In this document: positions 1 to 64,000 of the stretch, piece by piece
How positions within the stretch are numbered: the stretch's first letter is position 1
How the letters are laid out: each line of letters opens with the position of its first letter
Assembly: GCA_947647505.1 (NCBI GenBank)
Contig: CANSKO010000006.1
Location: 62,001-126,000, forward strand
Direction: 5' to 3'
From: an uncultured Roseburia sp.
GTDB taxonomy: Bacteria > Bacillota > Clostridia > Lachnospirales > Lachnospiraceae
Length of the DNA: 64,000 nt
The notes under the pieces: generated by a model
The model's input: the letters and a program-made list of their open reading frames with translations, nothing else
Told to the model about the DNA's origin: nothing
The model's database searches: none
Program-made: the position numbers and the translations under genes

Positions 1-44
1 TCAAAAGCGTAAGGTTTTGTCTGTGCATATGGAATCCTCTTTCC

Positions 45-80
45 CGGGCGCAGATGCGGACGCGCCCGAATGGTTTTTTT
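45..80 (+). terminator. Intrinsic terminator of a gene left of the window
   Basis: A 7-bp GC stem (CGGGCGC at 45-51, GCGCCCG at 62-68) is followed by a T-run at 74-80. It would end a transcript entering from the left before the riboflavin leader starts. No coding sequence was recognised in 1-44. Confidence 0.65.
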
Positions 81-149
81 ATTATAGACAATGCAGGAGC
101 ATTTTGCAACAGGCGGCGTTTGATTTTTTTACTTTTGCCATATGCGTGA

Positions 150-178
150 TTGACACCTGCGCAACGTTATGATAAGCT
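150..178 (+). promoter_or_regulatory. Sigma-A promoter of the rib operon
   Basis: A perfect -35 TTGACA (150-155) stands 17 bp before TAAGCT (173-178), which has TG just upstream (extended -10). The start would fall near 185, so the FMN aptamer at about 199 is transcribed almost at once. The -10 is a weak match, so the exact hexamer is uncertain. Confidence 0.5.
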
Positions 179-198
179 GATAAGTAAGGAAAAACAGT

Positions 199-320
199 CT
201 TCAGGGCAGGGTGACTTTGCGGGGGCAGAGAATTCCCTACCGGTGGTACAGCCCACGAGCCGAAAGGCATGATTCGGTGAGATTCCGAAGCCGACAGTAC
301 AGTCTGGATAGAAGAAGATG
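199..320 (+). promoter_or_regulatory. FMN riboswitch (RFN element)
   Basis: The conserved RFN blocks appear in order: TTCAGGGCAGGGTGA (200-214), TTCCCTACCGGTGGTA (233-248), AGCCCACGAGC (250-260), GATTCGGTGAGATTCCGA (271-288), GCCGACAGT (290-298) and AGTCTGGAT (301-309). This aptamer binds flavin mononucleotide. It sits directly before ribD and is followed by a strong terminator hairpin, so FMN should switch the operon off by premature termination. Confidence 0.96.
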
Positions 321-348
321 CGATAGAATTTGGGTCGTACTATAATCT

Positions 349-383
349 GCTCTGGAACAGGATGCTGTTTCAGGGCTTTTTTT
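349..383 (+). terminator. Terminator of the FMN riboswitch expression platform
   Basis: A continuous 12-bp stem (349-360 with 365-376, one G-U pair in the outer half and another at the inner junction), a GATG loop and seven T residues at 377-383 make a textbook intrinsic terminator. It lies between the FMN aptamer and ribD, so it is the OFF structure of the switch. An anti-terminator would have to pair its 5' arm with sequence at the aptamer's 3' edge; I did not resolve that pairing. Confidence 0.88.
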
Positions 384-435
384 GCAGGATTTTTTGCTTT
401 GCGCCAGGTGATTTTTGGGGAAAGGAAGTGGGCCG

Positions 436-1539
436 ATGCAGCCGGAGGCATATATGGAGCTTGCCATTGCGGAAGCGAGAAAGGGCGAGGGGTTTACGAA
501 TCCAAATCCCATGGTCGGGGCCGTCATTGTAAAAGAGGGGAGGATTCTTGCAAGGGATTACCATCATGCGTATGGGGGGTATCATGCGGAGCGCAATGCG
601 ATTTTAAACTGCAGGGAAGATCTTTCCGGCGCGCAGATGTACGTTACGTTAGAGCCCTGCTGCCATTATGGAAAGACGCCGCCGTGTACGGAAATTATTT
701 TAGAGAGCGGAATCAAAAAAGTATACGTCGGATCGATGGATCCCAATCCGCTCGTCTCCGGGAAGGGCGTGGAATTGTTAAAATCCCGTGGAATCGAGGT
801 GGAAACGGGGATCTGCGAAGAAAAATGCCTTGCGCTCAATAAAGTTTTTTTCCATTATATCCGGCATAAAACGCCTTACGTCGTTATGAAATATGCGATG
901 ACGGCGGATGGGAAGATCGCGACGAAGACGGGCGCGTCCAGATGGATCAGCGGGGAAGCGTCCAGAGAACGGGTCCATAACAGCCGCCATAAATATATGG
1001 GGATTATGGCGGGCGTCGGCACGGTTCTGACGGACAATCCGGCTCTGACGTGCAGACAGGAAGGGAAAAAAAGCCCTGTCCGTATCATCTGCGACAGCAG
1101 ACTGCGCACGCCGCTTACTTCTGAGCTTGTGCGGACGGCAGGGGAGGTTCCCGTTATTTTAGCTACGGCAGAAGGGGATGCGGAAAAGAAAAAGCCCTAT
1201 CTGGACGCAGGCTGTGAGGTTCTTACGATTTCGGAGAAGGACGGACATATTGATTTAAACGTCCTGATGCAAAAGCTGGGAGCGCTTGGCATTGACAGCA
1301 TTCTGCTGGAAGGCGGAGGAATGCTCAACTACAGCGCGCTCAAAAGCGGGATCGTGCACGCGGTGGAGCAGTATATTGCGCCGAAGCTGTTTGGCGGGAC
1401 CGCGGCGAAAACGCCCGTGACGGGCGAGGGCGTTGCATGGCCGGATCAGGCGTTTCGGCTGTGCCGTCCGAACGTGCGGCAGATCGGAGCGGATATTTTG
1501 ATCGAATGGGAGGTTGCGGCATGTTCACAGGAATCATAG
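436..1539 (+). CDS. ribD: Bifunctional riboflavin deaminase/reductase RibD
   Basis: RibD carries out the second and third steps of riboflavin synthesis from GTP: deamination of the pyrimidine, then NADPH-dependent reduction of the ribosyl chain. The N-terminal half has the zinc deaminase signature (HAERNAI, then PCCHYGKTPPC). The C-terminal half is a reductase with the ending ILLEGGGMLNYSAL. The protein is 367 aa, usual for the family. I chose the ATG at 436, seven bases after AAGGAAG (422-428), over an in-frame TTG at 415. It is the first gene behind the FMN riboswitch, and its end overlaps ribE by 19 bases. Confidence 0.95.
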   Translation: MQPEAYMELAIAEARKGEGFTNPNPMVGAVIVKEGRILARDYHHAYGGYHAERNAILNCREDLSGAQMYVTLEPCCHYGKTPPCTEIILESGIKKVYVGSMDPNPLVSGKGVELLKSRGIEVETGICEEKCLALNKVFFHYIRHKTPYVVMKYAMTADGKIATKTGASRWISGEASRERVHNSRHKYMGIMAGVGTVLTDNPALTCRQEGKKSPVRIICDSRLRTPLTSELVRTAGEVPVILATAEGDAEKKKPYLDAGCEVLTISEKDGHIDLNVLMQKLGALGIDSILLEGGGMLNYSALKSGIVHAVEQYIAPKLFGGTAAKTPVTGEGVAWPDQAFRLCRPNVRQIGADILIEWEVAACSQES

Positions 1540-2165
1540 AAGAGACGGGAACGGTTTTACAGATCGGACGGGAGAGCATCCGCATCCGGGCCGAAAAAGT
1601 TCTGGAGGGGACGAAGCCGGGAGACAGCATCGCCGTCAATGGCGTTTGCCTGACCGTTGTAAAAATCGGCGGCGCGGAGTTTACGGCCGACGTTATGCCG
1701 GAGACGTTTCAAAGGAGCGCGCTGGGGCGTCTGCGGCCGATGGGCGTCGTCAATCTGGAACGCGCGATGGCGGCCGACGGACGCTTTGGCGGACATATCG
1801 TATCAGGGCATATTGATGGAACAGGGACGGTTGACGGCATGCAAAACGACGGGAACGCGGTGCGCATTGGGATTGCCACGACGTCTGAAATTGCCCGCAG
1901 AATCGTAGAAAAAGGCTCTGTCGCCATAGATGGAATCAGCCTTACCGTTTCCGCGGTAAAGCAGGACTGGTTTGAAGTGTCCGTCATTCCGCATACGCTG
2001 CGGGAAACGAATCTGAAAGAAAAACGGCCGGGAACGATTGTCAATCTGGAGAATGACATGGTTGGCAAATATGTGGAGAAGCTTTTGCATGAAACGATGC
2101 GGTCGGGGGAAGAATCAAAGACAACGACGCTGACGAAGGAATTTTTGCTTCGGGCAGGATTTTGA
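1521..2165 (+). CDS. ribE: Riboflavin synthase, alpha chain
   Basis: Riboflavin synthase makes one riboflavin from two 6,7-dimethyl-8-ribityllumazine molecules. The 214-aa protein opens with the invariant MFTGIIEE, and the two lumazine-binding halves both show the family pattern, with SGHIDGTG closing the first half and [13 protein letters not shown] ending the second. The start lies inside ribD, in another frame, which suggests translational coupling. The order D-E-BA-H matches Bacillus and clostridial operons (established knowledge). Confidence 0.95.
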
Positions 2166-2182
2166 GACGGGAGGATAAAAGA

Positions 2183-3379
2183 ATGGCATACAGTTCGGTG
2201 GAAGAGGCAGTAAATGAAATTCGTCAGGGAAAGATCATACTGGTGACAGACGATGAGGACAGAGAAAACGAAGGCGATTTTATCTGCGCCGCGGAATTTG
2301 CAACGACGGAAAATGTAAATTTTATGGCGGTGCATGGAAAAGGTCTGATCTGCATGCCCATGGGCAGGGAGCTTGTGGAAAAGCTGAAGCTGCCGCAGAT
2401 GGTATCGCATAATACGGACAATCATGAAACGGCGTTTACCGTTTCGATTGACGCTGTAGAGACGACGACGGGAATTTCTGCAAAGGAGCGCGGAATTACG
2501 GCGAGAAAATGTGTGGAGGAAGGGGCTGGGCCAAAAGATTTTCGCAGACCGGGCCATATGTTTCCACTGCTGGCAAAAGAAAACGGCGTGCTGGAGCGGG
2601 AAGGGCATACGGAAGCGACGGTAGATCTGATGCGTCTGGCAGGATTAAAAGCGTGCGGCCTGTGCTGCGAGATTATGCGCGAGGACGGCACGATGATGCG
2701 TACGCCGGAGCTGATGCGGCTGGCTGAGAAATTTCAGATCAAAATGACGACGATACAGGCGTTAAAGGAATACCGGAAAGTGCATGATAAGCTGGTTGCA
2801 TCCGTTGCGGTTACGAAGATGCCGACGCGTTATGGCGAATTTATGGCGCATGGATACGTCAATCGCTTAAACGGGGAGCATCATGTGGCGCTGGTAAAGG
2901 GAGAGATCGGGGATGGAGAAGAGATTTTATGCCGCGTGCATTCCGAGTGCCTGACCGGAGACGCGTTTGGATCGATGAAATGCGACTGTGGCCAGCAGCT
3001 GCAGGCGGCAATGCGTCAGATTGAAGAGGAAGGAAGGGGGATTTTACTGTATCTGCGGCAGGAAGGCCGCGGAATTGGACTGCTGAACAAGCTGCGCGCC
3101 TATGAACTGCAGGATGGCGGCATGGATACGGTGGAAGCCAATCTTGCGCTTGGATTTGAGGAGGATTTGAGGGAATACTATATCGGCGCGCAGATTCTGC
3201 GTGATCTGGGGGCAAAAAGCCTTCGTCTGCTGACGAATAATCCCAAAAAAATCGACGGACTTTCCGCGTTTGGCTTAAGCATCAGAGAGCGGGTTCCCAT
3301 TCAGATGGAGCTTACGCCGTTTGACCGTTATTATATGAAGACGAAACAACGGAAGATGGGGCATATGTTAAAATTTTAA
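2183..3379 (+). CDS. ribBA: Bifunctional DHBP synthase / GTP cyclohydrolase II RibBA
   Basis: This fused enzyme supplies both precursors of riboflavin. Residues about 1-200 make 3,4-dihydroxy-2-butanone 4-phosphate from ribulose 5-phosphate ([11 protein letters not shown], then GHTEATVDL). Residues about 205-398 open GTP (zinc motif [17 protein letters not shown], then [10 protein letters not shown]). The length of 398 aa is typical. ATG 2183 follows GGGAGG (2168-2173) and is preferred to a TTG at 2162 that overlaps ribE. Confidence 0.95.
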
Positions 3380-3405
3380 TCAAAAGAGGGTAAAGGAGGA
3401 GCAGC

Positions 3406-3873
3406 ATGAGAATACTGGAAGGTAACATCGTAGCAAAGGACGTTCGAATCGGAATTGTAACGGCGCGGTTTAATGAGTTTATTACGTCAAAGCTGTTAAG
3501 CGGGGCGCTCGACGGGCTAAAGCGCCATGAGGTTTCGGAGGACTGTATCGACGTGGCGTGGACGCCGGGCGCATTTGAGATTCCGCTGATTGCGCAGACG
3601 ATGGCAAGGAGCGGAAAGTATGACGCCGTCATCTGTCTGGGAGCCGTAATCCGTGGCGCGACGTCGCATTATGATTACGTGTGCAGTGAAGTGTCCAAAG
3701 GGATCGCGCAGGTTTCTTTGCAGACAGGCGTGCCTGTGATGTTTGGCGTGCTGACGTGCGATACGATTGAACAGGCGATCGAACGCGCCGGAAGCAAGGC
3801 CGGAAACAAGGGGTTTGACTGTGCGACAGGCGCAATCGAAATGATTAATCTGCAAAGGGAGATCGGCAGGTAA
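3406..3873 (+). CDS. ribH: 6,7-dimethyl-8-ribityllumazine synthase RibH
   Basis: RibH joins the RibD product, after dephosphorylation, with the four-carbon RibBA product to give the lumazine that RibE uses. The 155-aa protein has the family landmarks RFNEFIT near the N-terminus, PGAFEIPL, and [14 protein letters not shown] with the catalytic His. A GGAGG site precedes the ATG. It is the last gene of the operon; the next gene starts 46 bases on with its own strong ribosome site, and no terminator was seen between them. Confidence 0.96.
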
Positions 3874-3919
3874 ATGGCAAAGAACGCAGAACAGGCGTTT
3901 TGAGAGAAGGAGGATATAT

Positions 3920-6900
3920 ATGGGAAGTTACAGAAAAAAACTGGGGGCTGTGGCGATGGCGGCATGTCTTGGGATAAGCGTTTTGCCATTCGGCATGGGG
4001 GCGAAGCAGGTGCGTGCGGCGGACCCGCTCGAGGAAGGACTGGTCGGTTACTGGACGTTTGACGGGGCTGCAGAAGAGGAGCAGCTTGCAAGTCAGGCGT
4101 CCGTAGCGGGCGTGCGGGCAGTGAAGACCGGAAGCGGCGTGACGCTGAAGGCGGATGGAGGCGTAGCGGGCGGCTGCGCATATTTTGGCGGAAATAACGC
4201 TTCCTGGCTTACGTTGAATCTGACGGATGCAGACAGGGGACTTGTAGCTTCGGAAGATGCGTTTACAATTGGGGCATGGATTCAGTATGAAGAGATTCCA
4301 ATGCAAAATAATGCGTCTGTCAGCGTATTTCATCAGGACGGAACGAGCCAGGGCCGGGCGATTTTAACGATTGGAAAAAATGGCGGTTCCGGTCCGGTAT
4401 ATGGCACGTATCTTGGTGGGTCGAACCAGTACGGGTCGGATGTGATTGCGACGGGGAAATGGCATCATGTTATGCTTGCCGTTGATGCAGCCGGCGCGTC
4501 CAGAAAAGCCTATCTCTATGTCAATGGCGAACCGGCGAACGGAAACGGTTTTTCGTTTGCGAACGCGCTGATTGACGGAAGTGGGAATATCCGCGTCGGC
4601 GCGCACAGGCAGAATGCCGATCATCCTGCGATCAAGGGCAGTATGGATGAGCTGCGCTATTATGACAGGAAACTGGACGCGCAGGCAGTAAAAGCCATTT
4701 ATGACGTATACGGCGAGGATATGAAGGAACCGGATGCGCCGGTTTCGATTGCGGTGGATACGGACAGCGCGCTGCGCGCGATACCGTCTGCGATGTTTGG
4801 CATTAATCACCGGTACCACAGGGGCGCTTATGGAACCTGGGATGCCGGGAACGGGCAGGTTTACGATGCATTTACAGAACTTGCGAAAGATGCCGGGTTT
4901 GGGTCTGTGCGGTATCCGGGCGGAACCGTATCCAATCTTTTTACCTGGAAAGATACGATTGGAGCAATGGAGGAGCGGACGCCTACGATTGCCGGGAACA
5001 ATTTTTATTCCGGCGCGGGTGAGACGCCGGTGGAGCCGGGATTTGGCGTGGATGAGGCCATGCGGTGGATTGAGGATCTGGGAGCGGAAGGCGTGTTTGT
5101 CTACGGTCTGGGCCGCGGCAATCCTGCGGACGCGGCAGATCTGGTCGAATATTTAAACGCGCCCAATGACGGCAGCAATCCAAACGGCGGAATCGACTGG
5201 GCGGCGGAGCGTGCAAAAAACGGGCATGAAGAGCCGTATGGCGTTACGCGGTTTGAGCTTGGAAATGAATATGGCGATGTTGGACAAAACTACTGGATGG
5301 CGGGAAAACCCGCGTCTCTTTCCGTTGTAGACGCTTATATCAAAGGCGGAACGATGACCTATACGCATAATATGCGGCCGGATTATTATCAGAACTGCGG
5401 ATATGTCGTAAAGAAAGGCGACTGGCGGACGGCAGCCTCGCTCAGTGACGGAAAGCCGAATGAGGAACGCTATGTGTGCTATCTTCCCGTCGTAGAGGAC
5501 AGTGTAAAGGTCTATGTGGACGGCGCGGAGTGGACCGTTGTGGATTCGCTGGAGGGGCGTGGAGCGGAAGATATCTGTACGTTTGACTACGAAACGGGAA
5601 AGATTACGTTTGGAGACGGATCAAACGGAAATATTCCGCAGCAGGGCAAGCGGATTACGGTAGACTATCAGTCAGAACAGGCCGGGTTTGTGGCGTATTA
5701 CGACGCTATGAAGGAAACGGCCGAAGAGATTGGCGTGGAGATTGAAATCTATTCCGGAATCGGAAGCGGGCATCAGAGGAGCTTTATCACAAAGATGCAT
5801 GAATTTGGGTACGACGACAAATATGACGGCGTGATTCTGCATCCATACAGCAACGGCGTTACCGGGTATAAAGATTCTCTGGCGAAAGCGAAAAACCATA
5901 CGAACAATATTGCGTCTCACAAAAACGCCATGATGGAGACGACGGGAGACGATACGAAAAAAGTGGCGGTTTCGGAATTTGGCATTTTAAGCGTCAGTCC
6001 GTCCAGCTCTTATCAGGCTTCGCTTGGGCATGCGATTTATATTGCAAACCATATGATCGACGCTGTAAACGCGGGAGCCGCATATCAGGAGAAGCACTGC
6101 CTTGTGGACTTTGCGGGCGCAAGCGACAATCTGGGCAACTGGCAGCAGTGCGTCATTCAGACGCATGAGAATGCGGACGGCGGTTACGATTATGTGGTGA
6201 CGCCTTCGGCGCATGTATTTTCCATATTCAACAAGATGACGGGCAATACGCAGGTGGAGCAGACGATTACCGGAAACGGCTCGTTTAACGGCGAGGTAAA
6301 CAATGTCAACGTCTATTCTACGATCGATGAAAGCGGAAATACATACGTTCTGGCTGTCAATAATAAAGAAAACGATCCGACAGAGGTGCACATATCTGTG
6401 GATGGACGGGATCTTACGGGAGAAGAAATGACCGTCTGGTCACTTGGTTCAGAGAATATAACGGATATCAATACAAAAGAAGAGCCGAATAACGTTGTGA
6501 TTGAAAAAGAGACGCAGACGATAGAGGGAGCGGCCGTGACGTATGAATTGCAGCCGCATGCCGTGTACAGCTTTCAGATTCCGGCAGAGAAACAGGCGGT
6601 AACGGTAACGGTGACGGCGAAAGAAGGCGGTACGGCAGAAGGCGGCGGAGAAGCGCTGCCCGGCGACAGCATGACAGTGACGGCGACGCCGGAAGAGGGC
6701 TATACATTTGAAGGCTGGTATTGTAAAGAACAGAAAGTGTCCGAAGAGAATCCGTATACGTTTGTTGTGGAGGAAGATCTGGAATTAACGGCGGATTTTC
6801 AGAAGAAAACAACGCCTTCCGTTACGCCGCCGGCTCCGGATGACGGGAACGGGACGGGTACGGATACGCAAAATCCCGGTCCGCAGGGGGTGCAGAATGT

Positions 6901-7207
6901 ACCGCAGACGCCGGAAACGACGCCGCTGAAGGTTCCGTCCGGCATAAAAGCAAAGAAAACAAAGAAGGGCATACAGATCAGCTGGAAGCCGTCGGACGGC
7001 GCGCAGGGATACGAGGTTTTCCGTTCGTATCAGAAAAAGAAAGGATTTAAAAAGATTGCTTCGATTTCCAAAGGTACGGGGAAAAAGTACCTTGACAAGA
7101 AAGCAAAAAAGGGAAAAACATCTTATTATAAAGTGCGCGCGTATAAGATCACAGACGCGGGCAAGGTGTGGAGCGGATATTCGAAGACGGTGAAGAAAAA
7201 GAGATAG
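3920..7207 (+). CDS. Secreted multidomain glycoside hydrolase, clan GH-A arabinofuranosidase-like
   Basis: A 1095-aa exported protein. Residues 1-34 are a signal peptide ending VRAA. Residues about 40-275 look like a LamG/concanavalin-type domain (GYWTFDG near its start). Residues about 280-890 form a TIM-barrel glycosidase most like alpha-L-arabinofuranosidases (GH51/GH39 type), with a likely acid/base Glu450 in FELGNEYG and a likely nucleophile Glu686 in VSEFG. A small beta repeat of the 'Gly-Tyr-x-Phe-xx-Trp' type (about 892-970), a Pro/Thr linker and a Lys-rich fibronectin III domain (about 1005-1095) follow. No LPXTG anchor is present. The exact family and substrate are uncertain. It sits directly after ribH but has no link to riboflavin. 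Confidence 0.75.
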   Translation: MGSYRKKLGAVAMAACLGISVLPFGMGAKQVRAADPLEEGLVGYWTFDGAAEEEQLASQASVAGVRAVKTGSGVTLKADGGVAGGCAYFGGNNASWLTLNLTDADRGLVASEDAFTIGAWIQYEEIPMQNNASVSVFHQDGTSQGRAILTIGKNGGSGPVYGTYLGGSNQYGSDVIATGKWHHVMLAVDAAGASRKAYLYVNGEPANGNGFSFANALIDGSGNIRVGAHRQNADHPAIKGSMDELRYYDRKLDAQAVKAIYDVYGEDMKEPDAPVSIAVDTDSALRAIPSAMFGINHRYHRGAYGTWDAGNGQVYDAFTELAKDAGFGSVRYPGGTVSNLFTWKDTIGAMEERTPTIAGNNFYSGAGETPVEPGFGVDEAMRWIEDLGAEGVFVYGLGRGNPADAADLVEYLNAPNDGSNPNGGIDWAAERAKNGHEEPYGVTRFELGNEYGDVGQNYWMAGKPASLSVVDAYIKGGTMTYTHNMRPDYYQNCGYVVKKGDWRTAASLSDGKPNEERYVCYLPVVEDSVKVYVDGAEWTVVDSLEGRGAEDICTFDYETGKITFGDGSNGNIPQQGKRITVDYQSEQAGFVAYYDAMKETAEEIGVEIEIYSGIGSGHQRSFITKMHEFGYDDKYDGVILHPYSNGVTGYKDSLAKAKNHTNNIASHKNAMMETTGDDTKKVAVSEFGILSVSPSSSYQASLGHAIYIANHMIDAVNAGAAYQEKHCLVDFAGASDNLGNWQQCVIQTHENADGGYDYVVTPSAHVFSIFNKMTGNTQVEQTITGNGSFNGEVNNVNVYSTIDESGNTYVLAVNNKENDPTEVHISVDGRDLTGEEMTVWSLGSENITDINTKEEPNNVVIEKETQTIEGAAVTYELQPHAVYSFQIPAEKQAVTVTVTAKEGGTAEGGGEALPGDSMTVTATPEEGYTFEGWYCKEQKVSEENPYTFVVEEDLELTADFQKKTTPSVTPPAPDDGNGTGTDTQNPGPQGVQNVPQTPETTPLKVPSGIKAKKTKKGIQISWKPSDGAQGYEVFRSYQKKKGFKKIASISKGTGKKYLDKKAKKGKTSYYKVRAYKITDAGKVWSGYSKTVKKKR

Positions 7208-7209
7208 GA

Positions 7210-7227
7210 GCCGTCTTTACAGACGGC
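7210..7227 (+). terminator. Short hairpin after the glycosidase gene
   Basis: A perfect 7-bp stem GCCGTCT/AGACGGC with a four-base loop follows the stop codon. No T-run follows it, so it may be an mRNA-end hairpin rather than a true intrinsic terminator. Confidence 0.35.
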
Positions 7228-7289
7228 GGAAGCTTTCAGGCGAAAATGGCAAATATATGCAAAATCATACTGCATTTTCGGCGTAAATT

Positions 7290-7298
7290 TGATACAAT
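7290..7298 (+). promoter_or_regulatory. Extended -10 promoter of the sugar-activation genes
   Basis: TGATACAAT is an extended -10 (TGn plus TACAAT at 7293-7298). No good -35 lies 16-18 bp upstream. A start near 7305 would leave a 50-base leader that ends in the strong site AGGAGGAGG (7341-7349). Confidence 0.45.
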
Positions 7299-7354
7299 AC
7301 ATACAGGAAGCGCGAAGAAGGAACACGCTTACCAGAGAAAAGGAGGAGGTATTT

Positions 7355-8278
7355 TTGAACAAACCGGTATTAGTTGTAATGGCAGCTGGCATGGGGAGCC
7401 GTTACGGAGGATTAAAGCAGATGGACCCAATGGACGACGCGGGGCATGTCATACTGGATTTTTCCGTATACGACGCCATGCTTGCAGGATTTGAAAAAGT
7501 CATCTTTATCATCAAAAGAGAAAATGAAGCGGTATTTCGGGAATGTGTGGGAGACCGCATCGCAAAGCGCATGCAGGTGGAATACGCATATCAGGAGATG
7601 GATTCGCTGCCGGACGGTTTTGAAGCGCCGGAGGGAAGGGTGAAGCCATTTGGCACGGCGCATGCGGTGTTAAGCTGCAAGGAGAAAGTGGACGGACCGT
7701 TTGCAGTTATCAATGCGGATGATTTTTACGGACGCCATGCCTATCAGATGATTTACGATTATTTAAGCCAGCCGAAATCCGGTGGGACGTACCAGTATGT
7801 CATGGTCGGCTACCTCATGGAGAATACGCTGACAGAAAACGGACATGTGGCAAGAGGCATCTGCCAGACGGATGCAGACGGAAAGCTGGTAGACATTCAC
7901 GAACGCACGCGCATCGAGAAGCGGGGAAGCGAGACGGCTTATACGGAAGACGACGGAGCTACCTGGGTTACGATTCCGGCAGGAAGCACGGTGTCTATGA
8001 ATATGTGGGGCTTTGAACAAAATCTGATGGAAGAGCTGGAAAAGCGCTTTCCTGTGTTCCTGGAAGAAAATCTTGCGAAAAACCCATTGAAATGCGAGTT
8101 TTTCCTTCCATCTGCGGTGCAGCAGCTTATGGAAGAGAAGAAAGCGACAGTGACCGTCCTTAAGTCGGAAGACCGCTGGTACGGCGTAACCTATAAAGAG
8201 GATAAGGAAACGGTTATGAAAGCAATCGCCGATTTTAAGGCACAGGGCGTATATCCAAGATATTTATGGGAAGAATAG
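7355..8278 (+). CDS. Sugar-1-phosphate nucleotidyltransferase
   Basis: A 307-aa nucleotidyltransferase of the GT-A-like fold, which joins an NTP to a sugar 1-phosphate. Residues 9-16 (MAAGMGSR) with the following GGLKQ are the nucleotide-binding loop, and VINADDFYG is the metal-binding Asp motif. The start is a TTG at 7355 placed after AGGAGGAGG; extending upstream to an ATG at 7289 adds 22 unlikely residues. It is 12 bases from a NahK-like kinase, so the two probably make and then activate the same sugar phosphate. The sugar is not shown by the sequence; N-acetylhexosamine is inferred from the neighbour. Confidence 0.75.
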   Translation: MNKPVLVVMAAGMGSRYGGLKQMDPMDDAGHVILDFSVYDAMLAGFEKVIFIIKRENEAVFRECVGDRIAKRMQVEYAYQEMDSLPDGFEAPEGRVKPFGTAHAVLSCKEKVDGPFAVINADDFYGRHAYQMIYDYLSQPKSGGTYQYVMVGYLMENTLTENGHVARGICQTDADGKLVDIHERTRIEKRGSETAYTEDDGATWVTIPAGSTVSMNMWGFEQNLMEELEKRFPVFLEENLAKNPLKCEFFLPSAVQQLMEEKKATVTVLKSEDRWYGVTYKEDKETVMKAIADFKAQGVYPRYLWEE

Positions 8279-8290
8279 GAGAGGTTTGGC

Positions 8291-9364
8291 ATGGACAGGG
8301 AAACGATTTTAAAACAGTTTCAGGTAGAGGGAGACGTTGCATCGGTCGAGCCGTACGGAAGCGGCCATATCAATCATACATATCTGGCCACGATGACGGG
8401 CGGGAAAAAATATATCTTACAGGGAATTAATACGACGATATTTAAAAATACGGATGAGCTGATGGAAAATATTCTCAACGTAACGTCGTATCTGCGCGAG
8501 GAGATTATCCGCACCGGCGGGGATCCGGCCAGAGAGACGCTTACGGTTGTGATGGCAAAAGACGGCTCTTCTTATTATTCGGATGAGGATGGCAGTAAAT
8601 GGCGCGTTTACGAATTTATTGAAGGCGCGCAGACGTTTGATGCGGTAGAGAGCAACGAGGATTTTTATCAGAGCGCCGTGGCGTTTGGAAAATTTCAGGC
8701 AAAGCTTGCGAATTTCCCTGCGGATTCGCTGCATGAGACGATTCCCAATTTTCACAATACGGCAAAGCGCTTTGGGGATTTTGAGCGGGCGGTTGCAGAA
8801 GACGTCAAAGGAAGAGCGGCCGAAGTGGAAAAAGAGATTGCGTTTGTACGGGAAAGACGCGAGGAGATGTCGCTGCTTCATGACATGCTGGCGAAAGGGG
8901 AGCTTCCGCTTCGCGTGACGCATAATGATACGAAGCTGAACAATATCATGATTGATTCAAAGACGCATCAGGCAATCTGCGTCATTGATCTGGATACGGT
9001 GATGCCGGGGCTTTCCGCGCATGATTTTGGCGATGCCATCCGCTTTGGCGCAAATACGGCGGCGGAGGATGAGCCGGACGTATCGAAGGTGTCGCTTTCT
9101 TTAGAGCTGTTTGCGCTGTATGTGAAAGGATTTCTGGAGGGCTGCGGCGGCAGACTGACGCCGAATGAAGTGAAGATGCTGCCGATGGGAGCAAAAATGA
9201 TGACGCTGGAGTGCGGTATGCGTTTTCTGGCGGATTATCTGGAAGGCGACGTTTACTTTAAAATATCGAGGGAGAAACACAATCTGGACCGCTGCCGCAC
9301 GCAGTTTGCGCTGGTGGCGGATATGGAGAAGAAATGGCAGCAGATGTGTGAACTCTGTCAGTAG
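8291..9364 (+). CDS. NahK-like sugar 1-kinase (APH fold)
   Basis: A 357-aa kinase of the aminoglycoside-phosphotransferase fold. The Brenner motif VTHNDTKLNNIM carries the catalytic Asp213, and the metal-binding motif is CVIDLDTVMPG. Length and motifs fit the N-acetylhexosamine 1-kinase family (NahK of bifidobacteria, 359 aa), which phosphorylates GlcNAc or GalNAc at C1 during salvage of mucin and milk sugars. It lies 12 bases after a nucleotidyltransferase, so the pair would make a nucleotide sugar from a free sugar. Other small-molecule kinases share the fold, so the substrate is an inference. Confidence 0.72.
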   Translation: MDRETILKQFQVEGDVASVEPYGSGHINHTYLATMTGGKKYILQGINTTIFKNTDELMENILNVTSYLREEIIRTGGDPARETLTVVMAKDGSSYYSDEDGSKWRVYEFIEGAQTFDAVESNEDFYQSAVAFGKFQAKLANFPADSLHETIPNFHNTAKRFGDFERAVAEDVKGRAAEVEKEIAFVRERREEMSLLHDMLAKGELPLRVTHNDTKLNNIMIDSKTHQAICVIDLDTVMPGLSAHDFGDAIRFGANTAAEDEPDVSKVSLSLELFALYVKGFLEGCGGRLTPNEVKMLPMGAKMMTLECGMRFLADYLEGDVYFKISREKHNLDRCRTQFALVADMEKKWQQMCELCQ

Positions 9365-9385
9365 CGCATAGCTGGAGGCAAAGAA

Positions 9386-10111
9386 ATGAGGTTACTGTTT
9401 ATTCGTCATGGAGAGCCGGATTACGAAAAGGATTCTTTAACGGAAAAGGGATTTCGGGAAGCGGAGTATCTTGCGGAGTATCTTGCGGACGTTTCGATTG
9501 ACAGGTGCTACGCGTCGCCGCTTGGCAGGGCAAAAGATACGGCCGCTCCCACGTTAAAGAGAAAAGGAATGCAGGCGCTTACCTGCGAATGGCTGCGGGA
9601 ATTTGCCGGGAAAGTCGTCAGGCCGGATAAAGGATATCCGATCAACTGCTGGGATTTTCTTCCGCAGGACTGGACGCATATAAAGGAATACTATGACAAA
9701 GACGCATGGCATCAGACAGACCTGATGCGGGAAGGCGGCGTATGTGAAGAATACGCATGGGTCACGGAATCGTTTGACCGCCTTCTGGAAGAAAACGGTT
9801 ATCGCAGAGAGGGGAATCAGTATCGCGCTATACGCGCAAATCGTGACACGCTTGCATTTTTCTGTCATTTTGCAGTGGAGTGCGTATTGCTGGGGCATCT
9901 GATCGGCGTATCTCCAATGACGCTCTGGCATGGATTTTGCGCCGCGCCCTCTTCCGTGACGACGGTCATGACGGAGGAGCGAAGAGAAGGGATTGCATCG
10001 TTTCGCATCAGCAGGTTTGGCGACGTTTCGCACCTCTATGCCAAAGGGGAAGAACCTTCTTTTTATGCGAGATATTGTGAAACGTATGACAGCGACGAGC
10101 TGCATGACTGA
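9386..10111 (+). CDS. Histidine phosphatase family protein
   Basis: A 241-aa member of the phosphoglycerate-mutase-like phosphatases. The phosphate-accepting histidine is His8 in IRHGEP, followed by SPLGRAKDTA, and the second histidine is in FFCHFAVECVLLGHL. It starts 21 bases after the NahK-like kinase with a good GGAGG site, so it is probably in the same transcript. The substrate is unknown; a sugar phosphate would fit the context but is only an inference. Confidence 0.78.
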   Translation: MRLLFIRHGEPDYEKDSLTEKGFREAEYLAEYLADVSIDRCYASPLGRAKDTAAPTLKRKGMQALTCEWLREFAGKVVRPDKGYPINCWDFLPQDWTHIKEYYDKDAWHQTDLMREGGVCEEYAWVTESFDRLLEENGYRREGNQYRAIRANRDTLAFFCHFAVECVLLGHLIGVSPMTLWHGFCAAPSSVTTVMTEERREGIASFRISRFGDVSHLYAKGEEPSFYARYCETYDSDELHD

Positions 10112-10138
10112 ATGAATCTGTGAAAACGCTTTTTCGAG

Positions 10139-10167
10139 GTATAAAATTCCTTCACTTACAGATACTA
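10139..10167 (+). promoter_or_regulatory. Sigma-G/F-like promoter of spoVT
   Basis: GTATA at 10139-10143 fits the forespore -35 pattern. GATACTA at 10161-10167 differs from the sigma-G -10 (CATnnTA) only in the first base. The 17-base gap is one shorter than the usual 18. Forespore (sigma-G) control of spoVT is known in Bacillus, which supports the call. Confidence 0.45.
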
Positions 10168-10207
10168 CTACCACACAGTAGAAAATGTAAATGGAGGAAT
10201 TTTTCAT

Positions 10208-10756
10208 ATGAAAGCAACGGGAATTGTGCGTAGAATAGACGATCTGGGGAGGGTGGTTGTGCCAAAGGAAATACGAAGGACGCTTCGGATCAGGGAAGGC
10301 GATCCATTGGAGATCTTTACGGATCGTCAGGGTGAAATTATCTTAAAAAAATATTCTCCGATCGGCGAGCTTGGACAGTTTGCGGGGCAGTATGCGGAAA
10401 GCCTTTCTCAGACGACCGGCAATCTGGTCTGCATTACGGACAGGGACCATGTGGTAGCCGTCGCGGGCAGCGGAAAAAAGGAGTACGATGGAAAGCCGCT
10501 GAGCAAGCAGATGGAAGGCATCATAGAAAACCGCGCGGATTTTGTGGCCAATCGGGAAGATGAGGGGTTTGTGAAAATTACGCTGGACGATTCCGGTGAA
10601 ATGTGCTCGCAGGCAGTCGCGACGATCATCTGCCAGGGAGACGCAATCGGAGCAGTCGTCATATCAGATAAAAATGAAAAAGCCCATATGGGAGATACGG
10701 AACATATGCTGGCCGTTACGGCAGCCGGCTTTCTGGGAAGGCAGATGGAACAATAA
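10208..10756 (+). CDS. spoVT: Stage V sporulation regulator SpoVT
   Basis: A 182-aa transcription factor. Residues 1-52 are an AbrB-type swapped-hairpin DNA-binding domain (GIVRRIDDLGRVVVPKEIRR). The rest is a GAF-like domain, as in Bacillus subtilis SpoVT (178 aa). SpoVT adjusts sigma-G-dependent gene expression in the forespore (established knowledge). The start follows TGGAGGAAT. It stands alone between a forespore-like promoter and a strong terminator. Confidence 0.93.
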   Translation: MKATGIVRRIDDLGRVVVPKEIRRTLRIREGDPLEIFTDRQGEIILKKYSPIGELGQFAGQYAESLSQTTGNLVCITDRDHVVAVAGSGKKEYDGKPLSKQMEGIIENRADFVANREDEGFVKITLDDSGEMCSQAVATIICQGDAIGAVVISDKNEKAHMGDTEHMLAVTAAGFLGRQMEQ

Positions 10757-10780
10757 TTGGGCGCATATGCGCCGCATGTC

Positions 10781-10824
10781 AAAAGGTCCGGTCCGCTGTT
10801 TACAACGGGACGGACCTTTTTGCA
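10781..10824 (+). terminator. Intrinsic terminator of spoVT
   Basis: An 11-bp stem with one mismatch (GGTCCGGTCCG at 10785-10795 against CGGGACGGACC at 10806-10816) is followed by a T-run at 10817-10821. Confidence 0.85.
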
Positions 10825-10870
10825 TTTGTCGGATGCGTTCGGATATTCGGTAATTTTAAGGAATTTTTAA

Positions 10871-10899
10871 TTGTAATTAAAGAAAGATAATGATAAGAT
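10871..10899 (+). promoter_or_regulatory. Promoter of the two-adaptor ABC operon
   Basis: TTGTAA (10871-10876) and TAAGAT (10894-10899) are 17 bp apart in an AT-rich stretch just after the spoVT terminator. Other overlapping -10 candidates exist (GATAAT at 10886-10891), so the exact start is uncertain. Confidence 0.45.
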
Positions 10900-10982
10900 G
10901 GTTACGAATGTTGAGCGATTTGTAACCGTTTTTTATCTTACGATCGGCGCTTCTGGCACGTCGGGGATAAGCAGGAGGCAAT

Positions 10983-12791
10983 ATGGGAAAGAAGAAAGTG
11001 ATGGTAATACTGGGAGCGGTTGCCGTGGCAGCGTCCGCGGCGGCCGGCATCTGGTATTTTCTTGGCAATAATAGACATGACAGCAATGACAGGGTGTACG
11101 TAGAACGTGTTGCTTCCGTTATGGGAAATATCACAGGGGCGCAGAACCGCTATTCGGGCGTGGTGCAGCCGCAGGAAACAGTAGAAGTCAATGCGGACCC
11201 CGAACGCACAGTGAAGGATGTGCTGGTAGAAACGGGCGACATGGTGGAAGTGGGCACGCCATTGTTCAATTACGATACGGAGGATTTGAATCTGGAGCTG
11301 GAGCAGGCGAAGCTCGAGCTTGAAAATCAGGATATTGAGATCAACAATTATAAGAGCCAGATTGTGGAGCTGGAAAAAGAACGGACTGCGGCCGCAGAAG
11401 CCAATAAATTTGAATATACGACGCAGATTCAGACGATACAGACGCAGATCAAGAAGGCGGAATTTGAAAAATCCAGCAAACAGCTTGAGATGGACAAGAT
11501 TCGGAAAAAGGTGGAGAATTCTCAGGTCTTAAGCAAGGCGTCCGGCATCGTCAAATCCATCAACAATGGACAGTCGTCCGAACAGGAGGCGGCGTCTGCG
11601 TTTATGACGATTTTATCAACCGGAGAATATCGGATCAAAGGAACGGCGAACGAACAGAATATCAATATGATAGCAAGCGGTTCGGAGGTCATTATACGAT
11701 CGAGAGTCGATGAAACCGTTACCTGGAGAGGGATCATTGACAGCCTGGATACGGAAGAGCCGGAAAGCTCTTCGGATGATAATATGATGTATTCGGAAGG
11801 AGAAGACAGCTCTCTGACGTCCAGCGATTACTCCTTTTTTGTATCCATGGAAGACGCGGAGGGTCTGATGCTTGGGCAGCATGTGCTGATTGAACTGGAT
11901 GAAGGGCAGACGGAGCAAAAAGAAGGCATCTGGCTTTACAGCGGCTATATCGTTTTTGAGGATGCGGATGGGGAAGGCATGGAAGGACTGGAAAACGATT
12001 CGGAGTGGCTTGAGTATGGCACGGAATGGCCGGATGAGGGACAGGATGACTGGCAGACGCCGGATTTATCGGAAGACGGCATGGAAGGCGCGGCTCTGTC
12101 AGAGGATGGCATGGACGGAGCGGATGTTTCCGAAGACGGCATACAGGCTCTGGATGCGCTGGAAGGAGATTTGCAGGCGCATGACGGAATTGACCGCAGC
12201 GAGGTGATGTCTTATGCACTGGACGATGCATATGGCGAATATGGGACAGAGGAGCCGTATGAAATGTATGGGACGCAGATGCCGCAAGAGGGCGATGTGC
12301 AGTCCGCGTATGTATGGGCGGACGATGGAAACGGCAGACTGGAAAAACGTGCCGTAGAGGTTGGCATGTATGATATGGAACAGGATAAGTACGAAATTTT
12401 ATCCGGCCTGACGGAAGAAGACCTGATCGCATGGCCGATGGAAGGACTGTATGAAGGCGTAAAAACCGTTCTGGATATGGAAGAAGTGGACTATTCTTCT
12501 GGCCTGTACAATCAGGGCGGGGATACGGAAGAGATCTGGAATGATCCCGCCTTTGACGGTATGGGCGGCGACGGTCTTTATGAGGAAAACTATGACGATG
12601 GGATGTCTGTCGATGACGGCTATGATGACGGGATGTCTGTCGATGACGGCTATGACGACGGAAGCTACGAAGAAGAGCCTTCCGGGGATGCGAATGCGGA
12701 ATCCGATACGGAAAACAGGAAGGATGCAATCGGAGAAAAGAAGGAGCCGCTGGATCTGGATGATTTTCTGCATGCGGAGGGAATTCGATGA
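10983..12791 (+). CDS. ABC exporter adaptor 1 (HlyD/MacA type) with acidic inserts
   Basis: A 602-aa membrane-fusion (periplasmic adaptor) protein. Residues 5-28 are a single membrane anchor. The following half-lipoyl domain (about 60-100), a Glu/Lys coiled coil (about 105-180), the second half-lipoyl strand and a beta-barrel match MacA/HlyD. Two extra segments are not normal for the family: about 325-438, with three 10-residue SEDG repeats, and the tail 505-602 with DDGMSVDDGY repeats. Both are very rich in Asp, Glu, Gly and Met. It is the first gene of a four-gene operon; its stop overlaps the ATPase start as ATGA. In Gram-positives such adaptors are thought to guide substrate across the wall (YknX-type, established), but the role of the acid-rich parts is unknown. 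Confidence 0.8.
   Translation: MGKKKVMVILGAVAVAASAAAGIWYFLGNNRHDSNDRVYVERVASVMGNITGAQNRYSGVVQPQETVEVNADPERTVKDVLVETGDMVEVGTPLFNYDTEDLNLELEQAKLELENQDIEINNYKSQIVELEKERTAAAEANKFEYTTQIQTIQTQIKKAEFEKSSKQLEMDKIRKKVENSQVLSKASGIVKSINNGQSSEQEAASAFMTILSTGEYRIKGTANEQNINMIASGSEVIIRSRVDETVTWRGIIDSLDTEEPESSSDDNMMYSEGEDSSLTSSDYSFFVSMEDAEGLMLGQHVLIELDEGQTEQKEGIWLYSGYIVFEDADGEGMEGLENDSEWLEYGTEWPDEGQDDWQTPDLSEDGMEGAALSEDGMDGADVSEDGIQALDALEGDLQAHDGIDRSEVMSYALDDAYGEYGTEEPYEMYGTQMPQEGDVQSAYVWADDGNGRLEKRAVEVGMYDMEQDKYEILSGLTEEDLIAWPMEGLYEGVKTVLDMEEVDYSSGLYNQGGDTEEIWNDPAFDGMGGDGLYEENYDDGMSVDDGYDDGMSVDDGYDDGSYEEEPSGDANAESDTENRKDAIGEKKEPLDLDDFLHAEGIR
12066..12155 (+). repeat. Three 30-bp in-frame repeats in adaptor 1
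   Basis: Three consecutive 30-base units (starting 12066, 12096, 12126) encode LSEDGMEGAA, LSEDGMDGAD and VSEDGIQALD. Third positions differ between units, so the repeat is old or kept for its protein sequence. Confidence 0.85.
12594..12653 (+). repeat. Two near-identical 30-bp repeats in adaptor 1
   Basis: Units 12594-12623 and 12624-12653 differ at only two bases and encode DDGMSVDDGY twice, followed by a partial third (DDGSY). The near identity points to recent duplication or slippage, so copy number may vary between strains. Confidence 0.9.
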
Positions 12792-13477
12792 TACTGGAAT
12801 TGAGGAATATATTTAAAAGCTATACTTCGGATAAGCTGACGGTTCCGGTGCTGAAAGATGTGACGCTGCATGTGGAAGAGGGCGAATATGTAGCCATCAT
12901 GGGCCCTTCCGGTTCGGGAAAGACGACGCTTATGAATATCATCGGCTGTCTGGACCGGCCGACTTCGGGAGACTTTTATCTGGCGGGCACAGATGTTTCG
13001 GCATTGAAAGACAAAGAGCTTTCCAATCTGCGTTTAAACAGCATTGGCTTTGTATTTCAGAGCTTTCATCTGATGCCGAGAGAATCCGCGCTGGAAAATG
13101 TGGCTTTGCCGTTGAGCTACGCTGGAATTCGAAAAAAAGAGCGGCGGGAACGCGCGTTAAAAGCGCTGGCAAGAGTGGGGCTTGCGGAACGCGCGCCATT
13201 TATGCCGACGCAGCTGTCCGGCGGGCAAAAGCAGCGCGTCGCGATTGCAAGGGCTATGGTGAACAATCCGAAAATTCTGCTGGCAGACGAGCCGACAGGC
13301 GCGCTGGATTCCAAATCCGGCGCGCAGATTATGGAATTGTTTCAGACGCTGAATGAAGAGGGCGTTACGATTGTTATGATTACGCATGACAGGAATATTG
13401 CAGAGCATGCAAAGCGCGTGTATCATATCATAGACGGGGAGATTTCCGAGGAAGCAGGAAGGGAGGCTGTCATATGA
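12788..13477 (+). CDS. ABC exporter ATPase, MacB/LolD type
   Basis: A 229-aa ATP-binding subunit. It has Walker A GPSGSGKTT, Q-loop VFQSFHLMP, signature LSGGQKQRVAIARA, Walker B ILLADEPTGALD and the switch MITHD. The sequence type is that of the MacB/YknY/LolD family, which drives lipoprotein, peptide or drug export rather than import. It overlaps both flanking adaptor genes by ATGA, so the three proteins are probably made in step. Confidence 0.93.
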   Translation: MILELRNIFKSYTSDKLTVPVLKDVTLHVEEGEYVAIMGPSGSGKTTLMNIIGCLDRPTSGDFYLAGTDVSALKDKELSNLRLNSIGFVFQSFHLMPRESALENVALPLSYAGIRKKERRERALKALARVGLAERAPFMPTQLSGGQKQRVAIARAMVNNPKILLADEPTGALDSKSGAQIMELFQTLNEEGVTIVMITHDRNIAEHAKRVYHIIDGEISEEAGREAVI

Positions 13478-15096
13478 AAGGCGCGAAGAAATACATCGTC
13501 CTGCTGACGGTGATTTTTGTCCTTGTCGCAGCCGCAGCCGGAGGCGTCTATGCGTATCAGAAATATCAGGAAGAGAATCTTCAGGCGGAAGTTTTATCTG
13601 TTGCAAATCTGAATATGGGCTGGTGGGGAGATCCCATGTCAAGCTCCGGTTATGTATCCGACGACTATACGCAGTCCATACATCTGGAAGATAAAACCGT
13701 GGCGGAGATCAAGGTGGAAGAAGGCGCGCCGGTCAATGCCGGAGATCCTTTGATTGTATACGATACAACGGAAATACAGATTCAGATTGATATGAAAAAA
13801 CTGGAATTGCAGGGAATCAAAAATGACATTATTCTTGCAGAAAGAGAGCTGGAGCGACTGAAAAAAATCAAACCGGTCAGCGCTGTCACGCCAGTTGCTC
13901 CGTCAACGCCCTCCGGCGGCACGACGCAGAATAAAAAGCCCGTCGTAACAAAAGAGCCTTCCGTCATTATGATGAAAGTGCCCAAAAAAGACGGCGACGC
14001 CTATAATTACATCGACGAAACGGCAAAGCCTTATGAGGGAAAAGGGACGGCGGAGAAGCCCTATCGCTTTTTGTGCACGCAGGAATGCTATGTGATGGGA
14101 TCGTATCTGAACTGGCTTGTGACGAATGAGCAGGTTGCGGCATTTGAAATCTGGAGCGGCAACAGCGTAGAAGAAGGCACGCTGCTTTCCTGCTGGACGG
14201 TCAACGGCATGAAGCAGTCTATGGTAGGAGGCAGCACAAAATGGCTTGTCGGGACGCAGGAAGAAATCGAGGAAGGCGTTACGATCGAGGAAGAAACGGA
14301 AACGGAAAGCGAGACGGAATCGGAAACGCAAAGCACGCCGTCCGCCAGTGAAACGGAATATGAAGAGGAGTATACGGCGGAGGAGCTGAAACGGGAAATT
14401 GCAGAAAAAGAAAGTGAGATCAAAGAGCTTACCATCAGCCGAAAAATTGCGCGTCTGGATTTGAAGGGAATGCAGAGGAGCAGGAAGAAGAACGTTGTAT
14501 ACGCGAATATAAACGGCGTAGTCAGAACTGTGGGCGATCCGGAGGATCCGCCGACGGACGGCTCTGCATTTATGGAGATATCGGGTGCGGCCGGCATGTA
14601 TATCAAAGGGAGCATCAGCGAGCTGATGCTGGAACAGATTGAAGTCGGACAGGAGATTTCTGCAAATTCCTGGAATACGGGACAGGTTTATACGGCGGTT
14701 ATTTCTGAGATTTCGGAATATCCGACAGACGAGCGGTCCTATGGCGAAGGCAATCCAAACGTATCGTACTATTCCTTTATGGCTTATATTGAAGATTCCG
14801 AAGGGCTTTCAAACGGAGATTATCTGGACGTATCCATTACGCCGGCCGCCTCCGGAGAAAATATGAATGCGCTGTATATTGAAAAAGCATACGTGCGCAC
14901 AGAAAACGGCAGGTCGTATGTGATGAAGGCCGGAGAAGACAACCGTCTGGTCAAACAGTACGTGGAGACGGGACGGACGATTTACGGATCTTCCGTTGAA
15001 ATAAAATCGGGCTTAAGTCTGGAAGACCGGATCGCATTTCCCTATGGCAAAACGGCAAAAGAGGGAGTAAAAGTAACGGAATCGGCAGGATTTTAA
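13474..15096 (+). CDS. ABC exporter adaptor 2 (HlyD type) with inserted domain
   Basis: A 540-aa second adaptor in the same operon, not a close copy of the first. It has an N-terminal membrane anchor (about 5-27), a half-lipoyl strand (VAEIKVEEGAPVNAGDPL), and a coiled coil broken by a Pro-rich linker. A compact extra domain of about 110 residues follows (about 155-265, with Trp, Tyr and two Cys), then a Glu/Thr/Ser run (about 275-300). The second coil, lipoyl return strand (VVYANINGVVRTVGD) and barrel complete it. I do not recognise the inserted domain. Its position at the coil tip suggests contact with substrate or wall (inference). Confidence 0.78.
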   Translation: MKGAKKYIVLLTVIFVLVAAAAGGVYAYQKYQEENLQAEVLSVANLNMGWWGDPMSSSGYVSDDYTQSIHLEDKTVAEIKVEEGAPVNAGDPLIVYDTTEIQIQIDMKKLELQGIKNDIILAERELERLKKIKPVSAVTPVAPSTPSGGTTQNKKPVVTKEPSVIMMKVPKKDGDAYNYIDETAKPYEGKGTAEKPYRFLCTQECYVMGSYLNWLVTNEQVAAFEIWSGNSVEEGTLLSCWTVNGMKQSMVGGSTKWLVGTQEEIEEGVTIEEETETESETESETQSTPSASETEYEEEYTAEELKREIAEKESEIKELTISRKIARLDLKGMQRSRKKNVVYANINGVVRTVGDPEDPPTDGSAFMEISGAAGMYIKGSISELMLEQIEVGQEISANSWNTGQVYTAVISEISEYPTDERSYGEGNPNVSYYSFMAYIEDSEGLSNGDYLDVSITPAASGENMNALYIEKAYVRTENGRSYVMKAGEDNRLVKQYVETGRTIYGSSVEIKSGLSLEDRIAFPYGKTAKEGVKVTESAGF

Positions 15097-15110
15097 CGGA
15101 AAGGGAAGTT

Positions 15111-16364
15111 ATGTTTGAAAATATTCGTCTGTCATTGAAAGGAATCTGGTCGCATAAAATGCGTTCTTTTTTGACGATGCTTGGCATTATTATCGGTATA
15201 GCCGCTATTATTGCCATTGTTTCCACGATTCAGGGTACGAATGAACAGATTAAGGAGAACCTGATCGGATCGGGAGACAATACCGTTGAAATTGCGCTGT
15301 ATCAGGGGGATTTTACGTATGAAATCGGATACGAGGGGGTGCCGCAGGGCGTTCCGGTGATCAGTAAGGAGACGTTAAAGCGAGTGCGGGAGATTGAGCA
15401 TGTGGCGGATGCCTCTTTGTATCTGTCAAGGCAGGATTACGGCGGCGTATATTATCTGAATACGATGCTTTCCGGCGGCTATGTCATCGGCGTGGATGAA
15501 AATTATTTTAACGCATGCAGCTATATTATCCAGAGAGGGCGCGGGTTTTCCGAACGGGACTATACGGAATATCGAAAAGTTGCGCTGCTGGATGAAAATT
15601 CTGCGGACGGACTGTTTCAGGGGGAAGACCCGCTGGGGAAAACAATTGAGATCAGGCAGGAACCTTACCTTGTAGTCGGGATTGTTTCCAAATCCAAGCA
15701 ATTTGAGCCGGTCATTAACAGCATCGAGGATTATTATACCTATACGCAGGATTCGACGGGAAAAGTCTATGTGCCGGATACGACCTGGCCAATTATTTAT
15801 CAGTTTGACGAGCCGCAGAATCTTGTGATCCGCGTTGACAGTACGGATCATATGACGAATGCCGGAAAAGAGAGCGCGAATATTTTAAACGGCTATTTGA
15901 GCACGAGTGACGATACGATTAAATACAAGGCGGAAGATTTACTGGAACAGGCCAAAAAAATTCAGGAGCTGAGCGAATCGACGAACAGCATGCTGATCTG
16001 GATTGCAGGGATTTCCCTGATCGTGGGCGGTATTGGCGTTATGAACATTATGCTTGTGTCCGTAACGGAACGGACGCAGGAAATCGGGCTGAAAAAAGCG
16101 ATTGGCGCGCGAAAATCCAATATTCTCGGGCAATTTCTGACAGAGGCGGCCGTGCTGACGAGCATGGGCGGGGTTTTGGGCGTTCTCTCCGGCGTGATAC
16201 TCGCGGAAGCGATTTCCCGCATCAGTGAGATGCCGGTTGCAATCAATATTCCGGCGGCGATTGGATCGGTTCTGTTTTCTATGGTGATTGGAATTGTGTT
16301 TGGCATGCTGCCGTCTTATAAGGCGGCGAATCTCGATCCGATCGAAGCGCTGCGAAGGGAGTAG
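15111..16364 (+). CDS. ABC exporter permease, MacB/FtsX type
   Basis: A 417-aa permease with the MacB layout: one N-terminal membrane helix (after MRSFLTMLGIIIGIAAI), a large outer domain (about 45-285), then three C-terminal helices of the FtsX domain beginning near ISLIVGGIGVMNIMLVSV and ending YKAANLDPIEALRRE. With the ATPase it would form a mechanotransmission exporter. Its gene is 14 bases after adaptor 2 and closes the operon. The substrate is not shown by context. Confidence 0.92.
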   Translation: MFENIRLSLKGIWSHKMRSFLTMLGIIIGIAAIIAIVSTIQGTNEQIKENLIGSGDNTVEIALYQGDFTYEIGYEGVPQGVPVISKETLKRVREIEHVADASLYLSRQDYGGVYYLNTMLSGGYVIGVDENYFNACSYIIQRGRGFSERDYTEYRKVALLDENSADGLFQGEDPLGKTIEIRQEPYLVVGIVSKSKQFEPVINSIEDYYTYTQDSTGKVYVPDTTWPIIYQFDEPQNLVIRVDSTDHMTNAGKESANILNGYLSTSDDTIKYKAEDLLEQAKKIQELSESTNSMLIWIAGISLIVGGIGVMNIMLVSVTERTQEIGLKKAIGARKSNILGQFLTEAAVLTSMGGVLGVLSGVILAEAISRISEMPVAINIPAAIGSVLFSMVIGIVFGMLPSYKAANLDPIEALRRE

Positions 16365-16436
16365 GCGTGTAGGGAGACAGAAAAATCATAGGTCAGAAGG
16401 AACGCAGACAAGGCTTTTGCAAGGCTGAAAAAGAAG

Positions 16437-16472
16437 CGCCCTCAAAACATGGAAAGTGATGTTTTGAGGGCG
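16437..16472. terminator. Bidirectional terminator between the ABC operon and tRNA-Leu(CAG)
   Basis: A 14-bp perfect stem (16437-16450 with 16459-16472) has a T-rich run on the minus-strand side (CTTCTTTTTC) and only TTTA on the plus side. It best serves the minus-strand tRNA gene and may also stop the exporter transcript. Confidence 0.75.
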
Positions 16473-16534
16473 TTTATGCAAAATATAAAAGGCGCGAAAC
16501 GAAAACAACATATGTTTCGCTTCGCACCTTCTGA

Positions 16535-16618
16535 TGCAGGAAAAGGGACTTGAACCCTCACGACATTGCTGCCACAGGCACCTGAAGCCTGCGCGTCTGC
16601 CAATTCCGCCATTCCTGC
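16535..16618 (-). tRNA. tRNA-Leu (anticodon CAG)
   Basis: Read on the minus strand, a class II tRNA of 84 nt begins GCAGGAA and ends TTCCTGC plus A. The anticodon arm CAGGC-TTCAGGT-GCCTG gives anticodon CAG (Leu, codon CUG). The long variable arm and the T-loop GGTTCAAGTCC fit tRNA-Leu. CCA is not encoded. Its own promoter lies upstream at 16665-16637. Confidence 0.95.
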
Positions 16619-16636
16619 ACAAAACTGACAAAACAT

Positions 16637-16665
16637 ATAATACCCCCTTTTTCTCCAAAAGTCAA
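16637..16665 (-). promoter_or_regulatory. Promoter of tRNA-Leu(CAG)
   Basis: On the minus strand TTGACT (16665-16660) and TATTAT (16642-16637) are exactly 17 bp apart, 19 bases before the tRNA 5' end. It points away from the tRNA-Leu(AAG) promoter. Confidence 0.8.
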
Positions 16666-16710
16666 GCTATATTTTGAAATTTTTTTAATAAAAAAATGAA
16701 GCATTTTATA

Positions 16711-16739
16711 TTGACATTCCTGTTGGAATCTGTTACTAT
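16711..16739 (+). promoter_or_regulatory. Promoter of tRNA-Leu(AAG)
   Basis: A perfect TTGACA (16711-16716), a 17-bp gap and TACTAT (16734-16739) stand about 30 bases before the tRNA. This is one of the strongest sigma-A promoters in the window. Confidence 0.85.
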
Positions 16740-16770
16740 ATAAAAGCTGTTGAACGCAGTAAATTGTTGC

Positions 16771-16854
16771 GCGGAAGTGTCGGAACTGGCAGACGAGCAA
16801 GACTAAGGATCTTGTGATGGTTACATCGTGTGGGTTCAAGTCCCATCTTCCGCA
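16771..16854 (+). tRNA. tRNA-Leu with anticodon AAG
   Basis: An 84-nt class II tRNA with acceptor arm GCGGAAG/CTTCCGC. The anticodon arm is CAAGA-CTAAGGA-TCTTG, so the anticodon is AAG at 16805-16807 (Leu, codon CUU). The T-arm has GGGTTCAAGTCCC. CCA is not encoded. A first anticodon base A is rare in bacteria outside tRNA-Arg(ACG); it is normally deaminated to inosine. The gene has its own strong promoter and terminator, so it looks functional. Confidence 0.93.
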
Positions 16855-16868
16855 TTGGGCTAAAGTGT

Positions 16869-16904
16869 GGGAAACCTTGATTTTACCAGGTTTCCCCATT
16901 TTTT
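16869..16904 (+). terminator. Terminator of tRNA-Leu(AAG)
   Basis: A 9-bp stem (GGGAAACCT at 16869-16877, AGGTTTCCC at 16888-16896) is followed by six T residues at 16899-16904. Confidence 0.85.
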
Positions 16905-16997
16905 ATTGTGAAAATAATAGGTTATGATTTCTTAGTAATAAGAAAGCGCTTTTTCATAGGCATCTGCCCACTTATCCATAGAATTCAAACGAAAGTA

Positions 16998-17006
16998 TGA
17001 TATAAT
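16998..17006 (+). promoter_or_regulatory. Extended -10 promoter of the small membrane protein
   Basis: TGATATAAT contains a perfect TATAAT (17001-17006) with TGn. No clear -35 is present. The gene starts 40 bases downstream after GAAAGGAAA. Confidence 0.5.
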
Positions 17007-17045
17007 CAAAGCGGGATTTTTACATCGACGAAAGGAAAAGAGTAT

Positions 17046-17411
17046 ATGGCAGAAACAATACTATATTTGGTAATCTCTTTTTTTGTATCACTGATTTTTG
17101 TAGCGCTTGGCATCAGGCAATATAATTCTGAAAAACCGGTATCTCTGAATACAGGTGAAAAACCACCATGCGAAGATGAATTGACAGATGTATCAGAGTG
17201 GAATCATAAGCATGGTAAAAATTTAATAATATACGGAGGCGCGCTTTTTCTAACGCTTTCTGTTTTTGTTTATTTTATTGAGAACTATGATTGCATCGTA
17301 GTGCAGATGATTTTATTTATTTTGGTAATTTTGGGAGAAATAGCCTGGCTTGTAATTCAACATAATATACTAAAAAAGAAATTAATAAAAAATAGTAACG
17401 AAAAAAATTGA
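17046..17411 (+). CDS. Small membrane protein of unknown function
   Basis: A 121-aa protein with three predicted membrane helices: about 5-25 (LVISFFVSLIFVALG), 60-80 (IIYGGALFLTLSVFVYF) and 85-105 (VQMILFILVILGEIAWLV). A hydrophilic loop between helices 1 and 2 holds EWNHKHGKN. I do not recognise the family; its size and layout recall small clostridial membrane proteins of the DUF3784 sort. It is AT-rich compared with its neighbours and lies just after a tRNA gene, next to a decayed regulator, so it may have been acquired. Confidence 0.6.
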   Translation: MAETILYLVISFFVSLIFVALGIRQYNSEKPVSLNTGEKPPCEDELTDVSEWNHKHGKNLIIYGGALFLTLSVFVYFIENYDCIVVQMILFILVILGEIAWLVIQHNILKKKLIKNSNEKN

Positions 17412-17463
17412 TTTTTTTCTGCACAAAAACTCGACAATTTTTTAATTTGTAGAATAAAAGCAT

Positions 17464-17509
17464 AAACAAGAGGTTGACAAGACTTGGAAGATCGGGGGCC
17501 TTGTTTTTT
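17464..17509 (+). terminator. Possible terminator after the small membrane protein
   Basis: AAACAAG (17464-17470) can pair with CTTGTTT (17500-17506) with a few further G-C pairs inside, followed by a T-run. The loop is long, so the call is tentative. Confidence 0.4.
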
Positions 17510-17572
17510 ATGTTCAAACGTTTTTCAAAATTGTTAAAAACAGCGTCTATAACAGGCAGTAAATGCCAATAA

Positions 17573-17794
17573 GGAAGAATTAAAAAATTCAGGCAGCAGC
17601 TGCCAGAGAAAACCTCTCAGAGAAAATTAGCGGAAATGTTGCAGATACAGGAGTTAGACCTTGATAAAAATGCGATTTAAAGAATAGAATCCGGAAAACG
17701 CTTTGTGACGGATATAGAATTAAAGGCATTTGCGGAAATTTTTGATATGAGCAGTGATGAATTATTAAAATACAGAGACGAAATGATGAAATAA
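17573..17794 (+). pseudogene. Decayed XRE-family (helix-turn-helix) regulator
   Basis: One frame ending at the TAA at 17792-17794 reads as a Cro/CI-type helix-turn-helix protein: SQRKLAEMLQI, then NAI-stop-RIESGKRFV, then FAEIFDMSSDELLKYRDEM. The in-frame TAA at 17678-17680 sits where the family has Gln (CAA to TAA would do it). Upstream there is a stop at 17570 and no start codon. So the gene has lost its start and gained a stop. It lies before the DUF3795 gene in AT-rich DNA and may be what is left of a regulator-bearing insertion. Confidence 0.75.
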
Positions 17795-17821
17795 AACAGA
17801 ACGATCAGGAGGTGTTTTACT

Positions 17822-18154
17822 GTGAAAGACAGGATTGCATACTGTGGGCTGGATTGTGAAGCATGCGACGCATATCTTGCGACAGTCCGGGATGACCAGG
17901 CGCTGCGTGAAAAAACGGCAAAATTATGGTCTGCGTTAAATCATGCGCCTATTCTGCCGGAACATATCAACTGTCAGGGCTGCCGTGCTGAGGGAATAAA
18001 AACGATATTTTGCGACAGTCTTTGTGAGATTCGCCAGTGTGCGCTGAAAAAGAGCATGACAACATGCGGCGACTGTCCGGATCTTGAAACATGTCAGATT
18101 GTTGGAGAGATTGTTTCCGATTATCCCGAAGCCCTGAAACATTTGAAAGGATAA
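17822..18154 (+). CDS. DUF3795 cysteine-rich protein
   Basis: A 110-aa protein starting IAYCGLDCEACDAY, the hallmark of DUF3795, with further cysteines in NCQGCRAEG, FCDSLCEIRQCAL, TTCGDCPDLETC. The spaced Cys pairs would bind zinc or an iron-sulfur cluster (inference); the family's function is not known to me. The start is a GTG at 17822 with AGGAGGTG 11 bases before it. No partner gene is evident. Confidence 0.8.
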   Translation: MKDRIAYCGLDCEACDAYLATVRDDQALREKTAKLWSALNHAPILPEHINCQGCRAEGIKTIFCDSLCEIRQCALKKSMTTCGDCPDLETCQIVGEIVSDYPEALKHLKG

Positions 18155-18183
18155 GCGGCAGAATGGGACGGGAAAGAAATCTG

Positions 18184-18211
18184 TTGAAAAAACAGAAAAT
18201 TGTAGTATGAT
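18184..18211 (+). promoter_or_regulatory. Promoter of the MCP-like gene
   Basis: TTGAAA (18184-18189), a 16-bp gap and TATGAT (18206-18211) lie 52 bases before the start codon. No sigma-28 box was seen here. Confidence 0.5.
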
Positions 18212-18263
18212 TAGAACTGGAACATAAAACTGTAAAATACGGACGAATTATTGGAGGAAATTT

Positions 18264-19553
18264 ATGAGTGGAGAAGGAAAAGACCATACGCATACGATTC
18301 GGATCAGAACAAAGCTCTATAGAATTGGAGTGGCTTCGTTTCTGTCGATTTTGATCGGATGCTTTTTTTTCGCGTGGTTTTTCAGGCAGAACCAGATCGC
18401 GTTTCTGGCGATATCCGTTGTCTTTGCAATATGCGGCGCTGCATGTTTCATACGCGGCATTTCTTCCGTTACAGAACCGTTTGCGTCGATGGAGCAGATT
18501 TTAAAGCGGCTGTCCGAAGGGGATTTTTCAAAACCGACGGAGAAGGAGATGCTGGAGAGGGAGGAAGAGTTTGGCAGCCTGGCAGGACTGGCGGAAGGCG
18601 CGCGGCAGAACGTCAGCGCGTTGATTGACGGCGTTTTACAGGGGACAAAAGACGTTTCGCGTACGTTAAACGGCGCGCAGTTACATACGTCCGGATTAAA
18701 GGACGCGATTGCGGACGCTTCTCTGACGGCAAAGGGGATGGACGCGTCGGTTCGAAAGATGGCGGAAGCGTCAGAGGAGATGAATCGCCTGTCGAAGGCC
18801 GTACAGACGACAGTGCAGGCGGTTGCGTCACAGGTGCAAAACGGTTCCAGGCTGGTGCAGGAGGTTTATACGCGCGCAATCGAGACAAAGGAAGAGACGT
18901 CTGTAAGACGGGATATGGTCATTTTGCATCAGAGCGAGATGCGCGGCAGTCTGATGCGTGCATTGGATGATATTCGAATCGTGGAAAAAATAGCGGATCT
19001 GGCGGAATCCATTCTGGAAATTACGGAAAAGACAAATCTGCTGTCTTTGAATGCAAGCATTGAGGCGGCGCGGGCCGGAGAAGCGGGAAGGGGCTTTGCC
19101 ATTGTCGCCGATGAAATTCGCAAGCTGGCGGAGCAGGCGGGAAAGCATGCGGAGACGATTCAGTTTCTGACGGGAGAAGCGCATTCTGCGGCGGATCATC
19201 TGAAGGGAGACTGTGAGCAGATGCTTGATTTTATGGACAGCAAGGTCGTTGCCGGTTTTGACTTTTTTGACGGAATAGCGGACGCCGGCATTGGCGATGC
19301 GGAAGAAATGGGCGGCGTAGCGGAAGGATTTGGCAGGACGGCAGGAGAGTTGGCTTCTCTTTCGGTGCAGCTGCTTAAAACGGCGGACGGCATGGGAACG
19401 TCGGCGGAAGAAGGCGAACAGGGAGCGCAGGACATCGTCGGGAAGACGGAGGAAATGGCCGGGCGGACAGGCTGTATGACAGACTTTTTCAGAGAAGCGG
19501 ATCAGGCGGTACATAAAATGGAAGAAGAAGCCGGGAAGTTTTTTCCATCCTGA
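18264..19553 (+). CDS. Methyl-accepting chemotaxis-type signalling protein without sensor domain
   Basis: A 429-aa protein with two close membrane helices (about 22-40 and 44-64) and almost no outer loop, so there is no ligand-binding domain of the usual kind. A HAMP-like segment (about 65-115) follows. The coiled-coil signalling tip is well conserved ([36 protein letters not shown]). The C-terminal half after the tip is short, and the usual CheR/CheB tether is not evident. It may sense through the membrane or cytoplasm, or signal in something other than taxis. No che genes are in the window. Confidence 0.85.
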
Positions 19554-19651
19554 AAAAATTGTAAAAAAAGAGGAAAATGGAATTTTGTGCGGAACATATA
19601 ATATAAGCTGATACAGATGCCAGGAGGGAAGGAGACAAGGAGGTGGGCGAT

Positions 19652-20665
19652 GTGACCATCCGCGAGAAGATGGAACAGATGGAACGCGAGACATTAAGCC
19701 CTCATGCAACGCTCAGCAGTTGTACGAAAGGAAGAGAACGGGAAGAGGAGCCCTGCGATATCCGTCCGGCGTTTCAAAGGGACAGGGACAGGATACTGCA
19801 CTGCAAGTCTTTTCGTCGTCTGAAAAATAAGACGCAGGTGTTTTTGACGCCGAAAGGCGACCATTACCGCACACGCATGTCTCATACGCTGGAAGTGTCG
19901 CAGAATGCGCGGACGATTGCAAAGGCGCTGCGCCTGAATGAGGATCTGGTGGAAGCGATCGCGCTTGGGCATGATCTGGGGCACACGCCGTTTGGACATG
20001 CGGGAGAATATCTGTTGAATTCCCTTTGCGAAGATGGATTTCGCCACAATGAGCAGAGCGTTCGCATTGTCGAAAGGCTGGAAAAGAGCGGAGAGGGACT
20101 GAATCTGACCTGGGAAGTGCGCGACGGCATACGGAACCATCAGACGAGGACAATGCCCCATACCCTGGAAGGGAAAATCGTGCGCTTTTCTGACAAGATC
20201 GCCTATATCAATCATGATATTGACGATGCGATACGGGCGCAGATCATGGTCGTGGAGGATATTCCGAAGGAGCTTCGAAACACGCTTGGCAATACGACAA
20301 GGGAGCGTCTGGACCGCCTGATACATAATATTATTACAAACAGTCTTGGCAGGGATGAAATCAGGATGTCGAAAGAAGTGGAAGAGGCTATGCTGGAACT
20401 GCGAAAATTTATGTTTTTGCATGTCTATAAAAATCCCATTGCCAAAGGAGAAGAGAAAAAAGCGAGGGAACTGTTAAAATATCTGTTTGAGCATTATATG
20501 GAACATCTGGAACTGATACCTGCCAAATATATTCGGATGCTGGATGCGGGAGAAAAAAAAGACCGCATCGTATGCGACTATATTTCCGGCATGACGGATC
20601 AGTATGCGATTGCCAAATTTGAGACATACTTTTTGCCGCAGGCGTGGCAGGTGGATGGTTATTAA
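19652..20665 (+). CDS. dGTPase-like HD-domain triphosphohydrolase
   Basis: A 337-aa HD phosphohydrolase of the dGTP triphosphohydrolase-like family, which splits dNTPs to nucleoside and triphosphate. The metal site is shown by RTRMSHTLEV and ALGHDLGHTPFGHAGE. FRRLKNKTQVF is the family's N-terminal landmark. I chose the GTG at 19652, eight bases after AAGGAGG (19637-19643); an in-frame GTG at 19643 overlaps that site. The gene leads a run dgt - dnaG - rpoD - trmK - nif3, common in clostridia. Confidence 0.9.
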   Translation: MTIREKMEQMERETLSPHATLSSCTKGREREEEPCDIRPAFQRDRDRILHCKSFRRLKNKTQVFLTPKGDHYRTRMSHTLEVSQNARTIAKALRLNEDLVEAIALGHDLGHTPFGHAGEYLLNSLCEDGFRHNEQSVRIVERLEKSGEGLNLTWEVRDGIRNHQTRTMPHTLEGKIVRFSDKIAYINHDIDDAIRAQIMVVEDIPKELRNTLGNTTRERLDRLIHNIITNSLGRDEIRMSKEVEEAMLELRKFMFLHVYKNPIAKGEEKKARELLKYLFEHYMEHLELIPAKYIRMLDAGEKKDRIVCDYISGMTDQYAIAKFETYFLPQAWQVDGY

Positions 20666-20689
20666 TCGACGGAAACAGGGGGAAAAAGC

Positions 20690-22501
20690 ATGCCCTTTTA
20701 TGCAGAAGATCTGGTAGAGGAAGTCCGCTCCCGAAGCAATATCGTGGAAGTCGTGTCCGGTTATGTCAAATTGCAGAAGAAAGGAAATCGTTATTTTGGA
20801 CTTTGCCCGTTTCACAATGAAAAGTCGCCGTCTTTTTCGGTGACGCCGGAAAAGGGGATGTATTATTGTTACGGATGCGGAGCCGGAGGAGACGTATTTT
20901 CCTTTTTGATGGAGTATGAAAATTTTACGTTTTCAGAAGCGATGCAGACGCTGGCAGAGCGGGCGGGCGTAGCGCTTCCGGTTCAGGACGATTCTCCCGG
21001 AATGCGCAGAAGGGCGGACAGAAAGCAGCGTCTGTTAGAGGTGAACAAAGAGGCTGCGACGTATTATTATATGCTGCTGCGCGGCATGCGCGGGCGCATG
21101 GCGCTTGATTATTTTAAAAAGCGCGGATTAAGCGATGCGACGATGCATAAATTTGGCCTGGGGTATTCGGACAAATTCGGAGACGATCTGTACCGTTACC
21201 TGAAACAGAAAGGATATGACGATGAGCTGTTAAAAGACAGCGGTCTGATCACGTATGACGAGCGCAGAGGCGGACGTGATAAATTCTGGAACCGCGCAAT
21301 GTTTCCAATTATGGACGTGCGGGGAAAAGTGACGGGCTTTGGCGGGCGCGTTATGGGGGACGGAGAGCCAAAATATTTAAACTCTCCGGAAACGGAAATT
21401 TTTGATAAAAGCCGTACGCTCTATGGCCTGCATCTGGCCAGGACGACGAAAAAGCCGCAGATTCTGCTGTGCGAAGGCTATATGGACGTGATTGCGCTGC
21501 ATCAGGCCGGCTTTGACAATGCTGCGGCTTCGCTTGGAACGGCGTTTACAGCCGGGCATGCCGGGCTGCTTGGACGATATACAAAAGAAGTTTATCTGAC
21601 GTACGACAGCGACGCGGCGGGCGTAAAAGCGGCGCTGCGCGCGCTGCCGATCTTAAAAGGAGCCGGCATAAAAGCAAAGGTTATTGACATGCAGCCGTAC
21701 AAAGATCCGGATGAATTTATCAAAGCTCTGGGAGCGGAGGCGTATCAGGAGCGGATCAATCGGGCGGAGAATGGCTTTTTGTTTGAAATACGCATGCTGG
21801 AACGGGAATACGATCTGCACGATCCGGAAGGCAGGACCTCCTTTTATCAGGCGATTGCCAGGCGGCTTTTGGAATTTGACGAAGGATTGGAACGCGATAA
21901 TTATATCGAAGCGGTTGCCAAAACCTATCAGATTGGTTATGAAAAGCTGCGGAAACTCGTGTTTTCCATGGGCATGCGGGGGATGGCGGGCGCAGGAGAA
22001 GCAAGAGCTGCGCAAAGCGGCGTATCCAGATTGGCCGATACGGGAAAAAATGGCCGCGGAAAGAAAAAGGGGGACGGCATAAAGCAGTCGCAAAAGCTGC
22101 TTTTGACCTGTCTGATCGAGCATGCCGCATTGTTTTCCGTCGTCGAAACATATATTGCGCCGTCTGATTTTACGGAAGACATTTACCGCGTCGCGGCGGA
22201 AGCGCTTTATGAGCAGTACAGAAAGGAAGGAAGGGCGCATCCGGACAGGATTGTCGGTATGTTTGAGGAAGAAGAAAAGAAGCGGGAAATTGCGGCGCTG
22301 TTTCATGCGCGCGTACCGGATATTGATACAAAAGAAGCGATGGAAAAAGTACTTAAAGAAACGGTTGTCCGAATCAAGCAAAACAGCATACAGATGCAAT
22401 CGTCTCAGCTGGCGCCGACAGATCTTGCAGGCCTGCAGAAGCTTGTAGAGGATAAACGACAGTTAGAACAACTGGAAAAATTGCATATTTCTATCGAATA
22501 A
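20690..22501 (+). CDS. dnaG: DNA primase DnaG
   Basis: A 603-aa primase that makes RNA primers at the replication fork. The N-terminal zinc finger is CPFHNEKSPSF followed by YYCYGCGAGGDVF. The catalytic Toprim domain shows LLCEGYMDVIALHQAG and LTYDSDAAG. A helical helicase-binding domain forms the C-terminus. The length is typical. It sits in the conserved macromolecular-synthesis order just before rpoD. Confidence 0.97.
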   Translation: MPFYAEDLVEEVRSRSNIVEVVSGYVKLQKKGNRYFGLCPFHNEKSPSFSVTPEKGMYYCYGCGAGGDVFSFLMEYENFTFSEAMQTLAERAGVALPVQDDSPGMRRRADRKQRLLEVNKEAATYYYMLLRGMRGRMALDYFKKRGLSDATMHKFGLGYSDKFGDDLYRYLKQKGYDDELLKDSGLITYDERRGGRDKFWNRAMFPIMDVRGKVTGFGGRVMGDGEPKYLNSPETEIFDKSRTLYGLHLARTTKKPQILLCEGYMDVIALHQAGFDNAAASLGTAFTAGHAGLLGRYTKEVYLTYDSDAAGVKAALRALPILKGAGIKAKVIDMQPYKDPDEFIKALGAEAYQERINRAENGFLFEIRMLEREYDLHDPEGRTSFYQAIARRLLEFDEGLERDNYIEAVAKTYQIGYEKLRKLVFSMGMRGMAGAGEARAAQSGVSRLADTGKNGRGKKKGDGIKQSQKLLLTCLIEHAALFSVVETYIAPSDFTEDIYRVAAEALYEQYRKEGRAHPDRIVGMFEEEEKKREIAALFHARVPDIDTKEAMEKVLKETVVRIKQNSIQMQSSQLAPTDLAGLQKLVEDKRQLEQLEKLHISIE

Positions 22502-22537
22502 GGACAGAATAGTAACGAACTGTGAGAGGAAGGAAAC

Positions 22538-23695
22538 ATGGAAGAAAAGAAAAGCAGAGATGCAAAGACTCCCGGGGAAGGCGCTGCCTCTGAATCTTCC
22601 GCGGCAAGAGCGGAAAAACTGATTGAAAAATTAAAAGAGCTTGTCGAATTTGCCAGAAAGAAGAAAAATATTCTCGAATATCAGGAAATCAATGATTTTT
22701 TCCAGAAGATGGAATTAAACGCAGAAGAGTTCGAGAAAATTTTAGACTGTCTGGAATCGAATAATATCGACGTGCTTCGCATCAGCGATGATGACGACGA
22801 TATTTTGATCAGCGAAGAGGAAGAAATCGAAGTTGAAAAAATCGACCTTTCCGTGCCGGACGGTATCAGCATCGAAGATCCGGTTCGCATGTATTTGAAA
22901 GAAATCGGAAAAGTGCCTCTTTTAAGCGCGGAAGAAGAAATCGACCTTGCAAAACGCATGGAGCTTGGCGATCAGGAAGCGAAAAAACGTCTTGCAGAGG
23001 CGAATCTTCGCCTTGTCGTTTCCATTGCAAAGCGTTATGTGGGCCGCGGCATGCTGTTTTTGGATCTGATTCAGGAAGGCAATCTGGGACTGATAAAGGC
23101 GGTGGAAAAATTTGATTACCGCAAGGGATATAAGTTTTCCACGTATGCGACATGGTGGATTCGCCAGGCGATTACAAGGGCGATTGCGGATCAGGCGCGA
23201 ACGATTCGAATTCCCGTGCATATGGTGGAAACGATCAATAAACTGATACGAGTCAGCAGACAGCTTTTGCAGGAATATGGCCGTGAACCAACGCCGGAGG
23301 AGATTTCGGACGAAATGAACATGCCGGTGGAGCGCGTACGGGAAATTTTAAAGATTTCTCAGGAGCCGGTTTCTCTGGAAACGCCGATTGGCGAAGAGGA
23401 AGACAGTCATCTGGGAGATTTTATACAGGATGACAACGTTCCGATTCCGGCGGATGCGGCTGCGTTTACATTGTTAAAGGAGCAGTTGCAGGAAGTGCTT
23501 GGAACGCTGACGGAGCGGGAGCAAAAGGTTTTGATTTTGCGGTTTGGACTGGAGGATGGACGGGCGCGGACGCTGGAAGAAGTGGGGCGGGAGTTTAACG
23601 TAACCCGTGAGCGGATTCGTCAGATCGAGGCGAAAGCGCTGCGTAAGCTGCGCCATCCGAGCAGAAGCCGTAAATTAAAAGATTATTTAGAGTAG
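22538..23695 (+). CDS. rpoD: Housekeeping sigma factor RpoD/SigA
   Basis: A 385-aa primary sigma factor. Region 2 includes [19 protein letters not shown] and [12 protein letters not shown], which recognise the -10. Region 4 ends [20 protein letters not shown], which recognises the -35. The N-terminal 1.1 region is short and acidic, with a run of Asp at [13 protein letters not shown], as in other Gram-positives. Its targets would include the TTGACA/TATAAT promoters listed in this window. Confidence 0.98.
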
Positions 23696-23699
23696 GCGT

Positions 23700-24422
23700 A
23701 TGATAAAACTTTCACAGAGACTGACGCATCTTGCAGACATGGTGACAAAAGGCGTTGTGCTGGCGGATGTGGGAACCGATCACGGATATCTGCCGATTTA
23801 TCTTTTGCAGACGAAACGCATACGGCACGCGTTTGCTCTGGATATCAGGCCGGGGCCCCTGCTGCGCGCCAAAGAGCATATTGCGGCGTGCGGACTGAGC
23901 AGCTACATAACGGTAAGACGTTCGGACGGCGTGGCGGCGCTTGCGCCCGGTGAAGCGGATTCTGTTTTGATTGCGGGCATGGGCGGCGGCGTGATGCTGC
24001 ACATACTGGAAGAAGGGGAGCCGGTCCTCTCTCTGGCCCGCGAGCTGATTTTACAGCCGCAGTCCAACCTGCAAAAGGTGCGGGAGTATCTTTACCGGAA
24101 TGCATACGAAATTGACAGGGAAGACATCGTATGGGAAGGCGGCAAATTTTATCCGATGTTTCACGTTTGCACACAACGGAGAACAAAAGCGCGCGTATTT
24201 GCGTCCGAACGGGAGAGGGCGGTTGTCTGCCGTTTTGGAGAATGGGAAGCAAACAAAAGCGCAGACGTACTGTTGCAGTATCTTTTGTATCGAAAAGCGC
24301 AGTATGAAGCGATACAAAGAGAGCTGACGCAAAAGCCAGGGGAAGCGACGCGCGCCCGGCTGGAGGAACTCGAATTTGAACTGGACTGCGTAAACGCGGC
24401 GTTGGAAAAGAAAAACGCATAA
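23700..24422 (+). CDS. trmK: tRNA (adenine-22-N1)-methyltransferase TrmK
   Basis: A 240-aa SAM-dependent methyltransferase that modifies A22 of tRNA. The SAM motif is ADVGTDHGYLPIYLL, and the family motifs IAGMGGGVMLHIL and ILQPQSNLQKVREYL follow. A C-terminal coiled coil is present, as in Bacillus YqfN. It starts four bases after rpoD ends without a strong ribosome site of its own, so it is probably coupled to rpoD. Confidence 0.92.
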   Translation: MIKLSQRLTHLADMVTKGVVLADVGTDHGYLPIYLLQTKRIRHAFALDIRPGPLLRAKEHIAACGLSSYITVRRSDGVAALAPGEADSVLIAGMGGGVMLHILEEGEPVLSLARELILQPQSNLQKVREYLYRNAYEIDREDIVWEGGKFYPMFHVCTQRRTKARVFASERERAVVCRFGEWEANKSADVLLQYLLYRKAQYEAIQRELTQKPGEATRARLEELEFELDCVNAALEKKNA

Positions 24423-24445
24423 AAATAAAAAGGAGTGGCGGAAGA

Positions 24446-25228
24446 TTGAAGGTTGAAGAGATTATGCGGATGCTGGAAGAGCAGTCTCCGCTTGCATACG
24501 CTTTGGAATGGGATAATGCAGGGCTTCTGGCAGGAGATCCGCAGAAGGAAGTCAGTCGGGTCTATGTGGCGCTGGATGCATCGGATGCGGCGGTGGAGGA
24601 GGCTGTCGCAATCGGCGCGGATTTTATGCTGACGCACCATCCTCTGATCTTTAAGGGATTAAAGAGGATTGTTGCGGATGATTTTATTGGCAGACGTCTG
24701 ATTCGTCTGATTCAAAACGATATTGCATATTATGCCATGCATACGAATTTTGACGTAAAGGGAATGGCGGATCTGTCTGCCGCAATGCTTGGGATACGGG
24801 AGCCTGAGGCGCTTGATGTGACGGCCTGCTGCGACGGAAAGGAAGAAGGCATCGGCAGAGTCGGCATGTTGATGGAACCCGTGACGCTGACGTACTGCGC
24901 GGAATTTGTAAAGGCCGTATTTTCCATTGATCAGGTAAAAGTGTTTGGGGAGCCGGGCAGACTGCTGGCCAGGGCCGCGATTGCGCCAGGCTCCGGAAAA
25001 AGTGAAATTGACAATGCGATTGACTGCGGGGCGGACGTATTGATTACCGGGGATATTGATTACCATGACGGCATGGACGCCGCTGCCCGCGGGCTTTGCA
25101 TCATTGACGCGGGGCATTATGGCCTGGAGCATATTTTTATCCGGTACATGAAAGAATATTTGCAAACGAAATGCCCGGAACTGGAAGTCGTTGCGCAGGA
25201 TATTGTATTTCCATATTTTACAGTCTGA
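24446..25228 (+). CDS. Nif3-like dinuclear metal protein
   Basis: A 260-aa member of the Nif3/YqfO family, a ring-shaped dimetal protein of uncertain biochemical role, often beside trmK. Metal-binding landmarks are LTHHPLIFKG, YAMHTNFD and the C-terminal IDAGHYGLEH. The start is a TTG at 24446 after AAGGAG. It lacks the extra CutA-like middle domain of some relatives. Confidence 0.9.
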   Translation: MKVEEIMRMLEEQSPLAYALEWDNAGLLAGDPQKEVSRVYVALDASDAAVEEAVAIGADFMLTHHPLIFKGLKRIVADDFIGRRLIRLIQNDIAYYAMHTNFDVKGMADLSAAMLGIREPEALDVTACCDGKEEGIGRVGMLMEPVTLTYCAEFVKAVFSIDQVKVFGEPGRLLARAAIAPGSGKSEIDNAIDCGADVLITGDIDYHDGMDAAARGLCIIDAGHYGLEHIFIRYMKEYLQTKCPELEVVAQDIVFPYFTV

Positions 25229-25238
25229 GAGGGATGCT

Positions 25239-26900
25239 ATGGAAGAAGAAAAAATCGTGTTGCATGTTTGTGGAGAAGAGAGGCTGTATGCAAAAGGCAC
25301 GCCCTATCTGGAGATTGCGGAGGAATATCAGAGCCGCTTTGGGGATGATATTGTTCTGGCGTCCGTTGACAACCGTCTTTGTGAGCTACATAAGAAAGTA
25401 AAAAAAGCCGGAACGGTTTCGTTTGTTACGACTGCGGACCGCGCCGGAAGAAAGACGTATCGCAGAAGCGTTACGCTTCTGATGCAAAAAGCGCTGTATA
25501 ATATTCTGGGCAGGGAGACGTCCGCAGTTCGCGTAATGTATTGTATCAGTCAGGCGTACTATTGCGAGCTGCCTTATTATGGAAAACCGGATGAAGCGCT
25601 TTTGCTTCGTTTAAAAGAAGAAATGCATCGTCTGGCGGATGAAAAGCACAGGATTATGAAACGAAGCATGAAAACGGATGAGGCGAGAGAGCTTTTCTGT
25701 GCATATGGAATGCCGGAAAAGGAATGTCTGTTTCGCTACCGCAGGAGTTCGCGGGTCAACGTCTATGCACTGGACAATTACGTCGATTATTTTTACGGGT
25801 ATATGACGGCGCATACCGGATTTTTGAAATATTTTGACCTGCGCCTGTATGAGAACGGCTTCGTTTTGATGTTTCCGAATGAGAATACAAAAGAACCGGC
25901 TGCGTTTTGTCCGTCTGTGAAATATTTTGACACGCTCCGGCGTTCCAGAGAATGGGGCCTTACGATGGGCGTCGATACGGTCGGCGCGTTAAATGGCGCA
26001 GTCGCTTCCGGGCGGATGCAGGAGATTATCATGGTGCAGGAGGCGTTGATGGAGCGCAGGATCGGACAGCTTGCGGAGATGATTGCAGAAAGGCGCGACT
26101 GTAAATTTGTCATGATTGCAGGGCCTTCTTCTTCCGGGAAGACGACGTTTTCGCACAGGCTTTCCATTCAGCTTCTGGCGCTTGGATTAAAGCCGCATCC
26201 GCTGTCTCTTGATAATTACTATCGGAACAGAGAGGATGCGCCAAAAGACGAGGAGGGCAATTTTGACTTTGAATGTCTGGAAGCGCTCGACGTGGATTTG
26301 TTTAACCGCGATATGGCCGCTTTGCTGCGGGGAGAGGCGGTAGAGCTGCCGTCGTTTAATTTTAAAAGCGGCAGACGGGAATATAAAGGCAAAAAGATTT
26401 CTCTTGGCAGAGAAGATATTTTGATTATAGAGGGAATCCATGGGCTAAACGGCAGCCTTTCGCATGCGCTGCCGGAAGAAAGCAGGTTTAAAATCTTTAT
26501 CAGCGCGCTGACGCAGCTGAATATTGATGAGCATAATTATCTTCCGACGACGGATGGAAGGCTGATTCGGCGCATCGTGCGGGACGCGAGAACCCGCGAT
26601 ACGACGGCGCGCGAAACGATTGCGATGTGGAATTCCGTAAGGCGCGGGGAGGAGCAGTATATTTTCCCCTATCAGGATGAGGCGGACGTTATGTTTAATT
26701 CGGCGTTGATTTATGAACTTGCCGTATTAAAGCCGTATGCGGAGCCGCTGTTATTTTCCATTGAAAAAGACGCGCGGGAATATCAGGAGGCGAAGCGCCT
26801 TTTGAAGTTTTTAGATTATTTTCTTCCCATGCCGTCAGAGGCGATTGCCGGAAACTCCATATTGCGGGAGTTTATCGGCGGAAGCGTATTTTCGGTGTAA
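25239..26900 (+). CDS. Uridine kinase-like nucleoside kinase with N-terminal TGS/ThrRS-like region
   Basis: A 553-aa fusion. The C-terminal 270 residues are a phosphoribulokinase/uridine-kinase P-loop enzyme (GPSSSGKTTFSHRL starting at residue 295, then SLDNYYRNREDAP and IIEGIHGLN). The N-terminal half resembles the TGS and editing regions of threonyl-tRNA synthetase. This joined type is widespread in clostridia and annotated as nucleoside kinase; the reason for the N-terminal part is not known to me. The ATG at 25239 follows GAGAGGG; an upstream ATG overlaps nif3. Confidence 0.85.
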   Translation: MEEEKIVLHVCGEERLYAKGTPYLEIAEEYQSRFGDDIVLASVDNRLCELHKKVKKAGTVSFVTTADRAGRKTYRRSVTLLMQKALYNILGRETSAVRVMYCISQAYYCELPYYGKPDEALLLRLKEEMHRLADEKHRIMKRSMKTDEARELFCAYGMPEKECLFRYRRSSRVNVYALDNYVDYFYGYMTAHTGFLKYFDLRLYENGFVLMFPNENTKEPAAFCPSVKYFDTLRRSREWGLTMGVDTVGALNGAVASGRMQEIIMVQEALMERRIGQLAEMIAERRDCKFVMIAGPSSSGKTTFSHRLSIQLLALGLKPHPLSLDNYYRNREDAPKDEEGNFDFECLEALDVDLFNRDMAALLRGEAVELPSFNFKSGRREYKGKKISLGREDILIIEGIHGLNGSLSHALPEESRFKIFISALTQLNIDEHNYLPTTDGRLIRRIVRDARTRDTTARETIAMWNSVRRGEEQYIFPYQDEADVMFNSALIYELAVLKPYAEPLLFSIEKDAREYQEAKRLLKFLDYFLPMPSEAIAGNSILREFIGGSVFSV

Positions 26901-26908
26901 TCAGATAT

Positions 26909-27251
26909 AAGCAGGGTGAGTGATCGCGCCCGCAGATTTCTGCGGGTGAGGAAAGTCCGGGCTTCACAGGGCAGGATGCCGGATAACGTCCGGTGGAGGC
27001 GACTCCAAGGAAAGTGCAACAGAAATATACCGCCGGATTTCTTTCTGAAATCCGGTAAGGGTGGAAGGGCAGTGTAAGAGACTACCGCCTCTCTGGTAAC
27101 AGGGAGGGCACATGTAAACCCCATTCGAAGCAAGACCAGAGCAAAGCGTTGACGTGGCCCGCCAGCTTTCGGTAGGTCGCTTGAGGCGGCTGGCAACAGC
27201 CGTCCCAGACAGATGATCATTCATGACATAACCCGGCTTACAGCCCTGCTT
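26909..27251 (+). ncRNA. rnpB: RNase P RNA, type A
   Basis: A 343-nt RNA that forms the catalytic part of RNase P and trims tRNA 5' ends. The 5' AAGCAGGG pairs with the 3' CCCTGCTT to close the molecule. The universal blocks are present: GAGGAAAGTCCGGGC (26948-26962) and, near the 3' end, ATAACCCGGCTTACAG. The tetraloop helix 26930-26947 and the P10/P11 segment (about 27110-27140) also fit. It lies eight bases after the kinase gene; a separate promoter was not clear. Confidence 0.96.
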
Positions 27252-27325
27252 ATTATTTGATATAGAAATGTTCCATAAAATGTATGAAAGAAATATAAAA
27301 TGTTTGTTAAAAAACGACAGGACGG

Positions 27326-27354
27326 TTGACAGCGCAAAATTCAGATTGTACCAT
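27326..27354 (+). promoter_or_regulatory. Promoter of the zinc-ribbon/DUF5685/DnaJ operon
   Basis: TTGACA (27326-27331), 17 bp, TACCAT (27349-27354). The first start codon is 36 bases downstream. Confidence 0.7.
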
Positions 27355-27389
27355 TCTAACAGGCAGTAAGAAAGAATGAAGGTGTGGAA

Positions 27390-27785
27390 ATGAGAGAAAA
27401 AATACAAAAGTTTATGGTTGGAAGGTACGGATTTGACAATCTTTCCAGAGTTTGCCTGACGGTTACGGTAGTTTTGATGATTGCATCTATGCTTCTGAGA
27501 AGTCAGAGCCTTTATCTGCTCGGGATTTTTGTGCTGGCATACTGTTATTACAGGGCTTTTTCGCGCAATATTGCGAAGCGTCAGCGGGAGAGGGAGGCGT
27601 TTGGCAGAATCCGCAGTCAGGGCGCATTGAGGTGGCACAGATGGAAAGCGCGACAGGAGCAGAAAAAGCTGTACCGTTTTTTCACCTGTCCGCAGTGCAG
27701 ACAGAACGTGCGCGTGCCGCGTGGAAAAGGAAAAATCTGCATTACCTGTCCGAAATGCCGGTCGGAATTTATCAGAAAAAGTTAG
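27390..27785 (+). CDS. Membrane protein with C-terminal zinc ribbon
   Basis: A 131-aa protein with two hydrophobic helices (about 20-35 and 40-58), a basic Arg/Gln/Lys segment, and a C-terminal zinc ribbon of two CPxC knuckles (FTCPQCRQNVRVPRGKG and ITCPKCRSEF). The ribbon faces the cytoplasm if the basic stretch does. It heads a three-gene operon with a DUF5685 protein and a DnaJ protein. Function unknown; similar small zinc-ribbon membrane proteins are frequent in Lachnospiraceae. ATG 27390 follows AAGGTG. Confidence 0.75.
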   Translation: MREKIQKFMVGRYGFDNLSRVCLTVTVVLMIASMLLRSQSLYLLGIFVLAYCYYRAFSRNIAKRQREREAFGRIRSQGALRWHRWKARQEQKKLYRFFTCPQCRQNVRVPRGKGKICITCPKCRSEFIRKS

Positions 27786-27795
27786 GACGAATCGT

Positions 27796-28671
27796 ATGTT
27801 TGGATATATCAATGTCAACCGGAAAGGGTTAAGCAAAGAAGGCGAAGCGGCGTATCAGGCATATTATTGCGGGTTGTGCCGCAAATTAAAGACAAACTGC
27901 GGCGCGAAGGGGCAAATGCTTCTGAATTATGACATGACGTTTCTGATTGTGCTTCTGACCGGTCTGTATGAGCTTCCCCATGAGGCAGTGGAGTTTACGT
28001 GTCCGGTGCATCCGACAAAGAAGCGGATCGCATGGGGGAATGCGGCGACGGCGTATGCGGCGGATATGAATGTTCTGCTGGCCTATCATAATTTTGAAGA
28101 TGACTGGAAGGACGGCAGGGCGTATACAAAGCGGGCGTTTGCAAAGGCTCTTCTGAAAGATTACAGGCGGATTCGGACGGAGTATCCAAGACAGGCTGCG
28201 GCGATAGAGAATTTTATGAAAAAGCTTGCAGAAGCGGAAGCGGCGGGAGAAGAAAATATAGATCTGATTGCCGGACTGACGGGAGAGATGACGAGCGAGA
28301 TTTTTGACTGGAAGCAGGACGAATGGTCGGAAGAGCTGCGCTGCCTGAGCTTTTATCTTGGGAAATTTGTCTATCTGATGGACGCCTACGAAGATCTGGA
28401 AAAAGACAAAAAGAGACAGGAATACAATCCGTTTGCCAAAATGGTCTGTCAACGGGAGGAAGACTTTGAAACGTTTGCCAGACTGCTTTTAACCAGCATG
28501 ATTTCAGAGAGCGCAAAGTCGTTTGAACGTCTGCCGATCCTGCTTCATGCGGATATTTTGCGTAACATTTTGTATTCCGGCGTATGGTCCAAATATGAAT
28601 ATTTGCAGATCAAAAAGAAAAAGCAGCAGGAAAAGAAAGCCAGAGGAAAACAGCATGACAAATCCTTATGA
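27796..28671 (+). CDS. DUF5685 family protein
   Basis: A 291-aa, mostly helical soluble protein that starts [20 protein letters not shown] and continues YYCGLCRKL, the DUF5685 opening. A further Cys in [10 protein letters not shown] may join it in a metal site (inference). An Asp-rich [18 protein letters not shown] block resembles an isoprenoid-synthase-like helix with acidic residues, but that link is weak. It ends in a Lys-rich tail and overlaps the DnaJ gene by 17 bases, so the two are probably made together. Function unknown. Confidence 0.8.
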
Positions 28672-29266
28672 GGTTTTGGGCGTTGCGCCGGGAGCCAGCG
28701 ACGAAGAAATTAAAAGAGCGTATCGGGCGCTCAGCCGGAAATATCATCCCGATGCAAATGTAAACAACCCGGATAAGGCGGGGGCGGAGGAACGGTTCAA
28801 ACAGGTGCAGCAGGCGTACGACCAGATTATGAAGGAAAAGCAGCAGGGCTACAGCTACGGCGGGAGCCGCGCGTATGGGGCCCATGCTTCCGGGAGCGGC
28901 AACGATTCGACGGTATTGCAGGCGGCGGCCAATTATATTGCAAACCGCCATTTTGCAGAAGCGCTGCATGCACTGCAATCCATTTCGGAGGAAGAGCGGG
29001 GCGCGCGCTGGTATTATTACGGGGCGATGGCCCATGCGGGAACGGGTAATAATATGACGGCCAGAGAATATATTGGAAGAGCGGTTGCTCTGGAGCCGAG
29101 CAATCTGGAATATCGACAGTTTCAGCAGCATCTGGATTTTGGAGGAGCCTGGTATCAGCGCATGGGGCAGGGCTATGAGCGGCCGTATGCCGGCAGCGGG
29201 AGCTGGTGTCTCAGCATGCTGTTTTTAAATATGCTTTGCCAGTGGTGCTGCTGCAGACCGTGCTAG
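28655..29266 (+). CDS. J-domain protein with TPR-like part and Cys-rich tail
   Basis: A 203-aa protein. Residues 1-65 are a J domain with the HPD motif (KYHPDANVN), so it should stimulate an Hsp70 such as DnaK. There is no G/F-rich region or zinc domain of true DnaJ. Residues about 95-160 look like tetratricopeptide-type helices ([17 protein letters not shown]). The end CQWCCCRPC has five cysteines in nine residues after a hydrophobic stretch, which may bind metal or be lipid-modified (inference). It is the last of three co-transcribed genes. Confidence 0.85.
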
Positions 29267-29283
29267 CGCCTGCGGATTTCATC

Positions 29284-29310
29284 GGCGTAGTTTGCTACGC
29301 CTCTTTATTT
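29284..29310 (+). terminator. Probable terminator after the DnaJ gene
   Basis: A perfect 7-bp stem GGCGTAG/CTACGCC with a TTTG loop (29284-29301) is followed by TCTTTATTT. The T-run is interrupted, so strength is uncertain. Confidence 0.5.
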
Positions 29311-29367
29311 GATGAGAAACCAGAGGAAAAGCAGGGCGCCAGAGAATAAGATATATGGGGGTTATTC

Positions 29368-32187
29368 ATGAGAGGGTTATTCAGAAATTTGTTTGGCAAA
29401 CGTTCTGCGGCGCATGGCAAAAGACGGGAAACATACGGAAATTACGGTCTGACAGAGCCAGAACGGATGGAGCGGAACGCAGCTGGCGAAGAACGTTTCG
29501 AGGGAGCGCGCGCGGCGGAAGGAGAATTTGCATCAGGAGGGGATGCGCCCTCTGCGATAGAAAATGAGATAGCGGAAGAGCCGTTTGTCACAGAAGTGGG
29601 ATGGAGAGAGAGACGGTCTGCGACGGAAAGCGAAACAGTGGAAGAGCCGCCGGCCATAGAAGGAGAGCCGGCGAAAGAAGCCTCCGCCGCAGAAAGAGAG
29701 CTGACAGAAAGACGATCTGCGACAGAAAAAGAGACGGTGGAAGAGTTACCGATTCGGGAAGCGGAACCGGTGAAAGAATCGACCGATACAGAAGCGAAGC
29801 TGAGAGAGAAGGAATCTGCGACGGAAAGCGAAACGGCAGAAGAGCCGCCGGCCATAGAAGAGGAGACGGCGAAAGAAGCCTCCGCCGCAGAGAGAGAGCT
29901 GACAGAAAGGCGATCTGCGACAGAAAAAGAGACGGTGGAAGAGTTACCGATTCGGGAAGCGGAACCGGTGAAAGAATCGACCGATACAGAAGCGAAGCTG
30001 AGAGAGAAGGAATCTGCGACGGAAAGCGAAACGGCAGAGGAGCCGCCGGCCATAGAAGAGGAGACAGCGAAAACAGGCGGGCGTCTGCTGCATGGGCCGC
30101 AGCGCGGCAAAAAGCTTCAGCCGCTTGACGTGATTGAAGGATATTGGGTTCGGCCGGGATTTTTTAACCGGGACGGGGCTACGGCCACTTCCAACGGCAT
30201 CAGCTTTACGATTCATTCGTCCGGCGCGACGGCATGTACGCTGCTTTTGTTTCGCCCACAGGAAAAGGAGCCTTATGCCAGGCTTACATTTCCGGAATCG
30301 TATCATATTGGCAATACGTATTCCATGCTGGTGTTTGGGTTAAAACTGGAGGAGTTTGAATATGCGTTCCAGCTGGACGGTCCGTATGAGAAGGAGGCCG
30401 GTCTTTTGTTTCATAAAGACCATATTCTGCTCGATCCGTATGCAAGGGCAGTGACCGGACAGCGAAAATGGGGCGAGCGTCCGGAAGGAAACGGCGATTT
30501 TGTCTATCATGCCAGGGTGGTTGAAAATAATTTTGACTGGGGAAACGTCAGGCAGCTGGAGTATCCGCTGGAAGATCTTGTCATTTATGAAATGCACGTT
30601 CGTGGCTTTACGAAAGACGCCTCCTCCGGCGTGTGTGCAAAGGGCACGTATGAAGGACTGCGGGAAAAAATCCCTTATCTGAAAGATCTTGGCGTCAATG
30701 CCGTGGAGCTGATGCCGATTTTTGAATTTGATGAAATGGAAAGCGCAAGGATTGTGGACGGAGAGCAGCTGTACAATTACTGGGGATATAATACGGTCTG
30801 CTTTTTTGCGCCGAATACAGGATATTCTTCGGTGGAGGAACATAACCACGAGGGTGAAGAATTAAAGCGCATGATCTATGAGCTGAAGGAAAATGGGATT
30901 GAAGTCATTCTGGACGTGGTGTTTAATCATACGGCGGAGGGCAATGAACATGGGCCATGCTTTTCTTTTAAAGGAATTGATAACAATATTTATTACATTT
31001 TAACGCCCGACGGCAAGTATTATAATTTCAGCGGCTGCGGCAATGTTTTAAACTGCAATCATCCGGTGACGCGCCGATTTATTGTGGATTGCCTGCGTTA
31101 CTGGGTAACGGAATACCGGGTGGACGGCTTTCGGTTTGACCTTGCGTCGATTTTAACGCGCGATCAGAACGGCGCGCCGATGGCGGAGCCTCCGATTATA
31201 CGGGAAATTGCGTGCGATTCCATTCTTGGAAAGGTGAAGCTGATTGCGGAAGCGTGGGATGCGGCAGGGCTTTATCAGGTGGGGAGCTTTCCGGCGTTTC
31301 GCAGATGGTCGGAGTGGAACGGAAGATATCGGGATGACATGCGGCGCTTTTTAAAAGGTGACGAAGGGATGGCGGGCATTGCGATCAGCCGTATTACCGG
31401 CTCGAAAGATATGTACGGAGGAACGGATCTGGAATATTGCGCCCCGGTCAACTTTCTGACGTGTCATGACGGTTTTACACTGTACGATCTGTATTCGTAC
31501 AACACAAAGCATAATGAAAAAAACGGGTGGAACAATACGGACGGGGACAACAACGGCAACAGCTGGAACTGTGGGGCAGAGGGTGAGACAGATCAGCCGG
31601 AGATTGAAAACCTGCGCCGCCGCATGGTAAAAAATGCGTTTGCAACTTTGATGTGCAGCAGAGGAGCTGCCATGTTTTATGCCGGAGATGAATTCTGCAA
31701 TACGCAGTTTGGCAATAATAATGCCTATTGCCAGGATAATCCGGTTTCCTGGCTGGACTGGAACAGGCTGACGGAATATAGGGAAATCCATGATTTCTTC
31801 CGCTATATGATTGCATTTCGCAAAAAGCATGCGATTCTTCGAAAATCCACAAAGCCGGCGGCGTGCGGCCTTCCGGCGATCAGCATTCACAACGGTTATC
31901 CCTGGAACAGCGGGACGGATTTTACAAGCAAGCTGATCGGCGTAATGTATGCGGGGCGAAATGAATCGGATACAAGGGACGATATTGTATTTTATGGAAT
32001 GAATGCGTATTGGGAGCCGCTTAAGATTCAGCTTCCGAAGCTTCCGGAAGGCATGCGGTGGAGGGTATGCGTCAACACGCATCTGGAATATGAAGATCAT
32101 AAAAATATGGAAGAACAGACGGAATTTAATTTTGGCAGCGAGCTGAAAATACCGCCGCGCACCGTCGTCGTTTTAGAGTGTATCTGA
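29368..32187 (+). CDS. glgX: GlgX-type glycogen debranching enzyme with acidic repeat N-terminus
   Basis: A 939-aa GH13 enzyme that cuts alpha-1,6 branches of glycogen or starch. Residues about 255-350 are a CBM48/isoamylase N-domain (PGFFNRDGATATSNGISF). The barrel has the GH13 motifs DVVFNHT, VDGFRFDLAS (nucleophile Asp), LIAEAWD (acid/base Glu) and TCHDGFTL. Residues about 60-235 are unusual: an acidic Glu/Thr/Ala-rich segment with two near-identical 66-residue units. No signal peptide is present, so the repeats sit on a cytoplasmic enzyme. The start follows GGGG about seven bases upstream; the N-terminal MRGLFRNLFGKR is basic and amphipathic. The debranching call is firm; glgX versus another isoamylase-type name is less so. 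Confidence 0.85.
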   Translation: MRGLFRNLFGKRSAAHGKRRETYGNYGLTEPERMERNAAGEERFEGARAAEGEFASGGDAPSAIENEIAEEPFVTEVGWRERRSATESETVEEPPAIEGEPAKEASAAERELTERRSATEKETVEELPIREAEPVKESTDTEAKLREKESATESETAEEPPAIEEETAKEASAAERELTERRSATEKETVEELPIREAEPVKESTDTEAKLREKESATESETAEEPPAIEEETAKTGGRLLHGPQRGKKLQPLDVIEGYWVRPGFFNRDGATATSNGISFTIHSSGATACTLLLFRPQEKEPYARLTFPESYHIGNTYSMLVFGLKLEEFEYAFQLDGPYEKEAGLLFHKDHILLDPYARAVTGQRKWGERPEGNGDFVYHARVVENNFDWGNVRQLEYPLEDLVIYEMHVRGFTKDASSGVCAKGTYEGLREKIPYLKDLGVNAVELMPIFEFDEMESARIVDGEQLYNYWGYNTVCFFAPNTGYSSVEEHNHEGEELKRMIYELKENGIEVILDVVFNHTAEGNEHGPCFSFKGIDNNIYYILTPDGKYYNFSGCGNVLNCNHPVTRRFIVDCLRYWVTEYRVDGFRFDLASILTRDQNGAPMAEPPIIREIACDSILGKVKLIAEAWDAAGLYQVGSFPAFRRWSEWNGRYRDDMRRFLKGDEGMAGIAISRITGSKDMYGGTDLEYCAPVNFLTCHDGFTLYDLYSYNTKHNEKNGWNNTDGDNNGNSWNCGAEGETDQPEIENLRRRMVKNAFATLMCSRGAAMFYAGDEFCNTQFGNNNAYCQDNPVSWLDWNRLTEYREIHDFFRYMIAFRKKHAILRKSTKPAACGLPAISIHNGYPWNSGTDFTSKLIGVMYAGRNESDTRDDIVFYGMNAYWEPLKIQLPKLPEGMRWRVCVNTHLEYEDHKNMEEQTEFNFGSELKIPPRTVVVLECI
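29671..30066 (+). repeat. Two 198-bp tandem repeats inside glgX
   Basis: Units 29671-29868 and 29869-30066 differ at only a few bases and keep the frame. A third, partial and more diverged copy precedes them (about 29608-29670). Each unit encodes 66 residues with about one third Glu. The low divergence means recent duplication; copy number is likely to vary among strains. Confidence 0.93.
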
Positions 32188-32188
32188 A

Positions 32189-32216
32189 GCGGAGGGCTTA
32201 CAGCCCCCGCTTTTTT
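32189..32216 (+). terminator. Terminator of glgX, overlapping the convergent permease gene
   Basis: GCGGAGGGCT (32189-32198) pairs with AGCCCCCGC (32202-32210) with a bulge, followed by TTTTTT. It includes the stop codon of the minus-strand permease gene, so the two convergent genes share the hairpin. Confidence 0.75.
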
Positions 32217-32968
32217 CTTACGCGATTTTCTGCGAGCGTAAAAACGCCTTTGTCAATGACAATGCCGATCAGAATGATGACCAGTATCACGGTCATGACC
32301 TGATTGATATCCGCCAGGTCCCGACCGACCATCAGCGTGTAGCCAAGTCCCATGGAAGATGACATGACCTCGCCGGACATCAGGGCGCGCCAGGCAAATG
32401 ACCAGCCCTGCTTTAAGCCGGAGAGGAAATTGGGAAGCGCGGCGGGGAAAATGACGCGCCGGTACAGCTGAATCGAATCGACGCCCATCGTCCGGGCGGC
32501 TTTGATATAAATGGGAGGCACGTTTCGAACGCAGCTTTCGATGGATAAGGCGATGCCAAACGCGGAGCCCATGACGACGACAAAGAGAATGGCCTGCTCT
32601 GTCAGGCCAAACCAGAGGATGGCAAACGGAACCCAGCAGATGCTTGGAAGCGTCTGAATGCCGAGGATCAGAGGCTTTAAGTTGCGCGCCAGATAATCGG
32701 AATGCGTAATGCAGACGCCAAGCAAAATGCCGGTCAGCGCTGCAAGCAAAAAACCGGTCAGCACGCGAAAGAGGCTGCCGCATACGGCAGAGAGAAGCGT
32801 TCCGTTTTCAAGCAGCAGGAGAAAGCAGCGCACAACGCCCGCGGGATTTGGAACGGCGTAGGGCTTGATCCAGCCAAACCAGTCGCAGGCAGCCATATAG
32901 AGAAGCTGCCACAGCAGGAGGAGACCAAAGAGAAAGCAAAGGTTTCCCGTGATTTTTTTCCACTTCAT
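32198..32968 (-). CDS. NitT/TauT-type ABC importer permease
   Basis: A 256-aa membrane subunit of the SsuC/TauC family. It has about six helices and the cytoplasmic coupling loop KAARTMGVDSIQLYRRVIFP, followed by ALPNFLSGLKQGWSFAWRA. The gene overlaps the ATPase by ATGA. Relatives import nitrate, sulfonates, taurine or thiamine precursors. No substrate-linked enzyme is nearby. Confidence 0.9.
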   Translation of the reverse strand: MKWKKITGNLCFLFGLLLLWQLLYMAACDWFGWIKPYAVPNPAGVVRCFLLLLENGTLLSAVCGSLFRVLTGFLLAALTGILLGVCITHSDYLARNLKPLILGIQTLPSICWVPFAILWFGLTEQAILFVVVMGSAFGIALSIESCVRNVPPIYIKAARTMGVDSIQLYRRVIFPAALPNFLSGLKQGWSFAWRALMSGEVMSSSMGLGYTLMVGRDLADINQVMTVILVIILIGIVIDKGVFTLAENRVRKKRGL

Positions 32969-33753
32969 GGCAAAGTCCCCTTTCCACTGTCAAATTCTTC
33001 CGCGGCGCTTTCCCGCGCGCTCAGTTGTACCTGTGAGAGGATATTTTTGCGGAGCGCGATAAAGGCGGCGTCTTCAATGTCACGCGGGCGGCGCAGGGGA
33101 ATGGGGACGATTTCTTTGATCCGTCCCGGATTTTCCGCCATAATGACGACGCGGTCCGCAAAATAGACGGCCTCTTCCACGCTGTGCGTAACATAGAGAA
33201 TCGTTTTTTTCTGATCTTCCCAGATGCGTTCCAGTTCTGCGCGCAGAATATGAATCGTCTGCTTGTCCAGAGCGGAAAACGGCTCGTCCATCAAAAGCAG
33301 CTTTGCATCCAGCGCAAGCGCTCTTGCCAGCGCGGTGCGCTGCTGCATGCCGCCTGAAATCTGATGGATGGGGTAATTTCTGTATTGCCAGAGCTTTACC
33401 ATTTTCAGATACGTTTCCGCTGTTTTTTGCTGCCGTTCTCTGGAATATCCTGCGGCGGACAGCCCAAACATGACATTTTCCATCACGTTTAGCCAGGGGA
33501 ACAGCGCGGCCTGCTGAAACATGACGACGCGGTCTGCGCCCGGACGCGTCACGCGTCTGCCGTCCAGAATAATTTCGCCGGAAGTCGGCGTATCCAGTCC
33601 GGCAGCCAGATTTAAAAGCGTAGATTTTCCACAGCCGGATGGCCCGACGATACAGATAAACTCCCCTTTTTCCATTTCAAGCGAGAGATTGTTCAGCGTT
33701 TCTTTTCCCGTTTCGGTAAAAAGCTTACTGACCTGATTCATCATAAAATACAT
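32965..33753 (-). CDS. NitT/TauT-type ABC importer ATPase
   Basis: A 262-aa ATPase of the SsuB/TauB family: Walker A GPSGCGKST, Q-loop MFQQAALFPWLN, signature ISGGMQQRTALARALA, Walker B LLLMDEPFSALD, and YVTHSVEEAVYFADR. Its ATG at 33753 lies 29 bases inside the binding-protein gene after GGAGG, which points to coupled translation. Confidence 0.92.
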   Translation of the reverse strand: MYFMMNQVSKLFTETGKETLNNLSLEMEKGEFICIVGPSGCGKSTLLNLAAGLDTPTSGEIILDGRRVTRPGADRVVMFQQAALFPWLNVMENVMFGLSAAGYSRERQQKTAETYLKMVKLWQYRNYPIHQISGGMQQRTALARALALDAKLLLMDEPFSALDKQTIHILRAELERIWEDQKKTILYVTHSVEEAVYFADRVVIMAENPGRIKEIVPIPLRRPRDIEDAAFIALRKNILSQVQLSARESAAEEFDSGKGTLP

Positions 33754-34714
33754 CGTTTTCCTCCGGTACTTTGCCGGTAAAGCCTTCTTCTTTGCTCAGG
33801 GAGGCAAAGTACATAATCGCTTCTTTGTTCAGTGCGTCGGTTGCCTTTATGCGGGTAAACGCGCGCTCGATGAGCGCAGCGTCCAAAGCCTTGCCGGTAG
33901 CCGTTTGAATCTCTTCATTGACGATCGTCTGCGCGTCTTCTTCCTCTTCGTTGATAAAATCCGTAGCGTCTTTGTGCATGGAGAGAAAATCGGAGACGAG
34001 ATCCGGATGCTGTTTGATAAAATCGCTGCTTGCAACGACAAGCGCGGAAGGATATTCCCCGTTTAAAAACAGTTCATCGTAGTCCAGCAAAATCTTTGCG
34101 CCGCCGTTTTCCTCCATTACGCTGCCCCATGGCTCCGGCACGACGGCGGCGTCGATGCTTTTATTGTCCATCAGATTTACAATGTCTGCGTTGGAGCTTG
34201 CGCGTATTGTTACGTCGCCGCCCTGGTCGGTCGGCTTTTGTCCATGTTCGCGCAGCAGAGAAAGCAGACACAGATGCTGCGTATTGCCAAGCTGCGGCAC
34301 GGCGACCTTTTTATCGGACAAGTCAGAAACGGATGCGATGCCGGAATCCGTGCGTATCAGGAATACGGCCCCCGCGTTTGTGGCATTGGAGATGATTTTC
34401 ACGTCGCCGCCTGATTTGACATTGGCATTGATTGCGGGGCCCGGACCCATATAGCCAATGTCGATTTCTCCGGCAAACAGAGCTTCGATTTCTGCCGGTC
34501 CCGCGTTAAAAGAAGTCCAGGACACATTGCAGCGGTCTCCCCAGAATGCTTCCGGCGTCTTTTCATGCTTTAAAATCAGCGCCTGAGGATGGATGATATT
34601 TGGAAAGTAGCCGATGCGCACCTGCGTTTTGCCGGAGCCTTCGGGAGAAGCGCCGCAGGCGGAAACGAAAAGCAGCGGAAGAAGACAAAGGGATGCAATA
34701 GCTTTTTTTATCAT
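33725..34714 (-). CDS. NitT/TauT-type substrate-binding lipoprotein
   Basis: A 329-aa lipoprotein with lipobox LLFVSACG (Cys about 18), then a SsuA/NMT1-type binding fold: IGYFPNIIHPQALIL, FNAGPAEIEALFAGEIDIGYMGPGP (read as two adjoining parts) and AAVVPEPWGSV. It captures a small anion or sulfonate outside the cell and hands it to the permease. The start at 34714 follows AAGGAGG. It heads the three-gene operon. Sequence alone does not fix the ligand. Confidence 0.88.
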   Translation of the reverse strand: MIKKAIASLCLLPLLFVSACGASPEGSGKTQVRIGYFPNIIHPQALILKHEKTPEAFWGDRCNVSWTSFNAGPAEIEALFAGEIDIGYMGPGPAINANVKSGGDVKIISNATNAGAVFLIRTDSGIASVSDLSDKKVAVPQLGNTQHLCLLSLLREHGQKPTDQGGDVTIRASSNADIVNLMDNKSIDAAVVPEPWGSVMEENGGAKILLDYDELFLNGEYPSALVVASSDFIKQHPDLVSDFLSMHKDATDFINEEEEDAQTIVNEEIQTATGKALDAALIERAFTRIKATDALNKEAIMYFASLSKEEGFTGKVPEENDVFYDESGQ

Positions 34715-34817
34715 AGGACACCTCCTTGCTGTAGCATTTCCTTTTTCTGCGCATTTTATTCCATTTCCGTTTTGCGCGGGCGCGCGTATGCTGGCGACAG
34801 GGCTTTGCCTGAAGAAC

Positions 34818-34847
34818 AAAAAACCGCCGCAGAAATGTCTGCGGCGG
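34818..34847 (-). terminator. Terminator of pyrBI
   Basis: A perfect 10-bp stem CCGCCGCAGA/TCTGCGGCGG with a four-base loop is followed by six T residues on the minus strand, 10 bases after the pyrI stop codon. Confidence 0.92.
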
Positions 34848-34857
34848 GACCGTCTGC

Positions 34858-35301
34858 TTAACGAAGGATGCGGCGTTTATTTTTCTGTCGCTCTTCGCAG
34901 TACTTGCAGCGGTAGACTTCTTTTTCTTCATCGGTCAGGATAAAAATCTGATCCAGCTCCTGCTCAATGGAAGTAATGCATCTTGGATTTTTGCATTGAA
35001 TGACATTTACGACCTGCTTGGGGAGGTGGAGCTTTTTTTTCTCGACAATCCGGTTGTCCTTTATGACGTTGACGGTAATGTTGTGGTCAATAAAGCCGAG
35101 AATGTCAAGATCGAGCATATCGACCGGACATTCTACCTTAATCATGTCTTTTTTGCCCATTTTATTGCTTCTGGCGTTTTTGATGATGGCAACCTGGCAG
35201 TCCAGCCGGTCCAGCTTTAAGTCGTTGTAAATTGACATGCTCATGCCCGCCCGGATATGGTCCAGTACAAAGCCTTCGCAGATTCCGCTGATATTTAACA
35301 T
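34858..35301 (-). CDS. pyrI: Aspartate carbamoyltransferase regulatory chain PyrI
   Basis: A 147-aa regulatory subunit that binds nucleotides and tunes PyrB. The C-terminal zinc site has four cysteines in CKNPRC and CKYC. The ribosome site GGAGGTAG is formed by the last codons and stop of pyrB, so pyrI translation depends on PyrB being finished. That keeps the chains in proportion. Confidence 0.95.
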   Translation of the reverse strand: MLNISGICEGFVLDHIRAGMSMSIYNDLKLDRLDCQVAIIKNARSNKMGKKDMIKVECPVDMLDLDILGFIDHNITVNVIKDNRIVEKKKLHLPKQVVNVIQCKNPRCITSIEQELDQIFILTDEEKEVYRCKYCEERQKNKRRILR

Positions 35302-35304
35302 AAG

Positions 35305-36219
35305 CTACCTCCATTTCAACAATGTAAGAATCAATGCCATGCGGACGTATACGCCGTACTGCGCCTGTTTGAAATATACGGCGCGCGGATCGTCGTCTAC
35401 CTCCACCGATATTTCATTGACGCGGGGCAGGGGATGTAAAATCAGCATGTCTTTTTTCGCAAGCGTCAGCCTGTCCCTTGTCAGAATATAAAAGTCCTTC
35501 ATGCGGACGTAGTCTTCTTCATTAAAAAAGCGCTCTTTCTGGACGCGCGTCATGTAAAGGATATCAAGCGCCGGCAGCGCGTCTTCCAGGCGTTCCAGCT
35601 CTTCATATGGAACGGCATTTTTTTTCAATACGTCCTCCCGGATATAGCCGGGGATGCGCAGCTCTTCCGGAGAAATCAAAACGAAGCGAACGCCCGGATA
35701 GCGGATCAGCGCGTGAATCAGGGAGTGTACGGTGCGCCCGAATTTCAGATCGCCGCACAGACCGATTGTGAGATGGTCGAGCTTTCCCTTCAGGGAATAG
35801 ATCGTTAAAAGATCGGTAAGCGTCTGCGTGGGGTGCTGGTGGCCGCCGTCGCCGGCGTTGATTACGGGAATAGAAGATTTGGAAGAAGCGACAAGGGCCG
35901 CGCCCTCTTTGGGGTGACGGATGGCACAGATGTCTGCATAACAGGAAATAACGCGGATCGTATCGGAAACGCTTTCGCCTTTGGCGGCGGAACTGCTGTC
36001 TGCGCTGGCAAAGCCAAGTATCGATCCGCCCAGATTCAGCATTGCGGATTCAAAGCTGAGCCGCGTTCGGGTGCTTGGTTCGTAAAAGCAGGTTGCCAGC
36101 TTTTTGCCTTCGCAGGCATGAGCATATTTGCCGGGATTGTGTTCCATATCGTTAGCCAGCGCGAGAAGATCATAAAGCTCTTCCACGGAAAGGTCTAACG
36201 GACTCATCAGATGACGCAT
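35305..36219 (-). CDS. pyrB: Aspartate carbamoyltransferase catalytic chain PyrB
   Basis: A 304-aa enzyme that joins carbamoyl phosphate and aspartate in the first committed pyrimidine step. Carbamoyl-phosphate site [11 protein letters not shown], then [11 protein letters not shown] and the aspartate-loop HPLPRVNEI. The ATG at 36219 follows AAAAGGAGGG; upstream in-frame residues are untranslated leader. No PyrR attenuator was seen in the short leader, and the promoter is immediately upstream. Confidence 0.96.
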
Positions 36220-36258
36220 AAAAGCCCTCCTTTTGGTTATCGTTTGGGAATTTTTACT

Positions 36259-36287
36259 ATCATATAACGGATGGGGGAAAATTTCAA
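36259..36287 (-). promoter_or_regulatory. Promoter of pyrBI
   Basis: On the minus strand TTGAAA (36287-36282) and TATGAT (36264-36259) are 17 bp apart. The transcript would start near 36252 and leave a leader of about 33 bases, too short for an attenuator. Confidence 0.8.
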
Positions 36288-36324
36288 GTGCGGATTCTGT
36301 TTTGTAAACATGGAGAGCATTTGC

Positions 36325-36353
36325 TTTACACTGCAAATTTCTTTTGCTATAAT
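36325..36353 (+). promoter_or_regulatory. Promoter of the GH89 operon
   Basis: TTTACA (36325-36330), 17 bp, perfect TATAAT (36348-36353) with extended TGC. It diverges from the pyrBI promoter with under 40 bp between them. Confidence 0.85.
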
Positions 36354-36392
36354 AAAAAGAATACAATGCGGCACAGAGAAAGGAGAAGGAGA

Positions 36393-39300
36393 ATGTGTAA
36401 AAAAATGGGTAAATGGGGAAAATGCTTTGTGATTGTGCTGGCGTTCTCGCTTATATGCCAGAATTTTTCCGTTTTCGGCGGAATGGAAACCGTACAGGCG
36501 GCCGGTCGGAAACTGGAATTGTCTGCGGAGAATCTCAAAGCGAAACATGCATCCGGACACGGGGCAGAGCTGGCGATCGACGGCAGCAGAGATACATTCT
36601 GGCAGTCGATTCCATCTGGCGGGGAAGGAAGCGGCTACAAGTATAACAGAATGTACGACCACAACCGTTATATCGACATTGCGCTGCAGGAGCTGACGCA
36701 TCTGTCTGAGATCAGGATTTTCAATAAAACGGACGGGTCATACAACAATTACTATATTTACGCGTCTTCTGACGGCGTAAATTATCAGAAAATTGTCTCC
36801 AAGACGTCGAATGACGTTGCGACGGAGGAAGGAGACAGCTATACGGTTGACGTGGACGCGGCTTTTCTGCGGCTGAATATGGCGTACAATTCCGGCTCTT
36901 TTGCGACCAATCTTTCAGAGATCGAGCTGTATGGAGAGCCGACCGACACGGCTGTTGCGGCTCCTGCCGAAATCAAAACAGAAAACTGGGAAGGCAGCGC
37001 ATGGCAGGAAGAATGGGATAAGTTTGAAACGGACGCGTCGTATGCCAGCCAGAAAGTAATTGCGGAAATGAGCAATCTGGTCGGCCGCGTGCTTGGCAGC
37101 CAGTGGAAAGAAAGCTTTCGCTTTGCATTTCGCACGGGACTTGCGGAGGGCAAAGACATTTTTGAAATCAAAGACGGGGCGGACGGCACGATCGTCATCC
37201 GCGGCAACAGCGGGCTTGCGATGGCGTCCGGGTTTAATTATTATCTGAAGAATTATGCGGGCGTTGATTACAATCCGATGTGGGGGTCGCATACGGAGCT
37301 GTCTGAGATTGTTCCGGTTGGAGAAAGAATCGTAAGAGAGGCGCAGTTTGATATTCGTTATGCTCTGAACTTCTGTACATTTTCTTATACGATGGCATTC
37401 TGGAACTGGGATGAATACGAAGAATTTCTGGATTGGGCAGCAATGAACGGCATCAACCTGATTCTGGATATCGTAGGACAGGAAGAGGTATTACGGCAGA
37501 CGCTTTTAGAATTCAACTATACGGATGACGAAATCAAAGACTATATCTGCGGACCGGCATATTTTGCATGGTTTTATATGCAGAACCTCTACAGCATCGG
37601 AGGGCCTTTGCCCAACGCGTGGTTTGAACAGCGGACGGAGCTTGGACGCAAGATTCACGATCGGATGCAGACGTATGGCATTGATCCGGTGATTCAGGCG
37701 TTTGCCGGACAGGTGCCGGAGACGTTTGCAGAAAAGAATCCGGGCGCGGTTTTAACGCCGGTGGACGAGTGGCCGAGCTTCACGCGCCCTTCCATTATCA
37801 AGACGTATCTGACGGATGCGGAAGTGGCTGCCGGAAAGGTCAACTATTTTTCCGATGCGGCAGAAGTGTTTTATGAGAAGCAGAAGAATGTATTTGGCGA
37901 TGTGTCTCATTTTTATGCGGCAGATCCGTTCCATGAAGGCGGCAACGTAGGAACGCTGGATGTCGGAACGATTTATGGCGAAGTGCAGAAAGAAATGTTA
38001 AGGAGCGATCCGGACGCCGTCTGGGTGATGCAGCAGTGGCAGGGCAATCTGAATGCAACAAAGATGTCGCAGCTTGACAAGGCAAAGACGCTGCCGCTTG
38101 ACTTACAGGCAGATATGAATCCGCAGCACGGATTGTTTGAAAATAATGGAGCGCCGTGGATCTACTGCATGCTGCATAATTTCGGAGGGCGCATGGGTCT
38201 GGACGGAGAAGTTCCGGTGATTGCCGTAGATCCGATCCAGACGTACAACAATACAAAAAATATGAAAGGCATCGGTATGACGCCGGAGGCAATGGAAAAC
38301 AGCCCTGTCGTCTATGAGCTGTTGTTTGATACGACATGGTCGAAAGATCCGATCGATTATCGGGCATGGCTGAAAAAGTATGCGAAGCGGCGCGCCGGAG
38401 GAGAGAGCGAGGGCCTGAACAAAGCATGGAAGATTCTGCTGGATACGGCGTATGCCGACAAGGGCATTACATATCAGGGCGCGGCGGAGACGGTGATCAA
38501 TGCGCGGCCGGCAGACAACTTTGGTTCGGCTTCCACCTGGGGACACAGCAGAATCCTTTATGATAAGACGAAGCTGGATCAGGCGCTTTTGCTCCTGATT
38601 GAAAACTACGACGCGTTTGCACAGTCGGAGGCGTACAAATACGATCTGGCGGATGTGGCGGAACAGACGCTTTGCAACGCGGCTGTAGAATACCACAGGC
38701 TGATGGTACAGGCCAAAAATGAGAGGGATCTGGAAAAATTTCAGAAGCTTTCGTCTTCTTTCCTGGAGCTGATTGATCTGTCTGATCAGATTTTGTCTAC
38801 AACGGACGAATTTATGCTTGGCACATGGATTGAGGCGGCGCGAAAGATGATCGTGGGCGCCGACGACTGGACGAAGGACCTGTTTGAATTTAACGCGCGT
38901 TCTCTGGTGACAACCTGGGGCGGCGAGCGGTCCGGCTCTTTAAAAGACTATTCCAACCGTAAATGGGCCGGCCTTACAAAATCCTTCTACAAAGAACGAT
39001 GGTCTATCTGGATTCGCAACCGTATAGCGGAGCTTAAGGGCGAGTCGAAAGATCCGGCCGATGAGAAAGCGGAACGGAACTGGTTTATGTGGGAATATCA
39101 GTGGGTGCAGCGCAAGTCGGATGACGAGAACGGACGCTATGCGTTTGATACGACGCCGTCTGATGCAAACCTGGCAGAGCTGGCGCAGCTGGCATTTGAT
39201 AAATTCTCCTGCACGAATCTGGAAAAGAACACAGGAGGAGCCGCAGAAGAGGCGGAAAACGTTGCAAATGGCAAAACAGCCACGCTGACGTCCGGCACGA

Positions 39301-42107
39301 CGGCGTCCGGCAGCCTTTCCTGCATTACAGACGGCGATACGGCCGGAGAATGGCAGGGGACAGGGACGGAGCCGCACAGCATTGAAATTGATCTGGAAGG
39401 GACGTATGATGTGAGCGGCATTCTGATCTCCGTTCCGCAGCTTGCAAAAGATTTTCCGTATACGTATAAAGTGGAGTATCAAAATCCAAAGACATCGGCG
39501 TGGTCTGTTCTGAAAGAAGACGCCAATGGGCCGATGGGAAGCAATACGGAGATTACAAAAGCATGCACAACGAATAAAATCCGCGTCACGATGGCGACGG
39601 CGGATGCGATGGATTCTCCTCTGACGATTACAGAGATTGCTGTGTATGGCACAGAGGCGGAGGGAGAGGCGCTTGCAAACCTTGCGCGCGGAATCCTGCC
39701 GACGGCAATCGACCGGGACGGCAATACGCTGAACGGGGCGTCAGACGGACCGCTTTCGAATCTGACGGACGGCAATACCGGCAGTCTTGGAAAGCCGGAG
39801 TGGTATCAGGATAAGGAATATCCGGTGGATTTTGAAATCGATTTGCAGCAGGAGCGCTATGTGGAGTATACGGACGTCTATTTTGAAAAGGTAGGGCTTC
39901 CGTTTGAATTTTCTGTCTTTGTGACGGATGCGGACGGAAAGGAGACGATCGTATCCGATGCGTACAGCAGCCACGATAACGTCCTGGAAGCGCGTAATTA
40001 TAAGATAGAGATTGGACAGGAAGTGCAAAAAGTCACGGTTCGTCTGCTGCGTCAGACGGGCAAGGGAAGCGCGTCGCTTGCATGGCCGGCGCTTGCGGAG
40101 GTTATGATCATGGGTACGGCGCAGAAGGAAGACGAGGCGGTGGATCTGTCCGAGTTTCCTGTCTCCGGCATAACGGCAAGCGGCGGAAATGTGACGAACA
40201 ACGTTTTGGACGGCAACCGGGACAATACGTTTGACCGCGTGAATACGAACACGCCGATTGTGTTTGATCTTGGCGGGACATATTATCTCTCTCATGTCAA
40301 TTTCGTCTTTGAAAAAGCCGGACTTGGCATACGGTATCAGGTGCAGGCGGAAGGCGAAGACGGGGAACGGACGATGTTAAGCGATCAGAGCGCGTCAACG
40401 GCTGTGCTTGCGGATAAGACGGTGCGCGTTCCGGTAAATGGATATGCAACAAAACTCATTCTGACGCACATGGGCAATAACGGAGCGGGATCGGCGCCGC
40501 AGGCGGAGACGAGGCTGTACGAATTTGAAGCGTTTGGCGTGGCGAAATCCAATCTTGGCATAACGGCGTCTCCAAAGAAAGCGGAAGGGCTTCTCGATGG
40601 GAGCGCGGAATACACAGCGTCTGCGGATACGCCAATTGAGCTGACGCTGGAAAAAATGACGGATGTCAATATGGTAAGCGTTCAGGCTGCGCCGGGCGAG
40701 ACAAAGGCCCTGAAATACAAAGTAGAATATTACGATGCGCAGGACGAAGCCTGGAAAATGTTTGCCGATCATCTGGATTATGCGGGAAGCGCATCGGTCA
40801 GCCTTGCCGTGCCGGAAGAGGCGGCCTTTACGAAGCAGCTGCGCATAACGTTTACGGAATCGATTCGGCTTTGTGGCCTGAATGTGTTCCATACGGATTA
40901 TGCCGGTCTTCTGAAAGATCGCATTTCACAGATAGAAGCGGCTCTTGAGAGCTTTACATATGGCGATACGTATGGCATGTATAAAATTGCGGCGAAGGAA
41001 AAAGCGCAGGCGGTGTTAGAGGAAGCGAAAGCGCTTGCTGACGTCGATTCCATAACGGCGGCGGAGTGGATGGAAAAAGTTGACGCCGCATTCGAAGAAT
41101 TTCAGGAGACCGGAGCCGTGTACATCGACAGATCGGGCATTTTGCTCGTCATGTCGGAAGTGGCGGGGCTGCTGGAAAAATATCCGGACTGCGACGAGAA
41201 GGAGACGCTGGAAGCAATGTATCAGCAGGCAAGGACGCTTTATGATACGTATCAGACGACGCAGACGGCGTTAGATGAGGCAAAGGAAGAAATCGGCGGA
41301 CAGGCGCTTGCGATGGGCATTGCGATGGAAGAGAAGTATGCGCCGGAGCTTTCTGCCGCAAAGAAGGAGAACAAAGAATTTTTAGAGAGCCTGGAAGAGC
41401 GGAACGAGGAAGATTATCCGGAAGAGAAGTGGGAGGAATATACGGCTTCCGTTTCTGCGCTGCGCAGCCTGTTGGAAGATCTGGATGCGACGCCGGAGGG
41501 GATTGCGCTGGCAAGGCAGCGCCTGGAAAAAGCGATTTTGGATTTGACGAAAAAAGAAGAAGAACCGCCGCAGACGTCTCCCGATCCGAAGCCGGAAACG
41601 CCAAATCCTCCGGCGGGAACAGACGGAGGCGCATCAGGCAACCCGAATCCTCCGGCAGAGCTGCCTTCTCCTGGATACGAGCATAAAGAGGGCGATCTGA
41701 CTTATAAAGTAACGGCGTCCTCTGGGAAGCAGAAAACGGTTATGGTTTTAAAACCGGCCAAAGCAGATCAGAAAAAACTGACGATTCCGCCTGCCGTACA
41801 GATTAACGGCGTAGAATATAAAGTAACGGAAATCGCCGCAAAAGCATTTTATAAGAATGGGAAGCTGACGCAGGCGTCCATCGGAGCGAATGTGCAAAAG
41901 ATTGGAAAACAGGCGTTTATGGGCTGTAAAAAGCTGAAAAAAATCACGATCGTGTCTCAGAATGTTAAGTCTGTTGGGAAAAAAGCGTTTGCAGGCATTC
42001 ACAAACAGGCGAAGGTCAGCGTGCCAAAAAATAAATATAAGGCTTATAAGAAGCTGTTTTCGAAAGCGAAAACGGCAAAAAGCGTAAAATTTTTAAAGAA
42101 GAAATAA
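36393..42107 (+). CDS. Secreted GH89 alpha-N-acetylglucosaminidase with multiple CBM-like and LRR_5 modules
   Basis: A 1904-aa exported enzyme. Signal peptide to about residue 37 (TVQAA). An F5/8C-type domain (about 38-185) precedes the NAGLU fold (about 190-930). GH89 landmarks are [25 protein letters not shown] and [11 protein letters not shown]. By comparison with Clostridium perfringens CpGH89 the acid/base is Glu515 (DPFHEGG) and the nucleophile Glu632 (GMTPEAM); the spacing of 117 fits. GH89 releases terminal alpha-GlcNAc, as in gastric-type mucin and heparan. Four further F5/8C-like domains (about 955-1510), FIVAR-like helices (1510-1720), a Pro/Asn linker and a Lys-rich LRR_5 domain (1770-1904) follow. 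Start chosen at 36393 after AGGAGAAGGAG. No LPXTG. Confidence 0.9.
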
Positions 42108-42118
42108 GGAGAGGGCGC

Positions 42119-45073
42119 ATGAAAAGGAAAAGATGTCTGTCGTTCCTCCTGTCCGCGGCGATGACGGCTGCACTGGCCGTTTCCGCTCCGGCGGAAGGGA
42201 ATGCAGCCGGTCTGCCCGGACCGAGGGTTTGGGAGCAGACAGAGCAGAATGCATTGTTTGAACGTTATGTCGATCGGCTGTTTCTGGACGATGAGGAAAT
42301 CGACGCGTGCAAAAGTGCGGCAGAAGGGCAGCTGACGGGAGTTGACTGGAATGTCTATGAAAAATTAAAAGAAGCGATTGGAGAGATAGCGGCCGGAGAG
42401 CGTTCCGGCACGACGATTTCGTTATCGCTTGAGGATGTTGGAATTACAAAGACGGTCTGGAGCGCGCAGGATCTTGGCGTACCTGCAATTATCGAGGGGA
42501 ATTCTGTTGCGGCGGACGCCGTAGCAGCCCTGCGCAGAGCGGTTTGTCCGGATTTTAATCGGATTTTGAATTATCTGCTGACGGACTGCCCTTATGAATT
42601 GTACTGGTTTGATAAGACGAGCGGCGCGCTCAGCAGTCAGCCTGGCATGCGGGCGGTAACGGAAGACGGCGTCAACTGGGCGCTGGAGGTGACGTCGGGC
42701 ATGTCGTATTCGTTTGCCGTTGCAGAGGAATACCAGGATGCGGCGGCGCAGAACCCGGAATATACGGTGCTGTCGTCAATGGCGCAGACGGCTCTTCGGG
42801 CGGCGTCCAATGCGAAAGCGATTGTAGAAAAATATGCCAGCTACAGTGATTATGGAAAGCTTGAGGCATATCGAAAAGAAATCTGCGCGTTGACGTCTTA
42901 CCATAATGCCGCGGCGGGCGGTCAGGTGTCCTACGGCAATCCCTGGCAGCTCATCTGGGTGTTTGACGGCGATGCGGCGACGGAAGTCGTGTGCGAAGGC
43001 TATGCAAAAGCATTTCAGTATCTGTGCGATATGTCGGAGTTTTTCAGCCCGGACATCCGCTGCTGCACCGTTTCCGGCATGATGGACGGCGGAACCGGCG
43101 CGGGCGGACATATGTGGAATGTCGTTACGATGAACGATAAAAAGAATTATATCGTAGATATCACTAACTGCGACGAGGGGACGGTCGGAGCGGATGATAA
43201 GCTGTTTATGGCGGGCGCGCAGGGGAGCGTAGCGGACGGCTATACGGTAACGATTGGGAATCATCGCGTCTCTTACCGTTATTTTACCGGAGAGGGCGGC
43301 GAAGCCGATATGTCGGAACTGTATGGCAGAGCGCTGGAGATTTCGCCATCCGATTTTGTGTTTGATTACAGGGCTTCCGGAAAGTTTGAATCGGGCATTG
43401 AATGGACGCTGGATCATGATGGATTTTTAAATATCAAAGGCGCGGGCGATATGCCGGAGCCAAAGGCGGAAACGGATTACGAAGCGATTCCGTGGTACAG
43501 ATGGCAGTCTGACATTCGAAAAGTAGTCGTAGAGGAAGGCATTACAAGCGTTGCAAACTGGGCCTTTTTCAAAATTGACAAAATTACGGAAATTTCACTT
43601 CCCGAGGGATTGAAAAAGATCGGCGCGGCGTCGTTTGCTTTAAACGGCATTCAAACGCTCAAGCTGCCGGAGACGATGGAAACGATCAATATGCTGGCCT
43701 TTTTTGGGTGCGCAGACTTAGAGCAGGTTACGCTTCCAGGTCATCTGAAGACGATTGGCGTCGACGCGTTTATCGGGTGCAGCAGTCTGAAAGAGCTGAC
43801 GATTCCGTCCGGCGTTACGCAGATTTGGGCGGGCGCGTTTCAGGACTGCGATTCTTTGGAAGAAGTTGCGTTTCTGGGCGCATGTCCGCAGTTTTTGACG
43901 AGCGAAGAGGAGACGGGATCGGCATTTGCAGGAGATACGCTGACGCTGTATTATCCGAAAGAGCAGGAAAGCTCGTGGAGGAAGCTGGCGGAAGAAGGGT
44001 TTAACGATGCGAACGTGGAATTTCGTGCGTTGTGTGCGCAGGAGGCGCATGTATGGGAAGAAGTAATAGAACAGGAGCCGAATTGCGCTTCAGAAGGAGA
44101 AAGCGTTATCTGCTGCAGCGTTTGCGGCAGAACGAAGGAGCGTAAGAGCATTCCGGCGGGCGCACATCAGTTTAGCGAATGGATTGCGGCAGCGCCGGCC
44201 GGCTGTCTGACGGAGGGCAGTCGCAAAAGAGTATGCGCCGTCTGTCAGGAAGAAGAAGCGCAGATCATTCCGGCAGCGGGTCACAGCTGGAATACGGCAT
44301 ATACGACGGATCGCGCGGCCACTTGCCAGACGGAGGGACAGCAGTCGGTGCATTGCGGCAGATGTGAAGCCGTCAAAGACGTTTCGCCGATTCCCAAAAG
44401 CCGGCATACGCTGCAGCCGGTACAGAGCGGGGCAGAGAGCTATTATCGCTGCACGGTCTGCGGCAGCGCATTTTCGGATGCGGCCGGAACAACGGCGTAT
44501 ACGGGAGACGGTTCAAAAGGCGGAACGGATGCAGGCGGCGTGAAGGTGTCGAATCTTGCGATCAAAGCCATATCCCGGAAAATTGCGGCCGGAAAAAAAG
44601 TAACGCTTACAGCGGAAGCGTTCCCGGACAATGCCGGACAAAAGGACGTCGTATGGGAAACAGATCAGGCAGGATATGCGACGGTAAATGGGGACGGCGT
44701 CGTAACGACGAAAAAGGCGGGCGCCGGAAAAACCGTGACGGTAACGGCGACGGCTGCAGACGGCAGCGGCGTAACGGCGTCCATAAAACTTAAACTGATG
44801 AAAGACGCCGTTACAGGCGTGCAGATCAAAAGCGCGCCCCGGACATTGAAGGCCGGAAGGAGCATCCGTCTGAAAGCAGAGGCAAAAACCACCGGCAAAA
44901 ACAGCAATCGGACGCTGCAATGGACGTCCTCGAATGTAAAATACGCCGTTGTGGACGCCAAAGGGAAGGTTAAGGCGCAAAAAGCCGGAATTGGAAAGAC
45001 GGTAACGCTTACGGCGGCGGCTGTGGACGGATCAAATAAAAAAGCAAAAGTAAAGATCAGGATCGTTCGATGA
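42119..45073 (+). CDS. Secreted transglutaminase-like protein with LRR_5, Cys-rich and Ig-like repeats
   Basis: A 984-aa exported protein starting 11 bases after the GH89 gene. After the signal peptide (about 1-30) and a helical region, residues about 285-350 form a transglutaminase/protease-like core with the triad Cys292 (VVCEGYAKAF), His331 (GGHMWNVV) and Asp347 (YIVDIT). Residues about 410-640 are LRR_5 repeats. Residues about 640-800 hold four units with two CxxC pairs or HxW/Cys patterns, which look like zinc-binding or disulfide modules. Two Big_2-type Ig domains end the protein. The triad suggests a cysteine peptidase or crosslinking activity at the cell surface (inference). No LPXTG anchor. 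Confidence 0.8.
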   Translation: MKRKRCLSFLLSAAMTAALAVSAPAEGNAAGLPGPRVWEQTEQNALFERYVDRLFLDDEEIDACKSAAEGQLTGVDWNVYEKLKEAIGEIAAGERSGTTISLSLEDVGITKTVWSAQDLGVPAIIEGNSVAADAVAALRRAVCPDFNRILNYLLTDCPYELYWFDKTSGALSSQPGMRAVTEDGVNWALEVTSGMSYSFAVAEEYQDAAAQNPEYTVLSSMAQTALRAASNAKAIVEKYASYSDYGKLEAYRKEICALTSYHNAAAGGQVSYGNPWQLIWVFDGDAATEVVCEGYAKAFQYLCDMSEFFSPDIRCCTVSGMMDGGTGAGGHMWNVVTMNDKKNYIVDITNCDEGTVGADDKLFMAGAQGSVADGYTVTIGNHRVSYRYFTGEGGEADMSELYGRALEISPSDFVFDYRASGKFESGIEWTLDHDGFLNIKGAGDMPEPKAETDYEAIPWYRWQSDIRKVVVEEGITSVANWAFFKIDKITEISLPEGLKKIGAASFALNGIQTLKLPETMETINMLAFFGCADLEQVTLPGHLKTIGVDAFIGCSSLKELTIPSGVTQIWAGAFQDCDSLEEVAFLGACPQFLTSEEETGSAFAGDTLTLYYPKEQESSWRKLAEEGFNDANVEFRALCAQEAHVWEEVIEQEPNCASEGESVICCSVCGRTKERKSIPAGAHQFSEWIAAAPAGCLTEGSRKRVCAVCQEEEAQIIPAAGHSWNTAYTTDRAATCQTEGQQSVHCGRCEAVKDVSPIPKSRHTLQPVQSGAESYYRCTVCGSAFSDAAGTTAYTGDGSKGGTDAGGVKVSNLAIKAISRKIAAGKKVTLTAEAFPDNAGQKDVVWETDQAGYATVNGDGVVTTKKAGAGKTVTVTATAADGSGVTASIKLKLMKDAVTGVQIKSAPRTLKAGRSIRLKAEAKTTGKNSNRTLQWTSSNVKYAVVDAKGKVKAQKAGIGKTVTLTAAAVDGSNKKAKVKIRIVR

Positions 45074-46443
45074 TGTTGCCGGAAGAATTTAAAGGCAGAA
45101 TGCAGACGATGCTGGGGGAAGAATATGCAGCCTTTGCAGAAAGCTGTCAATTGGAATGCGCGCATGCGCTCAGACTGAATGCGCGTAAAGTGGATGTGGA
45201 ATCGTTTTTAAAGAAATCGCCATTCTCGCTGCGGCCGGTACCCTGGGCGGAAAACGGTTACTATTACGCGGCGAAAGACGCTCCGGGCAGGCATCCGTAT
45301 CACGAAGCGGGCGTATATTACATTCAGGAGCCAAGCGCAATGGCGCCCGTGGAATATCTGGATGTTCAGCCAGGCGAGCGGGTACTGGACCTTTGCGCCG
45401 CGCCGGGAGGAAAAAGCACGCAGATTGCGGCGAAGCTGAAAGAGAAGGGGATTTTGATCTGCAATGAAATACATCCGCAGCGTGCAAAAATTTTATCTGA
45501 AAATATAGAACGCATGGGAATTGGCAATGCCATTGTCACAAATGAGGCGCCAGGTCGTCTGGCAGAGGCTTTTGCGGGGTATTTTGATAAAATATTAGTG
45601 GACGCGCCCTGTTCCGGAGAAGGGATGTTCCGTAAGAACGAGGCTGCCTGTATGGAATGGAGCGTGCATAATATTTTGCTGTGCGCAGAACGGCAGGATG
45701 AAATTTTATCGCATGCTGCAAGGATGCTTCGGCCGGGAGGAAGAATCGTCTATTCCACCTGTACGTTTGCGCCGGAAGAAAATGAAGGAAGCGTCAGCCG
45801 CTTTCTGAAAAAATTTCCGGCGTTTTCCGTACGGGCCGCTGCAAAAAAGAAAGGCATGTCCGACGGCAATCCGTCCTGGGCGAAAGACGCGGATGAACGG
45901 GTCGGACATGCCATACGTCTGTTTCCGCACAGGATTTGCGGAGAAGGCCATTTCCTTGCCGTTTTGGAGCTGTGTGAAGGAGCCGGGGAAGACAGGTCTG
46001 CACCCTGCAGAATGGAAAGCGGAATGTCTAAAAAGCACGTTGGGCTCTGGAGAGAGTTCTGCCGGCAGAACATAATAGAAGAGCCGGAAGGAATCTATCT
46101 TGCATTTGGCGGACAAATCTATCTTGCGCCGGAGCAGACGCCGTCTTTAAAAGGATTGAAAACGCTGCGTCCGGGGCTGCATCTCGGAACGGAAAAGAAA
46201 AACCGGTTCGAGCCGTCGCATGCGCTTGCTCTTTTTCTGCATGCGGATGCTGCGGTTCGCAGACTGGATTTGCCTTCGGATGGACAGGAGATTCGGAACT
46301 ATCTGAACGGAGAGATGATTCTTTCGGAAGGAGAGAAGGGGTGGCATCTGATTACGACGGACGGTTATACGATCGGCTGGGGAAAGCGGGCGGATGGAAA
46401 GATGAAAAACCATTATCCGAAAGGATTGCGTAAAATGATTTGA
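45070..46443 (+). CDS. rsmF: 16S rRNA cytosine-C5 methyltransferase, RsmF/YebU type
   Basis: A 457-aa NOL1/NOP2/Sun family methyltransferase. SAM motif LDLCAAPGGKSTQIA, catalytic DAPCSGEGMFRKNE and second cysteine in YSTCTFAPEENE. A C-terminal PUA-like part follows, as in RsmF. It starts inside the stop of the surface-protein gene (ATGATG), so this housekeeping enzyme is translated from the GH89 operon mRNA unless it has a promoter inside the upstream gene. Which rRNA base it modifies is inferred from family. Confidence 0.85.
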   Translation: MMLPEEFKGRMQTMLGEEYAAFAESCQLECAHALRLNARKVDVESFLKKSPFSLRPVPWAENGYYYAAKDAPGRHPYHEAGVYYIQEPSAMAPVEYLDVQPGERVLDLCAAPGGKSTQIAAKLKEKGILICNEIHPQRAKILSENIERMGIGNAIVTNEAPGRLAEAFAGYFDKILVDAPCSGEGMFRKNEAACMEWSVHNILLCAERQDEILSHAARMLRPGGRIVYSTCTFAPEENEGSVSRFLKKFPAFSVRAAAKKKGMSDGNPSWAKDADERVGHAIRLFPHRICGEGHFLAVLELCEGAGEDRSAPCRMESGMSKKHVGLWREFCRQNIIEEPEGIYLAFGGQIYLAPEQTPSLKGLKTLRPGLHLGTEKKNRFEPSHALALFLHADAAVRRLDLPSDGQEIRNYLNGEMILSEGEKGWHLITTDGYTIGWGKRADGKMKNHYPKGLRKMI

Positions 46444-46446
46444 AGC

Positions 46447-46474
46447 GGGGCCGGCGCAGAAATGCGCCGGCCCC
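46447..46474. terminator. GC-rich hairpin between convergent rsmF and asnA
   Basis: A perfect 12-bp stem (46447-46458 with 46463-46474) with a GAAA loop follows rsmF. It lacks a clear T-run on either side, so it may end the mRNA by processing or be a weak bidirectional terminator. Confidence 0.6.
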
Positions 46475-46496
46475 CCCATTTCAAATTATTTTGTAT

Positions 46497-47507
46497 TTAC
46501 AGCAGTAAAATGCCGTTTTTCTCACACTCTTTTAAAATGTCTTTTGGCCAGAGAGAAGACTGCACTTCTCCGATATGCGCTTTTCGCAGGAAAAACATGC
46601 AGATCCTGGACTGTCCGATGCCGCCGCCAATCGTAAATGGCAGCGTTTCTTCGATCACCGCTTTTTGAAATGGAAGCAGAGAACGCTCCATGCAGCCGGA
46701 GGCTTCAAGCTGAGACAAAAGCGCCGCTTTATCCACGCGGATGCCCATGGAGGAAAGCTCCAGCGCGATATCAAGAACGGGGTAGTATACGACGATATCG
46801 GCATTCAGCGACCAGTCGTCGTAATCCGGCGCACGCCCGTCGTGCGGCTTGCCATTTTTTAATGCGCCGCCGATCTGCATCAGGCAGACGGCGCCTTTTT
46901 CACGCGCAATTTTATACTCCCGCTCTTTGGGGGAATCGTCTGGATATAAATCTTCCAGTTCTGCCGTTGTCAGAAAAAAAATGTCATGCGGCAGGATTTC
47001 TTCAATATAATCGTATTGAATGGACATATACTTTTCGGTTTTGCGCAGGCATTTATAAACGGTGCGCACCGTTTCCTGCAGATAGTCCAGCGTACGGTCT
47101 TCTCTGCGGATGATTTTTTCCCAGTCCCATTGATCGACAAAAATGGAGTGGATATTATCCGTATCTTCGTCTCTCCGTATCGCGTTCATATCGGTATACA
47201 GTCCTTCGCCCTCTGAAAAACCATATTTTTGCAGGGCATAGCGCTTCCACTTTGCAAGGGAATGGACGACTTCCGCCATCTTTTCGTCCTGTTCCCGGAT
47301 GCCGAAAGAGACGGGGCGCTCCACGCCGTTTAAATTGTCGTTTAAGCCTGTTTCCGGGTCTACAAAAAGCGGCGCGGAAACGCGTGATAAATGCAGACGC
47401 GCAGACAGCAGATTCTGAAAAAAGTCTTTGACCGTTTTGATGGCGATCTGCGTATCGTGCAGATTCAGCGCGGAACGATAGTCAGCTGGTAGGATCAGAT
47501 GTTTCAT
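46497..47507 (-). CDS. asnA: Aspartate-ammonia ligase AsnA
   Basis: A 336-aa ammonia-dependent asparagine synthetase, a class II tRNA-synthetase-like enzyme. Family landmarks are SAPLFVDPETGLNDNLNGVE near the start, then IHSIFVDQWDWEK, and the C-terminal FTIGGGIGQSRICMFFL. The length matches the family. It is monocistronic with an extended -10 promoter 40 bases upstream; no T-box leader is present in that short space. Confidence 0.96.
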   Translation of the reverse strand: MKHLILPADYRSALNLHDTQIAIKTVKDFFQNLLSARLHLSRVSAPLFVDPETGLNDNLNGVERPVSFGIREQDEKMAEVVHSLAKWKRYALQKYGFSEGEGLYTDMNAIRRDEDTDNIHSIFVDQWDWEKIIRREDRTLDYLQETVRTVYKCLRKTEKYMSIQYDYIEEILPHDIFFLTTAELEDLYPDDSPKEREYKIAREKGAVCLMQIGGALKNGKPHDGRAPDYDDWSLNADIVVYYPVLDIALELSSMGIRVDKAALLSQLEASGCMERSLLPFQKAVIEETLPFTIGGGIGQSRICMFFLRKAHIGEVQSSLWPKDILKECEKNGILLL

Positions 47508-47546
47508 AGCGTTTTGGATACCTTCTTTCGTTTTGCTTATAGGGCT

Positions 47547-47575
47547 ATTATAGCACAGGAGCCTGTGTTTTGGAA
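47547..47575 (-). promoter_or_regulatory. Promoter of asnA
   Basis: On the minus strand a perfect TATAAT (47552-47547) is preceded by TGC (extended -10). The -35 at 17 bp is weak (TTCCAA, 47575-47570). Confidence 0.6.
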
Positions 47576-47719
47576 TGTTTTTCTATATTTTTGGCTGTAT
47601 TTGGTTCTATTTTAGGCATATGAAGAAAATACAGAAAATGGCAGTTGTAAAAGATGTGCATATTCACTGTAAAAACGTCGGCAAACGTGTCTGGTATTAT
47701 GCAAAATGACCGGAAATAC

Positions 47720-47748
47720 TTGACAAATTTCGAAGATGGCTGTAATCT
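47720..47748 (+). promoter_or_regulatory. Promoter of the 1702-residue surface protein gene
   Basis: A perfect TTGACA (47720-47725) stands 17 bp before TAATCT (47743-47748). A perfect TATAAT lies five bases further on but at the wrong distance. The leader would be about 60 bases. Confidence 0.6.
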
Positions 47749-47814
47749 ATAATTATATATTTTATCTGGTTTTATTAACAGTGCAGAAGTTCATGTATAT
47801 AACTAAAGGGGGCA

Positions 47815-50800
47815 ATGAATCAGATTATGAAGCGGAATATTTTGAAACGGGCATTGGCAATGGCGTTGGCGTCGGCTCTTGCATTGCAGGGTGGTTATAC
47901 AGAGGCGCGCGCAGCAGTTATCGCTTCAGAAGAGACGGTGGCCGGCGAAGAGGTATTTGCGATTGTCAATCCGATCAGCAGTGAGATTACGGCATATGCG
48001 GGTCAGCCGCTTACATTTCACGTTTATGCGGTCGGAGCGGATCGTTATGCGGCGGACGGTCTGGAAGCGCTGGCAGGAGCTACGTTTGAGGACGGACTCT
48101 TTTCCTGGAACCCGTCGGAAGCGGATCTTGGGAAGACATACGTTTTGACGCTTACTGCGTCAAAGGGCAGCGGCGCCTCGGCGAAGACGGTTGAGAAGAC
48201 AGTTACAATCGAGGTGCAGGATAAGGACTATGTGTTAAAGACGGAAACGATAACCGTATCGGAAGACACGTATCTGAAAACGTATCAGAGTGAAAAAAGC
48301 CAAAAATGCGGCAATGAATCGATACTGTGTGTATTAAATGGATATCCGGGGCTGCTGGGAGAACAGCAGAGCGATAACAACAATCAGGATAATAAGCTTT
48401 CCATGCTGAAATTTGATCTGAGTTCTTTGAAGGGAAAAGCAATCGTCAATGCGGATCTCTCGCTTACCTATATTTCCTGCAATTCAGGTCACAATGTTTC
48501 CGAGCAGAAGCTGAGAGCCGCTGTTGTCTCGAATGAATGGAGCGAGTCTGTAAATGAAAATGGCTTAAGCTGGAACAAATGGATAGAGCTTTCAGGGAAT
48601 GAAGAGATTACGGAAGAGCAGATTGTGGAATCGCAGACATATGATATGGCGCATACAAACGGCGGCGGCGGGGTGGACCTTGGCGTCAGAAATAATGCGA
48701 ACTATAATCTGGACGGACGTAAGATCACGACGGACATTACCTCTTTTGTAGAGGAAAACAAAGACAAAGAAGCGGATGCGGAAGGACATAATTATCTTTC
48801 TCTGGCCGTTAATGAGGCGACGGGAGGAAAACAGCACTATTTCGTCAGCAAAGAAGGAGTCGCTTTTTTTAAGGCGATTTCGGAGAGAAAGATTGAACAT
48901 GCGGCGCCGACTCTTTTTGTAACATACAAAGAGAAGCGGAGTGAGGATGATTTCAGACTGGAATGGGCGGATCGCATGTTCTTAAAAGAAGGTTACGACG
49001 CGACGGGTTCCGACAGCTATATGGTGCTTGGAACGAGCGAAGCGTATAATCTTTCCGGCATAAAACTGTCGGGCAATACCGGAGGAGGCAGGATTACGCT
49101 GGATACGGAGAATCAGCGTCTGAATATTGCGAAGGGACTGACGGCCGGAGCATATAAGATGAACCTTGAAATTCCATTGAAAACGCCTGAAAATCTGACG
49201 CCGGCTTCACCGACGCCGACGTCGCCGACGTCTCCGGAGGATATTTACGATGAAGATCCGATAACGGGACAGGGGCCGGACGGTGCGCTGATCTATCATT
49301 TTACGCTGTATGTTGACGAGCGGATTGCGCTGCCGGAGTTTACAGGTCCAAGAGACAGTATGCAGGCGTATGTTGGCACGCCGCTGTCCTTCCATGCGAG
49401 GGTAGCGAACAGGATGGATTTTGGAGATCGCATCACCATAGATCTGAAAGAGACGGATATTCCGGAAGACGATTATACGTATGATCAGGAAACGGGAGAG
49501 TTTAAATGGACGCCGAAAGCGGAAAACAATGACGCTTTGTATTATGTTACGTTCACTGCAAGAGGACGCAATCAGATTCCGGTTGATTACCGCGTGGCGA
49601 TTCGCGTGGGCAAGGTGCAGGAAGGAATCGAAGTCGCTACTGTACCCGTAGTTGCAGATGGGCATATCCAGACCTGGAAAACGGATGTGGACAAAGGAAA
49701 CGCGAAAAGAATCGTGTTGAGAGCACAGAGAGCGGGGGCAAATACAGGGCTTTTGGGCGAAGTGGTTGGAAAAGAAGGCGTCGATTCCAAAGTGATATTT
49801 TTGAAATTTGATTTGCACGATCTGGAAGAATTCCTGAAGGACGAAGAATCTTATACAAAAGCGGAGCTGGCGCTTACGTATGTCTGCAGATCCAGAGGCT
49901 CCGGCGCTGCGACAGTAGAGCTTCAGGCGGACATTGTGCCATATACGGACTGGACGGAAGAAGCCGTGCCAGCAGACCAGCAGCTTACGGCAAGCAACTG
50001 GCAGCGATGGGCATTTGCCTTTGGGGATGACTACAGGGCGGAAGAAAAGAACCTTATGAAATCAGAACCCTATGCGGTGAAAACGCCTGTAAATGCACCG
50101 GGCGGCGATCCGGATCAGATTGGCGCCTCCTTTAATCAGATTGATGGAAAAAAGATAAAGATTGACATTACGGATCGTCTGAGACGGTTGTATGCAGAAT
50201 ATACAGAGAACCCAAATGTGGCAAATGACGGTCTTTTTACAATGATTGTGTGCAGCGCCCGGATGGGAAGCAATGAAGAACAGATCTTTGTCAGCAGAGA
50301 AGGCGCGGCGGAAGGCGGATTCCAGAATAAAACGGCATTGAATGGCCAGGAGATCATGGCGCCGTCCATTGTACTGACAAAGATGGAGAAAGAGACGGTA
50401 TTAAACGGGCCAAGAAGCTTAACGCTGATTGAAGGATACGAGGAGACGAAGTCAGACAGTTTCGCGGTGCAGAATGCATCGTCAGAAAATGTAATTACAA
50501 CATTCCCGGCTCAGTACAAAGATCTTTTTGCATGGGATAAAAAAACGCGGCAGATTATAATAAAGCCGGGACTTCCGGTGGCGACGGGAAGCGCGTCGTA
50601 CAGCCCGACGGTGCATGACAGAGCAAATAATGCAACGGCAACCATGAGGCTTGAAGTAGTGAAAAACATGTTTCAGGAGCTGAAAACGGCGTATCAGGCT
50701 TTTGTGCCGGTAAAAGAACAGGGAGCGTATTCCTGCGCAAGCTGGGCAAAGTATCAGTATGAAATAGAACGTCTCAAAGCCCTGTTGAGCACAGGTCTCG

Positions 50801-52923
50801 TACTGGCAGAGCAGAATGAGGAAGCGCAGAAAACGCTTGCCGCTCTGAAAAACGGAACGTTAAAGACATTGCCGGAGGAATTGGCCGCTCAGATTGAGAA
50901 ATATTCATCAAAGCCTCAGGTATATGAGAAGGTATATTATACGGAAGCTACCTATGCGGGTTATGAATCTGCGATAAATGCGTTAAAGGCGCTGACAGGA
51001 ACAAAATTCACGGAAGCGGAACTGGGTGAAAAAGTTTCTGTGGTGCGGGAAGCAATCGAAAAACTGGAGTTTGATGTTGGAAATCCTGTTGGAAGATTGC
51101 TGGGACTGATTCAACAGGCAAGAGAGGAAATAGCAAAAAATATCTATACAAACGCAACAATGGCGGCTCTTGTAACGGCGAAAGACGAGGCGGAACAGGC
51201 GTTTGCGGCAATGACAGACGCTTCAGATCCGGCAATTGCAGAGGCCGCCGAGAAACTGGAGGATGCGCTTGGCAGTCTGGTGAAAGTGCCGGCAGCGGAT
51301 CTGGTAGATCGGATTGCAGAGGCGATCAAAGATTTACCGGATACAAATACAAAGTATACCATGGCGTCCTGGAACGCATATCAGATAAAACTGGCAGCCG
51401 CAAATCATTTGCTGAGTGAAGACGATCTTACGCAGGAAGACGTCGACGCTGCAATACTGGAACTGACGGAAGCAGTCAAAGGCTTACTGGAACTGACGAA
51501 GGTTCTGGAAACGGAAATTGCGAAATATGAAAATCCGGAAGACGGAGAAGCCGGTTATACAGCGATATCCTGGAGCGCATATCAGGAAAAACTGGCGGAG
51601 GCGAACGGATTAAAGGATACGGAATTTACAGAGTCTGATATCAACAAAAAGATAGCTGCATTGAAGCGGGCATATGAAGCGCTGGTGAAATTATCCGACG
51701 TGCTGAAAACGGAAATTGCAAAATACCTGAAGCCGGATTCCGATAAAGATAAATATCCGGAGGAAGCGTGGAATGCATATAAAGAAAAGCTGGCAGCTGC
51801 AAATGCATTAAAGGGAACGACATATACCGAATCGGAGATGCGGCAGGCAATTGAAGAGCTGAAGACGGCATACGAGGCTTTGGTCGATATTCCTGTAACG
51901 CCGGAAAATCCGGAAATGGAGAAGCTGAATGATCTGATTGAAACAGTAGAAGGACTGAACGAATCCGATTATACGGTAGATTCATGGAGTTGGCTGATGG
52001 AGTGCCTGGACACGGCAAATGACGTTGCGGAAAAAGGCGATGCGGCAACGGAAGATGAAATTCAAAGAGCATATGCGCTGTTGAAAGCGGCATATGACGC
52101 GTTAGATTTGAAAACGTCCGAAGCAGTGACAAAAGCAGATCTGGAAGCATTAATTTCTGTAGTAAACGGACTGAAGCTTTCCGATTATCCATTGGAAATT
52201 CAGAGTAAAATAACAGCAGCGCTGCGCGATGCGCAGTCAGCGATAGCCAAAGGCGACGCACTGACGAATGAGGAGCTGAAAATTGCATACGATGCATTGA
52301 AAAAGGCGTATGAAGGACGCGGAGAACCGAATCCAGGCGGTAATACGCCGGGTGGAAATACGCCGGGCGGCAATACGCCAGGTGGAAACGGAACGCCTGA
52401 TACGCCAGCGGCGACATTGGCAGCAAATGAGACGGCGCAACTGGATGGCATGAGCTATCAGGTGGTCAATCCGACGGAAAAGACAGTGATTCTTACAAAG
52501 GGAAAAGATCAGGCGACGGTTTCGATTCCGGCGACAATCAATGTAAAGGGATTTGACTGCAAAGTGGTAGGCATTGGAAAGAATGCGTTTGCAAAATACA
52601 AGAGCTTAAAGAAAGTGACAATCAGCGATACGGTGACGGATATTGGAAGCGGCGCGTTTACCGGGTGTAAAAAACTTACGTCCGTTATAATCGGTCAGGG
52701 CGTAACGACGATTGGAAAGAAAGCGTTTTCCGGCTGCAAGAAGCTGAAATCCGTGACGATTAAAGGAAGCGCGATCAAATCGGTACAGGCGAGCGCATTT
52801 AAAGCGACGAATTCCAAAGTGAAAGTAAAGCTTCCGAAGAAGATGAAAGCGGCGCAGAAGAAAAAGCTTAAGAATATGTTGATTAAGAAAGGCAAAATCA
52901 GTAAGAAAGCAGTTATCAAATAA
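47815..52923 (+). CDS. Giant surface protein with two CBM96-like domains, FIVAR repeats and LRR_5 end
   Basis: A 1702-aa exported protein with no catalytic domain that I can see. Signal peptide to about residue 34 (TEARA). An Ig/cadherin-like domain (about 45-135) precedes a beta-sandwich of the CBM96/DNRLRE type (about 140-373, with MLKFDLSSLKG); another follows at about 606-860 (FLKFDLHDLEE). Residues about 950-1502 hold roughly eight FIVAR-type three-helix repeats (WNAYQ/WNAYK motifs, YEALV ends). Then comes a GGNTP linker and a Lys-rich LRR_5 domain (about 1540-1702) like that of the GH89 enzyme. The likely role is glycan binding or adhesion (inference). It has its own promoter and terminator. 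An alternative ATG is at 47827. Confidence 0.8.
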   Translation: MNQIMKRNILKRALAMALASALALQGGYTEARAAVIASEETVAGEEVFAIVNPISSEITAYAGQPLTFHVYAVGADRYAADGLEALAGATFEDGLFSWNPSEADLGKTYVLTLTASKGSGASAKTVEKTVTIEVQDKDYVLKTETITVSEDTYLKTYQSEKSQKCGNESILCVLNGYPGLLGEQQSDNNNQDNKLSMLKFDLSSLKGKAIVNADLSLTYISCNSGHNVSEQKLRAAVVSNEWSESVNENGLSWNKWIELSGNEEITEEQIVESQTYDMAHTNGGGGVDLGVRNNANYNLDGRKITTDITSFVEENKDKEADAEGHNYLSLAVNEATGGKQHYFVSKEGVAFFKAISERKIEHAAPTLFVTYKEKRSEDDFRLEWADRMFLKEGYDATGSDSYMVLGTSEAYNLSGIKLSGNTGGGRITLDTENQRLNIAKGLTAGAYKMNLEIPLKTPENLTPASPTPTSPTSPEDIYDEDPITGQGPDGALIYHFTLYVDERIALPEFTGPRDSMQAYVGTPLSFHARVANRMDFGDRITIDLKETDIPEDDYTYDQETGEFKWTPKAENNDALYYVTFTARGRNQIPVDYRVAIRVGKVQEGIEVATVPVVADGHIQTWKTDVDKGNAKRIVLRAQRAGANTGLLGEVVGKEGVDSKVIFLKFDLHDLEEFLKDEESYTKAELALTYVCRSRGSGAATVELQADIVPYTDWTEEAVPADQQLTASNWQRWAFAFGDDYRAEEKNLMKSEPYAVKTPVNAPGGDPDQIGASFNQIDGKKIKIDITDRLRRLYAEYTENPNVANDGLFTMIVCSARMGSNEEQIFVSREGAAEGGFQNKTALNGQEIMAPSIVLTKMEKETVLNGPRSLTLIEGYEETKSDSFAVQNASSENVITTFPAQYKDLFAWDKKTRQIIIKPGLPVATGSASYSPTVHDRANNATATMRLEVVKNMFQELKTAYQAFVPVKEQGAYSCASWAKYQYEIERLKALLSTGLVLAEQNEEAQKTLAALKNGTLKTLPEELAAQIEKYSSKPQVYEKVYYTEATYAGYESAINALKALTGTKFTEAELGEKVSVVREAIEKLEFDVGNPVGRLLGLIQQAREEIAKNIYTNATMAALVTAKDEAEQAFAAMTDASDPAIAEAAEKLEDALGSLVKVPAADLVDRIAEAIKDLPDTNTKYTMASWNAYQIKLAAANHLLSEDDLTQEDVDAAILELTEAVKGLLELTKVLETEIAKYENPEDGEAGYTAISWSAYQEKLAEANGLKDTEFTESDINKKIAALKRAYEALVKLSDVLKTEIAKYLKPDSDKDKYPEEAWNAYKEKLAAANALKGTTYTESEMRQAIEELKTAYEALVDIPVTPENPEMEKLNDLIETVEGLNESDYTVDSWSWLMECLDTANDVAEKGDAATEDEIQRAYALLKAAYDALDLKTSEAVTKADLEALISVVNGLKLSDYPLEIQSKITAALRDAQSAIAKGDALTNEELKIAYDALKKAYEGRGEPNPGGNTPGGNTPGGNTPGGNGTPDTPAATLAANETAQLDGMSYQVVNPTEKTVILTKGKDQATVSIPATINVKGFDCKVVGIGKNAFAKYKSLKKVTISDTVTDIGSGAFTGCKKLTSVIIGQGVTTIGKKAFSGCKKLKSVTIKGSAIKSVQASAFKATNSKVKVKLPKKMKAAQKKKLKNMLIKKGKISKKAVIK
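52336..52392 (+). repeat. 15-bp GGNTP linker repeats
   Basis: Three 15-base units (52336, 52351, 52366) and a partial fourth encode GGNTP repeats between the FIVAR helices and the LRR_5 domain. Unit length may vary by slippage. Confidence 0.85.
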
Positions 52924-52954
52924 GCATACGATAACGGCGCAAAGATCAATACAG

Positions 52955-52995
52955 AAAAGGAATATGGAAAGCTGTGCTTTCCGTATTCCTTTTTA
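52955..52995 (+). terminator. Terminator of the surface protein gene
   Basis: A perfect stem of at least 12 bp (centre GGAAAGC-TGT-GCTTTCC) flanked by AAAAGGAATA and TATTCCTTTTT. The run of A before and T after allows a 17-bp helix. Confidence 0.93.
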
Positions 52996-53019
52996 AAGGG
53001 TTATGGAGGTTGGTACAGC

Positions 53020-53700
53020 ATGCAGCGTACAAATCATTTTGGCATCCGGGAAGATGTGGACAGTTGGAAGACGGTCATGCTGATTTATAACAGCGCACTG
53101 AAAGAAGTGGGAACGAAGCTTGAAATATTAAATGATGAATTTCAGCATGTACATCAGTATAACCCGATTGAATACATCAAATCCAGAATCAAATCGCCGG
53201 AAAGCATTGTGAAGAAGCTGAAGCGCAATGGACGGGAGAGCACGATTTCCAATATGACGGAATATGTCAATGATATTGCGGGGATCCGCATCGTCTGCTC
53301 GTTTGCGTCAGATATTTATCGGATGGCGGAGATGATTGGCAGACAGAACGATCTGACGGTAGTATCGGTAAAGGATTACATTAAACATCCTAAGAAAAGC
53401 GGGTATAAAAGCTATCATATGCTGGTCAGTATTCCGATTTTTTTATCCGATTGCGTGGTGGACGCGAAAGTAGAGATACAGATTCGTACGATAGCGATGG
53501 ATTTCTGGGCAAGTCTGGAGCATAAGATCTATTATAAATTTGAAGGTAACGCGCCGGAGTATATCAGCAGGGATCTGCGGGAATGCGCCGGACTGGTGTC
53601 GATGCTGGATGCGAAGATGTTAAGCCTGAATGAGGCGATTATGAAAACAAAGGAAGAGCAGGAAGAGAGGCAGGGAAAAGAAAAAGAGTTCACCGGTTGA
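53020..53700 (+). CDS. relQ: Small alarmone synthetase, RelQ type
   Basis: A 226-aa single-domain (p)ppGpp synthetase. The synthetase motifs are DIAGIRIVCSF, SGYKSYHMLV and VEIQIRTIAMDFWASLEHK. It lacks the hydrolase and TGS/ACT domains of full-length Rel. The C-terminal helix and size fit RelQ (YjbM) rather than RelP. It would make alarmone during wall or other stress without ribosome sensing (family knowledge). It is monocistronic between two terminators. Confidence 0.88.
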   Translation: MQRTNHFGIREDVDSWKTVMLIYNSALKEVGTKLEILNDEFQHVHQYNPIEYIKSRIKSPESIVKKLKRNGRESTISNMTEYVNDIAGIRIVCSFASDIYRMAEMIGRQNDLTVVSVKDYIKHPKKSGYKSYHMLVSIPIFLSDCVVDAKVEIQIRTIAMDFWASLEHKIYYKFEGNAPEYISRDLRECAGLVSMLDAKMLSLNEAIMKTKEEQEERQGKEKEFTG

Positions 53701-53715
53701 GGGTGAACTCTTTTT
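53685..53715. terminator. Bidirectional terminator, relQ and the convergent gene
   Basis: GAGTTCACC (53686-53694) pairs with GGGTGAACTC (53701-53710), with AAAAA before and TTTTT after. The stop codon of relQ lies in the loop, so the hairpin serves both strands. Confidence 0.9.
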
Positions 53716-53722
53716 GCATTTG

Positions 53723-54340
53723 TTACTCGGTCGGTTCAGATTCTGTTTTTACGTCTGTGCCGCTTTTCCAAGCGTCAAATTTTTTCATGACTGCGTCATA
53801 CGTCCGCTGCGAAATGTCTGGCAGAGATTTTCCCCAGCTCTTCGTTGCCTGTTCGAAGCCTTTCTTGAATGCTGCGATCATCTTGTCCGCTTTTGCGGAA
53901 TCGCCGCCGCTGAGCGCTTTTGCAAAATCTACAATACGATCGGAAGTCTGTTCTACGCCCCAGTAGCCGTCGTCAGCAATATCTTTCTGTGCCTGCGCTT
54001 TTACGTCGGCGGAAACGGTGAAATTGCCGTCTGCCAGAAAACGCCACATGCTGTCTGCGTTGCCGATCGCGGAGCCCTGCTTGCGCATCATCTGCTCTAC
54101 GAGATTTCTCATCTGTGAAACTCTCGCTTCGGAATCTGCCTGAAGCTGTTTGATCACAGCGGAGTTCTTTTTCACGTAATTGGTATTTTTAGTTGAGGAA
54201 CTTTTCTCGTATACAACGCCTTCGTTTTTCGTTGTGTTTTCCGCTGCTTTTTCTGTGGATTTGCTTTCGGAAGCTTTTGCAGTCGATGCTGCGGCGTTCG
54301 CGTAGTACGAAGAATTGCTTACTGCACCTATGTTACTCAT
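53723..54340 (-). CDS. Conserved helical protein of unknown function with flagellar-protein-like start
   Basis: A 205-aa protein. The N-terminus MSNIGAVSNSSYYANAAAS lacks a signal peptide and is Ser/Asn/Ala-rich, as in flagellar axial proteins. A charged disordered part (about 25-65) leads to a mainly helical C-terminal domain (SEARVSQMRNLVEQMMRKQG ... DDGYWGVEQTSDRIVDFAKAL). The C-terminal half recalls the DUF5610 type, but I cannot confirm that. ATG 54340 follows AAGGAGGGTG. A perfect sigma-28-type -10 box lies about 50 bases upstream. Function unknown. Confidence 0.7.
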   Translation of the reverse strand: MSNIGAVSNSSYYANAAASTAKASESKSTEKAAENTTKNEGVVYEKSSSTKNTNYVKKNSAVIKQLQADSEARVSQMRNLVEQMMRKQGSAIGNADSMWRFLADGNFTVSADVKAQAQKDIADDGYWGVEQTSDRIVDFAKALSGGDSAKADKMIAAFKKGFEQATKSWGKSLPDISQRTYDAVMKKFDAWKSGTDVKTESEPTE

Positions 54341-54390
54341 AATATACACCCTCCTTGGCACAATAGAAATATCCTTATGTATCACTATGT

Positions 54391-54398
54391 TTATCGGC
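54391..54398 (-). promoter_or_regulatory. Sigma-28 (SigD)-type -10 box
   Basis: On the minus strand GCCGATAA is an exact match to the sigma-28 -10. The -35 at 15-16 bases is poor (TTAT/TTTA instead of TAAA). The start would be near 54384, 44 bases before the ATG. Confidence 0.5.
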
Positions 54399-54507
54399 AA
54401 ATGGACAGGGAAAATAAAGTAAAATTGACCTTTTTTTTCAAAAATGGTAAAATATCCGCACGGGAGCGGAAAACAGAACGATGGCGGAAAAGACCGGAGG
54501 GATACGG

Positions 54508-55377
54508 ATGGAGAAAATAAATCTGAAAGCGCTGGCAAAAATCAATCTGGGACTGGATGTTCTATCCAGGCGGGAGGATGGGTATCACGAAGTAAAAATG
54601 CTGATGCAGACGATCCATCTTTATGACAGGATTTCCATTGCAAAAACCAGGGAGCCGGGAATTTCCATTACGGCAAATCTGGATTTTCTTCCTGTGAATG
54701 AAGATAATCTGATTTATAAGGCGGCAAAGCTTTTACAGGACGCCTATGGATTGAAGGAAGGCGTCGCCGTGCATTTGCAAAAGCATATTCCGATTGCGGC
54801 GGGACTGGCGGGCGGCAGTTCGGACGCGGCGGCAGTGTTATATGGAATGAATGTATTGTTTCGTCTGGGGCTGCGTCGAAAAAAACGGATGGAGCTTGGC
54901 GTGAAAATTGGCGCAGACGTTCCATATTGCCTGATGCGGGGGACGGCTCTGGCAGAGGGGATCGGAGAAAAACTAAAACGCCTTCCGCCTATGGTAAAAT
55001 GTCCCGTATTGATCGCAAAACCGGGCATTGGGATTTCTACCAGATATGTGTATGAACATTTGGACCTTTCTGATTCGGTGGTTCACCCGAATATTGATGC
55101 GCAGATTGCTGCGATTCGGGCAAAGGATTTGAAGGAGACGGCGCGGCATATGGGAAATATGCTTGAGACGGTCGTTCTCGCCCGCTATCCTGTTGTTGCA
55201 GAGCTGAAACGGTGCATGGTAGAGTGCGGCGCGTTGAATGCGATGATGAGCGGGAGCGGCCCGACGGTTTTTGGGTTGTTTGAACGGGAGGATACTGCAC
55301 GAGCGGCCTGTAAAACGCTACAGGAATCGCGTTTGGCAAAGACCGTTTTTCTGACGGAGATTTATAATGTGTTCTGA
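54508..55377 (+). CDS. ispE: 4-diphosphocytidyl-2-C-methyl-D-erythritol kinase IspE
   Basis: A 290-aa GHMP kinase, the ATP-dependent fourth step of the MEP isoprenoid pathway. The N-terminus KALAKINLGLDVLSRREDGYH and the ATP loop PIAAGLAGGSSDAAAVL (about 94) are diagnostic; the C-terminal SGSGPTVFGLF is the third GHMP motif. ATG 54508 follows GGAGG and is preferred to 54481. The gene shows that the host uses the MEP route. Confidence 0.96.
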   Translation: MEKINLKALAKINLGLDVLSRREDGYHEVKMLMQTIHLYDRISIAKTREPGISITANLDFLPVNEDNLIYKAAKLLQDAYGLKEGVAVHLQKHIPIAAGLAGGSSDAAAVLYGMNVLFRLGLRRKKRMELGVKIGADVPYCLMRGTALAEGIGEKLKRLPPMVKCPVLIAKPGIGISTRYVYEHLDLSDSVVHPNIDAQIAAIRAKDLKETARHMGNMLETVVLARYPVVAELKRCMVECGALNAMMSGSGPTVFGLFEREDTARAACKTLQESRLAKTVFLTEIYNVF

Positions 55378-55407
55378 AAGAAACGCATGGAAGAAATGAA
55401 GCGTTTT

Positions 55408-55437
55408 GCATAAAATGGAAATAGAAAGAAAATACTA
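55408..55437 (+). promoter_or_regulatory. Forespore (sigma-F/G) promoter of the germination genes
   Basis: GCATA (55408-55412) is a perfect forespore -35 (GywTA / gnATr). After exactly 15 bases GAAAATACTA (55428-55437) fits the sigma-F -10 at six of seven fixed positions, and its last seven bases AATACTA fit sigma-G at the 18-base spacing. The start would be near 55444. Confidence 0.65.
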
Positions 55438-55470
55438 AACAGGAACGGCAGGCGTCGGTTCCTGTTTTTT
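55437..55470 (+). terminator. Terminator of ispE
   Basis: AAACAGGAAC (55437-55446) pairs with GTTCCTGTTT (55458-55467), with T to 55470. Its 5' arm overlaps the end of the forespore promoter and the expected start site, so a transcript begun at that promoter would lack most of that arm. Confidence 0.85.
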
Positions 55471-55565
55471 GATGCAGGGAATCGAAAGCGCTTGCGTCTG
55501 CATGCCTGATGGGAGACGGCATCCTGATTTACCGGATGCGTATGAAATGGAATGGATGTGAAAAA

Positions 55566-57056
55566 ATGGAAAAGGAACTCAGTAAAAATAAGGAGGCGTT
55601 CCTGGCGCTTCTGGGAGAATCTGCGGATATCAAAAAGAAGACGATGCAGCTTGGCCTGAAACGGGACATTGGCTGTTTTATTGCCTATGTGGAAGTGACG
55701 GGCGGAAGCTTTCTGTTTGAAAATTCGGTAGTTGGAAAGCTGTTAAATCGGTTTTTATGTATGTCAAAACGGGAAATTATGGAGAGCCTTTCCAAAAATG
55801 CGCTTGGAATTTCCGATATGACGACATTCGATACGGTGGAGGAAGCGGCAGACGCAATGTTCACCGGAGATGTGATTTTGTTCGTGGACGGCTTTGATAA
55901 GGCGCTTAAGATTCCGGATAAAGGATATCCGGCGATGATGGTTCAGGAGCCGGCTTCTGAGAAAGTCATTCGCGGATCGCGGGAAGGTTTTGTGGATTCC
56001 ATAAAGGTCAATACGGCGCTGATTCGAAAGCGTCTGCGGACGCCAAAGCTGAAAGTAAAAGAAGCAAGAGTCGGAACGCGATCCAATACAAATGTAGACC
56101 TTGTGTATATGGAGGATCTGGTATATCCAAGCCTTTTGGAGGAGGTGGAGCGAAGAATTGGAAAGTATGAGATCGACGGCGTATTGGACAGCGGCGTAAT
56201 CGAACAGCTTTCCGAAGAGAAGTGGTATTCGCCGTTTCCGCAGTTTCAGACGACGCAGCGGCCGGACCGGGCGGCAATGGCAGTGTTGGAAGGAAGAATC
56301 GTCGTGCTGGTGGATAACTCGCCAACCGGCCTGATTCTTCCGGCCGATTACAATTCGTTTATTAAGACAAGCGATGATTATTATAATCGCTGGGAAATTG
56401 CTTCATTTGGAAGGCTGATCCGCTATATTGCTTCTTTTTTTGCAATGACGATACCGGGATTATACCTTGCGGTGACGAATTTTCATACGCAGATTCTGCC
56501 GACGACGCTGCTGTTGTCTTTTGCGGCGGCGCGGGAGGGCGTACCGTTTCCGGCCGTCGTCGAAGTCCTTCTGATGGAAATTGCGTTTGAACTGCTGCGG
56601 GAGGCGGGCGTACGGCTTCCGGGCGCAATGGGCAATACGATTGGAATTGTAGGCGGGCTGATTATCGGGCAGGCTGCCGTTGAAGCAAATATCGTAAGTC
56701 CGATCGTCGTCATCGTCGTGGCGTTTACGGCGCTTTGCTCGTTTGCCATTCCGAACGAAGAGTTTGCAACGGCATTTCGGCTTTTAAAGTTTGGGTTTAT
56801 TGCATTGTGCGCATGGCTTGGCTTCTATGGATTTTTATATGGACTGCTTTTGCTGCTGGTGCATCTTTCGCATTTAAAGAGCTTTGGCATACCGTATCTG
56901 ATGCCGTTTGTAGGGGCGGATTTAAACGGTTACGAGGATGAGCGGGATTCCCTGATCCGCCAGCCGTTGTTCTGGATGCGAAGACGTCCCGTCTATGCGA
57001 AAAGAAATCAGAGAATACGTTTGAGAAGGAAGGATGCAGATGTTTTCAAAAAATAA
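55566..57056 (+). CDS. GerA-family germinant receptor subunit A
   Basis: A 496-aa spore inner-membrane protein of the GerAA/SpoVAF family. The soluble N-terminal domain (about 1-270) has GTRSNTNVDLVYMEDLVYP and SPFPQFQTTQRPDRAA. Five or so membrane helices follow from about 285 (RYIASFFAMTIPGLYLAVTN), and a basic C-terminal tail ends the protein. GerA subunits are part of nutrient-gated channels that start germination. The start is not certain: ATG 55566 gives the family's usual N-terminus, but its ribosome site is weak and ATGs at 55509, 55536 and 55542 are in frame. It overlaps the GerAB-AC gene by 17 bases. Confidence 0.85.
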   Translation: MEKELSKNKEAFLALLGESADIKKKTMQLGLKRDIGCFIAYVEVTGGSFLFENSVVGKLLNRFLCMSKREIMESLSKNALGISDMTTFDTVEEAADAMFTGDVILFVDGFDKALKIPDKGYPAMMVQEPASEKVIRGSREGFVDSIKVNTALIRKRLRTPKLKVKEARVGTRSNTNVDLVYMEDLVYPSLLEEVERRIGKYEIDGVLDSGVIEQLSEEKWYSPFPQFQTTQRPDRAAMAVLEGRIVVLVDNSPTGLILPADYNSFIKTSDDYYNRWEIASFGRLIRYIASFFAMTIPGLYLAVTNFHTQILPTTLLLSFAAAREGVPFPAVVEVLLMEIAFELLREAGVRLPGAMGNTIGIVGGLIIGQAAVEANIVSPIVVIVVAFTALCSFAIPNEEFATAFRLLKFGFIALCAWLGFYGFLYGLLLLLVHLSHLKSFGIPYLMPFVGADLNGYEDERDSLIRQPLFWMRRRPVYAKRNQRIRLRRKDADVFKK

Positions 57057-59199
57057 TAAAATTTCGAAACGACAGATGTTTCGGCTTCTGACTTATGATC
57101 TGCTTGGAATCGGAACGCTGCTTTTGCCTGCGGCGCTTGCCAGACATGCAGGAAAAAACGGAATGGCTGCGATTGGAATCGGGATTGTGGCCGGAGCGCT
57201 CTATTGTCTGTTTTCCGGATGGGTCATTTCCTTTATGAAAGAAGGGGAGACGTATCCGGACTTTCTGAAACGGCGCCTGGGCACGTTTTTTGGCACGGCC
57301 GCGCTTGTGTTTTATGTGTTGTATTACATTTGCCTGGGCGGATACAGCACGTATATTTTTGGACATCTGATGGTAACGGATCTTTTGAAGGAGCAGTCGT
57401 TTTACTGGATCGTGGGCGGGATTTTGCTGCTGGCGGCATATGGGATTTTTCAGGGGATTGAAGGCCGGGCGCGCATTTATGAAATTCTGTTCTGGTTTTT
57501 GATGGCTCCGCTTTTTATCATGCTGTTTCTGGCGGCAAAGGACATTGAGCTGCCGCGTCTGTTTCCACTTTATGCGGAACCGTTTTCTTCTGCGGCAGTG
57601 GGCGGCTATTTCTGTTTTGAGATGTTTTCTCTGGGCGGGTTTGCATTTTTTCTGGCTCCTTTTGCAAAGAAAAAGGATGCGGTGAGAGGCGCGCTTTTGG
57701 CGGCCGTCGTATTCAGCGGCCTTGTGCTTTTTGCGATCTATCTGATCTTACAGGGGATTTTTGGAACGGAAGCGATGCGCGCGCTGGAATATCCGGCTGT
57801 TTCTCTGATGAGCATGGTGCAGATACCGGGCGGATTTCTGGAACGGCAGGACGCGATTATGGTGGCCGTCTGGTTTTTTACGGTGTTTGCGCTGTTAAGC
57901 AGCAGCATGTTTTATGCCGCAGAAAGCTTAAAAGCATTTACAAAAGGGAAAAAAGAAAAGCTTTTTATTGTATTGTCCGCAGCGGCGTTCTTTGGGATTG
58001 CCGTATGCAGCTATCGGTCGGCTGATTTTACGAACTGGCTGCATGACGTGTTTTTGTTTGCAGCGACGCCTCTTGTGGTTTTGATTCCGCTGGTCGTTGG
58101 CGTATGCGCAAAGTTTGGCCGAACGGGAAAGCGGGCGGCGCGATGCGTGGCGCTGCTCTGCCTTTTTCTGACGCTGTCCGGCTGCAGCACGTCGGAGCTG
58201 GAAAATCGGAAATTTCCGCTTGCCATGGGCGTGGATGCGCGCGAGGGCGGTTGTCTGATCAGCTACAAATTTCAGGATTTGTCCGCCATTGCCGATCAGA
58301 ATGCCAGCGCGCCGGATGGGACGGATTTTTTTATCGAGGATAGAGATTTTTTTACCGGGATTTCCAAATACGCCAATGATACGAACAAATTGCTGGATTA
58401 TAACCATATGAAAGCGCTTGTGTTATCGGAGGATTTTTTTGAAGAGGAAGAAAGCCTGATCGGTTTTTTGCAGGTTTGCGGAAAGGAAAGCCTGATTGCC
58501 AGGAATACGCTGCTGTTTCTGGCGGAGGATGCTGCGGAAATCCTTGCGTTGGATGAAAATCTGGATACGGCGATTGGGAGCTATCTGGAAGAAATGATGG
58601 AAAGCAGGGAAGATTATCAGTTAAAGGATGCCGTAACGCTGGGGGATTTGTACAACGATCTGGCGAATCAGGAACAGCTGCTTCTGATTCCGGTTCTGGC
58701 AGAAGAAGGCGGACTTCCGATTATACGCAGCTATTATGCGCTTTCCTGCGGCGCTGCAAAAGGAGAAATTGGCGTGCAGGAGGCTGCGCTTTCCTATCTG
58801 AGCCAGAATAAGCTGCGCACGCTTTCGTTTTCTTTGGATGAGCAGAATGCAGTCCGAATCAATCGGATCAAAGCAAAGGGAAGGTTTGTCGGAGGGAAAA
58901 AGCCCGTCTATCGCAGCAGCATTCGCCTGGAAGCCGTTGTAGAAAAAGAGCTGGATACGGGAAGCGGCGCGGGGGAAGCGCTCAGGCGGCAGATCAAGAC
59001 GCTGTTTGAACGGCAGATGAAGCAGAGTGCGGAAAACCTCCTGACTGCGCCGGGAATTGATCTGACAAACAGTTATTATAAGCTCGGATTGTATGGAGGC
59101 GGCATGTATAAGACGTATCAGGACGATCCGGAAGGCTATCTTTCCGATTTGCAGCTTGAATTTGAGGCGGAAGTGATTTTGCTCAATGAGAGAGGATAA
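57040..59199 (+). CDS. GerAB-GerAC fusion: germination permease joined to Ger(x)C lipoprotein
   Basis: A 719-aa protein that combines two normally separate receptor subunits. Residues about 1-360 are a GerAB amino-acid-permease-type membrane domain with about ten helices. A basic loop (FGRTGKRAAR) and one more helix lead into the lipobox LTLSGCSTSEL with Cys382. From there on the sequence is a standard Ger(x)C protein (ENRKFPLAMGVDAREGG, ending YLSDLQLEFEAEVILLNERG). No stop or frameshift separates them. Lipobox and positive residues remain as in a free GerAC signal peptide. ATG 57040 is six bases after AAGGAAGG; 57034 is possible. Confidence 0.88.
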   Translation: MFSKNNKISKRQMFRLLTYDLLGIGTLLLPAALARHAGKNGMAAIGIGIVAGALYCLFSGWVISFMKEGETYPDFLKRRLGTFFGTAALVFYVLYYICLGGYSTYIFGHLMVTDLLKEQSFYWIVGGILLLAAYGIFQGIEGRARIYEILFWFLMAPLFIMLFLAAKDIELPRLFPLYAEPFSSAAVGGYFCFEMFSLGGFAFFLAPFAKKKDAVRGALLAAVVFSGLVLFAIYLILQGIFGTEAMRALEYPAVSLMSMVQIPGGFLERQDAIMVAVWFFTVFALLSSSMFYAAESLKAFTKGKKEKLFIVLSAAAFFGIAVCSYRSADFTNWLHDVFLFAATPLVVLIPLVVGVCAKFGRTGKRAARCVALLCLFLTLSGCSTSELENRKFPLAMGVDAREGGCLISYKFQDLSAIADQNASAPDGTDFFIEDRDFFTGISKYANDTNKLLDYNHMKALVLSEDFFEEEESLIGFLQVCGKESLIARNTLLFLAEDAAEILALDENLDTAIGSYLEEMMESREDYQLKDAVTLGDLYNDLANQEQLLLIPVLAEEGGLPIIRSYYALSCGAAKGEIGVQEAALSYLSQNKLRTLSFSLDEQNAVRINRIKAKGRFVGGKKPVYRSSIRLEAVVEKELDTGSGAGEALRRQIKTLFERQMKQSAENLLTAPGIDLTNSYYKLGLYGGGMYKTYQDDPEGYLSDLQLEFEAEVILLNERG

Positions 59200-59210
59200 T
59201 AAAATTTTTT

Positions 59211-59240
59211 GTATAAACATCCAGATTCTGGGAATTCTGT
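59211..59240 (+). promoter_or_regulatory. Possible sigma-F promoter of spoIIR
   Basis: GTATA (59211-59215) is a perfect forespore -35; 15 bases on, GGAATTCTGT (59231-59240) matches the GGnr part of the sigma-F -10 but not its A-rich half. SpoIIR is a sigma-F gene in Bacillus, which supports the reading. Confidence 0.4.
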
Positions 59241-59281
59241 TTTTAGAAAGATTTTTGAATGGAACGGAATGGAGGATGGAA

Positions 59282-59902
59282 ATGAAAAAATTAATTCGGA
59301 TGGGGGCTGCCTTCCTGCTCTTTTGCCTGCTGCTTGGGGGCGCATATCAATATCGAAGCGGCAGGATGCAGGAGGATGTGGCAGAGAAAATACTTCGCTT
59401 TCACGTTATTGCAAATAGCAATGCGAAGGAGGATCAGGCGTTAAAATTAAAAGTGCGGGATGAAATTGGCGCATATCTGGGGACGCTTGTTGCAAAGGCA
59501 GAGGATTTGCAGGCATGCGAGGCGATTGTGGAAGAAAATCTGGAGCGGATTACGGCCTGCGCGGGAAAGACAATTGCAAAAGAAGGCTATGCCTATCCGG
59601 TTCAGGCAGCCATAAGGGATGTGGACTTTCCGGAAAAGACATACGGCAGCTATACGTTTCCGAAGGGGAGATATCGTGCGCTGAAGGTTGTAATCGGAGA
59701 CGGTGCGGGAGAAAACTGGTGGTGCGTCATGTATCCGAATCTCTGCTTTGCGGGCAGTGTGTACGAGGCGCCGGATGAGACGGCAAAGGAGGCGCTTCGG
59801 GCAACGCTGTCGGAAGAGACGTACGAGGAGATGGTGGCGGAAGGAAATCTGCATGTAAAATTCAAATATCTGGAAAAGCTGCTTTCTTTGTTTGGAGAAT
59901 GA
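59282..59902 (+). CDS. spoIIR: Stage II sporulation protein R (SpoIIR)
   Basis: A 206-aa secreted signal protein that, from the forespore, triggers SpoIIGA to process pro-sigma-E in the mother cell (established knowledge). It has a signal peptide/anchor (about 5-24) and the family blocks ILRFHVIANSNAKEDQALK, LKVRD, and WWCVMYPNLCF. ATG 59282 is six bases after GGAGG; ATG 59276 overlaps less well. It follows the receptor gene closely but may also have its own promoter. Confidence 0.93.
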   Translation: MKKLIRMGAAFLLFCLLLGGAYQYRSGRMQEDVAEKILRFHVIANSNAKEDQALKLKVRDEIGAYLGTLVAKAEDLQACEAIVEENLERITACAGKTIAKEGYAYPVQAAIRDVDFPEKTYGSYTFPKGRYRALKVVIGDGAGENWWCVMYPNLCFAGSVYEAPDETAKEALRATLSEETYEEMVAEGNLHVKFKYLEKLLSLFGE

Positions 59903-59908
59903 AAATGG

Positions 59909-59936
59909 CGGAATCGCATAGCGGTTCCGTTTTTTT
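59909..59936 (+). terminator. Terminator of spoIIR
   Basis: A 9-bp stem CGGAATCGC/GCGGTTCCG (59909-59917, 59921-59929, one G-T pair) is followed by seven T residues. Confidence 0.9.
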
Positions 59937-60028
59937 GTGCAATTTATGTATCTATTTTTTCTTTATTTAAAAATATTGTCGATTAATGGCGGATAATATG
60001 TATTTTATAATCTATTTTTTTAAAAATA

Positions 60029-60057
60029 TTGACTTAATATATAGAGTTTTGTAAAAT
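60029..60057 (+). promoter_or_regulatory. Promoter of the DUF2589-like cassette
   Basis: TTGACT (60029-60034), 17 bp, TAAAAT (60052-60057), in an AT-rich 200-base stretch. A 13-base block TTTAAAAATATTG occurs here and again about 50 bases upstream, which might be a regulator site. The leader is about 88 bases. Confidence 0.72.
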
Positions 60058-60151
60058 TTTAACAGAGCGTGTCGGAAAGATGCATTCTGAAATGGAACTG
60101 GCGCACGATGCGCTCTGAAAGGAAATTGATGTCAGGGAAAGGAGTTTGTGT

Positions 60152-60583
60152 ATGGGCGTTGCGCTTTCAGATTTAATCGAACAGATTGGCCTGTCGGTAC
60201 AAAAAGCAAATGCTTCGATGGAACAGATGGCGGTTGCGGCGTATCTGGGGCAGGGATATGAAAATGAGAGGAACGGAGACGACGGGGAAGAAGAATTTGT
60301 TCCGGTTCGTTTTGCAATCCGCGTGCCAGACGCCGCCGGGGAGAAAACGATTCAGGCGCCGGTTACGGCGCTGATGCACCATACGTCGTTAAAACTGGAA
60401 CAGGTAGACGTAAAGCTGCGGTTTCTGATCGAGGAAAGCAAGGAAGATGCCGTTATGGTATCCTTAAAATCTCCGGAAGATGCAGCGTATTCCGTTCTGA
60501 GCGAGCTGTCCCTGCAGTTTAAGAGCGCGCCGCCTGCAGAAGGGATGGCGCGGGTCGATTATCATCATGTACAGGCATTGTAA
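60152..60583 (+). CDS. Small beta-rich protein, first gene of a DUF2589-like cassette
   Basis: A 143-aa soluble protein without signal peptide. The N-terminal 35 residues are helical (LSDLIEQIGLSVQKANASME). The rest looks beta-rich, with APVTALMHHTSLKLEQVDVK, which parallels the SAPLLSLVPVPAFTMDELVV block of the next protein. So the two may be diverged members of one family. ATG 60152 is eight bases after AAGGAG. Function unknown. It has no membrane part or catalytic motif. Confidence 0.7.
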   Translation: MGVALSDLIEQIGLSVQKANASMEQMAVAAYLGQGYENERNGDDGEEEFVPVRFAIRVPDAAGEKTIQAPVTALMHHTSLKLEQVDVKLRFLIEESKEDAVMVSLKSPEDAAYSVLSELSLQFKSAPPAEGMARVDYHHVQAL

Positions 60584-60598
60584 AAAAGGAGGATTGTC

Positions 60599-61231
60599 AT
60601 GGCGGAAATGAATGAAAGGAAAGAAATCATTGCGGCAGAACCGGAAGGGAAGGAAAATGGGAAGGGAGAAGGCTCCGGAGGCGCAGCAAATCAGTTTGTC
60701 GGACTGCCGATCGAGTCTTTGATCTGTGCGCCGATTCTGGCGGCGGCAAAAGGACAACAGGAGCTGACGGCAGTTTATATCGACGGCGTGAAGAAGCTGG
60801 CGTATGCGAATGGAGAGAAAGGGGCGGCAAATACGCTGGAGCTTGAATATTCCAGGCCTTACATAAAGGAAGATAAGACAATGGACAGTCAGAAATGTAA
60901 ATTGAGCGCGCCGCTGCTTTCTTTGGTTCCGGTGCCCGCGTTTACGATGGACGAGCTGGTGGTAGATTTTAATATGGAAGTGAAAAGCCAGGAGATGCAG
61001 AACGATAAGACGCAGACGGACGTTTCAACCAATGTGAAATACAATTCCTGGTTCGGACTGAGCGCTTCGATCAGCGGAAACGTTTCTTCTTCCAGCGAGC
61101 GCAAAAGGCAGACGGATTGCAGCGCAACGTATTCGATTCATGCGCGCGCCGTGCAGCAGCCGCCATCGGAGGGCATGGCAAAGCTGACCGCGCTGTTTGC
61201 ACAGGCGATGGAGCCGATACCGACGAAATAA
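60599..61231 (+). CDS. DUF2589-like protein
   Basis: A 210-aa soluble protein. After a charged Glu/Gly-rich start (1-30), FVGLPIESLICAPILAAAKG and LSAPLLSLVPVPAFTMDE with DFNMEVKSQE match my recollection of DUF2589. A flexible Ser/Asn-rich segment (about 140-170) precedes the final strand ATYSIHARAVQQP. The family has no settled function known to me. It starts 15 bases after the previous gene with AGGAGG and is followed by a Cys-motif protein 19 bases later. Confidence 0.72.
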   Translation: MAEMNERKEIIAAEPEGKENGKGEGSGGAANQFVGLPIESLICAPILAAAKGQQELTAVYIDGVKKLAYANGEKGAANTLELEYSRPYIKEDKTMDSQKCKLSAPLLSLVPVPAFTMDELVVDFNMEVKSQEMQNDKTQTDVSTNVKYNSWFGLSASISGNVSSSSERKRQTDCSATYSIHARAVQQPPSEGMAKLTALFAQAMEPIPTK

Positions 61232-61250
61232 AAGGGACGGGAGGGATTGT

Positions 61251-61901
61251 ATGTCGCTGTATGCAGGCGTCTGCGATATAAAAGCGGGCGTACAATTTGT
61301 AAATGTAATAGATTCTGCGCATGATCCGAATGTAAGGGAGTTCGATGTGGGAGGCATTGGAAACGGGCCGATTGGCTGGCTGGGACTCTGGAAAAGAATG
61401 GCCGGAGGCGGAAGAGATGTGAACTGTATCGCGTGCAATAGTTCCAAAGCGACAGTAGGCGGCCATATTGTGCTCAGGGGTTCCGACGGCAGCGGGCCAG
61501 ATCGTTACGCGCAGAATCTGGAGGATTCCAACAGGGTCTTTATCGCGCCAATCTGTTATGCATGCAATGCGTCGGATTTTACAGACGGCAGGGAGCGCAT
61601 TTTTCGGGCAAAATACGATAGCAGGCTTGTGCATTTGTGCGCGTTTATGAAGGATTCTCTGCCTCCCTATGACTGTTCGAGCGCATTTTGGGAAATGGAA
61701 GACGATGCATATCAGGAATGGGAGGCAGAGCGTTATCGCGCCTATGAGGAAGAACGGCAGAGAAAGAAAGCGGAGCAATCAAAGCTGGATGCAGAGGACG
61801 CCATTATTTTGAGCGCTTCCGCACCTTCCATACCTGCTTTTCGTGCGGGTTCTTCCCGTATTTCCAGACCCGTTCACTGTTCGTGCTGCTCCGGACACTA
61901 G
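61251..61901 (+). CDS. Treble-clef (HNH-like) cysteine protein of the DUF2589 cassette
   Basis: A 216-aa protein. CIACNSSKATVGGHIVLRG followed by FIAPICYACNASD gives a CxxC - GGH - CxxCN pattern typical of treble-clef or HNH-like zinc proteins. A Glu/Arg coiled coil (about 150-185) and a Ser-rich tail ending PVHCSCCSGH (three more Cys) follow. The usual HNH catalytic residues are not all evident, so nuclease activity is unproved. ATG 61251 follows GGGAGGG. It closes the three-gene cassette; I found no terminator before the next promoter. Confidence 0.7.
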   Translation: MSLYAGVCDIKAGVQFVNVIDSAHDPNVREFDVGGIGNGPIGWLGLWKRMAGGGRDVNCIACNSSKATVGGHIVLRGSDGSGPDRYAQNLEDSNRVFIAPICYACNASDFTDGRERIFRAKYDSRLVHLCAFMKDSLPPYDCSSAFWEMEDDAYQEWEAERYRAYEEERQRKKAEQSKLDAEDAIILSASAPSIPAFRAGSSRISRPVHCSCCSGH

Positions 61902-61921
61902 CAAGGAATGCAAAGACAGGC

Positions 61922-61951
61922 TTGTATTTCAAAGCGCATCTGATGTATAAT
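61922..61951 (+). promoter_or_regulatory. Promoter of the Na/Pi cotransporter gene
   Basis: TTGTAT (61922-61927), 18 bp, perfect TATAAT (61946-61951). The leader is about 65 bases. No Pho box was recognised. Confidence 0.7.
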
Positions 61952-62022
61952 AAAATCAATGTGCAAATCGAAGGCAAGTGTTCGGAAGCTTCGTATCGAA
62001 TACGACAGATGAGGGTTATGAA

Positions 62023-63822
62023 ATGGGAGTTACAATGGTTTTATTGCTGCTAAGCGGCGTTTCGCTGTTTTTATTCGGCATGTCTTTGATGGGAGACGGG
62101 CTGAAAAAGGTGGCGGGAAACAAGCTGGAGCTGATTTTGTACCGGCTGACGAATACGCCGTTAAAGGGCGTGCTGCTGGGCGCTGTGGTGACGGCGATTA
62201 TTCAGTCGTCTTCCGCAACGACGGTTATGGTGGTCGGCTTTGTCAATTCCGGCATGATGAAGGTGTCGCAGGCGATTGGCATTATTATGGGGGCCAATAT
62301 CGGCACGAGCATTACGGGATGGGTATTGTGCCTTTCCTATGTGGAAGGCTCCGGGGGCATTGCGCAGCTTCTTTCGACGGCTACGATTTCTGCGATTGTC
62401 GCGATTATCGGCACTATTTTTCGTATGGTCGTCCGCAAAGAGCCCTATCGCAGCATTGGAGACATTATGCTGGGCTTTTCGATTCTGATGGTAGGCATGC
62501 AGACGATGAGCGGTGCCGTTGCGCCTTTGAAGGAGAGTGAGCGTTTTATCCGGGCGCTGACGATGTTTTCCAATCCCGTTGCCGGAATTATTGCCGGCGT
62601 TTTGCTGACAGCTGTTTTGCAGAGCGCGTCGGCGTCCGTTGGCATTTTGCAGGCGCTTTCCGTTACGGGGACGATCAGCTTTGCCACGGCGCTGCCGATT
62701 ACGATGGGGATTGGCGTGGGCGCGTCCTGTCCGGTGATGCTTTCTTCTATAGGCACCAACAAAAATGGAAAGCGGACCGCGCTTGTGTATCTGCTTTTGG
62801 ATTCGTTTGGCATGGCGTTCTGGTCGCTTATCTTTTATACGGTGCATGCGTTTGTGCAGTTTCCGTTTATGGAGATGATGATGGGCCCGATACAGGTCGC
62901 GCTGTTAAATACGGTGTTTCGCACGGTCAATATATCCATTCTTCTGCCTTTTCATAAATGGATTGAACGGCTGGTATTCTGGATGGTGCGGGATATGGAA
63001 GCGGAAGAAGAAAAGGATAAAGAAGAGCGGGCGGATTTTGAGCTTTTGGAGGAGCGCTTTCTCTCCTATCCGGCCATTGCGATTAACCAGAGCCACAGGG
63101 CAATGAACGGCATGGCGAAAAAAGCGAGGAAAAACATTCTGCGCGCGTTTTTGCTGCTGGAGAATTATTCCAGGGAGAAATATCAGAAGATTCAGGAAAA
63201 AGAGATTTTAATCGATACATACGAGGACAAGCTTGGGACATATCTGATGCAGATGACCGGCAAGGAAATGACGGTTGGCCAGAATAAGCAGCTGTCCAAA
63301 TTTCTGCATACGATCGGCGATTTTGAGCGTCTGGGAGATCATGCGGTCAACATTTCCTGCGTAGCGGAAGAATTATATGAAAAGAAGCTTTCTTTTTCTG
63401 AGGAAGCGCAGTCGGAGATGAATATTTTACAGAGGGCCGTTCAGGAAATCGTGGATCTGACAGTCAGCGCATTTTGCGAAGACAATCTGGAGACGGCGGT
63501 AAAGGTAGAGCCTCTGCGCGAGCGGATTGGCGTTTTGTGCGATGAATTGAAGCTGCATCATATTGCGAGACTGCGTTTTGGAGCCTGTAGGCTGAAGCAG
63601 AGCTTTGCGTTTAACGATCTTTTGAACAATCTGGAGCGGATTGCGGCGCATTGTTCCAATATTGCGGTGGCCATGATTGAGCTGGAGGCGGAGGAATTTG
63701 ACACGCATGAATATCTGCGGAGCGTCAAAGGGCTGAAAAACGCAAATTATTCCAGGCAGCTGGAACTGTATGAAAAGAAATATGATATTAAACGGAACAA
63801 AAAGGGGAAAAAGAAGTCGTAG
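62023..63822 (+). CDS. Na/Pi cotransporter with C-terminal PhoU-like domain
   Basis: A 599-aa membrane protein of the NptA/PNaS family that brings in phosphate with sodium. Two inverted repeats each hold the QSSSATT or QSASASV signature (about 60-70 and 200-210), with GANIGTS after the first. About eight helices end near 330. The remaining helical part (about 370-599, with FLHTIGDFERLGDHAVNIS) is PhoU-like and may gate or sense phosphate. ATG 62023 is seven bases after GAGGG; a GTG upstream at 61978 would add an unlikely tail. Confidence 0.9.
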   Translation: MGVTMVLLLLSGVSLFLFGMSLMGDGLKKVAGNKLELILYRLTNTPLKGVLLGAVVTAIIQSSSATTVMVVGFVNSGMMKVSQAIGIIMGANIGTSITGWVLCLSYVEGSGGIAQLLSTATISAIVAIIGTIFRMVVRKEPYRSIGDIMLGFSILMVGMQTMSGAVAPLKESERFIRALTMFSNPVAGIIAGVLLTAVLQSASASVGILQALSVTGTISFATALPITMGIGVGASCPVMLSSIGTNKNGKRTALVYLLLDSFGMAFWSLIFYTVHAFVQFPFMEMMMGPIQVALLNTVFRTVNISILLPFHKWIERLVFWMVRDMEAEEEKDKEERADFELLEERFLSYPAIAINQSHRAMNGMAKKARKNILRAFLLLENYSREKYQKIQEKEILIDTYEDKLGTYLMQMTGKEMTVGQNKQLSKFLHTIGDFERLGDHAVNISCVAEELYEKKLSFSEEAQSEMNILQRAVQEIVDLTVSAFCEDNLETAVKVEPLRERIGVLCDELKLHHIARLRFGACRLKQSFAFNDLLNNLERIAAHCSNIAVAMIELEAEEFDTHEYLRSVKGLKNANYSRQLELYEKKYDIKRNKKGKKKS

Positions 63823-63896
63823 CGGATTGTTATACATTTTTTAGAAATTTTATGTTTCTTTCATTTTAAGGACAAACTTTGTTCAAATTTCTTTGC

Positions 63897-63983
63897 TATA
63901 GTAATCCTATCACAGATGTGATACAAACTTTTTCATAAACTCTCCCCTTTAGGGCCGCCAGGAGACTGGCGGCTTTATTTTTT
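63897..63983 (+). ncRNA. Possible small RNA or leader with terminator
   Basis: An extended -10 TGCTATAGT (63894-63902) is followed by a small hairpin (ATCACAGATGTGAT), unpaired C-rich sequence CTCTCCCC, and a strong terminator: 8-bp GCCGCCAG/CTGGCGGC (63954-63961, 63966-63973) with TTTATTTTTT. The distance of about 130 bases from the transporter stop argues against a simple 3' end. It may be an sRNA of about 75 nt or an attenuator for a gene to the right; no protein is encoded. Confidence 0.4.
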
Positions 63984-64000
63984 GCAGAAATAACATGGAG

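Follow-up and report, generated by a model that had tools for sequence, protein, structure and literature searches.

Can two subunits of a spore germinant receptor be made as one chain and be parted afterwards by signal peptidase II? The question is raised by a gene in the window, that is, the whole stretch of 64,000 nucleotides of an uncultured Roseburia sp. analyzed here. For the GerA receptor of Bacillus subtilis, the passages concerned in PMC8617281, PMC11841064 and PMC8038838 describe three subunits, among them a 10-helix B subunit of the APC type and a C subunit which is a lipoprotein. The same subunits GerAA, GerAB and GerAC are found here. In B. subtilis they are encoded by separate genes, whereas here B and C form one chain and the lipoprotein signal of C is internal.

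One reading frame for the B and C subunits

The gerAB::gerAC fused gene (57040..59199, + strand) is a single open frame from 57040 to 59196, followed by the stop codon TAA at 59197-59199; its product has 719 aa and 79.6 kDa. The first-pass annotation had described B and C as joined without a break, and the profile searches agree, finding PF03845 and TIGR00912 and then PF25198 within this one frame. The GerAB part (57040..58104, + strand) has 10 hydrophobic peaks and the APC fold. It is matched by PF03845 Spore_permease at residues 7-318 (117.2 bits, cut-off 23.4) and by TIGR00912 at residues 6-364 (153.3 bits, above the cut-off of 139.55), which places it in the endospore germination permease family. 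The GerAC part (58183..59196, + strand; 338 aa and 37.6 kDa counted from Cys382) is matched by PF25198 Spore_GerAC_N at residues 385-553 (85 bits, cut-off 27), and the AlphaFold model of the fused protein matches the GerBC crystal structure 3n54 (Foldseek, E 1.1e-8). Both matches assign this part to the GerAC fold. On the contrary side, TIGR02887 reaches 72.5 bits, under its cut-off of 163.25, and the profile search found no match to the C-terminal GerAC model PF05504 anywhere in the window's genome. Sequence searches of the PDB gave no relative; one was empty, and the five matches of another have other names and E of at least 0.11. A second structure-alignment listing contains APC- and LeuT-type chains, GerBC not being among the matches listed there.

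Directly upstream lies the gene of the A subunit, gerAA (55509..57056, + strand; PF03323 GerA, 574.6 bits), whose frame opens at 55509 and whose probable real start is the ATG at 55567. At 55408..55437 (+ strand) the operon has a candidate promoter of the forespore (sigma-G-like) type, GCATAA, 17 nt, AATACTA, so named by comparison with the sigma-G consensus. In the alignment of 9 gerAA upstream regions from the genus, 7 have ATACTA at this element and 2 have ATAATA; in that analysis each separate GerAC was given the start with the best SD match. The locus is assigned to the GerA-type nutrient germinant receptors, the fused protein standing for GerAB and GerAC. Separate genes for B and C, replaced here by one continuous frame, are an organizational rather than a defining trait of such receptors because sister loci carry either form.

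A sequencing error hiding a stop between the halves, or a stop lost in one genome, is ruled out since the frame runs across the junction in 15 of 15 genus genomes (the window's own included; identity 57-68%). Cys382 is kept in all 15. In two of these loci a single stop interrupts the B half at a distance from the junction, and one locus ends at a contig edge. An assembly artefact, or a pseudogene in decay, is a practically negligible explanation of the fusion. The window's genome is indeed incomplete (86.8%), and the stops within B in 2 of the 15 loci would fit decay. Against this stand the intact junctions at the identities given, the GerAA match that precedes each of the 76 fused genes and the presence of the fusion in records titled as strains; genus loci and a set of records, Roseburia sp. 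1XD42-69 and Lachnospiraceae bacterium strain MGB1 among them, share the same last 250 residues.

A predicted internal lipoprotein signal at the junction

The junction is built in the order CAKFGRTGKRAARC / VALLCLFLTLSG / C. Residues 356-369, CAKFGRTGKRAARC (58105..58146, + strand), form a positively charged inside loop, or n-region, with 5 K/R and no D/E. They are followed by the h-region of 12 residues, VALLCLFLTLSG (residues 370-381; 58147..58182, + strand), and by the lipobox cysteine Cys382 (codon TGC, 58183..58185, + strand) within LTLSG-C382. The lipobox motif is [LVI][ASTVI][GAS]C. Hence the signal features of an LspA substrate are present, the 5 K/R of the n-region, the 12-residue h-region and L-S-G-C, and they lie inside the chain (residues 356-381), not at its N-terminus. 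Across residues 373-391 the pLDDT is below 50; the AlphaFold model consists of two confident domains and this joining stretch.

With ten helices placed on the hydrophobic peaks, the loops hold 24 K+R inside versus 8 outside, and 5 of the 24 sit in the loop preceding the extra hydrophobic segment. By the positive-inside rule Cys382 is predicted on the outer face, which agrees with the case, considered in the first-pass annotation, of an extra helix running outward.

The cysteine is widely kept. Of 76 distinct fused proteins, 71 have [GAS]C at the junction. The chance level is 5.0 of 76 on average, and the maximum was 12 in 200 draws of same-size windows at random places within the same fused proteins. 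For comparison, the lipobox was scored in 98 of 103 separate GerAC. Gly is found at position -1 in 64 of the 71 fused versus 93 of the 98 separate proteins, and the median distance from charge to Cys is 16 residues in both. The invariant G381-C382 in A1 is no evidence because A1 was built from chosen fused rows, all with Cys.

Within the genus the h-region (positions -14 to -4) has a mean pair identity of 13.5% versus 49-87% for the B helices, with means of 65% for the B body and 61% for the C body, while residue -1 is identical in 75 of 75 compared pairs; the test leaves out 2 of the 15 genus rows because their B is broken, and 3 of 78 pairs because they lie outside the identity band. The signal h-regions of separate GerAC at like divergence have 17.2% identity. 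Judged by these identities, the junction segment behaves like a removable signal peptide and unlike a B helix, which speaks against the uncut B-C fusion of 11 helices named as the alternative in the first-pass annotation. The comparison was made with B helices and separate GerAC signals; a lipid-facing anchor helix could show the same fast evolution.

Both Lgt and LspA are encoded in the window's genome. It is conceivable that Cys382 is lipidated by Lgt and yet spared by LspA within the polytopic chain, with GerAC staying joined and lipid-bearing. Lipidation without cutting would lead one to expect a conserved lipobox too, which counts against the polyprotein reading, Lgt is present, and fusions lacking the cysteine, apparently tethered, exist. 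We nevertheless consider it unlikely: the length of the h-region and its fast evolution match ordinary GerAC signals, and we know of no reason why LspA should spare an outward helix after an inside loop.

GerAC might also, or mainly, arise from translation re-starting inside the gene. In 36 of 71 fused genes an in-frame ATG lies 13-45 codons before the Cys, and 20 of 71 have a start that combines a 4-base SD with a charged n-region. Strong starts (SD of at least 5), however, occur in 2 of 71 fused versus 68 of 98 separate genes. Any start with a 4-base SD is found in 27 fused genes, fewer than the 34.2 +/- 3.5 obtained at positions drawn at random from the B parts of these genes. In the window, the 60 codons preceding the Cys contain no ATG, and its fused gene does not belong to the 20. 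The SD counts rule out internal re-initiation as the main route, and a contribution of any kind appears very unlikely.

Spread of the fusion and loss of the cysteine

A survey of Lachnospiraceae genomes had been proposed as a check, and in it the fusion recurs. Beyond the genus 37 of 80 family loci are fused (all 80 chosen for matching the window protein). Together with the 76 distinct fused frames this rules out a single odd case. On the starred branches of a 68-row tree we count at least 15 switches between fusion and fission (bootstrap range 15-16). Before the counts, 19 of 103 separate GerAC without a paired B directly upstream were left out, as were 3 of 160 pairs that were too short, in our interpretation fragments of L004, L007 and L152, whose B half is broken. 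A 100-row tree leaves out 57 of 157 near-copies, and the 68-row tree drops 32 more rows, namely phylum rows, rows of loose placement and selected long branches. Genome G253 was matched and left out of the locus set. A phylum-wide fusion was not seen: 0 of 29 phylum loci (L211-L239) are fused among the best matches listed, with at most two candidates scored per genome. Outside the order, two frames with a longer B (L240, L241) show no GerA domain; they resemble open frames that are not under selection. Nine further fused frames are not counted in the 76; judged by eye, 9 of 9 have a junction with GC or an equivalent lipobox. Two of the nine look like copies of one gene.

According to the first-pass annotation, fused relatives without a conserved Cys382 would remove the polyprotein idea. 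Most fused relatives conserve it, 71 of 76 keeping [GAS]-Cys; the other five lack it. The Cys is kept in 67 of 67 fused proteins with a full-length B match, whereas in all five Cys-less proteins the B match is shortened and the C domain is preceded by one hydrophobic stretch, 16-28 residues long. Fisher's test for Cys versus full B gives p 7e-6 with kinship ignored; four of the five rows are in one clade (support 91, not starred). From their short B matches and spacings, nine proteins would have lost helices 9 and 10. L095 is unrecognized by Pfam altogether, and the C part of L254 is matched weakly, below threshold. Five of the 103 separate GerAC were likewise scored without Cys (three true absences, one slightly displaced Cys and one truncated protein); therefore the loss is not peculiar to fusions. 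Probably an uncut, tethered form exists besides, in the Cys-less fusions, their GerAC domain probably being held by an anchor helix instead.

These five proteins with their hydrophobic stretch speak for an uncut fusion with an 11th transmembrane helix, in which the lipobox would be the leftover of a separate gene. Fold alignments, too, can place residues up to 381 opposite AdiC residues 408-409, and some structure alignments extend as far as model residue 380-382, pairing it with residues 398-409 of APC transporters; confidence there is low, and the h-region may have a helix-11-like seat in such models. But after deep divergence and no fewer than 15 switches a leftover lipobox would be expected to have decayed, and 71 of 76 proteins keep it. 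Moreover, the 12 residues of the window's h-region are short for a span, and the AlphaFold model has no confident helix there. We regard this explanation as quite improbable.

Proposed processing and known parallels

We consider it likely, from the sequence features described, that B and C are made as one polyprotein which is lipidated by Lgt and cut by LspA. GerAB would be inserted as a bundle of 10 helices with both ends predicted inside. The K/R-rich loop and the short hydrophobic stretch after helix 10 would then act as an internal lipoprotein signal and pass the GerAC domain outward. Lgt would put diacylglycerol on Cys382 and LspA would cut between G381 and C382. The first-pass annotation had expected about 80 kDa for the whole and about 38 kDa for the C part; the computed masses are 79.6 kDa, and 42.1 + 37.6 kDa if cut at Cys382. 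Thus the products would be GerAB of 42 kDa, still carrying a short hydrophobic tail, and a lipid-anchored GerAC of 37.6 kDa, and both would assemble with GerAA as in receptors from separate genes. Because the cut would restore the usual mature subunits, the fusion would make almost no difference to the receptor, and this would explain at least 15 switches with the lipobox kept. The tethered form seems viable too since five fused proteins do without the Cys. On balance we favor the wider picture that many Lachnospiraceae and some relatives in the order make B-C polyproteins, cut by signal peptidase II at an internal lipobox, which arose or reverted at least 15 times, and that a side branch lost the cut and has GerAC as a permanent outside domain of a GerAB without its last two helices.

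A parallel is fbcH of Bradyrhizobium, the polyprotein of cytochromes b and c1, whose one precursor is cut by signal peptidase I. There too an internal signal sequence and a domain on the outside come after a polytopic membrane protein; the differences are the peptidase, the absence of a lipid and the respiratory complex as the destination. If the fused proteins are cut, they would be a family of polyproteins in bacteria whose polytopic chain is processed internally by signal peptidase II. In the parts of the literature covered by our search there was no precedent for this or for an internal lipobox, nor an earlier report of a GerAB-GerAC fusion. Fused forms would mean that equal numbers of B and C are made per receptor, and a C N-terminus starting next to the B C-terminus would be a constraint on pentamer and hexamer models of the receptor. 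Surveys seeking a separate gerAC may miss the fused form in gut spore-formers. The portion of PMC12888040 that treats Anaerostipes gives gerAC as not detected, which the identity cut-off of that study may explain.

Another parallel is Lactococcus OpuABC. There, as described in the relevant part of PMC11065425, the substrate-binding domain, in other importers a separate soluble or lipid-anchored protein, is fused to the permease; the differences are that it stays covalently linked and that the system is an ABC importer. For the Cys-less tethered fusions a parallel is GerKC of B. subtilis. According to the section of PMC11841064 on the C subunits, these are acylated by GerF (Lgt), and GerKC has a long hydrophobic region, considered too long for LspA to remove, so that its cutting is thought unlikely. 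GerKC would thus be a C subunit with an unremoved hydrophobic segment like the Cys-less fusions, with the difference that it has a separate gene and a Cys, whereas the tether here is joined to GerAB. For structural work, fusions without the Cys would offer naturally tethered receptors.

Distribution of the fused gerAB-gerAC gene

The fused gene is one forward-strand frame of 719 codons and a stop at positions 57040 to 59199. According to Pfam and NCBIfam its first half is GerAB, the permease subunit of the germinant receptor, and its second half GerAC, the lipoprotein subunit. It is directly preceded by gerAA (PF03323), coding for the third subunit, and followed by spoIIR (PF09551). The junction reads CAKFGRTGKRAARC-VALLCLFLTLSG-C382; the coordinates, cysteine number and masses of the first-pass annotation are all correct.

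A sequencing error, which that annotation had considered, does not explain the fusion. The gene is present in all 15 genomes of the genus that we searched, the window's own included, and the frame stays open across the junction in each, the other 14 copies being 57-68% identical to the window protein. Two of the 15 copies have a stop in the B half away from the junction and one ends at a contig end. Within the family, 83 of 397 genomes gave a match to the window protein. We read 80 loci beyond the genus, one per genome; the proposed survey for the same fusion yielded 37 fused loci, 40 with separate B and C frames and three incomplete or unmatched ones (L033, L086, L096).

We then have a set of 206 loci, made up of the family loci, a search of the order (392 genomes), a GerAC search of the phylum (398 genomes) and named contigs. 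It contains 76 distinct fused frames: 59 assigned by group code to the window's family, 13 from another family of the order (f144), one from a third (f154) and three from records with Lachnospiraceae or Roseburia in the title. Nine additional fused frames were found in extra loci. A GerAA match lies upstream of all 76 fused genes. Among the matches listed by a further phylum search, the fusion is absent from 29 of 29 loci, and separate genes are therefore probably ancestral. Locus L254 of family f157 may hold a further fusion, intact or broken: in its minus-strand frame 1434-2888, GerAB continues into LALATGC and the opening residues of a GerAC domain, with a short C part after them.

The GerA receptor family is already known. 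A fused form of it with a conserved lipobox inside the chain was not among the matches listed in our searches of an open-licence library, from which most subscription journals are absent. As an analogue of the polyprotein principle, the fbcH cytochrome b/c1 precursor comes nearest.

The junction as a probable internal signal peptide

The first-pass annotation had tied the polyprotein idea to conservation of the lipobox. In the fused frames [GAS]C is present at the junction in 71 of 76, where chance would give 5.0 (random windows in the fused proteins), and absent in five; Gly precedes the Cys in 64 of the 71. Separate GerAC proteins have [GAS]C in 98 of 103 and Gly in 93 of these 98, and in both sets the Cys follows the last charged residue at a median distance of 16. 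Within the genus, over 75 of the 78 pairs formed by 13 of its 15 rows, the hydrophobic stretch before the Cys shows a pair identity of 13.5%, against 65% for B and 61% for C. The ten B helices are 49-87% identical over all 78 pairs, and separate GerAC signals are 17.2% identical at like divergence. Such low identity is the pattern of a removed signal peptide, though rapid change could be expected of a lipid-facing anchor too.

Lys and Arg number 24 inside and 8 outside. By the positive-inside rule the chain is predicted to come into the junction from inside, so the Cys would lie outside, which agrees with the outward-running extra segment considered earlier. Among the 71 fused genes, 2 have an in-frame start ahead of the Cys that combines a charged n-region with a Shine-Dalgarno match of at least 5; among the 98 separate genes, 68 have one (at least 4: 20 of 71 and 97 of 98). 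Without the charge rule, starts with a four-base match number 27 in fused genes, below the 34.2 ± 3.5 at random places of the B part. Thus, GerAC of the fused genes is most likely translated within the fusion.

We consider it rather probable that the product is lipidated and cut at the junction. B and C would be made as one polyprotein with an internal type II signal, on which first the lipidating enzyme Lgt and second the signal peptidase LspA would act, giving ordinary B and lipid-anchored C. Both enzymes are encoded in the window genome. According to PMC11841064 and PMC13170314, receptors are predicted to be pentamers or hexamers of A-B-C units, and the complex would therefore need one B per C. 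The fusion may serve to fix this ratio, but separate genes manage equally.

Repeated change between fused and separate genes

A tree built by a quick method from 100 B+C pairs, half of them fused and half separate, requires 24 state changes, 19 of them forced by starred branches. A second tree, made more carefully from 68 rows, requires 16, of which 15 are forced (bootstrap range 15-16); the counts on both trees leave fusion and fission undistinguished. The change is directly visible in sister pairs of a fused and a separate locus, namely L021/L210, L176/L192 and L031/L049 (fused locus first), the record of L176 being titled Lachnospiraceae bacterium A2. GerAB helix 10 of L021 passes at its end straight into a segment resembling the signal of the L210 GerAC. 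In separate pairs the median C start lies 4 nt ahead of where the B stop codon ends. The genes overlap in 70 of 81 pairs and share a frame in just 6 of 81, so joining mostly required a frame change. Many family loci have GerAC parts with the N-terminal domain alone (for example, separate in L049, L051 and L058 and fused in L031); when separate, these frames comprise about 210-260 residues.

Proteins without the cysteine and neighbouring features

The Cys is missing in five fused proteins (L071, L084, L093, L094 and L095, the last without a Pfam match and recognised by our own profiles alone) and also in three separate GerAC. The B match ends short in nine of the 76, these five and four that keep the Cys; it reaches the end in the other 67, all of which have the Cys. 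The short spacings suggest that helices 9 and 10 were lost as a pair in the nine, by which the C domain would stay outside. The four (L035, L039, L044, L078) retain the lipobox though GerAB seems to be without its last two helices. The Cys-less five have a single hydrophobic stretch of 16-28 residues ahead of the C domain, which looks like a lasting anchor, and may represent a route from a cut polyprotein to a permanent tether. A parallel is the C subunit GerKC of Bacillus subtilis with its long hydrophobic segment, whose removal is thought unlikely in PMC11841064.

The region 55408-55470, 5′ of gerAA, contains a candidate sigma-G-like promoter (GCATAA, 17 nt, AATACTA); the element is ATACTA in seven and ATAATA in two of nine aligned genus sequences. 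Directly 3′ of the promoter, in the same region, is a hairpin with a T run, whose letters vary between species with pairing still apparent by eye, probably the terminator of the upstream gene overlying the gerA leader. A small gene with a RelA/SpoT domain is located at 53020-53700, and two adjoining DUF2589 genes at 60146-61231 lie next to a frame at 61197-61901 without a Pfam match.
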